Part shown: piece after piece, positions 1-46,591 of the stretch
Numbering within the stretch: position 1 is the stretch's first letter
Layout of the letters: each line of letters begins with the position of its first letter
NCBI RefSeq assembly: GCF_001999725.1
Contig: NZ_MDDP01000007.1
Coordinates: 1-46,591 of the forward strand
Direction of reading: 5' to 3'
Length of the DNA: 46,591 nucleotides
Origin: Cellulophaga omnivescoria
GTDB taxonomy: Bacteria; Bacteroidota; Bacteroidia; Flavobacteriales; Flavobacteriaceae
Notes under the pieces: generated by a model
The model's database searches: none
What the model was told of the DNA's origin: nothing
Seen by the model: only the letters and a program-made list of their open reading frames with translations
Translations under genes and position numbers: made by a program

Positions 1-87
1 TATCTTAGTTGCTTGTTAAATAATTGTAATATATATAAAATAGTGATAATATGATACGAAATACCTCCGTTTTGTAAAATTTTAATA

Positions 88-118
88 TTGTTAAAAACGC
101 TTAAATGAAGTACCTTTG
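88..118 (+). promoter_or_regulatory. Predicted promoter of pyc
   Basis: TTG at 88-90 is followed after 20 bp by TACCTTTG at 111-118. This matches the Bacteroidota primary-sigma pattern (-33 TTG, -7 TAnnTTTG). It would give a 5' leader of about 100 nt before the pyruvate carboxylase start. I see no other structure in bases 1-225. Confidence 0.6.
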
Positions 119-225
119 AAAACAGCCAATCAGGTAATAATTATGTTAAATTATTTTGGTTATCTATAATTAATTTAATAAAATTATTAGAACTCGTAAG
201 TAAACACTAATAAATACATTAATAA

Positions 226-3678
<3,453 letters not shown>

Positions 3679-3699
3679 TCGCAATTTAATAATCAATAA

Positions 3700-3737
3700 A
3701 AAAGAGCTATTCTTCTATAATAAAGAATAGCTCTTTT
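3700..3737. terminator. Bidirectional intrinsic terminator between pyc and the convergent outer-membrane gene
   Basis: A perfect 15-bp inverted repeat (AAAAGAGCTATTCTT at 3700-3714, complement at 3723-3737) surrounds an 8-nt loop. It has A/T tracts on both sides, so it can stop transcription from either direction. Confidence 0.85.
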
Positions 3738-3755
3738 ATTTTATGCACTTACAGC

Positions 3756-4547
3756 TTAAAATCTATATCCAATACTTAAACCAGCACGTACACCAGCCCA
3801 AGGACCATCTAAGTCTATTTCTGCGCCATTAGCGTCTACTTTATACTTAGTATCTACTAAAGGAATATCTGTGTCTTGTAAAGTTTCTAGTAAAGCATCT
3901 TGTTCGTTTTGAGATAAGACTCTAGAAGATACACCTTTTAAGTTTCCATTACTAGACCCAATATGCGGACCAGCAATCCACCAATCTAAAACAAGGTTGC
4001 TTCCTTGGTTAAACTGAGATCCAAATAACAAACCAAAAGTATTACCTTTAATAGTACCGCTAGTAGTTAAAGTTTCTGTACCTCCACCATCTGCATCAAA
4101 GCTAAAATTTACATTTTTAAAAGTGTATTTAGACGCTCTAAAAAACGGAGCTAAATAAAATCCTTTTCCGTATCCTTTTTTTCCTGTGTAAATACGTACT
4201 TCTGGTGTAAAACTAGAGTAGCTCATTTTACCGTCATTTACAATATTAGATAAATCATCATCTTCGTCTTCATCAACAAAAGAACTCCCAAACGGAATGC
4301 CGCCTTCTGGTATTGTTCCATAAGATAACGCCACAGAAAAAGTTTTGTTTAAAACTCTTTCATATTGAAATTGAAAGTTTCTAAAAACTAAACTTGTTAA
4401 ACTCAGTTTTGCAATGTTTTTTTTGTCTTGATACTCTAAAATAGACTGTTCTTCATTGTTGGTTTGGTCAGTAGGTTCTAGTTCTTGTGCGTACGTAAAA
4501 CACGTTACAGATAAAAACGTAGTTAGTAATAAGATTTGTTTTTTCAT
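3756..4547 (-). CDS. Predicted outer-membrane beta-barrel protein (DUF3575-like)
   Basis: A 263-residue protein with a clear signal peptide (MKKQILLLTTFLSVTCFTYAQ, cleavage near residue 20). Alternating hydrophobic and polar strands follow, and it ends in the aromatic residues YRF, as expected for a barrel inserted by the BAM machinery. The segment from about 44 to 75 (KNIAKLSLTSLVFRNFQFQYER) resembles the DUF3575 family of outer-membrane proteins. An acidic run (DEDEDDDL, about 92-99) is probably an extracellular loop. Function is unknown. It has no linked partner: it converges on pyc and is transcribed alone. The family name is a pattern-based guess; the surface localisation is firmer. Confidence 0.7.
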   Translation of the reverse strand: MKKQILLLTTFLSVTCFTYAQELEPTDQTNNEEQSILEYQDKKNIAKLSLTSLVFRNFQFQYERVLNKTFSVALSYGTIPEGGIPFGSSFVDEDEDDDLSNIVNDGKMSYSSFTPEVRIYTGKKGYGKGFYLAPFFRASKYTFKNVNFSFDADGGGTETLTTSGTIKGNTFGLLFGSQFNQGSNLVLDWWIAGPHIGSSNGNLKGVSSRVLSQNEQDALLETLQDTDIPLVDTKYKVDANGAEIDLDGPWAGVRAGLSIGYRF

Positions 4548-4666
4548 TGTTTGTTTTTAAATTGATTAAATAAAACTATTTATGTAGGAAATTACTACGG
4601 TTATATAACTTTATTTTTAAAAATTTTACTTTAAATTACTACTAATGTATTTTTTTATAAAAAAAT

Positions 4667-4701
4667 AAAAGCCCTAGAATCATTATGATTCTAGGGCTTT
4701 T
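4667..4701 (-). terminator. Intrinsic terminator after the 46-residue ORF
   Basis: The arms AAAAGCCCTAGAATCAT (4667-4683) and its complement (4685-4701) form a near-perfect palindrome. On the minus strand it is followed by an AT-rich run with many T residues. It lies 20 bases downstream of the stop at 4721. Confidence 0.75.
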
Positions 4702-4720
4702 GCATATAAAGCTTGTAAGG

Positions 4721-4861
4721 TTATTTCTTATTTTGTTGATCCTTAATGGTTTCAGAATCAATATCAAACTTATTTGTGTCTATATCCGTATTACCTGTTG
4801 GGTTTGTAGGATTTGTTTGTTTTACTTTTCTTTTTAATCTCTTATCATCTATAATTCCCAT
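4721..4861 (-). CDS. Small hydrophilic protein of 46 residues, function unknown
   Basis: The reading frame runs from ATG at 4861 to TAA at 4721. The protein is rich in Lys, Asp, Asn and Thr and has no membrane segment. It begins MGIIDDKRLKRKVKQ and has a low-complexity middle (TNPTNPTGN). It is supported by its own strong terminator 20 bases downstream and by the absence of any other gene in the interval. I do not recognise the family. It could be a chance ORF, but a dedicated terminator makes a transcribed unit likely. Confidence 0.5.
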   Translation of the reverse strand: MGIIDDKRLKRKVKQTNPTNPTGNTDIDTNKFDIDSETIKDQQNKK

Positions 4862-5015
4862 ATCATTTGTTTTTTATGTTCATCTACAATGTACAATTAA
4901 TAATCAAAAAAAGTAGTTAATAGACTTGTAAGTCTTTGTTAATGAATGTTAAACGGGGGCTTTATTGCTTTTAGATAAACTATGTAAACTATCTATTAAA
5001 TTCTTTACTTTTTGT

Positions 5016-5023
5016 TAGTTTTG
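5016..5023 (+). promoter_or_regulatory. -7 box of the ABC-F gene
   Basis: TAGTTTTG matches TAnnTTTG and lies 18 bases before the start codon. No clear TTG is present at the usual upstream distance, so only the -7 element is supported. Confidence 0.45.
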
Positions 5024-5041
5024 CAATCTTAAATTATAAAA

Positions 5042-6679
5042 ATGATTACAGTAGATAATATTGCAGTAGAATTTAGCGGATCAACCTTATTTAGTGGTGT
5101 AAATTTTGTTATAAATGAAAATGATAAAATTGCATTAATGGGTAAAAACGGAGCTGGAAAATCTACAATGATGAAAATTGTTGCTGGCAAGCAAAAGGCA
5201 ACAAAGGGTAAAGTTAGTTGCCCTAAAGATACTGTAATTGCTTATTTGCCACAGCATTTATTAACAGAAGATAACAGTACGGTAGTAGAAGAGGCTTCTA
5301 AGGCTTTTAGTCACGTTTTTGAAATGAGAGACCGTATGGCTTATTTAAATAAAGAGCTAGAGACAAGAACAGATTATGAGAGTGATGCCTATATGAAAAT
5401 TATAGAAGAGGTGTCTGAGCTTGGTGAGCAATATTATGCCTTAGAAGATGTAAATTATGATGCTGAGGTAGAAAAAGCATTAAAAGGATTAGGGTTTAAA
5501 CCCGAAGACTTTACAAGACAAACAAGTGAGTTTAGTGGTGGTTGGCGTATGCGTATAGAACTGGCAAAAATACTACTGCAAAAGCCAGATTTAATTTTGT
5601 TAGATGAGCCAACAAACCACATAGATATAGAATCTGTAATTTGGTTAGAGGACTTTTTGGTAAACAAAGCAAAAGCTGTAATGGTAATATCACATGACAG
5701 AGCTTTTATAGACAATATTACCAATAGAACTATAGAGGTTACTATGGGTAAAATTTACGATTACAAAGCAAATTATACTCATTACTTGCAATTAAGAGAA
5801 GACCGTAGAGCGCACCAAATAAAAGCCTATGAAGAACAGCAAAAGTTTATAGAAGACAATATGCGTTTTATAGAGCGTTTTAAAGGAACATACTCTAAAA
5901 CAAACCAAGTTTCATCAAGAGAACGTATGTTAGAGAAATTGGAGATTATAGAGATTGATGAAGTAGATAACTCTGCTTTAAAATTATCTTTTCCGTCTGC
6001 ACAGCGTTCAGGAGATTACCCAGTTACTGTAGAAGACTTAACAAAAACATACGGAGATCATACAGTGTTTAAAAACGCTAACATGTCTATCTCTAGAGGA
6101 GAAAAAGTATCTTTTGTTGGTAGAAACGGGGAAGGTAAATCTACAATGATAAAATCTATTTTAGGCGAAATAGAGTATGAGGGCAAATGTAGTTTAGGGC
6201 ATAATGTACAAGTAGGTTATTTTGCTCAAAACCAAGCGTCATTACTAGATCCAGATTTAACTATTTTTCAAACTGTAGATGAGGTTGCTAAAGGAGATGT
6301 GCGTACTCAAATAAAAAATATTTTGGGTAGGTTTATGTTTAAAGGAGATGATGTAGATAAAAAAGTAAGTGTACTATCTGGAGGCGAAAAAACAAGGTTA
6401 GCAATGGTAAAATTATTGCTAGAACCGGTAAACCTCTTAATATTAGATGAACCTACAAATCACTTAGATTTAAAATCTAAAGATGTTTTAAAAGAAGCAT
6501 TGTTAGATTTTGATGGTACATTAATACTTGTATCTCACGATCGTGATTTTCTACAAGGCCTTGCAGAAAAAGTATTTGAATTTAAAGACCAACGTGTAAT
6601 AGAACATTTTGAAACTATTGATGCTTTTTTAGAGCGAAATAAGATTAAAAACATAAAAGACATCGATTTAAAAAAGTAG
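5042..6679 (+). CDS. ABC-F family ATPase (translation factor type)
   Basis: A 545-residue soluble protein with two ABC ATPase domains and no membrane segments, typical of ABC-F proteins. These act on ribosomes (EttA, Uup, YbiT, antibiotic-resistance ABC-Fs) rather than as transporters. First domain: Walker A GKNGAGKST (34-42), signature FSGGWRMRIELA, Walker B LILLDEPTNHID. Second domain: Walker A GRNGEGKST (about 360-368), signature LSGGEKTRLAM, Walker B LLILDEPTNHLD. Both Walker B glutamates are present, so both sites look active. The linker between them is Lys/Glu-rich and helical. Overall layout and length are closest to the YbiT-like group, but I do not assign a symbol. It is transcribed alone and followed by a hairpin. 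Confidence 0.9.
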   Translation: MITVDNIAVEFSGSTLFSGVNFVINENDKIALMGKNGAGKSTMMKIVAGKQKATKGKVSCPKDTVIAYLPQHLLTEDNSTVVEEASKAFSHVFEMRDRMAYLNKELETRTDYESDAYMKIIEEVSELGEQYYALEDVNYDAEVEKALKGLGFKPEDFTRQTSEFSGGWRMRIELAKILLQKPDLILLDEPTNHIDIESVIWLEDFLVNKAKAVMVISHDRAFIDNITNRTIEVTMGKIYDYKANYTHYLQLREDRRAHQIKAYEEQQKFIEDNMRFIERFKGTYSKTNQVSSRERMLEKLEIIEIDEVDNSALKLSFPSAQRSGDYPVTVEDLTKTYGDHTVFKNANMSISRGEKVSFVGRNGEGKSTMIKSILGEIEYEGKCSLGHNVQVGYFAQNQASLLDPDLTIFQTVDEVAKGDVRTQIKNILGRFMFKGDDVDKKVSVLSGGEKTRLAMVKLLLEPVNLLILDEPTNHLDLKSKDVLKEALLDFDGTLILVSHDRDFLQGLAEKVFEFKDQRVIEHFETIDAFLERNKIKNIKDIDLKK

Positions 6680-6702
6680 CGATTGTATTTTATTTTTGAT
6701 AT

Positions 6703-6747
6703 AAGCCCAAACATTATATTTAATTATATTGTTTAGGGCTTTTTTTA
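6703..6747 (+). terminator. Probable terminator after the ABC-F gene
   Basis: AAGCCC at 6703-6708 pairs with GGGCTT around 6736-6741, with further AT-rich pairing inside the stem and one bulge. A T run follows directly. Confidence 0.6.
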
Positions 6748-6750
6748 TTG

Positions 6751-6778
6751 TATAAATTGAACAGTTGAACAATTTATA
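6751..6778. repeat. 9-bp inverted repeat
   Basis: TATAAATTG at 6751-6759 and its exact complement CAATTTATA at 6770-6778 are separated by 10 bases. It lies between the ABC-F terminator and the TonB receptor promoter. It may be a regulator site or chance in AT-rich DNA. Confidence 0.3.
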
Positions 6779-6946
6779 AGTTGAATAGTGTTTTTAGTTT
6801 TAAACAACTTGTTTGTAGTTGGTTATATGTTTTGTTTAAACTTTCCTTAACAATGGCAGCTCTTTATTAATACTTACTTAATGCGTATTAATGTTTGTGT
6901 AACATTATTATAAAGTAGCCTCACTTTTAGCTTAACAGTAGCTATA

Positions 6947-6954
6947 TAGTTTTG
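6947..6954 (+). promoter_or_regulatory. -7 box of the TonB receptor unit
   Basis: TAGTTTTG matches TAnnTTTG 19 bases before the start codon. No upstream TTG was found at the expected distance. Confidence 0.4.
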
Positions 6955-6973
6955 GGCAACTTAAAAACACACA

Positions 6974-9475
6974 ATGAAAAAGAATTACTATTTAATTTTA
7001 CTATTACTTACCGCATTTACGGTAACAGCACAAAACAAAGGAAGTATAACTGGTCAGGTTTTAGATGAAACAGGAACTCCTGTAATTGGAGCTAACGTGG
7101 TTATACAAAGTATATCAATAGGAGCAGTTACAGATGAAAACGGGACATACAAATTAGATGATTTGTCTTATAATACTTATACCATTACAGTATCTTACTT
7201 AGGGTATAAAAGCATAAAAAAATCAATAAATATTGCAGCTCCAAAAACAACTTTAAATTTTAATTTAAAAGAACCATCTTTTCAGTTAGATGGTTTAGTG
7301 GTTACAGCACAAAAAAGAGAGCAATTAAATAAAGATGTACCAATTGCAATAACTTCTTATGGGAGTGACTTTATAAATAACCAAGGTACGTTTGAGTATG
7401 ATACTTTTTCAGATTATGTACCAGGTTTACAAATACAAATACAAAGTGTAAACAATCCTGGTATAGTTGTTAGGGGAATTACTAGTGATAGCGGAGACTC
7501 TAGAGTAGAGCCAAGAGTATCTGTTTTTCAAGACGGGGTTTCTATTAGTAAATCTCGCGGTTCTGTAGTAGAGTTGTTTGACATAGAGCGAGTAGAAGTT
7601 TTAAAAGGCCCACAAGGGACTCTTTTTGGTAGAGGAGCGCAGATTGGAGCAATGCATATTATTCAAAATAAAGCTAAAAATGAGACTTCTGCTTCTTTAA
7701 AAACAGGTATTGGTAATTACAATCAGTTTTTAGTAAACGGTTATGTAAACACACCTTTAGTAAAAGACAAGTTGTTTGCTCGTGTAGCTGCAATTTACAA
7801 TAGAAGAGATGGTTATATAGAAAACCTTTCTGGAGGAGACCTAAATGGTAAAGAAACTTTGGCGCTTAGAGGCTCTTTAAAATATATAATTAGTGATAAC
7901 ACTACGTTTGATTTTATTGCAAATTGGCAACAAGATACACCTCCAGGAACTTCTTTTAAAAGTGGAACTTTTGCTCCTTTAGGAGGCGACTTAAACCCTA
8001 ACTCTTTTGCGGATTTAGAGCGTGGTAAGGAACTAGGCTTAGACCGTACAGTATATGGTTTTACAGGAATTTTAAAGTCGTCGTTAAATGATAATTGGGA
8101 TATAACTTCTACTACTGCTTATAGAAAATTTAATTCAGATGAGGCTTTTGATGCAGATGGTACTGCAGCACCAGTTTTATTTTTTAGAGAGGTTGCAGAA
8201 GGAGAACAATTTAGTCAAGAAGTACGTTTTAATTTTGATAATGATGATAAATTATCTGGTTTCTTTGGAGCTAATTTCTTTTATGAAAACGGGTCACAAG
8301 CAGTACCTTTTGAGGTTAATGAACAAAGTTACCTAGCACTTTTAGTAGCAACAGATGCTTTGGTTGTAAACGGTGTGCCAACTTTATTTCCTAATATTCC
8401 TAACGATCCGGGTAGTTTTGGGCCATTAGCAGGTGCTCCGTTATTACCTTTTAATAGTGAAAACTCTATTAATTATGGAGAAAATTATTCTGGTGATATT
8501 TTTGCAGATGCTTCTTATGATGTTACAGATAAACTAACATTTACATTAGGATTAAGAGCAACTTTAGAAAATAGTAATGCTGGTTTAGAGGTTATAAATG
8601 CAGAAAATCCAGGATTGTTAGGTAACTTTTTAGGAGCTTTCCCTAACAACTTATTTACGCCAACAAATGGTAGGATTTCGGCAAGTGAAACTTTTACATC
8701 TGCAGTAGGTAGGTTTGCTGTTAATTATGATTTAAGTGATGCGGTAACTTTTTTTGGTAATGTTGCGCGCGGTAGAAGACCAAACGTAATTAATGTAACA
8801 GCAACTGATGTAAATGTATTGTCAGACGAAACGGTATGGTCTTACGAGCTAGGATTAAAATCATTAATGTTAGATAATAAACTACAGTTTGATGTAAATG
8901 GGTATTATTATGACTATAGTAATTTTCAAACTACAATTGCACGTTTAGATGAAACAGATGGGTTAGTAATACTTCCTAACGATAGTGGTAGTGCTACTGC
9001 TTTAGGTTTTGAGGCGGCTATGCAGTACCAATTTGCAAAAAGCAGTTCTTTTTTTGCTAATTATGGGTATATAGATGCATCTTTTGATGATGAAGATTCA
9101 GACGGTAACCCACAGCAATTGGCAGGAAATACGTTTAGGTTAACACCAGAACACTCTTTCTCAGCAGGATTTAATATCAACCCTACTTTAAGTGAAAAAG
9201 TAGCTGTATTTTTAAGACCAACATATACTTATAAGTCTAAAGTTTTCTTTGAGGAAACTAATTTACCAAACATATCTCAGGATGGTTATGGTTTATTAAA
9301 CATTAGAACAGGTATAACCATACAAGATAAGTATGAAATTAGTTTATACGCAACCAATGTTTTAGACGAGGAGTTTATTATAGATGCTGGTAATACAGGT
9401 GGTGCTTTTGGTATTCCAACATTTATTGCAGGTCCTCCAGCATTTTACGGACTTCAATTGTCAGTAAATTTTTAA
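6974..9475 (+). CDS. TonB-dependent outer-membrane receptor with CarboxypepD_reg domain
   Basis: An 833-residue outer-membrane transporter energised by TonB. Order of parts: signal peptide (residues 1-19, ending TVTAQ); a carboxypeptidase-D-regulatory-like beta-sandwich (about 24-110, GSITGQVLDETGTPVIGANV); a plug domain (about 118-230, with VVRGI, FQDGV and ERVEVLKGPQGTLFGRGA); then a 22-strand-type barrel to the terminal Phe. There is no SusD partner downstream, so it is not a SusCD glycan pair; the plug and barrel look like iron-siderophore or small-ligand receptors. It is followed after 24 bp by a secreted hydrolase and an overlapping lipoprotein phosphodiesterase, which suggests a lipid- or phosphodiester-derived substrate (inference). 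The substrate cannot be read from sequence. Confidence 0.92.
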   Translation: MKKNYYLILLLLTAFTVTAQNKGSITGQVLDETGTPVIGANVVIQSISIGAVTDENGTYKLDDLSYNTYTITVSYLGYKSIKKSINIAAPKTTLNFNLKEPSFQLDGLVVTAQKREQLNKDVPIAITSYGSDFINNQGTFEYDTFSDYVPGLQIQIQSVNNPGIVVRGITSDSGDSRVEPRVSVFQDGVSISKSRGSVVELFDIERVEVLKGPQGTLFGRGAQIGAMHIIQNKAKNETSASLKTGIGNYNQFLVNGYVNTPLVKDKLFARVAAIYNRRDGYIENLSGGDLNGKETLALRGSLKYIISDNTTFDFIANWQQDTPPGTSFKSGTFAPLGGDLNPNSFADLERGKELGLDRTVYGFTGILKSSLNDNWDITSTTAYRKFNSDEAFDADGTAAPVLFFREVAEGEQFSQEVRFNFDNDDKLSGFFGANFFYENGSQAVPFEVNEQSYLALLVATDALVVNGVPTLFPNIPNDPGSFGPLAGAPLLPFNSENSINYGENYSGDIFADASYDVTDKLTFTLGLRATLENSNAGLEVINAENPGLLGNFLGAFPNNLFTPTNGRISASETFTSAVGRFAVNYDLSDAVTFFGNVARGRRPNVINVTATDVNVLSDETVWSYELGLKSLMLDNKLQFDVNGYYYDYSNFQTTIARLDETDGLVILPNDSGSATALGFEAAMQYQFAKSSSFFANYGYIDASFDDEDSDGNPQQLAGNTFRLTPEHSFSAGFNINPTLSEKVAVFLRPTYTYKSKVFFEETNLPNISQDGYGLLNIRTGITIQDKYEISLYATNVLDEEFIIDAGNTGGAFGIPTFIAGPPAFYGLQLSVNF

Positions 9476-9499
9476 ACTAAATAATTTAAAAACAATATA

Positions 9500-10453
9500 A
9501 TGAAAAATAAAAACACATATATTCTTTCTTTATTTCTAGTATTTGCGTTTTTTGCGACCGCACAAAAAGGCGCAAAAATGCAAGAACTAAAAGAGTTAGA
9601 GAAAAATATACAAATAGAGGAGAGTAATGTAGTAGGTATAAAGGCAGATAATGAAGCACATATTATATGGTCAGACGATTATAAGTATAAAAAATCTCCT
9701 ATTGCGTTTGTGTATTTACACGGCTTTGGTGCTAGTTCTGCAGAAGGTGAGCCAGTAATGTCTCAGTTATCTGCTCACTTTAAAGCAAATACCTATATGG
9801 CCCGTTTAGAAGAACACGGAATTTACAGAGATAATACTTTTGAAAACTTAACACCAGAAAATTATATTGCTTCTGCAAAACAAGCAATTGCTTATGGCAA
9901 ACTTATAGGAGATGAGGTTATAGTAATTAGTACATCTACAGGTGGTACATTAAGTTTGGCAATAGCAGCAGAAGATAAAGATATAAAAGCGTTGGTTTTG
10001 TATTCTCCGTTTATAGATTTGCTTAACCCAGCAATGAAAGCAGTAATACAACCAGGAGGTAAAGAGCAATTTATTAAGGCTTTAGGAGGTACAATGCAAG
10101 TGCAAGAACGTCCAGAATTAGAAGCAAAATATTGGTCTACCAACTACCACATAAATGGCTATATTTCATTAATTACTATGCTTACAAATACAATGACAAC
10201 AGAAACTTTTTCAAAAGTCACTTGTCCTGTATTTTTAGGATACTATTATAAAAATGAAGAAGAGCAAGATAAAGTTGTTTCTGTGCCAGCAATGCAAGTA
10301 ATGTTTAATGCTCTAGGAACACCAGAAGAAGATAAAACTAAAATGGCTTTTCCAAGAAGTGGAAATCACGTTATAGCAAGTGATATTAGATCCAAAGATT
10401 GGGAAGGTGTGTATTTAAATACAGTTGACTTTTTAAATAAAATTATAAAATGA
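9500..10453 (+). CDS. Secreted alpha/beta hydrolase (esterase/lipase-like)
   Basis: A 317-residue protein with a signal peptide (residues 1-21, ending FFATAQ), so it acts in the periplasm or outside. The fold is shown by the oxyanion-loop strand VYLHGFGASS (71-80), the nucleophile elbow around Ser146 and the C-terminal His290 (SGNHVIAS). An acidic residue before the VVSVPAM segment is the likely third catalytic member. The elbow reads S-T-S-T-G, so the first Gly of the usual G-x-S-x-G is Ser144. It resembles monoglyceride lipases and carboxylesterases. Its stop overlaps the start of the following phosphodiesterase by 4 bases (ATGA), so the two are translated together. A role in stripping acyl groups from lipids before the phosphodiesterase acts is an inference. 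Confidence 0.8.
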   Translation: MKNKNTYILSLFLVFAFFATAQKGAKMQELKELEKNIQIEESNVVGIKADNEAHIIWSDDYKYKKSPIAFVYLHGFGASSAEGEPVMSQLSAHFKANTYMARLEEHGIYRDNTFENLTPENYIASAKQAIAYGKLIGDEVIVISTSTGGTLSLAIAAEDKDIKALVLYSPFIDLLNPAMKAVIQPGGKEQFIKALGGTMQVQERPELEAKYWSTNYHINGYISLITMLTNTMTTETFSKVTCPVFLGYYYKNEEEQDKVVSVPAMQVMFNALGTPEEDKTKMAFPRSGNHVIASDIRSKDWEGVYLNTVDFLNKIIK

Positions 10454-11385
10454 AACTAAAAATAGCTATTTGTGGCCTTATTGGCCTTGGTTTTATGGCT
10501 TGTAAGCAGAGCGATAAAAAGAAAGAAAAAAAAGAAGACGCAACTCCGGTTGAAGAAACAGTGGTAACTTATAATTTTGATTTAGAAGGTCACCGTGGTG
10601 CTAGAGGTTTAATGCCAGAAAATAGTTTGCCTGCCTTTAAAAAAGCAATAGAATTGGGTGTAAATACTATTGAGCTAGATTTGGCTGTAACTAAGGATAA
10701 ACAAGTTTTGGTTTCTCATGAGCCTTATTTTAATCCGCTTTTTTGTTTAGATTCTCTTGGGAAAACTATTGCTAAAAAAGATTCTATTGCATTAAATATT
10801 TATGAGCATACGTATAAGCAAACTCAAAAATACGATTGTGGTAGTATAGGTAATGTTAAGTTTCCAGAGCAAGAAAAACAGTTTGTAACTAAACCTTTAT
10901 TGTTAGATGTTATAGCTCTTGCAGATTCATTAACAGCAGGTAATGCTACGCCAATAAAATATAATATCGAAATTAAGAGTTTACCAGAGGGAGATGGTAT
11001 TTATCATCCTAACCCAAAAGATTTTTCTGATTTAGTCATAGCGACTATTAAAGATAAAATTGCTGTTGAAAATGTGGTGCTACAAAGTTTTGATTTTAGA
11101 GTGTTGCAATATTTACATCAAAATTATCCAGAGTATACATTGGCTGCTTTAGTATATAAAAATGATGTAAAAACTAATTTAGATACATTAGGGTTTGTGC
11201 CACAAATTTATAGTCCGCTACATAGTATGTTATCTAAAGAGGTCATAGCAGAACTACACTCTAAAAATATGAAAGTTATTCCTTGGACAGTTAATAATGA
11301 GGCTGATATGGAAAATTTACTTGCAATGGGAGTAGATGGTTTAATTACAGATTACCCTAACAAGGCTCTACAATACAGAAAATAA
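10450..11385 (+). CDS. Glycerophosphodiester phosphodiesterase, lipoprotein
   Basis: A GDPD-family TIM-barrel enzyme of 311 residues that splits glycerophosphodiesters (deacylated phospholipids) into glycerol-3-phosphate and an alcohol. The N-terminus is a lipoprotein signal with lipobox Cys18 (GLGFMAC), followed by a Lys-rich linker, so it is membrane-anchored in the cell envelope. Family motifs are intact: GHRGARGLMPENS with the first catalytic His and metal-binding Glu, ELDLAV with Glu and Asp, the second catalytic His in VSHEP, and the Glu of NIEIKSL. It is translationally coupled to the upstream hydrolase and is the last gene before a strong terminator. An envelope phosphate or glycerol scavenging role fits. 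Confidence 0.88.
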   Translation: MKLKIAICGLIGLGFMACKQSDKKKEKKEDATPVEETVVTYNFDLEGHRGARGLMPENSLPAFKKAIELGVNTIELDLAVTKDKQVLVSHEPYFNPLFCLDSLGKTIAKKDSIALNIYEHTYKQTQKYDCGSIGNVKFPEQEKQFVTKPLLLDVIALADSLTAGNATPIKYNIEIKSLPEGDGIYHPNPKDFSDLVIATIKDKIAVENVVLQSFDFRVLQYLHQNYPEYTLAALVYKNDVKTNLDTLGFVPQIYSPLHSMLSKEVIAELHSKNMKVIPWTVNNEADMENLLAMGVDGLITDYPNKALQYRK

Positions 11386-11405
11386 TAACGCAAACAACCA
11401 CAACC

Positions 11406-11439
11406 AAAAAAGCTGTTTCATAATCGAAACAGCTTTTTT
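11406..11439. terminator. Bidirectional terminator between the GDPD gene and trpA
   Basis: AAAAAAGCTGTTTC (11406-11419) pairs perfectly with 11426-11439 around a 6-nt loop. T tracts lie on both strands, so it serves the plus-strand TonB unit and the minus-strand trp operon. Confidence 0.85.
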
Positions 11440-11459
11440 TATGATAAATAAGTTAAAAC

Positions 11460-12221
11460 TTATCTTATTTCTTGTACAAACTCTTTAATGGTATCTACAC
11501 CATTTTCTGTAAGATGTTTTATAAATGCGGAGCCAATAATAGCACCTTTTGCATCTTCTGTAGCTTGTGTAAACGTTTCGTTATTATTAATACCAAAACC
11601 AACAATTTGTGGGTTTTTAAGTTGCATACTAGCTATGCGTTTAAAATAAGCAGTTTGCTCATCTCCAAAGCCAGATTTAGAACCTGTTACACTAGCAGAA
11701 CTTACCATATAAATAAAGGCATCAGAGGCTTCGTCAATTTGTTTAATACGCTCGTTGCTAGTTTGTGGTGTAATTAAAAAGATGTTTTTTAAGTTGTACT
11801 TTTTAAAAATAGCTTCGTATTCATCCTGGTAAACAGCCAAAGGTAAATCTGGCATAATTAAACCATCTATACCAATTTCTGAGCATTTTTTACAAAAGTC
11901 TTCTACACCGTATTGTAGCATTGGGTTAAAATATCCCATAACAATTAAAGGAATAGAAACAGTTTTACGTATATCTTTTAACTGCTTAAAAAGTAAGTTG
12001 GTAGTCATACCATTTTTAAGGGCTATAGTAGAGCTGTTTTGTATGGTTGGACCGTCTGCTAGTGGATCACTAAAAGGCAATCCAATTTCTATCATATCAA
12101 CACCATTAGCTTCTAAATCTTCAATAATTTTAACTGTATTGTTAAGCTCTGGGTAACCTGCTGTAAAGTACAATGAAAGAAGTTTTTTGTCTTCTTGCAT
12201 TTTTTTATTAATTCTGTTCAT
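11460..12221 (-). CDS. trpA: Tryptophan synthase alpha chain
   Basis: It cleaves indole-3-glycerol phosphate to indole and glyceraldehyde-3-phosphate; indole passes to TrpB in the alpha2beta2 complex. The length of 253 residues is normal. The catalytic pair is visible: Glu45 in MIEIGLPFSDP and Asp56 in LADGP. The phosphate-binding end has GFGINN and GAIIGSAF. It is the last gene of the trp operon, 9 bp after trpB, and precedes the shared terminator. Confidence 0.96.
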   Translation of the reverse strand: MNRINKKMQEDKKLLSLYFTAGYPELNNTVKIIEDLEANGVDMIEIGLPFSDPLADGPTIQNSSTIALKNGMTTNLLFKQLKDIRKTVSIPLIVMGYFNPMLQYGVEDFCKKCSEIGIDGLIMPDLPLAVYQDEYEAIFKKYNLKNIFLITPQTSNERIKQIDEASDAFIYMVSSASVTGSKSGFGDEQTAYFKRIASMQLKNPQIVGFGINNNETFTQATEDAKGAIIGSAFIKHLTENGVDTIKEFVQEIR

Positions 12222-12230
12222 TATACAATT

Positions 12231-13412
12231 TTATAAGTTAAAATATTTAATGTAATTATCTAAATCTTTATCACCACGACCAGATAAACTTAATACAACT
12301 ACATCGTCTGGTTTAAAAGTTTTATGTTTAAAAATAGCTAAAGCGTGGCTACTTTCTATAGCAGGTATAATGCCTTCTAGTTTTGTTAGCTCTAAACCAG
12401 ACTGCATAGCCTCATCATCTGTAGCAGAGTAAAACTCACCTCTTCCTGTTTTGTATAAATGTGCGTGTAATGGTCCAACGCCAGGATAATCTAAACCAGC
12501 AGAAATAGAGTAGGGCTCTGTAATTTGTCCGTCATTGGTTTGCATTAATAGTGTTTTACAACCGTGTATAACACCTTCTTTACCAAGCGCAGATGTAGCA
12601 GCGCTTTCGCCAGAATTTATTCCTTTACCTGCAGCTTCTACAGCAATAATACCAACTTCTTCTTCGTGCAAAAAGTGATAATATGTACCAGCAGCATTAC
12701 TACCACCACCAATACACGCTACTACATAATCAGGATTTTCTCGTCCTTCTTTTTCTTTTAGTTGCCATTTTATTTCTTCAGATATTACAGATTGGAATCT
12801 GGTAACCATATCTGGGTAGGGATGTGGCCCAATTGCAGAACCAATAATATAATGTGTGTCTACAGGGTTGTTAATCCAGTCACGAATAGCTTCGTTAGTA
12901 GCATCTTTTAGTGTTTTACTGCCAGACAGTGCAGGTCTTACTTCTGCACCTAACATTTTCATACGTGCTACGTTTGGTGCTTGGCGGGCAATATCAATCT
13001 CACCCATATACACTACACAGTCCATACCCATTAATGCACAAACAGTAGCCGTAGCAACACCGTGTTGGCCAGCGCCGGTCTCAGCAATAATTCGTTTTTT
13101 ACCTAGTTTTTTTGCCATTAAAATTTGGCCAATAGTATTGTTAACCTTATGAGCGCCAGTATGGTTTAGGTCTTCTCTTTTTAAATAGACTTTTGTATTG
13201 TACTTCTCAGACAATCTTTTTGCAAAGTACAAGGGAGACGGCCTACCTACGTAATCTTTTAAAAGCTGATCAAACTCCGCCTTAAAGTCGGGCTCTGCCA
13301 TCACTTTAAGGTAATTTTGGCGTAGATTTTCTACGTTAGGATATAACATTTCTGGAATATAGGCACCGCCAAATGTTCCGTAATATCCTTTTTTTGTTAC
13401 ATTATAATTCAT
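12231..13412 (-). CDS. trpB: Tryptophan synthase beta chain
   Basis: The PLP enzyme that joins indole and serine to give tryptophan. It has 393 residues. The PLP lysine is Lys89 in HTGAHKVNNT, and the phosphate-binding loop GGGSNAAG and the GRGDKD segment near the C-terminus are intact. This is the main TrpB1 form (no N-terminal extension), matching its position next to trpA. The gap to trpF is 31 bp. Confidence 0.97.
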   Translation of the reverse strand: MNYNVTKKGYYGTFGGAYIPEMLYPNVENLRQNYLKVMAEPDFKAEFDQLLKDYVGRPSPLYFAKRLSEKYNTKVYLKREDLNHTGAHKVNNTIGQILMAKKLGKKRIIAETGAGQHGVATATVCALMGMDCVVYMGEIDIARQAPNVARMKMLGAEVRPALSGSKTLKDATNEAIRDWINNPVDTHYIIGSAIGPHPYPDMVTRFQSVISEEIKWQLKEKEGRENPDYVVACIGGGSNAAGTYYHFLHEEEVGIIAVEAAGKGINSGESAATSALGKEGVIHGCKTLLMQTNDGQITEPYSISAGLDYPGVGPLHAHLYKTGRGEFYSATDDEAMQSGLELTKLEGIIPAIESSHALAIFKHKTFKPDDVVVLSLSGRGDKDLDNYIKYFNL

Positions 13413-13443
13413 CTGAATTAGTATTAAGTTTTAAGTACTTTAT

Positions 13444-14085
13444 TTAGATACTTAATGCTGTTTTAAATTCGTTTAATTTTTCAATATTCTTTACTCCTGG
13501 TTCTATTTCAAAACTACTATTTACATCTAAAGCAATGCAATATTTTGCAGCCGTAGTTTTTAAAAATTCTTTAATTTTATGTACATCATCTACACCAATG
13601 CCGCCACTTAAAAAGTAAGGTTTAGTAGACGGATAGTTTTCTAAAACAGACCAGTTAAAAGTGTAGCCGTTACCGCCAGGTAGTTTGCCTTTGGTATCAA
13701 ATAAAAAATAATCGCATACTTTTTCAAAAGGAGTAATAACGCTAAAGTTAAAACTGTCTTTAATAGAAAAAACTTTTATTATTTGTGGTTGTTTACCTTT
13801 TAATCCTAAATTAGAATTTCGTAACCCTTTACAAAACTCGGGAGATTCTTTGCCGTGTAGTTGTACAACATCTAGACTGTATTGGTTAATTTTTTCTACC
13901 ACATAATCTAAATCTGCATCAACAAAAACGCCAACTTTTTTAATGTTTTTTGAAATATTACCCATTTTTCCATTAAAAAACCGAGAAGAAGGTTCCCAAA
14001 AGATAAAACCTAGATAATCTGGTTGCAATGCTGCAACAGCCTCCATATTTTCTAGGTACTTCATACCACAAACTTTTAGTTTCAT
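13444..14085 (-). CDS. trpF: Phosphoribosylanthranilate isomerase
   Basis: It isomerises N-(5'-phosphoribosyl)anthranilate to CdRP, the third step of tryptophan synthesis. The protein has 213 residues with the catalytic Cys6 (KVCGMK) and Asp130 (FDTKG), and phosphate-binding GGIGVDDV near residue 161. Its ATG overlaps the trpC stop by one base (TAATG), so translation is probably coupled. It is a separate protein rather than the TrpCF fusion found in enterobacteria. Confidence 0.95.
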   Translation of the reverse strand: MKLKVCGMKYLENMEAVAALQPDYLGFIFWEPSSRFFNGKMGNISKNIKKVGVFVDADLDYVVEKINQYSLDVVQLHGKESPEFCKGLRNSNLGLKGKQPQIIKVFSIKDSFNFSVITPFEKVCDYFLFDTKGKLPGGNGYTFNWSVLENYPSTKPYFLSGGIGVDDVHKIKEFLKTTAAKYCIALDVNSSFEIEPGVKNIEKLNEFKTALSI

Positions 14086-14867
14086 TAGGCTAAAGATTTA
14101 ATAAAATTGGTGGCACTATCGCCAGGGTTATCAGTCTTCATAAAATTTTCACCTATTAAAAAACCTTTGTAGCCGTACGGTTGCAATTCTTTAATAGCAT
14201 CTATATTGCTAATGCCACTTTCAGATACTTTTACAAAATCATTAGGTATTAACTCAGATAAAGATTTACTTGTGTCTAAACTTACTGTAAAAGTTTTTAA
14301 ATTACGGTTGTTTACGCCTAGCATATCTAAACTAGGCATAATAGATTTGTGTAATTCTTCATCATTATGAACTTCTAATAAAACATCTAAGTTTAAACTT
14401 TTAGCAAACTCAGAAAATCGTTTTATTTCTTCTCTAGTAAGTATAGCTGCTATTAACAAAATAACATCTGCACCATAAGCTTTAGCTTCTAGTATTTGGT
14501 ATTCATCTATAATAAACTCTTTACGTAATAGCGGCATTTGCACGGCTGCTCTAGCGGTTAACAAATCGTCTAAAGAACCACCAAAATATTTGCCATCTGT
14601 TAAAACAGACATACCGCATACACCAGCATTTTGGTAACCAGTAGCAACATCTTGTACTGATAAGCTATTGTTTATTACTGCTTTTGATGGCGATCTTCTT
14701 TTGTGTTCTGCAATAATACCAGAACTACTATTTTTTAATGCAACAGCTAAAGAGTTACAAGGTCTATTAAATAAAACTGAAGCCTCTAATTGAGATACAG
14801 GAATAAGAGTTTTTCTTAAAGCAACTTCTTTACGTTTGTCTAGTACTATTTTTTCTAATATATCCAT
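14085..14867 (-). CDS. trpC: Indole-3-glycerol-phosphate synthase
   Basis: It converts CdRP to indole-3-glycerol phosphate with loss of CO2 and water. A TIM barrel of 260 residues with AEHKRRSPSK (53-62; Glu54 and Lys56 catalytic region), LLRKEFIID with the general-acid lysine, and VSESGI near the C-terminus. It abuts trpD (start directly beside the trpD stop) and overlaps trpF by one base. Confidence 0.96.
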   Translation of the reverse strand: MDILEKIVLDKRKEVALRKTLIPVSQLEASVLFNRPCNSLAVALKNSSSGIIAEHKRRSPSKAVINNSLSVQDVATGYQNAGVCGMSVLTDGKYFGGSLDDLLTARAAVQMPLLRKEFIIDEYQILEAKAYGADVILLIAAILTREEIKRFSEFAKSLNLDVLLEVHNDEELHKSIMPSLDMLGVNNRNLKTFTVSLDTSKSLSELIPNDFVKVSESGISNIDAIKELQPYGYKGFLIGENFMKTDNPGDSATNFIKSLA

Positions 14868-15860
14868 TTATGCACTTAGCTTTTGTAATTTTTTTAATGC
14901 TTCTAAACCTTTACCACTGCGCAAAGATTCTTGCGCCATTAAAAAGCCTTCTTTAGGGGTGATATTTTGTACTGTAGCAATTGCGATACCTGCATTGGCA
15001 CAAACAACATTGTTCTGCGGATCTGTACCTTTACCACTTAAAATATCTACAAATATTTTTGCAGAAGCCTCTACGGTGTCACCACCAACAATGTCTGACT
15101 GTTTAATTTGCTGTACTCCAAAATCCTCTGGTTTAAGCATATTTTCTGATAAGCGTGATATTGTTTTTGTATTACCAGTTAAACTAATTTCATCATAACC
15201 ATCTAATGCGTGTAAAACAGTAAAGTTTTTATCTGTATTTTGATAAAGATAACCGTACATTCTTGCCAGTTCTAAATTGAAAACACCTACCATTTGGTTT
15301 TTTGGAAAAGCAGGGTTTACCATTGGGCCTAACATATTAAAGAATGTTTTTACTGCCAACTCTTTACGTATTGGTGCAACATTTTTCATAGCAGGGTGAA
15401 AAAGTGGTGCGTGTAATACGCATATACCAGCCTCATCAATAGTTTTTTCTAAAAAGCCAACATCATTGCTAAATTTTATACCTAAAGACTCCATAACATT
15501 ACTACTTCCGCATTTGCTAGATACACCGTAGTTACCGTGTTTTGTTACTTTAATACCAGCACCAGCAGTAACAAAAGAGGCAAGCGTAGAAATATTAAAT
15601 GTATCTTTACCGTCACCACCCGTGCCACATAAATCTATTGGATTGTAGGCAGATAAATCTACAGCTAAACAAAGGTCTAGTAATGCATCTCTAAAACCTT
15701 CTAACTCTTCAATAGTAACGCTACGCATCATATAAACGGTTAAAAAAGCTGCAATTTGACTTGTGTTATAATCACCTTTTGCAATATTAACCAAAACATT
15801 TTTTGCGTCTTCTTTAGAAAGAATTTCGTGATTAATTAATCTATTTAATATTGTTTTCAT
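14868..15860 (-). CDS. trpD: Anthranilate phosphoribosyltransferase
   Basis: It transfers phosphoribose from PRPP to anthranilate. The length of 330 residues is standard. The PRPP-binding motif CGTGGDGKDTFNIST begins at residue 78, with KHGNYGVSSKCGSSN following and a metal-binding DE pair in DGYDEIS. It is not fused to TrpG. The gap to trpG is 46 bp. Confidence 0.96.
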   Translation of the reverse strand: MKTILNRLINHEILSKEDAKNVLVNIAKGDYNTSQIAAFLTVYMMRSVTIEELEGFRDALLDLCLAVDLSAYNPIDLCGTGGDGKDTFNISTLASFVTAGAGIKVTKHGNYGVSSKCGSSNVMESLGIKFSNDVGFLEKTIDEAGICVLHAPLFHPAMKNVAPIRKELAVKTFFNMLGPMVNPAFPKNQMVGVFNLELARMYGYLYQNTDKNFTVLHALDGYDEISLTGNTKTISRLSENMLKPEDFGVQQIKQSDIVGGDTVEASAKIFVDILSGKGTDPQNNVVCANAGIAIATVQNITPKEGFLMAQESLRSGKGLEALKKLQKLSA

Positions 15861-15906
15861 TTTTATATTTTTAGTTGAATAAGTAAATTTTTACAAATAG
15901 TTTGTT

Positions 15907-16470
15907 TTACTTATTTACCCAATTTTTCAGCATTTGTTTTCCTTTTGGTGTTAGTACAGACTCTGGATGAAATTGTACAGCGTTAACATCATACACCTTA
16001 TGGCGTAAAGACATTATTTGTCCGTTTTCATCTACAGAAGTAGCTTCTAAAACATCTGGTAGGTCTGAGTTTACAACCCACGAGTGGTATCGGCCAACTT
16101 TTAGCTCGTTACCTAAGCCTGCAAATAAAACATCTTCTTTAATAACTGTAATAGTGGTAGCAATACCGTGGTAAACTTGCTCTAGGTTAACTAATGAACC
16201 TCCAAAAACCTCGCCAATAGCTTGCTGACCTAAACAAACTCCTAAAATTGTTTTGGTAGGAGCGTATGTAGCAATAATTTGTTTTAGTAAACCAGCTTCA
16301 TCTGGAATACCAGGACCTGGAGAAAGTACTATTTTTTCAAAAGCATCTACTTCTTCAAGTGTAAGTTGGTCGTTTCTTTTTACAGTAACATCACAATCTA
16401 AATCTTCTAGGTAGTGCACTAAATTGTATGTAAAACTGTCGTAATTATCTATAACTAATATCTTTTTCAT
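15907..16470 (-). CDS. trpG: Anthranilate synthase glutamine amidotransferase subunit
   Basis: It supplies ammonia from glutamine to TrpE. The class I amidotransferase triad is visible: Cys79 (GVCLGQQ), His168 and Glu170 (QFHPES). The N-terminal IDNYDSFTYNLV is typical of TrpG/PabA. At 187 residues it is a stand-alone subunit. It lies 4 bp after trpE, so coupled synthesis of the two subunits is likely. It may also serve p-aminobenzoate synthesis if no separate PabA exists (inference). Confidence 0.95.
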   Translation of the reverse strand: MKKILVIDNYDSFTYNLVHYLEDLDCDVTVKRNDQLTLEEVDAFEKIVLSPGPGIPDEAGLLKQIIATYAPTKTILGVCLGQQAIGEVFGGSLVNLEQVYHGIATTITVIKEDVLFAGLGNELKVGRYHSWVVNSDLPDVLEATSVDENGQIMSLRHKVYDVNAVQFHPESVLTPKGKQMLKNWVNK

Positions 16471-16474
16471 CTTC

Positions 16475-17872
16475 TTAAATATTCTCAGCTATTTCTAAAG
16501 CTTTGGTTAGTGCTCCTAATTTATTGTATGTTTCTTGTAGTTCGTCTTTTGGGTTAGATGCGGCAACTAAACCAGCGCCAGCTTGGTAATGTAATTGGTG
16601 ATTTTTACTTAAAAAAGTTCTAATCATTATAGCGTGATTAAAATTCCCGTTAAAATCCATAAAACCGATGGCGCCACCATAGTAACCACGACTAGTTTTT
16701 TCGTATTTTTCTATAAGTTGCATAGCCATATGCTTAGGCGCACCGCTTAAAGTACCAGCAGGAAAAGTGTCTGCAACAACCTTCATTGTAGGTATGTTGT
16801 CTTTTTTAATGCCTGTAACTTTAGAGACCAAATGTATTACGTGAGAGAAAAACTGTACCTCTCTATAATTTTCTACGGTAACTGTGTTTCCGTTTCTACT
16901 TAAATCATTTCTGGCCAAATCTACCAGCATAACGTGTTCGCTATTTTCCTTATCGTCTTCTGTTAATTCTTTGGCAATAATAGCATCTTTTTCATCATTA
17001 CCGGTACGTTTAAAAGTACCTGCAATTGGGTGAATTTCTGCTTTACCATCTTTTACAATAATTTGTGCCTCTGGCGAGCTACCAAATATTTTAAAATCGC
17101 CATAATCAAAATAAAACAGGTAAGGAGATGGGTTTACAGAACGTAGAGCTCGGTATACATTAAATTCGTCTCCTTTAAATTCTTGAGAAAATCTTCTAGA
17201 TAACACTAATTGAAAAACATCTCCGCGCTGACAGTGTTTTTTTGCTAAATCTACGTGCTCTAAAAAATCTTCATCTGTTAAGTTAGAAGTTGCTTCTCCT
17301 TTTTTAGAGAAATTATAGGTAGCAAAGTTTCTTACGTTTAATAGTTGTTCTATTTCTGAGATATTACTTTCTGTGTTAAAGGTATGTGCAAATATGTAGG
17401 CTTCATTTTTAAAATGATTAATAGCAATTACATTTTTGTAAACTGCATAATACATATCTGGTATGGTAACCGAGTTATCTTTTTTAGCAATATTTACATC
17501 TTCAAAATAACGAACAGAGTCATAAGCCATATAGCCAAAAAGGCCGTTATTTATAAATTTAAAGTTATTATTGTTAGAGCTAAACTTTGTGCTAAAATTG
17601 TGTAAAACAGTAGCTACGTCTACAGTGTTGTCTATAGTTGTAGTATTGCTAGTCCCATCTGGATAGTTTTCAAAAATGGTTTCGTTTTCTATTTTTATAG
17701 ATGCTATTGGGTTACAGCAGATATAAGAAAAACTATTATTATTTGCGTGGTAATCGCTACTTTCTAATAAAATACTATTAGGAAACCTGTCTCTAATTTT
17801 TAAGTACATACTAACAGGAGTAATGGTGTCTGCCAGTATTTTTTTGTAGTGCGATGTTAGATTGTATTTCAT
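16475..17872 (-). CDS. trpE: Anthranilate synthase component I
   Basis: It makes anthranilate from chorismate, the committed step of the pathway. It has 465 residues with an N-terminal regulatory lobe and a C-terminal chorismate-binding domain. The LLES motif (35-38) of the tryptophan feedback site is intact, so end-product inhibition is expected. C-terminal hallmarks are GSSPEAQ, HPIAGTFKRTG, DLARNDL, FPAGTLSGAPK and GYYGGAIGF. The annotated ATG is 22 bases downstream of the attenuator U-tract, so its expression depends on read-through of the leader. Confidence 0.97.
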   Translation of the reverse strand: MKYNLTSHYKKILADTITPVSMYLKIRDRFPNSILLESSDYHANNNSFSYICCNPIASIKIENETIFENYPDGTSNTTTIDNTVDVATVLHNFSTKFSSNNNNFKFINNGLFGYMAYDSVRYFEDVNIAKKDNSVTIPDMYYAVYKNVIAINHFKNEAYIFAHTFNTESNISEIEQLLNVRNFATYNFSKKGEATSNLTDEDFLEHVDLAKKHCQRGDVFQLVLSRRFSQEFKGDEFNVYRALRSVNPSPYLFYFDYGDFKIFGSSPEAQIIVKDGKAEIHPIAGTFKRTGNDEKDAIIAKELTEDDKENSEHVMLVDLARNDLSRNGNTVTVENYREVQFFSHVIHLVSKVTGIKKDNIPTMKVVADTFPAGTLSGAPKHMAMQLIEKYEKTSRGYYGGAIGFMDFNGNFNHAIMIRTFLSKNHQLHYQAGAGLVAASNPKDELQETYNKLGALTKALEIAENI

Positions 17873-17893
17873 TTTAACTTTAAATTTTTAAAT

Positions 17894-17927
17894 AAAAAAA
17901 AGGCTTGTCGTGATAGACAAGCCTTTT
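17894..17927 (-). terminator. Attenuator terminator of the trp operon
   Basis: On the minus strand AAAAGGCTTGTC (17927-17916) pairs perfectly with GACAAGCCTTTT (17909-17898) around a 6-nt loop. It runs into a U-tract at 17900-17894. It stands between the Trp-rich leader peptide and trpE, which is the position of a transcription attenuator rather than an end-of-operon terminator. Confidence 0.88.
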
Positions 17928-17961
17928 ATGTATATTGTTACAATGGTGCTTTGCTCACGAC
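17907..17961 (-). promoter_or_regulatory. Candidate antiterminator of the trp leader
   Basis: Leader RNA GUCGUGA (17961-17955, containing the leader stop codon) is exactly complementary to UCACGAC (17913-17907), which covers the terminator loop and the start of its 3' arm. Next to it, CAAAGC (17953-17948) can pair with GCUUG (17922-17918) in the terminator 5' arm with one bulged A. About 12 pairs in two helices would exclude the terminator. Found by eye; not folded by program. Confidence 0.55.
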
Positions 17962-18008
17962 GTTTGACGTAAGTTGTTCCACCACCATATGTTAGTTGTT
18001 ATTTTCAT
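17955..18008 (-). CDS. trpL: trp operon leader peptide (17 residues, Trp-Trp-Trp)
   Basis: The ATG at 18008 opens a frame encoding MKITTNIWWWNNLRQTS and stopping at TGA (17957-17955). The three consecutive TGG codons occupy 17987-17979. Trp is the rarest residue, so three in a row in a 17-codon ORF before a trp operon and a terminator is diagnostic of ribosome-mediated attenuation. A ribosome stalled at the Trp codons would leave 17961-17955 free to form the antiterminator. A ribosome reaching the stop would cover it and allow termination. The name trpL is by analogy with enterobacteria; there is no sequence homology to claim. Confidence 0.85.
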   Translation of the reverse strand: MKITTNIWWWNNLRQTS

Positions 18009-18013
18009 TAGGT

Positions 18014-18044
18014 CAAATATATAAAGGAATTTTATAATACCCAA
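18014..18044 (-). promoter_or_regulatory. Predicted trp operon promoter
   Basis: On the minus strand TTG (18044-18042) is followed after 20 bp by TATATTTG (18021-18014), a full match to the Bacteroidota pattern. It lies in the short gap between the yceI terminator and the leader ORF. The -7 box ends only 5 nt before the leader ATG, so the mRNA would have almost no 5' UTR. Confidence 0.7.
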
Positions 18045-18066
18045 CAAGAGTTGCATAAAAAATAAA

Positions 18067-18088
18067 AAACCTCACAAAAGTGAGGTTT
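18067..18088 (-). terminator. Terminator after the YceI gene
   Basis: The 9-bp stem AAACCTCAC / GTGAGGTTT with a 4-nt loop is followed on the minus strand by a T-rich run (18069-18061). It separates the marR-yceI unit from the trp operon on the same strand. Confidence 0.82.
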
Positions 18089-18113
18089 AAAACATTTATT
18101 GGTTTTGTAAGTT

Positions 18114-18674
18114 TTAGAACTGCAAATCTACAACAAGGTCAAAATCGTCATAAATAGCCTTGTCTCCTAAGTTTTCTATAAAGCTACCAGACTTGTATTT
18201 AATGTCAAAATCGGTTCTGTCTATTTTTAAACTAGCAGTTGCTTTACTACCATAAACAGATATTGTAAAGTCTACCGGTTTAGTAATACCTTTAATAGTT
18301 AGTTTTCCTTTGGCAGTATAAGCATTTTTACCTGTTGCTTTATTCACTGTAAAAACCAATTTAGAAGTTGTATTTTTTTCAGTGCTAAAGAAATCATCAG
18401 ACTTTAAGTGACCTTCTAATTTTTCTTTCATACCAGCTTCTAAGTCAGTAACAGTTAGTGTTGTCATATCTACAACAAATTCACCAGCAGAAAGTTTATC
18501 GTTTTTAAATACTAATGAACCGTCTTTAAATTGTAATGTACCTTCGTGAGAACCAGTTACTTTATATCCTTTCCAGGTAATATTACTAGCCTCAGTGTTA
18601 ATCTTTTTTTCTTGAGCAGTTATTGATGCTACAGAAAATACTAATGCTAAAATGCTAATTGATAATTTTTTCAT
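18114..18674 (-). CDS. YceI family periplasmic protein
   Basis: A 186-residue lipocalin-like beta-barrel protein of the YceI family, which bind polyisoprenoid-type amphiphiles in a hydrophobic pocket. Signal peptide residues 1-20 (ending ASITAQ) predict export to the periplasm. Family features include NTEASNITWKGYKVTGSHEG at the start of the mature domain, LEGHLKSDDFF, and GKLTIKGITKPVDF. It sits 20 bp after the marR gene in one unit, so it is the likely regulated target. The exact ligand and role are not shown by the sequence. Confidence 0.9.
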   Translation of the reverse strand: MKKLSISILALVFSVASITAQEKKINTEASNITWKGYKVTGSHEGTLQFKDGSLVFKNDKLSAGEFVVDMTTLTVTDLEAGMKEKLEGHLKSDDFFSTEKNTTSKLVFTVNKATGKNAYTAKGKLTIKGITKPVDFTISVYGSKATASLKIDRTDFDIKYKSGSFIENLGDKAIYDDFDLVVDLQF

Positions 18675-18694
18675 AATTGTTGTTTTTATTTGTG

Positions 18695-19153
18695 TTAATT
18701 GTCTGTGTTAAATTTATCTAATACTTTGTTTAAAGTTTGTAAATCTTCATCGTTTATGTTTTTTAGAAGGCTTTTTTCCATACTAAGCATTGCATTACTC
18801 ATTTTAATGAGTTCTTCTTCGCCTTTTTTAGTAATGTAAATTTCTATTTTTCTTCTATTTTCTTTGCAAACAGTACGTTTTACAAAATCTTTTAAAATTA
18901 ATTTGTCTACTAACCTCGTGGTGTTACTCATTTTAGACACCATTCTGTCATTTAAAGTACTAAGGTTTGCAGGTTTGCCATTTTGTCCTTTTAATATGCG
19001 CAATACATTAAATTGTTGTGCAGATACATCAAAAGGTTTTAGGGCTTCAGCTGTTTTTTCAGTTATACTTTGGTGTATTAACAATAGATGAATAATAGTC
19101 CTACCTTTTAAAGGTATAGGCTTATTTGTTTTTAAAATTCTTTCTACATCCAT
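18695..19153 (-). CDS. MarR family transcriptional regulator
   Basis: A 152-residue winged-helix protein. The dimerisation helices flank a wHTH at about residues 45-105 (QQFNVLRILKGQNGKPANLSTLNDRM, then NTTRLVDKLILKDFVKR and a wing with ENRRKIEIYITKKGEEEL). It is the first gene of a two-gene unit with yceI and is divergent from a rhodanese gene. Palindromes overlap its own promoter region, as is usual for autoregulated MarR proteins that release DNA on binding phenolic or oxidising ligands. The inducer is unknown. Confidence 0.9.
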   Translation of the reverse strand: MDVERILKTNKPIPLKGRTIIHLLLIHQSITEKTAEALKPFDVSAQQFNVLRILKGQNGKPANLSTLNDRMVSKMSNTTRLVDKLILKDFVKRTVCKENRRKIEIYITKKGEEELIKMSNAMLSMEKSLLKNINDEDLQTLNKVLDKFNTDN

Positions 19154-19165
19154 GTTGTTACAACA
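19153..19165. promoter_or_regulatory. Candidate MarR operator 1 (6-1-6 palindrome)
   Basis: TGTTGT-T-ACAACA is a perfect inverted repeat abutting the marR start codon. Together with the palindrome at 19167-19178 it forms a tandem pair. It is an operator by context only. Confidence 0.4.
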
Positions 19166-19166
19166 A

Positions 19167-19178
19167 TTGTATATACAA
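19167..19178. promoter_or_regulatory. Candidate MarR operator 2 (12-bp perfect palindrome)
   Basis: TTGTATATACAA is self-complementary. It overlaps the 3' end of the predicted marR -7 box (TACATTTG on the minus strand, 19183-19176) and its likely start site, which suits autorepression. Confidence 0.5.
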
Positions 19179-19183
19179 ATGTA
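19176..19183 (-). promoter_or_regulatory. -7 box of marR-yceI
   Basis: Minus-strand TACATTTG matches TAnnTTTG, 22 bases before the marR ATG. It overlaps the 12-bp palindrome by 3 bases. Confidence 0.45.
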
Positions 19184-19200
19184 TGTAATTTTATTTTAAT

Positions 19201-19208
19201 TACTTTTG
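19201..19208 (+). promoter_or_regulatory. -7 box of the rhodanese gene
   Basis: TACTTTTG matches TAnnTTTG, 16 bases before the ATG at 19225. The divergent marR box is 17 bp away, so one regulator could affect both directions. Confidence 0.45.
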
Positions 19209-19224
19209 AAAAAAAATATTTAAG

Positions 19225-19536
19225 ATGGATTTAACACAGGAAGAATGGAGCGCAAAATTAGCTGAGGATGCTAACGCTTTTATATTAGATGTAAGAACAG
19301 AAGATGAAGTAGCTGAAGGTATAATACCAAATGCTGTAAATGTAGATATTTATAAGGGACAAGGTTTTATAGATGAACTAGAAAAATTAGACAAATCTAA
19401 GACGTATTACGTGTATTGTAGATCTGGTAACCGTAGTGGCCAAGCTTGTGCAATTATGAATAGCCTTGGTTTTGAAAACGCTTACAATTTAGAAGGTGGC
19501 TTTATGAACTGGGAAGGAGAAGTAACTGATAAATAA
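19225..19536 (+). CDS. Single-domain rhodanese-like protein
   Basis: A 103-residue cytoplasmic sulfur-transfer domain. The active-site loop is CRSGNRS with Cys65 as the persulfide-forming residue, and LDVRTEDEVAEGIIPNAVNV is the conserved N-terminal part of the fold. The loop length and sequence are as in GlpE/PspE-type thiosulfate sulfurtransferases. It is divergent from marR-yceI, with 71 bp between the start codons. The physiological acceptor is unknown. Confidence 0.9.
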   Translation: MDLTQEEWSAKLAEDANAFILDVRTEDEVAEGIIPNAVNVDIYKGQGFIDELEKLDKSKTYYVYCRSGNRSGQACAIMNSLGFENAYNLEGGFMNWEGEVTDK

Positions 19537-19550
19537 GTGTATGTATTTTC

Positions 19551-19574
19551 TTTTGTTTACATTAGTAAACAAAA
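19551..19574. repeat. 10-bp perfect inverted repeat before the DUF2851 gene
   Basis: TTTTGTTTAC (19551-19560) and GTAAACAAAA (19565-19574) are separated by 4 nt. There is no T-run after it on the plus strand, so it is a poor terminator. It lies 15 bases before the next start codon and could be an operator or an mRNA hairpin. Confidence 0.4.
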
Positions 19575-19589
19575 ACCTTAGTTATAGTT

Positions 19590-20873
19590 ATGCGAGAAGA
19601 CCTTTTACATTTTATATGGAAATATAAAAAATTACAACTAAAAGGTTTACAAACCACAAAAGGAGACGCAATTAATGTAGTCTCTGTTGGTACGCATAAC
19701 TATAATGAGGGCCCAGATTTTTTTAATGCACAGTTAAAAATAGGAAACCAACTTTGGGCAGGTAATGTAGAAATTCACATAAATGCATCGGACTGGTATG
19801 CACATAACCACGAAAAAGATAATAATTACGAAAATGTAATTTTACATATTGTTTGGCAAGATGACGCAACGGTTTTTAGGCCAGACAATTCTGAAATTCC
19901 AACACTAGTTTTAAAAGATTTTATTTCTAGCGCAGTATTAAAAAACTACCAGAAGTTGTTTTCTAGTGAGAGTAAAAAGTTTATAAACTGTGAAAAAGAT
20001 ATTGCGTTTGTGGATTCTTTTTTGTTTCATAATTGGTTAGATAGACTCTATTTTGAAAGATTAGAGCAAAAATCTGTAATTATAACCCAGCTTTTAAAAG
20101 AATCTAACAACAATTGGGAACATGTGCTTTTTGTGTTGCTTATGAAGAGTTTTGGGTCTACTATAAATGGAGATTCTTTTTTTCAAATAGCTAAGAATAT
20201 TGATTTTAGTATTTTTAAAAAGGTATGTGTAAAGCCAATACAAGCCGAAAGTCTTTTATTTGGTATGGCTGGGTTGCTTAATATAGATGATGTTTTAGAT
20301 ACTTATTATAGACAGTTAAAAAAAGAATACGCTTTTTTACAAAATAAATATAGCTTTACAACCAATGATGAGGTTTCAGTAGCTTTCTTTAAATTAAGAC
20401 CAAATAATTTTCCTACTATAAGATTGGCTCAACTATGTGCATTGTATGCAAAACACCAAGCTCTGTTTTCTAAATTAGTCCTGGCTAAAAGCGTAGAAGA
20501 AATATACAATTTATGTGAAATAGTGGCTAGCGATTATTGGGATAACCACTATAACTTTGGTAAGGAATCTAAACAAAGCAAAAAAAGGCTTACCAAACCA
20601 TTTATAAATTTATTAATAATAAATACAATTTTACCTCTTAAATTTTCCTATTCTAAATACATAGGAAAAGATAATAACGAAATTATTTTAGAAATCATAA
20701 CCAACTTATCTTATGAAAAAAATACCATTGTAGATAAGTTTAAGTCCCAAAAAGTAAGTATTAAAAATGCAAAAGATAGTCAGTCTATATTGCAATTATA
20801 CAAACATTATTGTGTAAAAAATAAATGTTTACAATGTGCAGTTGGTAATAATTTATTAAGCAGAAATAGTTAA
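19590..20873 (+). CDS. DUF2851 family protein
   Basis: A 427-residue protein of unknown function, recognised as DUF2851 from its N-terminus (MREDLLHFIWKYKKL, then a GPDFFNAQLKIGNQLWAGNVEIH segment at about 42-64 and the His-rich SDWYAHNHEKDNNYENVILHIVW). It has no signal peptide and no membrane span. The C-terminus carries CVKNKCLQCAVGN, a possible metal-binding Cys cluster of a kind common at the end of this family. The GPDF, NVEIH and HIVW motifs look like an enzymatic core, but I would not assign a reaction. A PspC-like gene begins 9 bp downstream. Confidence 0.85.
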   Translation: MREDLLHFIWKYKKLQLKGLQTTKGDAINVVSVGTHNYNEGPDFFNAQLKIGNQLWAGNVEIHINASDWYAHNHEKDNNYENVILHIVWQDDATVFRPDNSEIPTLVLKDFISSAVLKNYQKLFSSESKKFINCEKDIAFVDSFLFHNWLDRLYFERLEQKSVIITQLLKESNNNWEHVLFVLLMKSFGSTINGDSFFQIAKNIDFSIFKKVCVKPIQAESLLFGMAGLLNIDDVLDTYYRQLKKEYAFLQNKYSFTTNDEVSVAFFKLRPNNFPTIRLAQLCALYAKHQALFSKLVLAKSVEEIYNLCEIVASDYWDNHYNFGKESKQSKKRLTKPFINLLIINTILPLKFSYSKYIGKDNNEIILEIITNLSYEKNTIVDKFKSQKVSIKNAKDSQSILQLYKHYCVKNKCLQCAVGNNLLSRNS

Positions 20874-20882
20874 TTTTATAGT

Positions 20883-21110
20883 ATGAATTTTTTTTATAAC
20901 ATATTGTATTATTTCCAAAAGCGAGGTTTTGAAGTTTGTAGACGTATTGCAGAGCGTTTTGGTATACGTGCAAGAATTGTGCGTACATCTTTTATATACT
21001 TAACATTTGCAACTTTGGGTTTTGGTTTTGCTTTGTATTTATTTTTGGCTTTTTGGTTAAAAATAAAAGATTTAGTGTACACTAAAAGATCTTCTGTTTT
21101 TGATTTATAG
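20883..21110 (+). CDS. Small PspC-domain membrane protein
   Basis: A 75-residue protein with one hydrophobic segment (about 37-60, TSFIYLTFATLGFGFALYLFLAFWL) after a basic amphipathic region (RRIAERFGIRARIVR). This matches the PspC domain pattern. PspC proteins in proteobacteria regulate the phage-shock response; the function of the small Bacteroidota forms is not established. It follows DUF2851 by 9 bp and is probably cotranscribed. Confidence 0.78.
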   Translation: MNFFYNILYYFQKRGFEVCRRIAERFGIRARIVRTSFIYLTFATLGFGFALYLFLAFWLKIKDLVYTKRSSVFDL

Positions 21111-21178
21111 TAAACAACGATACCAAAAACAAGTATACAGTTTATACTGTTTATTTTTTTAATAAATACATTACATAA

Positions 21179-22192
21179 GTGAAGCTTTTAAAACTATTTA
21201 GGTCTAAAATATACATAGCTCAGCTATTAATAGTATCTATACTAGTTGTTGGGGTTTTAGGGTACAGGTATATCTCTAATTATAGTTGGATGGAAGCCGT
21301 TTATATGACTGTTATTACTATGGCAACAGTTGGCTTTTCTGAAGTTAAACCATTAGATACACCATCTAAAATATTTACTATATTTTTAATAATATCTAGC
21401 GTGTTTATAGTAGCTTACGCAATATCTGTAGTTACAGAATACGTATTAGGTAAAAATTCTGTGCAATTATTAAAAAAGAAACGTGTGAAAAATAAAATAA
21501 AAGATTTTTCTGGTCATATTATTATTTGTGGTTACGGCAGAAATGGTGCTCAAGCTGCAGAGCGTTTAAGCAGTTATAATAGGCCATTTGTTGTTATTGA
21601 AAAAAATAAAGAAGTTATAGAAAAGTATGAAGATGATGTTTTATTTATTGAAGGAGATGCCACAGATGATGAATCTTTAGTAGAAGCAGGAGTTTCTAAA
21701 GCTAAATATTTAATAACGGCAATGCCAGATGATGCATCAAACTTATTTGTTGTTTTATCTAGTAGGCAATTAAACAGGGAGTTATTTATAATTAGTAGGG
21801 CATCTTTAATAAATTCTCAACGAAAATTAATACTTGCTGGTGCAGATAAAGTTATTATGCCCGATAAAATTGGTGGGGACCATATGGCATCATTAGTAGT
21901 AATGCCAGATTTAATTAGTTTTATGGATAAACTCTCTACAGAGGGTAAACATACTACTACTTTAGAGGAAATTGCAATAGAAGATCTTACAGATAATATT
22001 ACAGGAAATTCTTTAAGAGATTTAGATTTAAGAAAAAGAACCGGTTGCACTATAATAGGATATATTGCTCCAGATGGAGAATATATTATAAATCCTGAAG
22101 CAGATTTACAATTAGAATCTAAAAGTAAGGTTATTGTTTTAGGTAGACCAGAGCAAATTATGAAATTAAATGAAATCTTCCAGATTGGCTGA
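21179..22192 (+). CDS. Potassium channel with cytoplasmic RCK (TrkA-N/TrkA-C) domains
   Basis: A 337-residue two-helix channel subunit of the MthK type. Transmembrane helix 1 is about 14-32, the pore helix and filter are about 38-60 (VITMATVGFSEV) and helix 2 is about 64-90. A TrkA-N/RCK Rossmann domain follows from about 112 (IIICGYGRNGAQAAERL, dinucleotide-binding G-x-G-x-x-G) and a TrkA-C domain occupies the last 80 residues. The filter reads TVGFS rather than TVGYG. The start is GTG; no in-frame ATG precedes helix 1. Gating by bound nucleotide or ions is expected from the family. It is transcribed in the same direction as the symporter downstream. Confidence 0.9.
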   Translation: MKLLKLFRSKIYIAQLLIVSILVVGVLGYRYISNYSWMEAVYMTVITMATVGFSEVKPLDTPSKIFTIFLIISSVFIVAYAISVVTEYVLGKNSVQLLKKKRVKNKIKDFSGHIIICGYGRNGAQAAERLSSYNRPFVVIEKNKEVIEKYEDDVLFIEGDATDDESLVEAGVSKAKYLITAMPDDASNLFVVLSSRQLNRELFIISRASLINSQRKLILAGADKVIMPDKIGGDHMASLVVMPDLISFMDKLSTEGKHTTTLEEIAIEDLTDNITGNSLRDLDLRKRTGCTIIGYIAPDGEYIINPEADLQLESKSKVIVLGRPEQIMKLNEIFQIG

Positions 22193-22210
22193 TAATTTAG
22201 TTGAAAATTC

Positions 22211-22271
22211 TTGATTGAGTTGATTATTTTTTGGATATTGCCATCCTAACTAACTCAAAAAATTCAATCAA
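22211..22271. repeat. Imperfect inverted repeat just before the AGCS start codon
   Basis: TTGATTGA (22211-22218) pairs with TCAATCAA (22264-22271). Inside it a T6 run can pair with A6, and GAGTT with AACTC as an alternative. The 3' arm ends 2 bases before the ATG at 22274, so the hairpin could hide the translation start or end upstream transcripts. Confidence 0.4.
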
Positions 22272-22273
22272 CG

Positions 22274-24346
22274 ATGAAGAAATACCTATATTTTCTTTCT
22301 TTTATTATGTCTATGTCTGTTTTTGCTCAAGACTTTAGCGTAGAAGGAAAAGTTTTTAATCCCTCAAAATCTATTAATGATGGGGTGATTAAGTTAGAGG
22401 TAAATGGAGGTGAAGCCCCTTATACCTATAAGTGGAGTAATGAAAATACTCCTTTAACCTCAAACAAAGCAACAGGTTTAGTAGAAGGTATACCATATAC
22501 CTGTGTAGTTACAGATTCTAACGGTAAAAGTGTTACAAAAGTTTTTACTGTAGAATCAGAAGCAATTGCCGAAATTTTTAATGGTACAATGACTCCAGCC
22601 GTAAGCGCTTTGGGGTCTGTTTTGTTTTGGGACCCTTTTGCTGCTATAGGTATTTATGATCCTGTTGTGTATGCAGACTCTAAAAGAGTTGGTATTCCTA
22701 ATTGGTCTCCAGAGTTAGAAGATAAGTTTACGCTAAAAAAATGGCTAAAATCTAACGGAGAAAAAGTAAAGCAAGGAGAGGCTATAGCAGTTTTGTCTAA
22801 TGCTGCAGGAGACGATATAAATATCAATTCATTAGCAAACGGAACATTAAATCATTTAACAGCTGCAGGTAAGGTTGTATATAACTCAGATAATAAAGAG
22901 CATATAATAGAACAAGGAGCTCATTATTTTGCAGAAATTAAGTATGATGAGCCAGTTGTTTTAACACACCCTAATGGAGATCCTTTAACTAAACCAATTT
23001 CATTTATTGTAATTTGGTTGGTTTTAGGAGCAACATTCTTTACAATTAGAATGGGCTTTATAAATATTAGAGGCTTTGGTCATGCGTTAGAGCTAGCAAA
23101 AGGTAAATATGATGACCCTGATGCTCCAGGGCAGGTTACTCACTTTCAAGCATTAGCTACTGCGGTATCTGGTACTGTAGGTTTGGGTAATATTGCAGGT
23201 GTAGCAGTGGCAGTATCTTTAGGTGGTGCGGGAGCAACTTTTTGGATGATTGTTTGTGGTTTACTTGGTATGTCTTCAAAATTTGTAGAATGTACTTTGG
23301 GAGTAAAATACAGAGATATTTTACCAGATGGTAGAGTATTTGGAGGTCCAATGAACTATTTACGTTACGGATTGGAGAAAAGAAATATGAAAGGATTAGG
23401 TAAAGTGCTTGCTGGGTTATTTGCAGTATTAGCCGTGGGTGCATCTTTTGGAGGTGGTAACATGTTTCAGGCAAACCAATCTTTTGAGCAATTAGCAGGT
23501 CAGTTTCCAGCTCTAGCTGGTAATGGGTTCTGGTTTGGTGTGGTAACAGCAATTTTAGTTGGTGTTGTTATTATTGGTGGTATTAATAGTATTGCTAAAG
23601 TAACTGGTAAAATTGTGCCTGTTATGGCATCTATTTATGTTGTAGCTGCTTTAGCTGTAATTATAATGAACATACAAAATATTGGGCCAGCTTTTTCAGC
23701 AATTGTAGAGGGTGCTTTTAGTCCGTCTGCATTAAAGGGTGGTATAATTGGTGTCTTGGTTGTAGGTTTCCAAAGGGCAGCTTTCTCAAATGAGGCTGGT
23801 GTGGGTTCCGCTGCAATTGCGCATAGTACGGCAAAAACAAATAATCCTCCATCAGAAGGTTTTGTGGCGCTTTTAGAGCCATTTATAGATACAGTTGTTG
23901 TTTGTACTTTAACTGCATTAGTTTTAATTTTTACTGGTATGCATGAGGTAGAAGGTATGGCTGGTGCGCAATTAACGTCAGATGCTTTTGGTAGTCAAAT
24001 TTCTTGGTTCCCATATGTATTAGCTTTAGCGGTATTTTTATTTGCCTTTTCTACAATGATATCTTGGTCTTACTACGGTATGCGTGCTTGGACTTACTTA
24101 TTTGGAAAAAGTAAAAGAACAGAATTTATCTATAAAATGTTTTTCTTAGTATTTGTTGTAATAGGTGCTTCAGTTAGTTTAGGAGCGGTGTTAGATTTTT
24201 CAGATATGATGATTTTGGCAATGTCATTTCCTAATATAATTGGATTGTATATTATGTCTGGAGAGGTTAAAAAAGACTTATCAGAATACTTTAGAAAATT
24301 AAAGTCTAACCAGTTGTTTAAAAAGCAAATGGTAGAAAAAGAATAA
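22274..24346 (+). CDS. AGCS-family sodium:amino-acid symporter with SprB-like and lipoyl-like periplasmic extension
   Basis: A 690-residue inner-membrane protein. Residues 1-18 are a signal peptide. Residues about 35-95 match a SprB repeat ([37 protein letters not shown]). Residues about 152-205 look like a biotinyl/lipoyl fold ([21 protein letters not shown]) but lack a lysine at the usual hairpin tip. From about 242 the AGCS transporter core begins ([54 protein letters not shown]). AGCS proteins import alanine, glycine or similar with Na+ or H+. Normal family members have about 450-550 residues, so the extra N-terminal part is unusual. A ComEA-like gene begins 10 bp downstream. Confidence 0.88.
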
Positions 24347-24356
24347 AAAGTTTATA

Positions 24357-25229
24357 ATGAAGAATTTTAAATCCCACTTTCAGTTTGATAAAGAACAGAA
24401 AAGTGGGATTTTCTTTTTATTGTTACTTATTGTTATTTTTCAGGTAGTTTATTTTTTAGTTTCTAACGGTAAATTTTCATCGTCAGGTAATAATTTATCG
24501 CATAATGAAGAGCTTCAGGCTTTAGTGGATTCATTAAAAAATCAATCTGTAAAAAACAATACTTTTAAAACTTATCCTTTTAATCCTAATTATTTAACCG
24601 ACCACAAGGGGTATTTGTTAGGGATGTCTGTGGCAGAAATAGATAGGTTACATACTTTTAGAAAAACCGGCAAATATGTTAATTCTGCAACGGAGTTTCA
24701 AAATGTTACAGGTGTTTCAGATTCTTTGTTAAGTGCTATATCGCCTTATTTTAAATTTCCAAAGTGGAATACAAATAATAATAAGCAACAGTCTGTAGTA
24801 CTTAAAAATTATAGTAAATCCGTTTATGTTGCAAAAGATATTAATACGGCTACAGCGTTAGAATTGCAGAAAGTAAATGGTATAGGAAAAATATTATCTG
24901 CTAGAATAATTAAGTTTAGGGATAAACTTGGTGGGTTTTTAATTAATGACCAGTTGCAAGATGTTTACGGATTAGAAAAAGAGGTGTTGGAGCGTTTGTT
25001 AAAACAATTTAAAGTGATTACTAAACCTAATGTTACTAAAATTAATATTAACAAGGCAAGTTCCTATGAAATAGCAAAGTTGGTTTACATAAAATATGAT
25101 GTTGCTAAGGCTATTGTAACTTACAGAGAAGAAAACGGAAGTTTCACTTCTTTTAACGATTTAGTAAATATTGAGGGTTTTACTGTGAATAAGATTGATA
25201 GAATTAAGTTATATTTGAGCATTGATTAA
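24357..25229 (+). CDS. Membrane-anchored helix-hairpin-helix (ComEA-like) protein
   Basis: A 290-residue protein with one N-terminal membrane span (about 18-36, GIFFLLLLIVIFQVVYFLV) and repeated helix-hairpin-helix units: about 75-122, 160-215 (INTATALELQKVNGIGKILSARII) and 225-285 (ININKASSYEIAKLVYIKYDVAKAIV). HhH repeats of this type bind DNA without sequence preference; ComEA is the DNA receptor of natural transformation. The large HhH part is predicted to be periplasmic. Gene order symporter - HhH - acyl-CoA dehydrogenase with gaps of 10-12 bp suggests one transcript but not one pathway. A role in DNA uptake is an inference. Confidence 0.82.
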   Translation: MKNFKSHFQFDKEQKSGIFFLLLLIVIFQVVYFLVSNGKFSSSGNNLSHNEELQALVDSLKNQSVKNNTFKTYPFNPNYLTDHKGYLLGMSVAEIDRLHTFRKTGKYVNSATEFQNVTGVSDSLLSAISPYFKFPKWNTNNNKQQSVVLKNYSKSVYVAKDINTATALELQKVNGIGKILSARIIKFRDKLGGFLINDQLQDVYGLEKEVLERLLKQFKVITKPNVTKININKASSYEIAKLVYIKYDVAKAIVTYREENGSFTSFNDLVNIEGFTVNKIDRIKLYLSID

Positions 25230-25241
25230 AAAACAACAGGT

Positions 25242-26411
25242 ATGGCAGGTATGTACTTCACAGAAGAGCATCAATTATTTAGAGATAGTTTAAAAGAATT
25301 TTTAAAAAAAGAAGTTGTTCCTAACATAGATAAGTGGGAAGAAGCTGGTGCAATAGACCGTTCTATTTGGAAAAAGTTTGGAGATATGGGCTATTTTGGA
25401 TTGGCTACTCCCGAAGAATATGGCGGATTGGACTTAGATCTTTTTTACACAATTATTTTTCTAGAGGAATTGCAGAAAATTAATTCTGGTGGATTTGCTG
25501 CTGCAATGTGGGCGCATGCATACTTGGCAATGACTCATGTAAATAAAGAAGGGGATAAGAGTATTAAAGAAAATTATTTGACTCCTAGTGTAGCTGGTGA
25601 AAAAATTGGTTGCCTTTGCGTTACTGAGCCTTTTGGAGGTAGTGACGTGGCGGGTATGAGAACTACCGCAGAAAAAAAAGGAGATACATATGTCTTAAAT
25701 GGTTCTAAAACATTTATTACTAACGGAGTTTACGCAGACTATATGGTTGTGGCGGCTAAGACAAGTCCTGAATTAGGAAATAAAGGTATTAGTATTTTTA
25801 TGGTAGATAAAGAGACGGCAGGGGTGTCTGCTTCTAAGTTAAATAAACTTGGTTGGAGGGCATCAGACACTGCAGAAATTGCTTTTGATAATGTAACTAT
25901 ACCTGCAGCTAATTTAATGGGAGATGAAGGGAAAGGATTCTCTTACATTATGCAACACTTTGCTTTAGAAAGATTAATTATGGGGGTAAATGCGCACGCT
26001 AGGGCAGAGTTTGCTTTAGATTATGCGCGACAATATATGTCTGAGCGTACTACATTTGGACAAACAATAGATAAGTACCAGGCCTTACGTCATACTTATT
26101 CAGATTTGTATGCTGATATGGAAATTTGTAGAGAGTATAATTATTCTGTTGCATATAGGTTGAATAAAGGAGAGTATGTTGTAAAAGAAGCTACAATATC
26201 TAAACTTAAATCTACTAAAATGGCAGATGAGGTAATCTATGGTTGTTTACAATTTTTAGGAGGTTATGGGTATATGGAAGATTATCCTATGGCTAGAATG
26301 TTAAGAGATAGTAGACTTGGACCAATTGGTGGTGGCACTAGTGAAATCTTGAGAGAGATTATTGCCAAAATGGTAATAGATAAAAAAGAATATAAGCCAG
26401 CCACTAAGTAA
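25242..26411 (+). CDS. Acyl-CoA dehydrogenase
   Basis: A 389-residue flavoprotein that introduces the alpha-beta double bond into an acyl-CoA, passing electrons to ETF. Motifs: CVTEPFGGSDVAGM (FAD/substrate), KTFITNG, WRASDTAEIAFDNV, RTTFGQTIDKYQ and QFLGGYGYMEDYPMARMLRD. At the C-terminal position where medium-chain enzymes have the catalytic Glu (YEGT) this protein has GGGTSE. Glu243 in FALERLIMG is therefore the probable catalytic base, as in isovaleryl- and long-chain-type enzymes. Substrate chain length cannot be fixed. It is the last gene of the group starting at the symporter. Confidence 0.92.
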   Translation: MAGMYFTEEHQLFRDSLKEFLKKEVVPNIDKWEEAGAIDRSIWKKFGDMGYFGLATPEEYGGLDLDLFYTIIFLEELQKINSGGFAAAMWAHAYLAMTHVNKEGDKSIKENYLTPSVAGEKIGCLCVTEPFGGSDVAGMRTTAEKKGDTYVLNGSKTFITNGVYADYMVVAAKTSPELGNKGISIFMVDKETAGVSASKLNKLGWRASDTAEIAFDNVTIPAANLMGDEGKGFSYIMQHFALERLIMGVNAHARAEFALDYARQYMSERTTFGQTIDKYQALRHTYSDLYADMEICREYNYSVAYRLNKGEYVVKEATISKLKSTKMADEVIYGCLQFLGGYGYMEDYPMARMLRDSRLGPIGGGTSEILREIIAKMVIDKKEYKPATK

Positions 26412-26521
26412 GGTTGTCATTTTGGTAAAAATAATTTCCAAGAGATTATTGCTAAAAGGAACTGTACGTCTAATTTTTAGCTGTAGACTTTAAAGAAAAT
26501 AGAGAATAAAAAAATAAGTAG

Positions 26522-26551
26522 TTGTTAATTGAAAATTAGTTTATATATTTG
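26522..26551 (+). promoter_or_regulatory. Predicted rpsU promoter
   Basis: TTG (26522-26524), 19 bp, TATATTTG (26544-26551). A full match to the Bacteroidota pattern, giving a leader of about 35 nt. The gap from 26412 to here holds nothing else recognisable. Confidence 0.7.
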
Positions 26552-26574
26552 CAATCTTAAAAATCACAAAAGAG

Positions 26575-26580
26575 AGGAGG
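26575..26580 (+). promoter_or_regulatory. Strong Shine-Dalgarno sequence of rpsU
   Basis: AGGAGG with 9 bases to the ATG at 26590. It decides the start: the upstream in-frame TTG (26584) is only 3 bases from it and is too close. Full SD sequences are exceptional in this lineage, and I saw none at the other starts examined. In Flavobacterium johnsoniae, bS21 helps hide the 16S anti-SD and rpsU is reported to be controlled through its SD. Confidence 0.85.
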
Positions 26581-26589
26581 TTATTGCCC

Positions 26590-26784
26590 ATGTTAATTAT
26601 ACCAGTAAAAGAAGGAGAAAATATAGATAGAGCACTTAAGCGTTTTAAGCGTAAGTTTGATAGAACAGGTGGAATGCGTCAGTTAAGAAAGCGTCAACAG
26701 TTTTCAAAGCCATCGGTTGTTCGTAGAGCTCAAATTCAAAAAGCACAATACGTACAAGGATTAAGAGATCAAGAAGAAGTATAG
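26590..26784 (+). CDS. rpsU: Small ribosomal subunit protein bS21
   Basis: A 64-residue basic ribosomal protein (MLIIPVKEGENIDRALKRF at the start), standard length for Bacteroidota. The ATG at 26590 is chosen over the in-frame TTG two codons upstream, because homologues begin MLIIPV and SD spacing is right. bS21 binds the platform of the 30S subunit; in Bacteroidota it takes part in sequestering the 3' end of 16S rRNA. Here its own mRNA carries the best SD of the window, consistent with negative feedback. A strong terminator follows, so it is a separate unit from xer. Confidence 0.96.
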   Translation: MLIIPVKEGENIDRALKRFKRKFDRTGGMRQLRKRQQFSKPSVVRRAQIQKAQYVQGLRDQEEV

Positions 26785-26818
26785 TTCTTTTAAGATTTAA
26801 TTCTTAGTATTTTCGTAT

Positions 26819-26866
26819 AAATCCTATTTAGGTTGATGTCTTTCAATCTAAATAGGATTTTTTCTG
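26819..26866 (+). terminator. Terminator after rpsU
   Basis: AAATCCTATTTAG (26819-26831) pairs perfectly with 26848-26860, can be extended inward by GTTGA/TCAAT, and is followed by T residues. Confidence 0.82.
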
Positions 26867-26897
26867 TTTAATAACATAAATTGTATCTTTAGTTGTT

Positions 26898-27788
26898 ATG
26901 TCGTTAGAAGCTTTTGTATCATACCTGTCATTAGAAAAAAAATACTCAACACATACAGTGACTGCTTATAAGAAAGATATAAGTGAGTTTACGGAGTTTT
27001 GTGGGGTAAATTACCAATTGTCATCTATAGATGATGTTCCGTATGCTTTTGTGCGTAATTGGATAGTGGTTTTGGTTTCAAAAGGAATTTTAAATAGATC
27101 TATAAATAGAAAAATAGCATCATTAAAAGCGTATTACAAATTTTTGCAAAAGATAGGGCGTGTAGCGGTTAACCCTTTAGCAAAACATAAAGCTTTAAAA
27201 ATATCCAAGAAAATAGAAATCCCATTTTCTTTTGAAGAGGTAGAGGCAGCTTTAAATGAGGTAGATTTTGAAGCGGGGTTTGAAGGAGAGAGAGATAGGC
27301 TAATTATAGGGCTTTTGTATGCTACTGGTATTAGAAGAATAGAGTTGGTTAATTTAAAACTTAAGGATGTAGATGTAAAAGCTAAAACAATAAAAGTCTT
27401 GGGTAAAAGAAATAAAGAGCGTGTTGTGCCTTTGGCTCCGTTTGTGTGTCCTTGGGTGTTAATGTATTTAAAAAGTAGAGATGCTTTGAAGGTGGTTAAT
27501 GATGAGGAGTACTTTTTTCTGTTAAAGTCTGGGGATAAAGTGTATGAAAGTCTTGTGTATAGAATTATAAATCGCTATTTTAGTAAGGTCTCTTCTAAAC
27601 AAAAAAATAGTCCGCATATAATAAGACATACGTTTGCGACACATTTGTTAAATGAAGGGGCAGATCTAAATTCAGTAAAAGAATTGTTAGGGCATTCAAG
27701 CTTAGCGTCTACTCAAGTCTATACGCACAATAGTATAGCAGAACTTAAAAAAGTACATTTAGCAGCTCATCCTAGAAATAAAAAGTGA
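26898..27788 (+). CDS. Tyrosine recombinase of the XerC/XerD type
   Basis: A 296-residue site-specific recombinase. It has an N-terminal SAM-like core-binding domain (about 1-88) and a catalytic domain with all expected residues: Arg146 (TGIRRIEL), Lys170 (GKRNKER), His240 and Arg243 (HIIRHTFATHLL), His266 (LGHSS) and nucleophile Tyr275 (STQVYTH). Length and spacing fit chromosomal XerC/D, which resolve chromosome dimers at dif with FtsK, rather than phage integrases. Its position between rpsU and hpf is a conserved flavobacterial arrangement, which supports a housekeeping role. XerC cannot be told from XerD here. Confidence 0.92.
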   Translation: MSLEAFVSYLSLEKKYSTHTVTAYKKDISEFTEFCGVNYQLSSIDDVPYAFVRNWIVVLVSKGILNRSINRKIASLKAYYKFLQKIGRVAVNPLAKHKALKISKKIEIPFSFEEVEAALNEVDFEAGFEGERDRLIIGLLYATGIRRIELVNLKLKDVDVKAKTIKVLGKRNKERVVPLAPFVCPWVLMYLKSRDALKVVNDEEYFFLLKSGDKVYESLVYRIINRYFSKVSSKQKNSPHIIRHTFATHLLNEGADLNSVKELLGHSSLASTQVYTHNSIAELKKVHLAAHPRNKK

Positions 27789-27836
27789 CAATTTTTTGTT
27801 TTACTGATATTGTTTAATTTAAAAAAACCTTCTCTT

Positions 27837-28133
27837 ATGAAAGTAAACACGCAATCAGTTAATTTTAATGCAAACGGAGATTTAATGTCTTTTGTGCAAA
27901 CCAGATTAGATAAGTTAGAAACCTTTTATGATAAGGTCATAAGTTCTGATGTTTATCTAAAAGTAGAGAATACAAGTTTAAAGGAAAATAAGATTGTTGA
28001 GATCAAAATTAGGGTGCCTAAAGAAAATATTATGGTAAAAAAACAATGTAAGTCTTTTGAGGAGGCTATTGACTCTGCGTGTAATTCTATTGAAAGACAG
28101 CTTGTTAAACGAAAAGAGAAATTGAGGGTGTAA
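27837..28133 (+). CDS. hpf: Ribosome hibernation-promoting factor (HPF/RaiA family, short form)
   Basis: A 98-residue protein with the beta-alpha-beta-beta-beta-alpha HPF fold (MKVNTQSVNFNANGDL, basic C-terminal helix SIERQLVKRKEKLRV). It binds the decoding region of idle ribosomes. It has no C-terminal extension, so it is the short type. I start it at ATG 27837 rather than an upstream in-frame TTG (27810), because the 9 extra residues are not part of the fold. It lies 48 bp after xer and is probably cotranscribed. Confidence 0.88.
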   Translation: MKVNTQSVNFNANGDLMSFVQTRLDKLETFYDKVISSDVYLKVENTSLKENKIVEIKIRVPKENIMVKKQCKSFEEAIDSACNSIERQLVKRKEKLRV

Positions 28134-28162
28134 TTTTTTTTAAATTTTTTTTAAAAAAAGTT

Positions 28163-28192
28163 TTGAATAACTGAAAACTAGTTATACATTTG
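28163..28192 (+). promoter_or_regulatory. Promoter of the tRNA-tuf cluster
   Basis: TTG (28163-28165), 19 bp, TACATTTG (28185-28192), about 50 bases before tRNA-Thr. A full match to the Bacteroidota pattern. Confidence 0.7.
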
Positions 28193-28243
28193 CAGTCCGT
28201 TAGAAATAGCGGGCTTTTTTAAAGCAAAAAAGCAAGGTTAAAA

Positions 28244-28317
28244 GCCGATGTAGCTCAGCTGGCTAGAGCAGCTGATTTGTAATCAGCAGGTCGTGGGTTC
28301 GAGTCCCTCCATCGGCT
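28244..28317 (+). tRNA. tRNA-Thr (TGT)
   Basis: A 74-nt cloverleaf with acceptor GCCGATG/CATCGGC, anticodon loop TTTGTAA (anticodon TGT) and T-arm GTGGG-TTCGAGT-CCCTC-type pairing. The CCA end is not encoded. It is the first of four tRNAs before tuf. Confidence 0.95.
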
Positions 28318-28400
28318 CTAAATTTTGAAAATTAAGTCTTGGTTTTAAGTTTTAAATCAAGTATTTTTGAAAGTTCATTTTGTACTGAAAAAAAAGTTTT

Positions 28401-28482
<82 letters not shown>

Positions 28483-28582
28483 CAAATTAGTTAAAGCAAA
28501 ATAAAATTAGGTTGTTTTGTTTGAAATAATGAAAGTTGTGAGTTTTTAAATTTTTTTTAGAAATTTGCACAAAAAAAAGAAT

Positions 28583-28655
28583 GCGAGAGTAGCTCAGTTG
28601 GTAGAGCGTCAGCCTTCCAAGCTGAATGTCGCCGGTTCGAACCCGGTCTCTCGCT
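28583..28655 (+). tRNA. tRNA-Gly (TCC)
   Basis: A 73-nt cloverleaf. Acceptor GCGAGAG/CTCTCGC, anticodon loop CTTCCAA (TCC), T-loop TTCGAAC. Confidence 0.95.
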
Positions 28656-28695
28656 CTAAGTTTTTTTTAGATTAAAGTATCTAAAAAAGAGTTGT

Positions 28696-28800
28696 GTGAA
28701 AACATATTTTGAAGTTGATTTTTTTGGAAAGAGAAAATATGTTTTTATAGACAGCGATGTCGTTCCTGATTATAGGCATTGGTTTTTAAGTTATTTTTAA
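28696..28800 (+). CDS. Possible 34-residue small protein between tRNA genes
   Basis: A GTG at 28696 opens a frame to TAA at 28800. The product has a natural-looking composition rich in aromatic and charged residues (KTYFEVDFFGKRKYVF, then DSDVVPDYRHWFLSYF), unlike the biased translations of noncoding AT-rich DNA. There is no recognised family and no clear promoter of its own. It could be a real small protein expressed from the tRNA transcript, a gene remnant, or chance. Confidence 0.3.
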   Translation: MKTYFEVDFFGKRKYVFIDSDVVPDYRHWFLSYF

Positions 28801-28831
28801 ATAATAACGATTAAATTAAACAACGTTTTAC

Positions 28832-28903
28832 GCCGGTGTAGCTCAGGGGTAGAGCGTTTCCTTGGTAAGGAAGAGGTCACGAGTTCAAATCTCGTCATTG
28901 GCT
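28832..28903 (+). tRNA. tRNA-Thr (GGT)
   Basis: A 72-nt cloverleaf with anticodon loop TTGGTAA (GGT). The acceptor GCCGGTG/CATTGGC contains two G-U pairs. With the TGT isoacceptor upstream, it covers most Thr codons. tuf begins 53 bp downstream. Confidence 0.93.
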
Positions 28904-28956
28904 CAAGAAGTATAATTTGTACACTAATATATAACTAAGATTAAAACTCATTAAAC

Positions 28957-30144
28957 ATGGCAAAGGAAACTTTTGATCGTTCCAAACCGCACTTAAATAT
29001 AGGTACTATTGGACACGTAGATCACGGTAAAACTACTTTAACTGCTGCTATTACTACAGTATTAGCAAATGCAGGTCTTTCTGAATTAAGAAGTTTCGAT
29101 TCTATCGATAACGCTCCAGAAGAAAAAGAAAGGGGTATAACAATTAATACTTCTCACGTAGAGTATTCAACTGCAAACCGTCACTATGCACACGTAGATT
29201 GTCCAGGTCACGCAGATTATGTAAAGAACATGGTAACTGGTGCTGCTCAGATGGATGGTGCTATTTTAGTAGTTGCTGCAACTGATGGTCCAATGCCTCA
29301 AACTCGTGAGCACATCTTATTAGGTCGTCAGGTAGGTATACCAAGAATCGTTGTTTTCTTAAACAAGGTTGATATGGTTGATGATGAGGAGCTTTTAGAG
29401 CTTGTTGAGATGGAAGTTAGAGAATTGCTTTCTTTCTACGAGTATGATGGTGATAATGGTCCTGTTGTTTCTGGTTCTGCTTTAGGTGCACTTAATGGTG
29501 AGCAAAAATGGGTAGATACAGTAATGGAATTAATGGAGGCTGTTGATAACTGGATTGAATTACCAAAGCGTGATGTAGATAAGGATTTCTTAATGCCTGT
29601 TGAAGATGTATTTACAATTACAGGTCGTGGAACTGTTGCAACTGGTCGTATTGAGACTGGTGTCGCTAATACAGGTGATGCTGTTGATATCATTGGTATG
29701 GGGGCTGAAAAATTAGCTTCTACTATTACTGGTGTTGAGATGTTCCGTAAGATATTAGATAGAGGTGAAGCTGGAGATAACGTAGGTATCTTGTTAAGAG
29801 GTATTGAAAAGTCTCAAATTAGTAGAGGTATGGTAATTTGTAAGCCAGGTTCTGTTAAGCCACACTCTAAGTTTGAGGCTGAGGTTTATATCTTGAAAAA
29901 AGAAGAAGGTGGTCGTCATACACCATTCCATAATAACTATCGTCCACAGTTTTACGTAAGAACAACGGATGTTACAGGAACAATCAATCTTCCTTCAGGA
30001 GTTGAGATGGTTATGCCAGGTGATAACTTAACTATTACAGTAGAATTATTATCTCCTATTGCACTTAGTGAAGGTTTACGTTTTGCTATCCGTGAGGGTG
30101 GTAGAACAGTAGGTGCTGGTCAGGTAACTAAGATCATAGAATAG
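28957..30144 (+). CDS. tuf: Elongation factor Tu
   Basis: The GTPase that delivers aminoacyl-tRNA to the ribosome. It has 395 residues. P-loop GHVDHGKT (19-26), DCPGH near 81-85 and NKVD near 135 are intact; beta-barrel domains 2 and 3 follow, with [11 protein letters not shown] in domain 2. It follows the tRNA cluster directly and is probably transcribed with it. Codon use is strongly biased (GGT, GTT, CGT), as expected for a highly expressed gene. No SD is present upstream, in line with its lineage. Confidence 0.98.
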
Positions 30145-30170
30145 ATCTAAAATAATTACATTACATTGAG

Positions 30171-30194
30171 GGTGTCCTGCCAAGGTGGGATACC
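30171..30194 (+). other. Hairpin upstream of tRNA-Trp
   Basis: GGTGTCC (30171-30177) pairs with GGATACC (30188-30194) through six Watson-Crick pairs and one G-U. It lies between tuf and tRNA-Trp and is followed by only three T residues. It may be a weak tuf terminator or a processing signal. Confidence 0.35.
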
Positions 30195-30211
30195 TTTCGA
30201 TGTAAATATAG

Positions 30212-30284
30212 ACGGGCGTAGCTCAGTTGGTAGAGCACTGGTCTCCAAAACCAGGTGTCGGGAGTTCGAGTCTCTCCGCCCGTG
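30212..30284 (+). tRNA. tRNA-Trp (CCA)
   Basis: A 73-nt cloverleaf. Acceptor ACGGGCG/CGCCCGT, anticodon loop CTCCAAA (CCA), discriminator G as in other tRNA-Trp. Its usual place is between tuf and secE. It is the tRNA whose charging would be sensed by the trp leader peptide at 17955-18008. Confidence 0.95.
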
Positions 30285-30290
30285 CAATAG

Positions 30291-30310
30291 AAAGGAAATG
30301 CGTTTCCTTT
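30291..30310 (+). terminator. Hairpin between tRNA-Trp and secE
   Basis: AAAGGAAA-TGCG-TTTCCTTT is a perfect 8-bp stem followed by TATTT. It could partly terminate the tRNA transcript or protect the end after processing. Confidence 0.45.
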
Positions 30311-30340
30311 TATTTATAAATAATAAAGTAAAACATTCGC

Positions 30341-30529
30341 ATGCTAACATATATTAAAGAATCAGTAGAAGAACTTAGAAATAATGTTACATGGCCAACA
30401 AGAGCAGAAGCATCTAACCTTATGGTTGTTGTTGCTGTTTTTACTATTTTGTTTGCCTTGGCAACTTGGGGTGTAGATGAGCTTTTTAGTAAAGCTGTTA
30501 AGTTTTATTTTGATAAAGTTATAAACTAA
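30341..30529 (+). CDS. secE: Preprotein translocase subunit SecE
   Basis: A 62-residue single-span subunit of SecYEG. An amphipathic N-terminal helix with the conserved NNVTWPTRAEA segment precedes one transmembrane helix (about 27-45). The short one-helix form is normal outside enterobacteria. It precedes nusG by 13 bp, the universal pairing. Confidence 0.95.
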   Translation: MLTYIKESVEELRNNVTWPTRAEASNLMVVVAVFTILFALATWGVDELFSKAVKFYFDKVIN

Positions 30530-30542
30530 TAAGCCTTGTACT

Positions 30543-31094
30543 ATGTCAGAAGTATTAGAGAAAAAATGGTATGTAGTTAGGGCAGTAAGTGGTCAGGAAA
30601 ATAAGATAAAAGGTTACATTGAAAGTGAAGTAGCTAGGCTTGGTTTTTCGGATTATTTAGAGGATGTTTTAGTTCCTACAGAAAAAGTAGTTCAGGTTCG
30701 TAATGGGAAAAAAATAAACAAAGAGAAGGTTTATTTTCCTGGGTACATAATGGTTAAAGCTAATTTAGGTGGTGAAATGGTTCATATCATTAGATCTATA
30801 ACTAATGTAATTGGCTTTTTAGGAGAGGTTAAAGGTGGTGATCCTGTCCCTTTAAGAAAATCAGAAGTAAATCGTATGTTAGGAAAAGTAGACGAACTAG
30901 CTGTTACTACAGATAGTGTTGCTATTCCTTTTGTATTAGGAGAAACAATAAAAGTTGTTGATGGTCCTTTTAATGGTTTTAATGGAACTGTTGAGAAAAT
31001 CAATGAAGAAAAGCGTAAACTTGAGGTAATGGTTAAGATTTTTGGAAGAAAAACACCATTGGAGTTAAGTTATATGCAAGTTGAAAAAGTATAA
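30543..31094 (+). CDS. nusG: Transcription termination/antitermination factor NusG
   Basis: 183 residues: an N-terminal NGN domain that binds RNA polymerase (KKWYVVRAVSGQENKIKGYI, later VYFPGYIMV) and a C-terminal KOW domain (about 130-180, GETIKVVDGPFNGFNGTVEKI) that contacts S10 or Rho. Length is normal. It is cotranscribed with secE. Confidence 0.97.
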   Translation: MSEVLEKKWYVVRAVSGQENKIKGYIESEVARLGFSDYLEDVLVPTEKVVQVRNGKKINKEKVYFPGYIMVKANLGGEMVHIIRSITNVIGFLGEVKGGDPVPLRKSEVNRMLGKVDELAVTTDSVAIPFVLGETIKVVDGPFNGFNGTVEKINEEKRKLEVMVKIFGRKTPLELSYMQVEKV

Positions 31095-31114
31095 TTAAGA
31101 ACTGTTACATAGTA

Positions 31115-31148
31115 AAAATGTGTGTTGCTTCCGAATGATGCATATTTT
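31115..31148 (+). other. Weak terminator-like hairpin between nusG and rplK
   Basis: AAAATGTGT (31115-31123) can pair with GCATATTTT (31140-31148) using two G-U pairs, with a 16-nt loop and a following T run. It may partly separate secE-nusG from the ribosomal genes. Confidence 0.3.
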
Positions 31149-31167
31149 TCGAATTTAATTTTATACA

Positions 31168-31605
31168 ATGGCAAAAGAAGTAAGTAAAGTAGTTAAGCTA
31201 CAAGTTAGGGGAGGTGCAGCGAATCCATCGCCACCGGTTGGACCCGCTTTAGGTGCTGCCGGAGTTAACATCATGGAGTTCTGTAAGCAATTTAATGCGC
31301 GTACACAGGACAAACAAGGTAAGGTTTTACCAGTTGTTATCACGGTATTTAAAGATAAGTCTTTTGACTTTATCGTAAAGACACCGCCAGCGGCAGTTCA
31401 GCTTTTAGAGGCAGCTAAGATAAAGAAAGGATCTGGCGAACCTAACAGAAACAAAGTGGCAAGTGTATCTTGGGACCAAGTTAAGCAAATTGCAGAAGAC
31501 AAAATGGTAGATTTAAACGCATTTACTGTAGAGTCGGCAATGAGTATGATAGCAGGTACTGCAAGATCTATGGGTTTAAAAGTTTCAGGTACTAGACCTT
31601 TTTAA
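31168..31605 (+). CDS. rplK: Large ribosomal subunit protein uL11
   Basis: 145 residues. It has the proline-rich N-terminal domain ([25 protein letters not shown]) and a C-terminal RNA-binding domain ([10 protein letters not shown]) of the L11 stalk base. First gene of rplKAJL. Confidence 0.97.
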
Positions 31606-31625
31606 AATCTTAAAAGCAATTTAAA

Positions 31626-32318
31626 ATGGCGAAATTAACAAAAAAGCAAAAGGACGCTCACGCAAAGATAGATAAGAATAAACTTTATTCTTTGGAGGAA
31701 GCATCTGCTTTAATAAAAGAAATAACGAATACAAAATTTGATGCATCTGTAGATGTTGCTGTTCGTTTGGGTGTAGATCCTAGAAAAGCAAATCAAATGG
31801 TGCGTGGGGTAGTAACATTGCCACACGGTACTGGTAAAGATGTTAAAGTTTTGGCTTTAGTAACTCCAGATAAAGAAGCAGAGGCTAAAGAAGCTGGTGC
31901 GGATTATGTTGGATTAGATGAATATTTGGATAAAATAAAAAGCGGTTGGACAGATGTTGATGTAATTATCACTATGCCAAGTGTAATGGGTAAATTAGGG
32001 CCTTTAGGTAGGGTTTTAGGACCAAGAGGTTTAATGCCTAATCCAAAAACAGGAACAGTTACTATGGATATAGCTAAAGCTGTATCTGAAGTAAAAGCTG
32101 GTAAAATTGATTTTAAAGTTGATAAAACAGGTATTGTACATGCTGCTATAGGGAAAGTTTCTTTCTCGGAAGATAAAATTGCAGATAACGCAAAAGAATT
32201 GTTTGATACACTTATGAAATTAAAGCCTACTGCTGCAAAAGGTGTTTATGTAAAAAGTATTTACCTGTCTAGTACAATGAGCCCAAGTGTTCAATTAGAT
32301 CCAAAAGTAGTAGCATAA
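31626..32318 (+). CDS. rplA: Large ribosomal subunit protein uL1
   Basis: 230 residues. L1-stalk protein with the signature segment [25 protein letters not shown]. It lies 20 bp after rplK. In other bacteria L1 represses its own rplKA mRNA; no L1-binding mimic was identified here. Confidence 0.97.
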
Positions 32319-32340
32319 CTGTTGCTTTAAAGTTTATATT

Positions 32341-32856
32341 ATGACAAAAGAAGAAAAATTAAACGTAATAGAAGATTTAACTTCACAGTTGGCTGAAAAT
32401 GCAACCATTTATTTGGCGGATATTTCAGGTTTAGATGCTGTAGCTACTTCAGATTTAAGAAGAGCTTGCTTTAAAGCGGGTGTTAAACTTTCAGTTATTA
32501 AGAATACATTGCTTGCAAAGGCAATGGAGGCTTCAGATAAAGAGTTTGGGGAACTTCCAGGAGTGTTAAAAGGAAATACTTCTTTAATGTTTTCTGAAAC
32601 AAGTAATGCGCCAGCAAAATTAATAAAGAACTTCAGAAAAAAATCTGACAAACCTTTATTAAAAGGGGCTTTTATTGAAGAAGAAGTATATATAGGAGAT
32701 GATCAATTAGATGCTTTAGTTAGCATTAAGTCTAAAGAAGAAGTTATTGGCGATATTATTGGATTGTTACAATCACCAGCTAAAAACGTTATTTCTGGAC
32801 TTAAATCTGGTGGTGGAAAAATCGCTGGTATTCTAAAAACATTATCAGAAAAATAG
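32341..32856 (+). CDS. rplJ: Large ribosomal subunit protein uL10
   Basis: 171 residues. It anchors L7/L12 dimers to the ribosome; the N-terminal rRNA-binding domain (DLRRACFKAGVKLSVIKNTLLAKA) and the C-terminal helix for L12 are present. Only 22 bases separate it from rplA, so there is no room for the long L10 leader known from other phyla. Confidence 0.96.
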   Translation: MTKEEKLNVIEDLTSQLAENATIYLADISGLDAVATSDLRRACFKAGVKLSVIKNTLLAKAMEASDKEFGELPGVLKGNTSLMFSETSNAPAKLIKNFRKKSDKPLLKGAFIEEEVYIGDDQLDALVSIKSKEEVIGDIIGLLQSPAKNVISGLKSGGGKIAGILKTLSEK

Positions 32857-32905
32857 TACGCACTAAAAACAATTATATTTTAAAAATTTATTAAACGATA
32901 GAAAA

Positions 32906-33283
32906 ATGGCAGATTTAAAAGATTTCGCAGAACAATTAGTTAACTTAACTGTAAAAGAAGTAAACGAGTTAGCAAATATATTAAAAGATGAGTACGGTAT
33001 AGAGCCTGCTGCTGCTGCAGTAGCTGTTGCTGCTGGTGGTGCTGCTGCTGGTGGTGAAGCTGCAGATGAGCAAACTGAATTTGATGTTGTATTAAAATCA
33101 GCTGGTGCTTCTAAATTAGCAGTTGTAAAATTAGTTAAGGAATTAACTGGTTTAGGTTTAAAAGATGCTAAAGATATCGTAGATAGCGCACCAAAAGCTG
33201 TTAAAGAAGGTGTTTCTAAAGACGAAGCTGAAGGTATTAAAAAATCTTTAGAAGAAGCAGGAGCGGAAGTTGAGCTTAAATAA
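32906..33283 (+). CDS. rplL: Large ribosomal subunit protein bL12 (L7/L12)
   Basis: 125 residues. N-terminal dimerisation helices (1-35), an Ala/Gly hinge (about 36-52) and the globular factor-binding domain ([39 protein letters not shown]). Four or more copies per ribosome are expected, against one L10. Confidence 0.97.
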
Positions 33284-33304
33284 TAGCAACAACCATAACG
33301 TTTT

Positions 33305-33351
33305 TGGGATAGGTCTTTACGCTATATGCGTATAGACCTAATCCCATTTTT
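33305..33351 (+). terminator. Partial terminator/attenuator between rplL and rpoB
   Basis: TGGGATAGGTCT pairs with AGACCTAATCCCA with one bulge, continued by TACGC/GCGTA around a TATAT loop. T residues follow at 33347-33351. The hairpin sits where many bacteria reduce or process transcripts between ribosomal genes and rpoBC. Confidence 0.7.
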
Positions 33352-33415
33352 ATATATATTGTATATGAAGTAATATACTACGAGAATACTATTCATAACA
33401 TAATTTTGTCCATTG

Positions 33416-36400
33416 ATGTTCACAAAACAGACTCAAAGAATAAATTTTGCATCAGCTAAGAATATTCCAGATTACCCGGATTTCTTGGACATTCAGATTA
33501 AATCATTTCAGGATTTCTTCCAACTTGAAACTAAATCTGATGAAAGAGGCGACGAAGGTTTGTATAATACCTTCTTGGAAAACTTTCCAATTACTGACAC
33601 AAGAAATCAATTCGTATTAGAGTTTCTTGATTACTTTATTGATCCACCTAGATATTCTATTCAAGAATGTATAGAAAGAGGATTAACCTATAGTGTTCCG
33701 CTAAAGGCAAGGCTAAAACTTTATTGTACGGACCCAGAACATGAAGATTTTGAAACTATAGTACAAGATGTGTACTTAGGAACAATTCCTTATATGACAC
33801 CAAGTGGTACATTTGTTATTAATGGTGCTGAGCGTGTTGTTGTATCTCAATTACACCGTTCTCCAGGGGTTTTCTTCGGACAGTCTTTCCATGCTAACGG
33901 TACTAAATTGTATTCTGCAAGAGTAATTCCTTTTAAAGGTTCTTGGATTGAATTTGCAACAGATATCAATGGCGTTATGTACGCATATATTGATAGAAAG
34001 AAAAAATTACCAGTAACAACCTTGTTTAGAGCTATTGGCTTTGAACGTGATAAGGATATTTTGGAAATCTTTGATTTATCTGAAGAAATTAAAGTTTCAA
34101 ATGCTGGACTTAAAAAAGTATTAGGACGTAAACTTGCTGCTAGAGTATTAAATACATGGCATGAAGATTTCGTAGATGAGGATACAGGTGAGGTTGTTTC
34201 TATTGAAAGAAACGAAATTGTATTAGATAGAGATACTGTTCTTGAAAAAGAACACATTGCCGAAATTATGGAGGCAGATGTAAAAACTATTCTATTACAT
34301 AAAGAAAATAATGCACAGTCTGACTATGCAATTATTCATAATACATTACAAAAGGATCCAACAAACTCAGAAAAAGAGGCTGTTGAGCATATTTATAGAC
34401 AATTGCGTAATGCTGAACCGCCAGATGAGGAAACAGCACGTGGTATTATAGATAAATTATTCTTCTCTGATCAACGTTACAACTTAGGTGAAGTAGGTCG
34501 TTATAGAATGAATAAAAAGTTACAGTTAGATATTGGAATGGACAAGCAAGTCTTGACTAAAGAAGATATCATTACTATAATTAAGTATTTAATAGAGCTT
34601 ATAAACTCTAAGGCAGAGATTGATGATATTGATCACTTATCTAACCGTCGTGTACGTACAGTTGGTGAACAATTATCTCAACAGTTTGGTGTAGGTCTTG
34701 CTCGTATGGCTAGAACTATTCGTGAACGTATGAATGTTAGAGATAATGAGGTGTTTACACCTATAGATTTGATTAATGCAAAGACATTGTCTTCTGTTAT
34801 TAATTCTTTCTTTGGTACTAACCAGCTATCTCAGTTTATGGATCAAACTAATCCATTAGCAGAAATAACACACAAGCGTAGATTATCTGCACTTGGGCCA
34901 GGAGGTTTATCTAGAGAGAGAGCAGGTTTTGAGGTGCGTGATGTTCACTATACACACTACGGAAGACTTTGCCCTATTGAAACTCCTGAAGGACCAAATA
35001 TTGGACTTATATCATCTCTTGCAGTTTATGCAAAAGTTAATCCAATGGGCTTCTTAGAAACTCCTTACCGTAAAGTAACTAATGGTGTTGTAGATACTGA
35101 AGAGTATGCATACCTAAGTGCTGAGGAAGAAGAGGGAATGAAAATATCTCAAGCCAACATTCCTTTAAAAGAAGATGGTGAAATTGATGTTGACAAGGTT
35201 ATTGCTCGTGAAGAAGGTGATTTCCCAGTTGTAGATCCTGCAGAAATTAATTATACAGATGTTGCTCCAAATCAAATTGCATCAATATCTGCATCTTTAA
35301 TTCCTTTCTTAGAACATGATGATGCCAACCGTGCATTGATGGGATCTAACATGATGCGTCAGGCAGTTCCATTATTAAGACCAGAATCTCCAATTGTTGG
35401 TACTGGTTTAGAACGTCAGGTAGCATCAGACTCTAGAGTTTTAATTAATGCAGAAGGAGATGGTGTTGTTGAGTATGTAGATTCTCAAAAAGTCACTATT
35501 AAGTATGATAGAACAGAAGAAGAACGTTTAGTTAGTTTTGAGGAAGATTCTAAAACATATAACTTGGTTAAGTTTAGAAAAACTAACCAAGGTACAAGTA
35601 TTAACCTTAAGCCTATTGTAGAAAAAGGAGATAAGGTTAAAAAAGGTCAAGTATTATGTGAAGGTTATGCTACACAATTGGGTGAATTAGCCTTAGGTAG
35701 AAATATGAAAGTAGCCTTTATGCCTTGGAAAGGGTATAACTTTGAGGATGCAATTGTAATTTCAGAAAAAGTAGTACGTGAAGATATCTTTACATCTATA
35801 CACATTGATGAGTACTCTTTAGAGGTTAGAGATACCAAATTAGGTGCAGAAGAACTAACACATGATATTCCAAACGTTTCTGAAGAGGCTACTAAAGACT
35901 TAGATGAAAACGGAATGATCCGTATTGGTGCAGAAGTTAAACCTGGAGATATTTTAATAGGTAAGATTACTCCAAAAGGAGAGTCAGACCCTACACCAGA
36001 AGAAAAATTACTTCGTGCAATATTTGGAGATAAAGCAGGAGACGTTAAAGATGCATCTTTAAAAGCATCACCATCATTAAGAGGTGTTGTAATAGGTAAG
36101 AAATTATTCTCTAGATCTATTAAAGATAAACGTACTCGTGTAGAAGATAAAGATGCTATTAATAAGTTAGAGCTAGAATACGAAGTTAAATTCCAACAGC
36201 TTAAAGATATATTAGTAGAAAAACTATTTACATTAGTTAATGGTAAAACATCACAAGGTGTACTTAATGATTTAGGAGAAGAAGTTCTTCCAAAAGGTAA
36301 AAAGTATTCTATGAAGATGTTAAACTCTGTTGATGATTTTGCCCACCTTGTAGGTGGTAGCTGGACAGTAGATAAGGATCTTAATGCCATGGTTGCGGAT

Positions 36401-37225
36401 TTAATTCACAACTATAAAATTAAGCTTAACGATCTTCAAGGAAACTTAAGAAGAGATAAATTTACTATTTCTGTTGGTGATGAGTTGCCTCCAGGAATAA
36501 TGAAATTAGCTAAGGTTTATGTTGCTAAAAAACGTAAACTTAAAGTAGGTGATAAAATGGCCGGTCGTCACGGTAACAAAGGTATTGTTGCTCGTATAGT
36601 ACGTCATGAAGATATGCCATTCTTAGAAGACGGAACTCCAGTAGATATCGTATTAAACCCATTAGGTGTACCATCTCGTATGAACATTGGGCAAATATAT
36701 GAGACTGTATTAGGTTGGGCCGGTTTAAAATTAGGCAAAAAGTATGCAACTCCTATTTTTGATGGTGCTACATTAGAACAAATTAACGGATACACAGATG
36801 AAGCAGGTATACCACGTTTTGGTCATACTTATTTATATGATGGTGGAACCGGTAAACGTTTTGATCAACCAGCAACTGTAGGTGTTATTTACATGCTTAA
36901 ATTAGGGCATATGGTAGATGATAAAATGCACGCTCGTTCTATAGGACCTTACTCTTTAATTACACAACAGCCATTAGGTGGTAAAGCACAATTTGGTGGT
37001 CAGCGTTTTGGAGAAATGGAAGTATGGGCATTAGAAGCATATGGTGCGTCTGCAACACTAAGAGAAATATTAACAGTTAAATCTGATGATGTTATTGGTA
37101 GAGCTAAAACGTATGAGTCTATTGTAAAAGGCGAAACAATGCCAGAACCTGGTTTACCAGAATCTTTCAATGTATTAATGCATGAACTTAAGGGATTAGG
37201 TTTAGATATTAGATTGGAAGAATAA
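33416..37225 (+). CDS. rpoB: DNA-directed RNA polymerase subunit beta
   Basis: 1269 residues when started at ATG 33416 ([16 protein letters not shown]); an in-frame TTG directly before it is not needed. Conserved segments: the rifampicin region with [59 protein letters not shown] and the GRHGNKG active-site loop. The rifampicin pocket residues look wild type (S-Q-F-M-D-Q, H-K-R-R-L-S). rpoC follows after 61 bp. Confidence 0.98.
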
Positions 37226-37286
37226 CAAGACCTTGTCTTGAACACTATTTGTTAGATATATTTAATTTTAAGATCACCATATTGTT

Positions 37287-40200
37287 ATGGCTAGACCAAA
37301 GGATAATAATACAATAAAAAGGTTCGATAAAATTTCAATCGGATTGGCATCACCAGAAGCTATTTTGGCAGAGTCAAGAGGAGAAGTTTTAAAACCTGAA
37401 ACAATTAATTATAGAACCCACAAACCAGAAAGGGATGGTCTTTTCTGTGAGCGTATTTTTGGACCTGTAAAGGATTATGAATGTGCATGTGGAAAATACA
37501 AGCGTATCCGTTACCGTGGTATTGTTTGTGACCGTTGTGGGGTAGAGGTTACAGAAAAGAAAGTACGTAGAGATAGAGTTGGGCACATTAACTTAGTAGT
37601 TCCTGTAGCTCACATCTGGTACTTCCGTTCTTTACCAAATAAAATAGGTTACTTATTAGGATTACCTTCTAAGAAATTAGACATGATTATCTATTATGAG
37701 CGTTATGTTGTTATTCAGCCCGGTATTGCTAAAGGACCAGAAGGTGAAGAAATTCAGAAAATGGATTTCTTGACTGAAGAAGAATACTTAAACATACTAG
37801 AGTCTATACCAGTAGAAAACCAATATTTGGAAGATACAGATCCAAATAAGTTTATTGCTAAAATGGGGGCTGAATGTTTAATAGAGTTATTGTCAAGAAT
37901 TAATTTAGATGAATTATCATTTGAATTAAGACATAAAGCAAATACAGAAACATCTAAACAACGTAAAACTGAAGCGTTAAAACGTTTACAGGTTGTAGAG
38001 TCATTAAGAGAGTCTCAAGAAAATAGAGAAAATAGACCTGAGTGGATGATTATGAAAGTAATCCCAGTAATTCCACCAGAACTTAGACCTTTAGTGCCAT
38101 TAGATGGTGGACGTTTTGCAACATCAGATTTAAATGATTTATATAGAAGAGTAATAATTAGAAACAATCGTTTAAAAAGATTGGTAGAGATAAAGGCTCC
38201 AGAAGTAATTCTTAGAAATGAGAAACGTATGCTTCAGGAATCTGTAGATTCTCTTTTTGATAATACTCGTAAGTCATCTGCAGTAAAAACAGAATCTAAC
38301 AGACCTTTAAAATCTTTATCAGATTCATTAAAAGGTAAGCAGGGTCGTTTCCGTCAAAACTTACTTGGTAAACGTGTAGATTATTCTGCTCGTTCGGTAA
38401 TTGTTGTTGGACCAGAGTTAAAATTATTTGAGTGTGGTTTACCAAAAGATATGGCTGCCGAGCTTTACAAGCCTTTTGTTATACGTAAGTTAATAGAAAG
38501 AGGTATTGTAAAAACGGTTAAATCTGCAAAGAAAATTATAGATAAAAAAGAGCCAGTAGTTTGGGATATTTTGGAAAATGTTCTAAAAGGACATCCGGTA
38601 TTACTAAACCGTGCTCCAACGCTTCACCGTTTAGGTATTCAGGCGTTTCAGCCAAAACTTATTGAAGGTAAAGCAATACGTTTACACCCATTAGTTTGTA
38701 CGGCATTTAACGCCGATTTTGATGGGGATCAAATGGCTGTACATTTACCATTAGGTCCTGAGGCAATTTTGGAAGCTCAGTTGTTAATGCTTGCATCACA
38801 CAACATATTAAATCCAGCTAATGGTTCGCCAATAACAGTACCTTCTCAGGATATGGTTTTAGGTCTTTATTATATGACTAAAGAGCGTAAATCTACTCCA
38901 GAGGTGCCAATTAAAGGTGAAGGATTAACATTCTATTCAGACGAAGAAGTTGTTATAGCTTTTAACGAGGAAAGACTTGATTTGAATGCAGGTATAAAAG
39001 TTAGAGCAAAAGACTTTAATGAAGAGGGTGAACTTGTATACCAAATAATACCTACTACAACAGGTAGAGTTTTATTTAATATGATGGTGCCAGAACAGGC
39101 AGGTTATATTAATGATGTATTAAATAAAAAATCTTTAAGAGATATTATTGGTGGTATTTTGGCTGTTACAGACGTGCCAACTACTGCAGAATTCTTAGAT
39201 AAAATAAAAACTTTAGGATATGAATTTGCCTTTAAAGGTGGTTTATCTTTTAGTTTAGGAGATATTATTATCCCAAAAGAAAAACACGAAATGATTGCAG
39301 AAGCCAACGGTCAAGTAGACGGTATTATGGCTAACTACAACATGGGTCTTATTACTAACAACGAGCGTTACAACCAGGTAATTGATGTTTGGACATCTAC
39401 TAATGCAATGCTTACAGAGTTAGCAATGAAGCGTATTCGTGAAGATCAGCAAGGATTTAACTCTGTGTATATGATGCTAGATTCTGGTGCAAGGGGTTCT
39501 AAAGAGCAAATTCGTCAGTTAACTGGTATGCGTGGATTAATGGCTAAGCCTAAAAAATCTACTGCAGGTGGTGGTGAAATTATTGAAAACCCTATTCTTT
39601 CTAACTTTAAGGAAGGTTTATCAATTCTTGAATACTTTATCTCTACTCACGGTGCACGTAAAGGTCTTGCAGATACGGCTTTAAAAACTGCCGATGCAGG
39701 TTATTTAACTCGTCGTTTGGTTGATGTTTCGCAAGATGTTATCATTAACACTGAAGATTGTGGTACTTTAAGAGGTATAGAAGTTTCGGCTTTAAAGAAA
39801 AACGAAGAAATAGTTGAGTCTTTAGGAGCTCGTATTCTAGGTAGAATATCATTACACGATTTATTTGATCCAGTAACAGAAGAGCAATTATTATCTGCAG
39901 GGCAGTTAATAGTAGAGTCTGATGTTAAGAAAATTGAAGCATCACCAATAGAGAGTGTAGAAGTACGCTCTGCATTAACCTGTGAAGCAGAAAAAGGTAT
40001 TTGTGGTAAATGTTATGGTCGCAACCTTTCTACTAATAAAATGGTACAAAGAGGTGAGGCTGTAGGTGTTGTTGCTGCACAGTCTATTGGAGAACCTGGT
40101 ACACAGTTAACATTACGTACCTTCCACGTGGGTGGTATTGCAGGTAACATTTCTGAGGATAATAAATTAGAAGCTAAATTTGCTGGTATTGCAGAAATAG

Positions 40201-41585
40201 AAGACTTAAGAACTGTTAATGGTGAAGATAATGAGGGGAACAAAGTAAAAATTGTTATCTCTAGAACATCGGAAATAAAAATAGTTGATGCTAAAACAGG
40301 TATTACTTTAAGTACAAGTAATATTCCTTACGGTTCTCAGCTAGCTATAGAAAACGGTGCTAAAGTTGCTAAAGGAGATGTAATTTGTTCTTGGGATCCA
40401 TATAACGGTGTAATTGTATCTGAATTTACAGGTAAAGTTTCTTATGAAAATATAGAGCAAGGTGTTACATACCAAGTAGAAATTGATGAGCAAACTGGTT
40501 TCCAGGAAAAAGTAATTTCTGAGTCTAGAAATAAAAAGTTAATACCTACATTATTAGTTAAGAATAATAATGACGAGATATTACGTTCTTACAACCTTCC
40601 AGTTGGATCTCACATTATGGTGGATGACAACGATAAGGTTACTGAGGGTATGACATTAGTTAAAATTCCTCGTAAGTCTGCTAAATCTGGTGATATTACG
40701 GGTGGTCTTCCAAGAGTTACTGAACTTTTTGAAGCACGTAACCCATCTAACCCGGCAGTTGTTTCAGAAATTGATGGTGTTGTTTCTTTTGGTAAAATTA
40801 AAAGAGGTAACCGTGAAATTATTATAGAGTCTAAATTAGGTGATGTTAAAAAATATCTAGTGAAATTGTCTAATCAAATTCTTGTACAAGAAAATGATTA
40901 TGTTAGAGCTGGTATGCCATTATCTGATGGATCTATTACACCTGCAGATATCTTAGCAATTAAAGGCCCTTCTGCTGTACAACAATACTTAGTGAACGAA
41001 GTTCAGGAGGTATACCGTTTACAAGGTGTAAAAATTAATGATAAACACTTTGAGGTTGTTGTTAGACAAATGATGCGTAAAGTTCGTATACAAGATCCGG
41101 GTGATACTATTTTCTTAGAAAACCAATTGGCGCACAAAGAAGATTTTATCAAGGAAAATGATGAAATTTATGGTAAAAAAGTTGTAGAAGATGCAGGAGA
41201 TTCTGATAACTTAAAAGCTGGACAAATTATTACAGCCAGAGAGTTAAGAGATGAAAACTCAATCTTGAGACGTGCTGATAAATCATTAGTATCTGCTAGA
41301 GATGCTGTTGCAGCAACGGCAACACCAATTTTACAAGGTATTACTAGAGCATCTTTACAGACTAAATCGTTCATTTCTGCGGCATCGTTCCAGGAGACAA
41401 CTAAAGTATTAAACGAGGCAGCAGTAGCTGGTAAAGTTGATAACTTAGAAGGATTAAAAGAAAATGTAATTGTTGGACATAAGATACCTGCTGGTACAGG
41501 TATGAGAGATTATGATAGCATCATAGTAGGTTCTAAAGAAGAATATGATGAGATTATGGCTCGTAAAGAGGAACTTAAATTTTAA
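37287..41585 (+). CDS. rpoC: DNA-directed RNA polymerase subunit beta'
   Basis: 1432 residues. N-terminal zinc site ([20 protein letters not shown]), the catalytic Mg loop NADFDGDQM, the bridge and trigger regions and the second Cys cluster ([13 protein letters not shown]) are present. A DUF3467 gene begins only 5 bp after the stop. Confidence 0.98.
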
Positions 41586-41590
41586 GTTGT

Positions 41591-41902
41591 ATGAGTGATT
41601 CTAATCAAGATCAGAAACAAATAAATATAGAGTTAGATGAAAAAACTGCTGAAGGAGTTTATTCTAATTTAGCAATAATTAACCACTCTGTATCAGAATT
41701 TGTAGTAGACTTTGTTAGTTTAATGCCAGGAGCGCCAAAGGCAAAAGTGAAAAGTAGAATAATACTTACGCCACAACACGCCAAAAAGCTTTTAAAAGCA
41801 TTAAATGATAATGTTCAACGTTTTGAAAAGGCTCACGGAGCAATTAAAGATTATGAGCAGCCTTCAGTACCAATTAATTTTGGTCCAACAGGAGAAGCAT
41901 AA
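41591..41902 (+). CDS. DUF3467 family protein linked to rpoC
   Basis: A 103-residue soluble protein recognised as DUF3467 from its pattern (GVYSNLAIINHSVSEFVVDFVSLMPG, then RIILTPQHAKKLLKALNDNVQRFE). No catalytic motif, signal peptide or membrane segment. It is 5 bp downstream of rpoC and before the first terminator of the unit, so it is made with RNA polymerase. That position hints at a link to transcription, but the function is unknown. Confidence 0.88.
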   Translation: MSDSNQDQKQINIELDEKTAEGVYSNLAIINHSVSEFVVDFVSLMPGAPKAKVKSRIILTPQHAKKLLKALNDNVQRFEKAHGAIKDYEQPSVPINFGPTGEA

Positions 41903-41904
41903 TA

Positions 41905-41937
41905 AAAAAACCACGCAATTTGCGTGGTTTTCTTTTT
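41905..41937 (+). terminator. Terminator of the rpoBC transcript
   Basis: AAACCACGCA (41908-41917) pairs with 41921-41930 around a 3-nt loop, with flanking A and T runs. It starts 3 bases after the DUF3467 stop. Confidence 0.85.
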
Positions 41938-41954
41938 AATAAACAATGGGTAAT

Positions 41955-41988
41955 AAAAAAGCCAAACAATTTATGTTTGGCTTTTTTT
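41955..41988. terminator. Second, bidirectional terminator between DUF3467 and prfC
   Basis: AAAAAAGCCAAACA (41955-41968) pairs perfectly with 41975-41988 around a 6-nt loop. T runs on both strands make it a backup for rpoBC and the terminator for prfC. Confidence 0.85.
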
Positions 41989-42009
41989 ATTTTCTTGTAA
42001 CACTAATTG

Positions 42010-43599
42010 TTATTCAAACTCAGATGTAAAGTGTAGTTTTACACTTGGGTATTTTTGCTGTGTCATTTGTAAAGAGAACTGTGAGTCTGCTAAAAATACT
42101 AGTTTTCCAGACTTATCTTTTGCTAAAAACTTTTGTTTAACACGCTTAAATTCTTTAAACTCATCATTATTTTTGTCTGTAGGTTCTACCCAACAAGCTT
42201 TAAAAACAGGGAAATTCTCATAAGTACATTTGGCGCCATATTCATGTTCTAATCTGTATTGTATAACTTCAAACTGTAAAGCACCTACAGTACCAATTAT
42301 TTTACGTCCATTCATTTCTAAAGTAAATAATTGTGCTACACCTTCATCCATTAACTGATCTATTCCTTTATATAAAGGTTTAGCCTTCATAGGATCTGCA
42401 TTATTAATGTATCTAAAGTGTTCTGGACTAAAACTAGGTATACCTTTGTAGTGTAACTCTTCTCCTTCTGTTAACGTGTCACCTATTTTAAAATGCCCTG
42501 TATCATGTAAACCAACAATATCTCCTGGGTATGATATGTCTACTATTTCTTTTTTCTCAGCAAAAAAAGCATTTGGACTAGAGAATTTTAGTTTCTTTTT
42601 GTTTCTAACGTGTAAATAAGGCTTGTTGCGCTCAAAAGTTCCAGACACAATTTTAATAAACGCTAGTCTGTCTCTGTGCTTAGGATCCATATTAGCGTGT
42701 ATTTTAAAAACAAAACCTGTAAATTCTTTTTCGTTTGCTATAACCTCTCGTTCTTCTGCTTTTTTTGGTCTTGGAGAAGGAGCAATTTCAATAAAACAAT
42801 CTAATAGTTCACGTACACCAAAGTTATTTAAAGCAGAGCCAAAAAATACAGGTTGTTGTTCACTAGCTAAGTATTTTTCTTTACTAAATTCAGGGTAAAC
42901 CCCGTTTACTAGCTCCAAATCATCCCTTAAAGTTTGTGCGGCTTTTTCACCAATTACATTTTCGAGCTCAGGGTTTTGAACATCATCAAAAGCAATGGTT
43001 TCTTCAATGTTTTTTTTGCTGTCACCACTAAATAAATTTATATTCTTTTCGTATATATTATAAATTCCTTTAAAGTCGTAACCCATACCAATTGGGAAAC
43101 TTAATGGTGTAACAGATAAGCCTAATTTTTGCTCTACTTCGTCAAGCAAGTCAAAAGCATCTTTACCTTCTCGGTCTAATTTATTTATAAAAACAATAAT
43201 TGGTATTTTTCGCATTCTACATACTTCAACCAATTTTTCAGTTTGTTCCTCAACACCTTTTGCAACGTCAATAACAACAATAACACTGTCTACAGCTGTT
43301 AAAGTTCTAAATGTATCTTCAGCAAAATCTTTGTGTCCAGGTGTATCTAAAATATTTATTTTCTTATCCTTATATATAAAGGCAAGTACCGATGTAGCCA
43401 CGGAAATCCCTCTTTGTCTTTCAATTTCCATAAAGTCACTGGTGGCAGATTTCTTTATTTTGTTGTTTTTTACGGCACCTGCTTCTTGTATTGCGCCACC
43501 AAAAAGTAATAACTTTTCTGTTAGTGTTGTTTTACCAGCATCGGGGTGTGATATAATACCAAAAGTCCTTCTCTTTTGTATTTCTTTTTCAAAACTCAT
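42010..43599 (-). CDS. prfC: Peptide chain release factor 3
   Basis: A 529-residue translational GTPase that removes RF1/RF2 after peptide release. P-loop SHPDAGKTT (17-25), DTPGHKDF, NKLDREG and the RF3-type C-terminal domain (KFLAKDKSGKLVFLADS) are present. Length matches RF3 rather than EF-G. It is transcribed alone; a -7 box lies close upstream. Confidence 0.96.
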   Translation of the reverse strand: MSFEKEIQKRRTFGIISHPDAGKTTLTEKLLLFGGAIQEAGAVKNNKIKKSATSDFMEIERQRGISVATSVLAFIYKDKKINILDTPGHKDFAEDTFRTLTAVDSVIVVIDVAKGVEEQTEKLVEVCRMRKIPIIVFINKLDREGKDAFDLLDEVEQKLGLSVTPLSFPIGMGYDFKGIYNIYEKNINLFSGDSKKNIEETIAFDDVQNPELENVIGEKAAQTLRDDLELVNGVYPEFSKEKYLASEQQPVFFGSALNNFGVRELLDCFIEIAPSPRPKKAEEREVIANEKEFTGFVFKIHANMDPKHRDRLAFIKIVSGTFERNKPYLHVRNKKKLKFSSPNAFFAEKKEIVDISYPGDIVGLHDTGHFKIGDTLTEGEELHYKGIPSFSPEHFRYINNADPMKAKPLYKGIDQLMDEGVAQLFTLEMNGRKIIGTVGALQFEVIQYRLEHEYGAKCTYENFPVFKACWVEPTDKNNDEFKEFKRVKQKFLAKDKSGKLVFLADSQFSLQMTQQKYPSVKLHFTSEFE

Positions 43600-43615
43600 T
43601 TAAAAAAATTTGTTG

Positions 43616-43623
43616 CAAAAGTA
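43616..43623 (-). promoter_or_regulatory. -7 box of prfC
   Basis: Minus-strand TACTTTTG matches TAnnTTTG and ends 16 bases before the start codon. No TTG at the usual distance was found. Confidence 0.4.
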
Positions 43624-43976
43624 CGGTAAATAATAGAATGCTAATAACTCTGTTAACAAATATTAAGAGGTCAGATTATTAGATAGTTAACTTTTTTTAC
43701 TTTCGATAAAGTACCTTTTTTTTAGATAATCTAATTTCTGTAAAATTGCTTTAAGATATTTTTTTTGTTAAATTTTTAAAGGTGAAAGTTAAAAAATTAA
43801 CATTTAAACGATTAAATTTGCGCTTCAAAGAACGGATGTAACTTATAATATCAAAATTAATGTAGTATTTAAAAATAACTTTAACTTAGCATCCAGTTTA
43901 AGCAAGAAGTCCCAAAATCTTTTTAGGTAAACTTAACAAACAATGCCATGGTGATTAGTAACACTAACTATCATTT
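43624..43976. other. Intergenic region between prfC and the surface-protein gene
   Basis: About 350 bases of AT-rich DNA between divergent genes. It holds one TAAATTTG box on the plus strand (43813-43820) and a leader of about 150 nt with no ORF longer than 15 codons. I see no tRNA, strong hairpin or repeat in it. Confidence 0.5.
43813..43820 (+). promoter_or_regulatory. -7 box upstream of the repeat protein
   Basis: TAAATTTG matches TAnnTTTG, giving a long 5' leader of about 150 nt before the ATG at 43977. The -33 element is not clear. Confidence 0.4.
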
Positions 43977-46591
43977 ATGGAAAACTTTACTTTAGTATTA
44001 AGCAGGTCTTTTAATAAAAAAAGGGCACCTCTGTTTACGTTTTTACTTGTATTTATATTCTTTACATTAACTGTACACGCCAACTTTGGTCCTGGTGTAG
44101 ATACAGATGGTGATGGCGTTTTTGATCACATCGATATTGATGATGATAATGACGGAATTATTGATACGATAGAAGGAGATGGAGATGTAGATAAGGATGG
44201 AATACCTAATAGATTAGATATTGATTCTGATAACGATGGTATTTTAGATAACATTGAAGCACAATTATCAGTTGGTTATATTGCTCCAAGTGGTATAGAT
44301 TCTGACGGTAATGGTTTAGATGATGCTTACGAAGAAACACCAGGAAGCTGTGGTGGTTTAACACCTATAGATACAGATGGTGATACTAGAAAAGATTATT
44401 TAGATATAGATTCTGACAACGACGGAATTTTAGATAATGTTGAAGCTCAAACTACAAAAGAATTCACCCCGCCTTGTGGTATGGATTCTGCTCCAAAAAA
44501 TGGACTAGACGACCATTATGAAGATTATTGTGGAACAGGACAAGGAATTACTCCTGTAGACACAGATGGAGATTCTCACCCAGACTTTAGAGACATAGAT
44601 TCTGACGATGATGGTATTATAGATAATATTGAGGCACAAACAACAGATGGTTACATCGCTCCAAAGGGTAAAGATGCAAATTGTGATGGTTTAGATGATG
44701 CGTACCAGAGTTGCCCAGGATTGGGGTTAACTCCTGTTGATACAGACGGAGATAAGAAGCCGGATTTTAGAGATATAGATTCTGATAATGATGGAATTAC
44801 AGATAATACTGAGGCTCAAGGAGCTAATGCAATAATTAGCCCTTGTTCTTGTGATACAGATGGTAATGGTTTAGATGATGCTTATGAAACTACACCTGGA
44901 TCAGGAGAAGGTATAACACCAACAAATTCAGATTCAGACTCTAATCCAGACTTTAGAGACATAGACGCAGATAACGATGGTATTCCAGATAACGTAGAAG
45001 GTCAAACAACCGATGGTTACATAGCACCAAGCGGAAACGATTCAGATATGGATGGTTTAGATGATGCTTATGAAGGATCAGGAGACGAAGGAATTACACC
45101 AAACAATCACGATGGTGAGGATACGCCAGATTATATTGATTTGGATAGTGATAATGACACAGTACCAGATAACAATGAGGGTAACGACTTTAATTTTGAC
45201 GGAGAACCAGACCAAACATTTACAGGAGTAGATACAGATGGAGATGGTTTAGATGATGGTTATGAAGGAACAGATGTAAACGATGGTTTTGATGTTAATG
45301 ATGAAATTAACGATCCAGCAAACGATTTACCAGATACAGACGGTACAGAAGATGTAAACTACAGAGATTTAGATGACGACGGAGACGGCATAAATACACC
45401 AGATGAAGATGCAGATGGTAATGGTGACCCAACTAACGATGATACAGATGGTGATGGTACACCAGATTATTTAGATCCTACAGATGATAGAAAAGACACA
45501 GATGGCGATGGTGTTCCAGATGCTGTAGATTTAGATGATGATAATGATGGTATTTTAGATGCAGTAGAGGATCCAAACTTAGATGGCGATAATGATCCGT
45601 TAACAGATCCACTTGATACAGACGGAGACGGTATACCAAATCATTTAGATATCGATGCAGATAACGATGGTATTCCAGACAACGTAGAAGGTCAAACAAC
45701 TGATGGTTACATAGCACCAAGCGGAAACGATTCAGATATGGATGGTTTAGATGATGCTTATGAAGGATCAGGAGACGAAGGAATTACACCAAACAATCAC
45801 GATGGTGAGGATACACCAGATTATATTGATTTGGATAGTGATAATGACACAGTACCAGATAACAATGAGGGTAACGACTTTAATTTTGACGGAGAACCAG
45901 ACCAAACATTTACAGGAGTAGATACAGATGGAGATGGTTTAGATGATGGTTATGAAGGAACAGATGTAAACGATGGTTTTGATGTTAATGATGAAATTAA
46001 CGACCCAGCAAACGATTTACCAGATACAGACGGTACAGAAGATGTAAACTACAGAGATTTAGATGACGACGGAGACGGCATAAATACACCAGATGAAGAT
46101 GCAGATGGTAATGGTGACCCAACTAACGATGATACAGATGGTGATGGTACACCAGATTATTTAGATCCTACAGATGATAGAAAAGATACAGATGGCGATG
46201 GTGTTCCAGATGCTGTAGATTTAGATGATGATAATGATGGTATTTTAGATGCAGTAGAGGATCCAAACTTAGATGGCGATAATGATCCGTTAACAGATCC
46301 GCTTGATACAGACGGAGACGGTATACCAAATCATTTAGATATCGATGCAGATAACGATGGTATTCCAGATAACGTAGAAGGTCAAACAACCGATGGTTAC
46401 ATAGCACCAAGCGGAAACGATTCAGATATGGATGGTTTAGATGATGCTTATGAAGGATCAGGAGACGAAGGAATTACACCAAACAATAACGAAGGAGAGG
46501 AAACACAAGATTATATTATATTGGATAGTGATAATGAAACAGTACAAGACAAAAATTATACAATACTAACGAAAGCAGCAACCATACAAGT
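43977..46591 (+). CDS. Large secreted protein with Asp-rich calcium-binding (thrombospondin type 3-like) repeats, 3' end outside the window
   Basis: An open frame from ATG 43977 to the window edge (871 codons, no stop). Residues 1 to about 36 are a long signal peptide (basic NKKR, then [19 protein letters not shown]). The rest is tandem repeats with the DxDxDG calcium-binding signature: first about five units of some 62 residues ([39 protein letters not shown]), then 230-residue units repeated from residue 331. Scattered Cys residues occur only in the first block. Such proteins in flavobacteria are usually cell-surface adhesins or gliding/attachment proteins secreted by the type IX system, with a C-terminal sorting domain; that end is not visible here. 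Function as an adhesin is inference. Confidence 0.85.
44967..45656 (+). repeat. 690-bp tandem repeat, copy 1
   Basis: It begins GCAGATAACGATGG and encodes 230 residues in frame. It is about 99% identical to copy 2; single-base differences seen include GCC/ACC-type and GAT/GAC changes, mostly silent. Confidence 0.92.
45657..46346 (+). repeat. 690-bp tandem repeat, copy 2
   Basis: Same unit, offset exactly 690 bases from copy 1, keeping the reading frame. Confidence 0.92.
46347..46591 (+). repeat. 690-bp tandem repeat, copy 3 (partial)
   Basis: Nearly identical to copies 1 and 2 up to 46487. After that the match falls abruptly, with most early changes to A, up to the window end. Confidence 0.75.

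Follow-up and report, generated by a model that had tools for sequence, protein, structure and literature searches.

A probable trp attenuator of the Bacteroid-trp family in Cellulophaga omnivescoria and the predicted 5′ end of its leader mRNA

The trp attenuator of Escherichia coli (trpL) is built from tandem Trp codons, mutually exclusive hairpins and a terminator located before trpE. In Rfam the family RF01692, Bacteroid-trp, is described as a 'Bacteroidete tryptophan peptide leader RNA'. The part of Weinberg et al. 2010 available to us (PMC2864571) lists it as a Bacteroidetes motif, with 'y' for RNA and for cis-regulation and 'n' for switch. The accessible text on Flavobacterium psychrophilum (PMC9723704; PMC6414381) names Bacteroid-trp upstream of the trp operon, likens it to the E. 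coli attenuator, and speaks of 'strong clues' for leader-peptide attenuation ahead of amino-acid operons. Among the papers listed from the open-licence literature, judged by titles and the openings of abstracts and weak as evidence of absence, none puts trp attenuation in Bacteroidota to a direct experiment, and the C. omnivescoria trp locus is not described in the available passages of two papers on leader peptides (PMC1262725, PMC4833913).

Two further points of comparison bear on how a leader ORF is translated. According to the accessible part of PMC6847099, the Bacteroidota are a phylum without Shine–Dalgarno sequences, a difference from E. coli. In Sinorhizobium meliloti the trpL / rnTrpL RNA starts at the ATG of its Trp leader ORF, as given in the text of PMC7298713 at hand.

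The trp operon and its leader

The window is a stretch of 46,591 nt of C. omnivescoria DNA (assembly GCF_001999725.1, contig NZ_MDDP01000007.1, positions 1 to 46,591 of the forward strand). It contains the genes of the trp operon on the minus strand, preceded by the leader region. The features are listed below in the direction of transcription, with the basis of each in brackets.

18067..18088, minus strand: terminator-like hairpin 3′ of the upstream YceI-like gene (terminator scan)
17916..18028, minus strand: match to Rfam RF01692 Bacteroid-trp, 65.8 bits against a gathering cut-off of 49 (covariance model)
18014..18021, minus strand: putative −7 promoter element TATATTTG (sequence; Bacteroidota consensus TAHHTTTG from the available text of PMC6847099)
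18008..18009, minus strand: predicted transcription start, 0–1 nt before the leader ATG (published spacing of −7 box and start site)
17955..18008, minus strand: leader peptide ORF MKITTNIWWWNNLRQTS, 17 codons followed by UGA (sequence; leader ORF in 171/171 loci)
17939..17989, minus strand: protector hairpin (predicted folds; resembles the RF01692 structure)
17979..17987, minus strand: three tandem TGG (Trp) codons (sequence; WWW in 169/171 loci, WW in 2/171)
17955..17961, minus strand: antiterminator strand GUCGUGA, including the stop codon (sequence, pairing scan, folds)
17948..17951, minus strand: AAGC, paired in the antiterminator with GCUU 17922–17919 of the terminator 5′ arm (predicted folds)
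17898..17927, minus strand: intrinsic terminator, 12 bp stem and 6 nt loop (terminator scan)
17907..17913, minus strand: UCACGAC, the partner of GUCGUGA, comprising four loop bases and three of the 3′ arm (sequence, pairing scan)
17894..17901, minus strand: U tract, overlapping the 3′ arm (sequence)
11460..17872, minus strand: trpE-trpG-trpD-trpC-trpF-trpB-trpA in a single run (NCBIfam matches)

TrpD, TrpC, TrpB and TrpA exceed the curated NCBIfam cut-offs and TrpG exceeds a subfamily cut-off; for TrpE and TrpF the trp families are the best matches, yet the scores lie under the cut-offs. TrpE reads NSILLESSD, in which the LLES motif is intact. At the other end of the operon a 15-pair terminator-like hairpin (11406–11439, minus strand) lies directly 3′ of trpA and is likely to be where the operon ends. 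About 12 kb from the attenuator, which should sense its charging, there is a tRNA-Trp (cca) gene (30212–30285, plus strand), close to tRNA genes for Thr, Tyr, Gly and Thr (28244–28904).

The YceI-like gene upstream has its own terminator-like hairpin (18088–18067), so that the trp promoter is probably located within the 58 bases between that hairpin and the leader ORF. On the downstream side the terminator comprises a 5′ arm (17927–17916), a loop (17915–17910) and a 3′ arm (17909–17898), with 12 perfect base pairs. The T run is separated by 21 nt from the ATG of trpE at 17872. The terminator of the attenuator is one of seven terminator-like sites found in the region 11000–19200, against 4.0 expected. 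The leader RNA is far more stable than its dinucleotide shuffles (MFE z −4.88), none of 200 being equally stable.

The leader can pair in two ways. In the protector hairpin the arm containing the Trp codons (17989–17980) is paired with 17948–17939, while the inner sequence CUUACG (17973–17968) is paired with CGUGAG (17959–17954). Alternatively GUCGUGA (17961–17955) is the exact reverse complement of UCACGAC (17913–17907). Each element, the exact complementarity of the partners and their conservation can be read directly from the nucleotide sequence. The original prediction had described a 17-codon ORF with three consecutive TGG codons (17987–17979), a perfect 12-bp terminator (17927–17898) with a U-tract, and then trpE; all of these are present at those positions on the minus strand. 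It had further proposed that GUCGUGA carries the stop codon of the leader and pairs exactly with the terminator loop and 3′ arm, as is borne out by the sequence, and that a neighbouring helix blocks the 5′ arm. The latter corresponds in the predicted folds to the pairing of AAGC (17951–17948) with GCUU (17922–17919).

Relatives, alternative pairing and ribosome position

At E ≤ 0.001, RF01692 is matched in all 18 genomes of the genus (14 over the cut-off), in 208 of 299 genomes of the family Flavobacteriaceae (184 over the cut-off) and in 30 of 296 genomes of a sample of the phylum (28 over the cut-off), 28 of these 30 belonging to the same family. A set of 171 loci was compared, made up of the copy in the window and 170 relatives. 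It was obtained from 173 by removing L154 and L173, which repeat L069 and L070; L005 and L008 do not differ from L004 and L007 within the 100 bases that were aligned against each other. Eighteen loci are from the genus of the window and two (L052 and L071) are from outside the family. The weaker of the 208 family matches are absent among the matches listed, so the 171 loci lean toward strong matches.

In every locus trpE lies downstream on the same strand, with 0–150 nt between terminator and trpE in 164. An in-frame leader ORF of 13–24 residues is found in all 171, and the first Trp is at position 8 or 9 of the peptide in 167. The leader stop codon is UGA in 100 loci, UAA in 60 and UAG in 11. 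In the window it falls within the antiterminator strand, while relatives whose peptides end with WWWCFRN stop upstream of the strand. The conservation of WWW is partly circular, since the UGG run is part of the model through which most loci came, and TGGTGG was required by the ORF finder; the frame, start and stop of the leader are the less circular part.

An independent check on the Trp codons is provided by loci reached through TrpE. By TrpE search, 279 of the 299 genomes of the family have trpE. Among about 72 genomes with trpE and no RF01692 match, the 12 loci with a printed TrpE position (L174, L175, L177–L185 and L187) were examined. All 12 have a short ORF with WWW (11 loci) or WW (one locus), and inspection by eye places a GC-rich terminator hairpin upstream of trpE in each. 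The family search with RF01692 used stricter filters, so that a missed locus is not automatically below the cut-off, and the 12 were therefore rescored directly. None reaches the cut-off; 11 score 33.7–44.6 bits and one is absent at E ≤ 1. The element thus extends beyond what the RF01692 cut-off admits. The original prediction had looked to relatives for retention of the Trp codons and the alternative helices, and both are conserved in the relatives compared.

Termination in the leader would set free an RNA of roughly 110 nt that carries a short ORF. By analogy with rnTrpL and peTrpL of S. meliloti, for which the accessible part of PMC7298713 provides the precedent, the product of termination might in addition persist as a stable short RNA or leaderless mini-mRNA with a function in trans. 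The tail of the leader peptide differs among genera, which argues against this, and we regard such a second function as improbable.

Returning to attenuation in cis, the antiterminator pairing scores 12 or more in 157 of the 171 loci, compared with 4.8% of leaders whose letters had been plainly shuffled. The commonest best pairings are UCGUGAA with UUCACGA (62 loci) and GUCGUGA with UCACGAC (52 loci), the remainder being mostly shorter or longer versions of these. Pairs were counted in a fixed register in 170 loci, a single locus scoring below 10 having been excluded. At six positions 157 to 170 of these loci have a pair, while the seventh pair of the window, to the third base of the 3′ arm, is present in just 75. 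On shuffling of partners the six positions fall only modestly, to 150 to 163 (for example from 170 to 159 of 170 at loop position −2), because the antiterminator bases are mostly invariant. Compensated pairs occur in a handful of loci. The antiterminator helix is therefore conserved with some covariation, and the covariation is not strong.

One of the two loci outside the family, L052, belongs to another family of the class. Its leader reads YWW, and its terminator, CCUGUCGC with GCGACAGG, is quite unlike that of the window. By eye, GUCGUAAGG on the 5′ side of this terminator seems capable of pairing with its loop and 3′ arm, although the automatic scan picked another pairing.

The position of the ribosome was mimicked by folding solely the RNA 3′ of it, with 3 or 5 bases of the terminator 3′ arm made. 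With 5 bases of the arm and a footprint of 13 nt the antiterminator has a probability above 0.5 in 166 of 171 loci when the ribosome is at the third Trp codon (W3), in 166 at W2 and in 151 at W1, in one locus when it is at the stop codon, and in 26 when there is no ribosome; five loci are thus at or below 0.5 behind W3. The outcome is alike when the footprint is set to 11 or 15 nt. Behind a stall at W3 the bases of the loop and 3′ arm are held by the leader in 168 of 171 real loci, against 64 of 513 shuffles that preserve dinucleotides. In 163 of 171 loci the inner 8 nt of the 5′ arm are paired with the leader, the mean probability exceeding 0.4. In 170 of the 171 loci the free leader RNA keeps strand 2 within its protector hairpin as long as the terminator has yet to be made, consistent with little read-through on leaders that carry no ribosome.

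Folds with longer arms were calculated for the window, all other loci being folded at 3 and 5 bases. With 5 bases the predicted fold of the window switches from Panti 0.99 at W3 to 0.00 at the stop codon. With 8 bases the antiterminator is retained at W3 (0.96), split at W2 (0.62) and lost at W1 (0.01), and the stalls that should work best on this modelling are those at W2 or W3. Once all 12 bases are present the terminator prevails in all states, with Pterm 0.98 behind the W3 stall. The completed terminator is thus favoured at equilibrium, so that antitermination must be kinetic. The switch between terminator and antiterminator is in this way predicted by in-silico folding, and the logic put forward in the original prediction, that a ribosome stalled at Trp frees the antiterminator while one at the stop codon covers it, is reproduced.

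We conclude with high confidence that this stretch is a ribosome-mediated transcription attenuator of the trp operon and a member of RF01692. The promoter at 18014–18021 would make a leader RNA whose ORF has three tandem Trp codons. When charged tRNA-Trp is plentiful the ribosome would reach the stop codon and cover GUCGUGA (17961–17955), allowing the terminator to form, and transcription would stop before trpE. When charged tRNA-Trp is scarce the ribosome would be stalled on the Trp codons and the protector hairpin opened. GUCGUGAGCAAAGC would then pair with three parts of the terminator: GCUU in its 5′ arm, its loop and the bases that open its 3′ arm. With this antiterminator in place the polymerase would continue into trpEGDCFBA. 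We infer the promoter, a start at or adjoining the ATG, and the response to Trp.

If the leader RNA were instead sensed by a factor other than the ribosome, such as a Trp-binding protein or a riboswitch, the ORF would be incidental. The terminator alone is compatible with such a sensor, and the free RNA also folds stably. Against it, an in-frame start, Trp codons and stop are present in all 171 loci despite changes in length, the predicted fold switches in the right direction with the position of the ribosome, and the motif is given 'n' for switch in the available part of Weinberg et al. 2010; a sensor of this kind is very unlikely. A constitutive terminator, with a leader that merely sets basal read-through, agrees with the equilibrium preference of the complete arm in the window, but it leaves both the WWW run and the conserved complement of the loop and 3′ arm unexplained and can be set aside with similar assurance.

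Predicted start of the leader mRNA

An attenuator of this type is ordinary in kind and not new, as follows from its membership of RF01692, published in 2010. The sole fresh point is that the leader ORF probably starts at the first base or two of its own mRNA. The −7 box lies exactly 5 nt from the leader ATG. In the accessible text on F. johnsoniae (PMC6847099) promoters were taken as probable when the −7 box is 4 or 5 nt before the transcription start, and on this spacing the predicted 5′ UTR is 0–1 nt. A scan for sigma-70 promoters, the wrong promoter type for Bacteroidota, returned 35 sites against 33.4 expected from shuffles.

The spacing from −7 box to ATG is bimodal among the 171 loci. 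It is 0–4 nt in 3 loci, 5–8 nt in 51, 9–12 nt in 13, 14–22 nt in 92 and more than 22 nt in 6; the remaining 6 loci have no exact −7 box and are excluded from the spacing classes. The 5–8 nt class is found in 29 of 113 genera, and 31 loci, from 21 genera, have a spacing of exactly 5 nt. In the genus of the window the spacing is 5 or 6 nt at 17 of 18 loci and 8 nt at the other. The three loci with 0–4 nt (L046, L051 and L165) probably reflect mis-called starts or −7 boxes and were classed as leadered; after this no genus contains both spacing classes, many of the 113 being represented by one locus. Counted as leaderless instead, they give 14 changes on the TrpE tree and two genera (g78 and g128) with both classes.

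On that tree, from which 6 of the 171 loci with short pieces of TrpE are excluded, the spacing classes require at least 11 changes, compared with 42.8 for shuffled labels; five are forced by well-supported branches of what is a weak tree, 94 of its 165 rows being less than half filled and 67 of its 162 inner branches open. Within the genome of C. omnivescoria itself TATATTTG-N5-ATG occurs 14 times against 11 in a reversed control, and the N18 spacing 13 times against 8. The N5 count is close to that of its control, so that spacing alone is no evidence, and the argument is from recurrence across genera.

The published leaderless share in F. psychrophilum is 5.5%. In the text available to us, about 3.7% of leaders in B. 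thetaiotaomicron are shorter than 10 nt (PMC7366714), and for F. johnsoniae genes with a probable promoter 13% have leaders of 10 nt or less and 87% have longer ones (PMC6847099). No leaderless trp leader in Bacteroidota was found among the titles and abstract openings listed from the open-licence literature.

Judged from promoter spacing, the evidence leans, short of firm confidence, towards about a quarter of the genera examined (29/113, including that of the window) translating the sensor peptide from a leaderless mRNA that would start at the ATG or a few bases before it, with most others keeping a leader of about 9–18 nt. The mode would have switched repeatedly among genera with the WWW and antiterminator design fixed. 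If so, the attenuator would let leaderless and leadered initiation be compared in nature with a single conserved output, in a phylum that lacks Shine–Dalgarno sequences. If the predicted starts are right, it would offer a testable case of leaderless translation serving regulation in Bacteroidota.

Comparison with known systems

The comparative analysis supports classical leader-peptide trp attenuation as widespread in Flavobacteriaceae. The closest described system is RF01692 itself, the match spanning model positions 1–131. The Trp codons, the protector hairpin and the GGCUUGUC 5′ arm are common to both. The model ends at the 5′ arm of the terminator, without the partner of the antiterminator in the loop and 3′ arm. 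The antiterminator supplied here is thus the part left out of the Rfam model, and loci bearing the element have been found below the Rfam cut-off. The leader-peptide attenuators described for F. psychrophilum belong to another species, and the trp locus is not detailed in the available text of those papers (PMC9723704; PMC6414381).

The likeness to S. meliloti trpL / rnTrpL is an RNA start at the leader ATG, predicted here from the −7 box; the phylum and the promoter type are different. With E. coli trpL the element shares tandem Trp codons, mutually exclusive hairpins and a terminator ahead of trpE. In contrast to trpL, the antiterminator draws on the loop together with part of the 5′ arm and the beginning of the 3′ arm, and its strand overlaps the stop codon of the leader.
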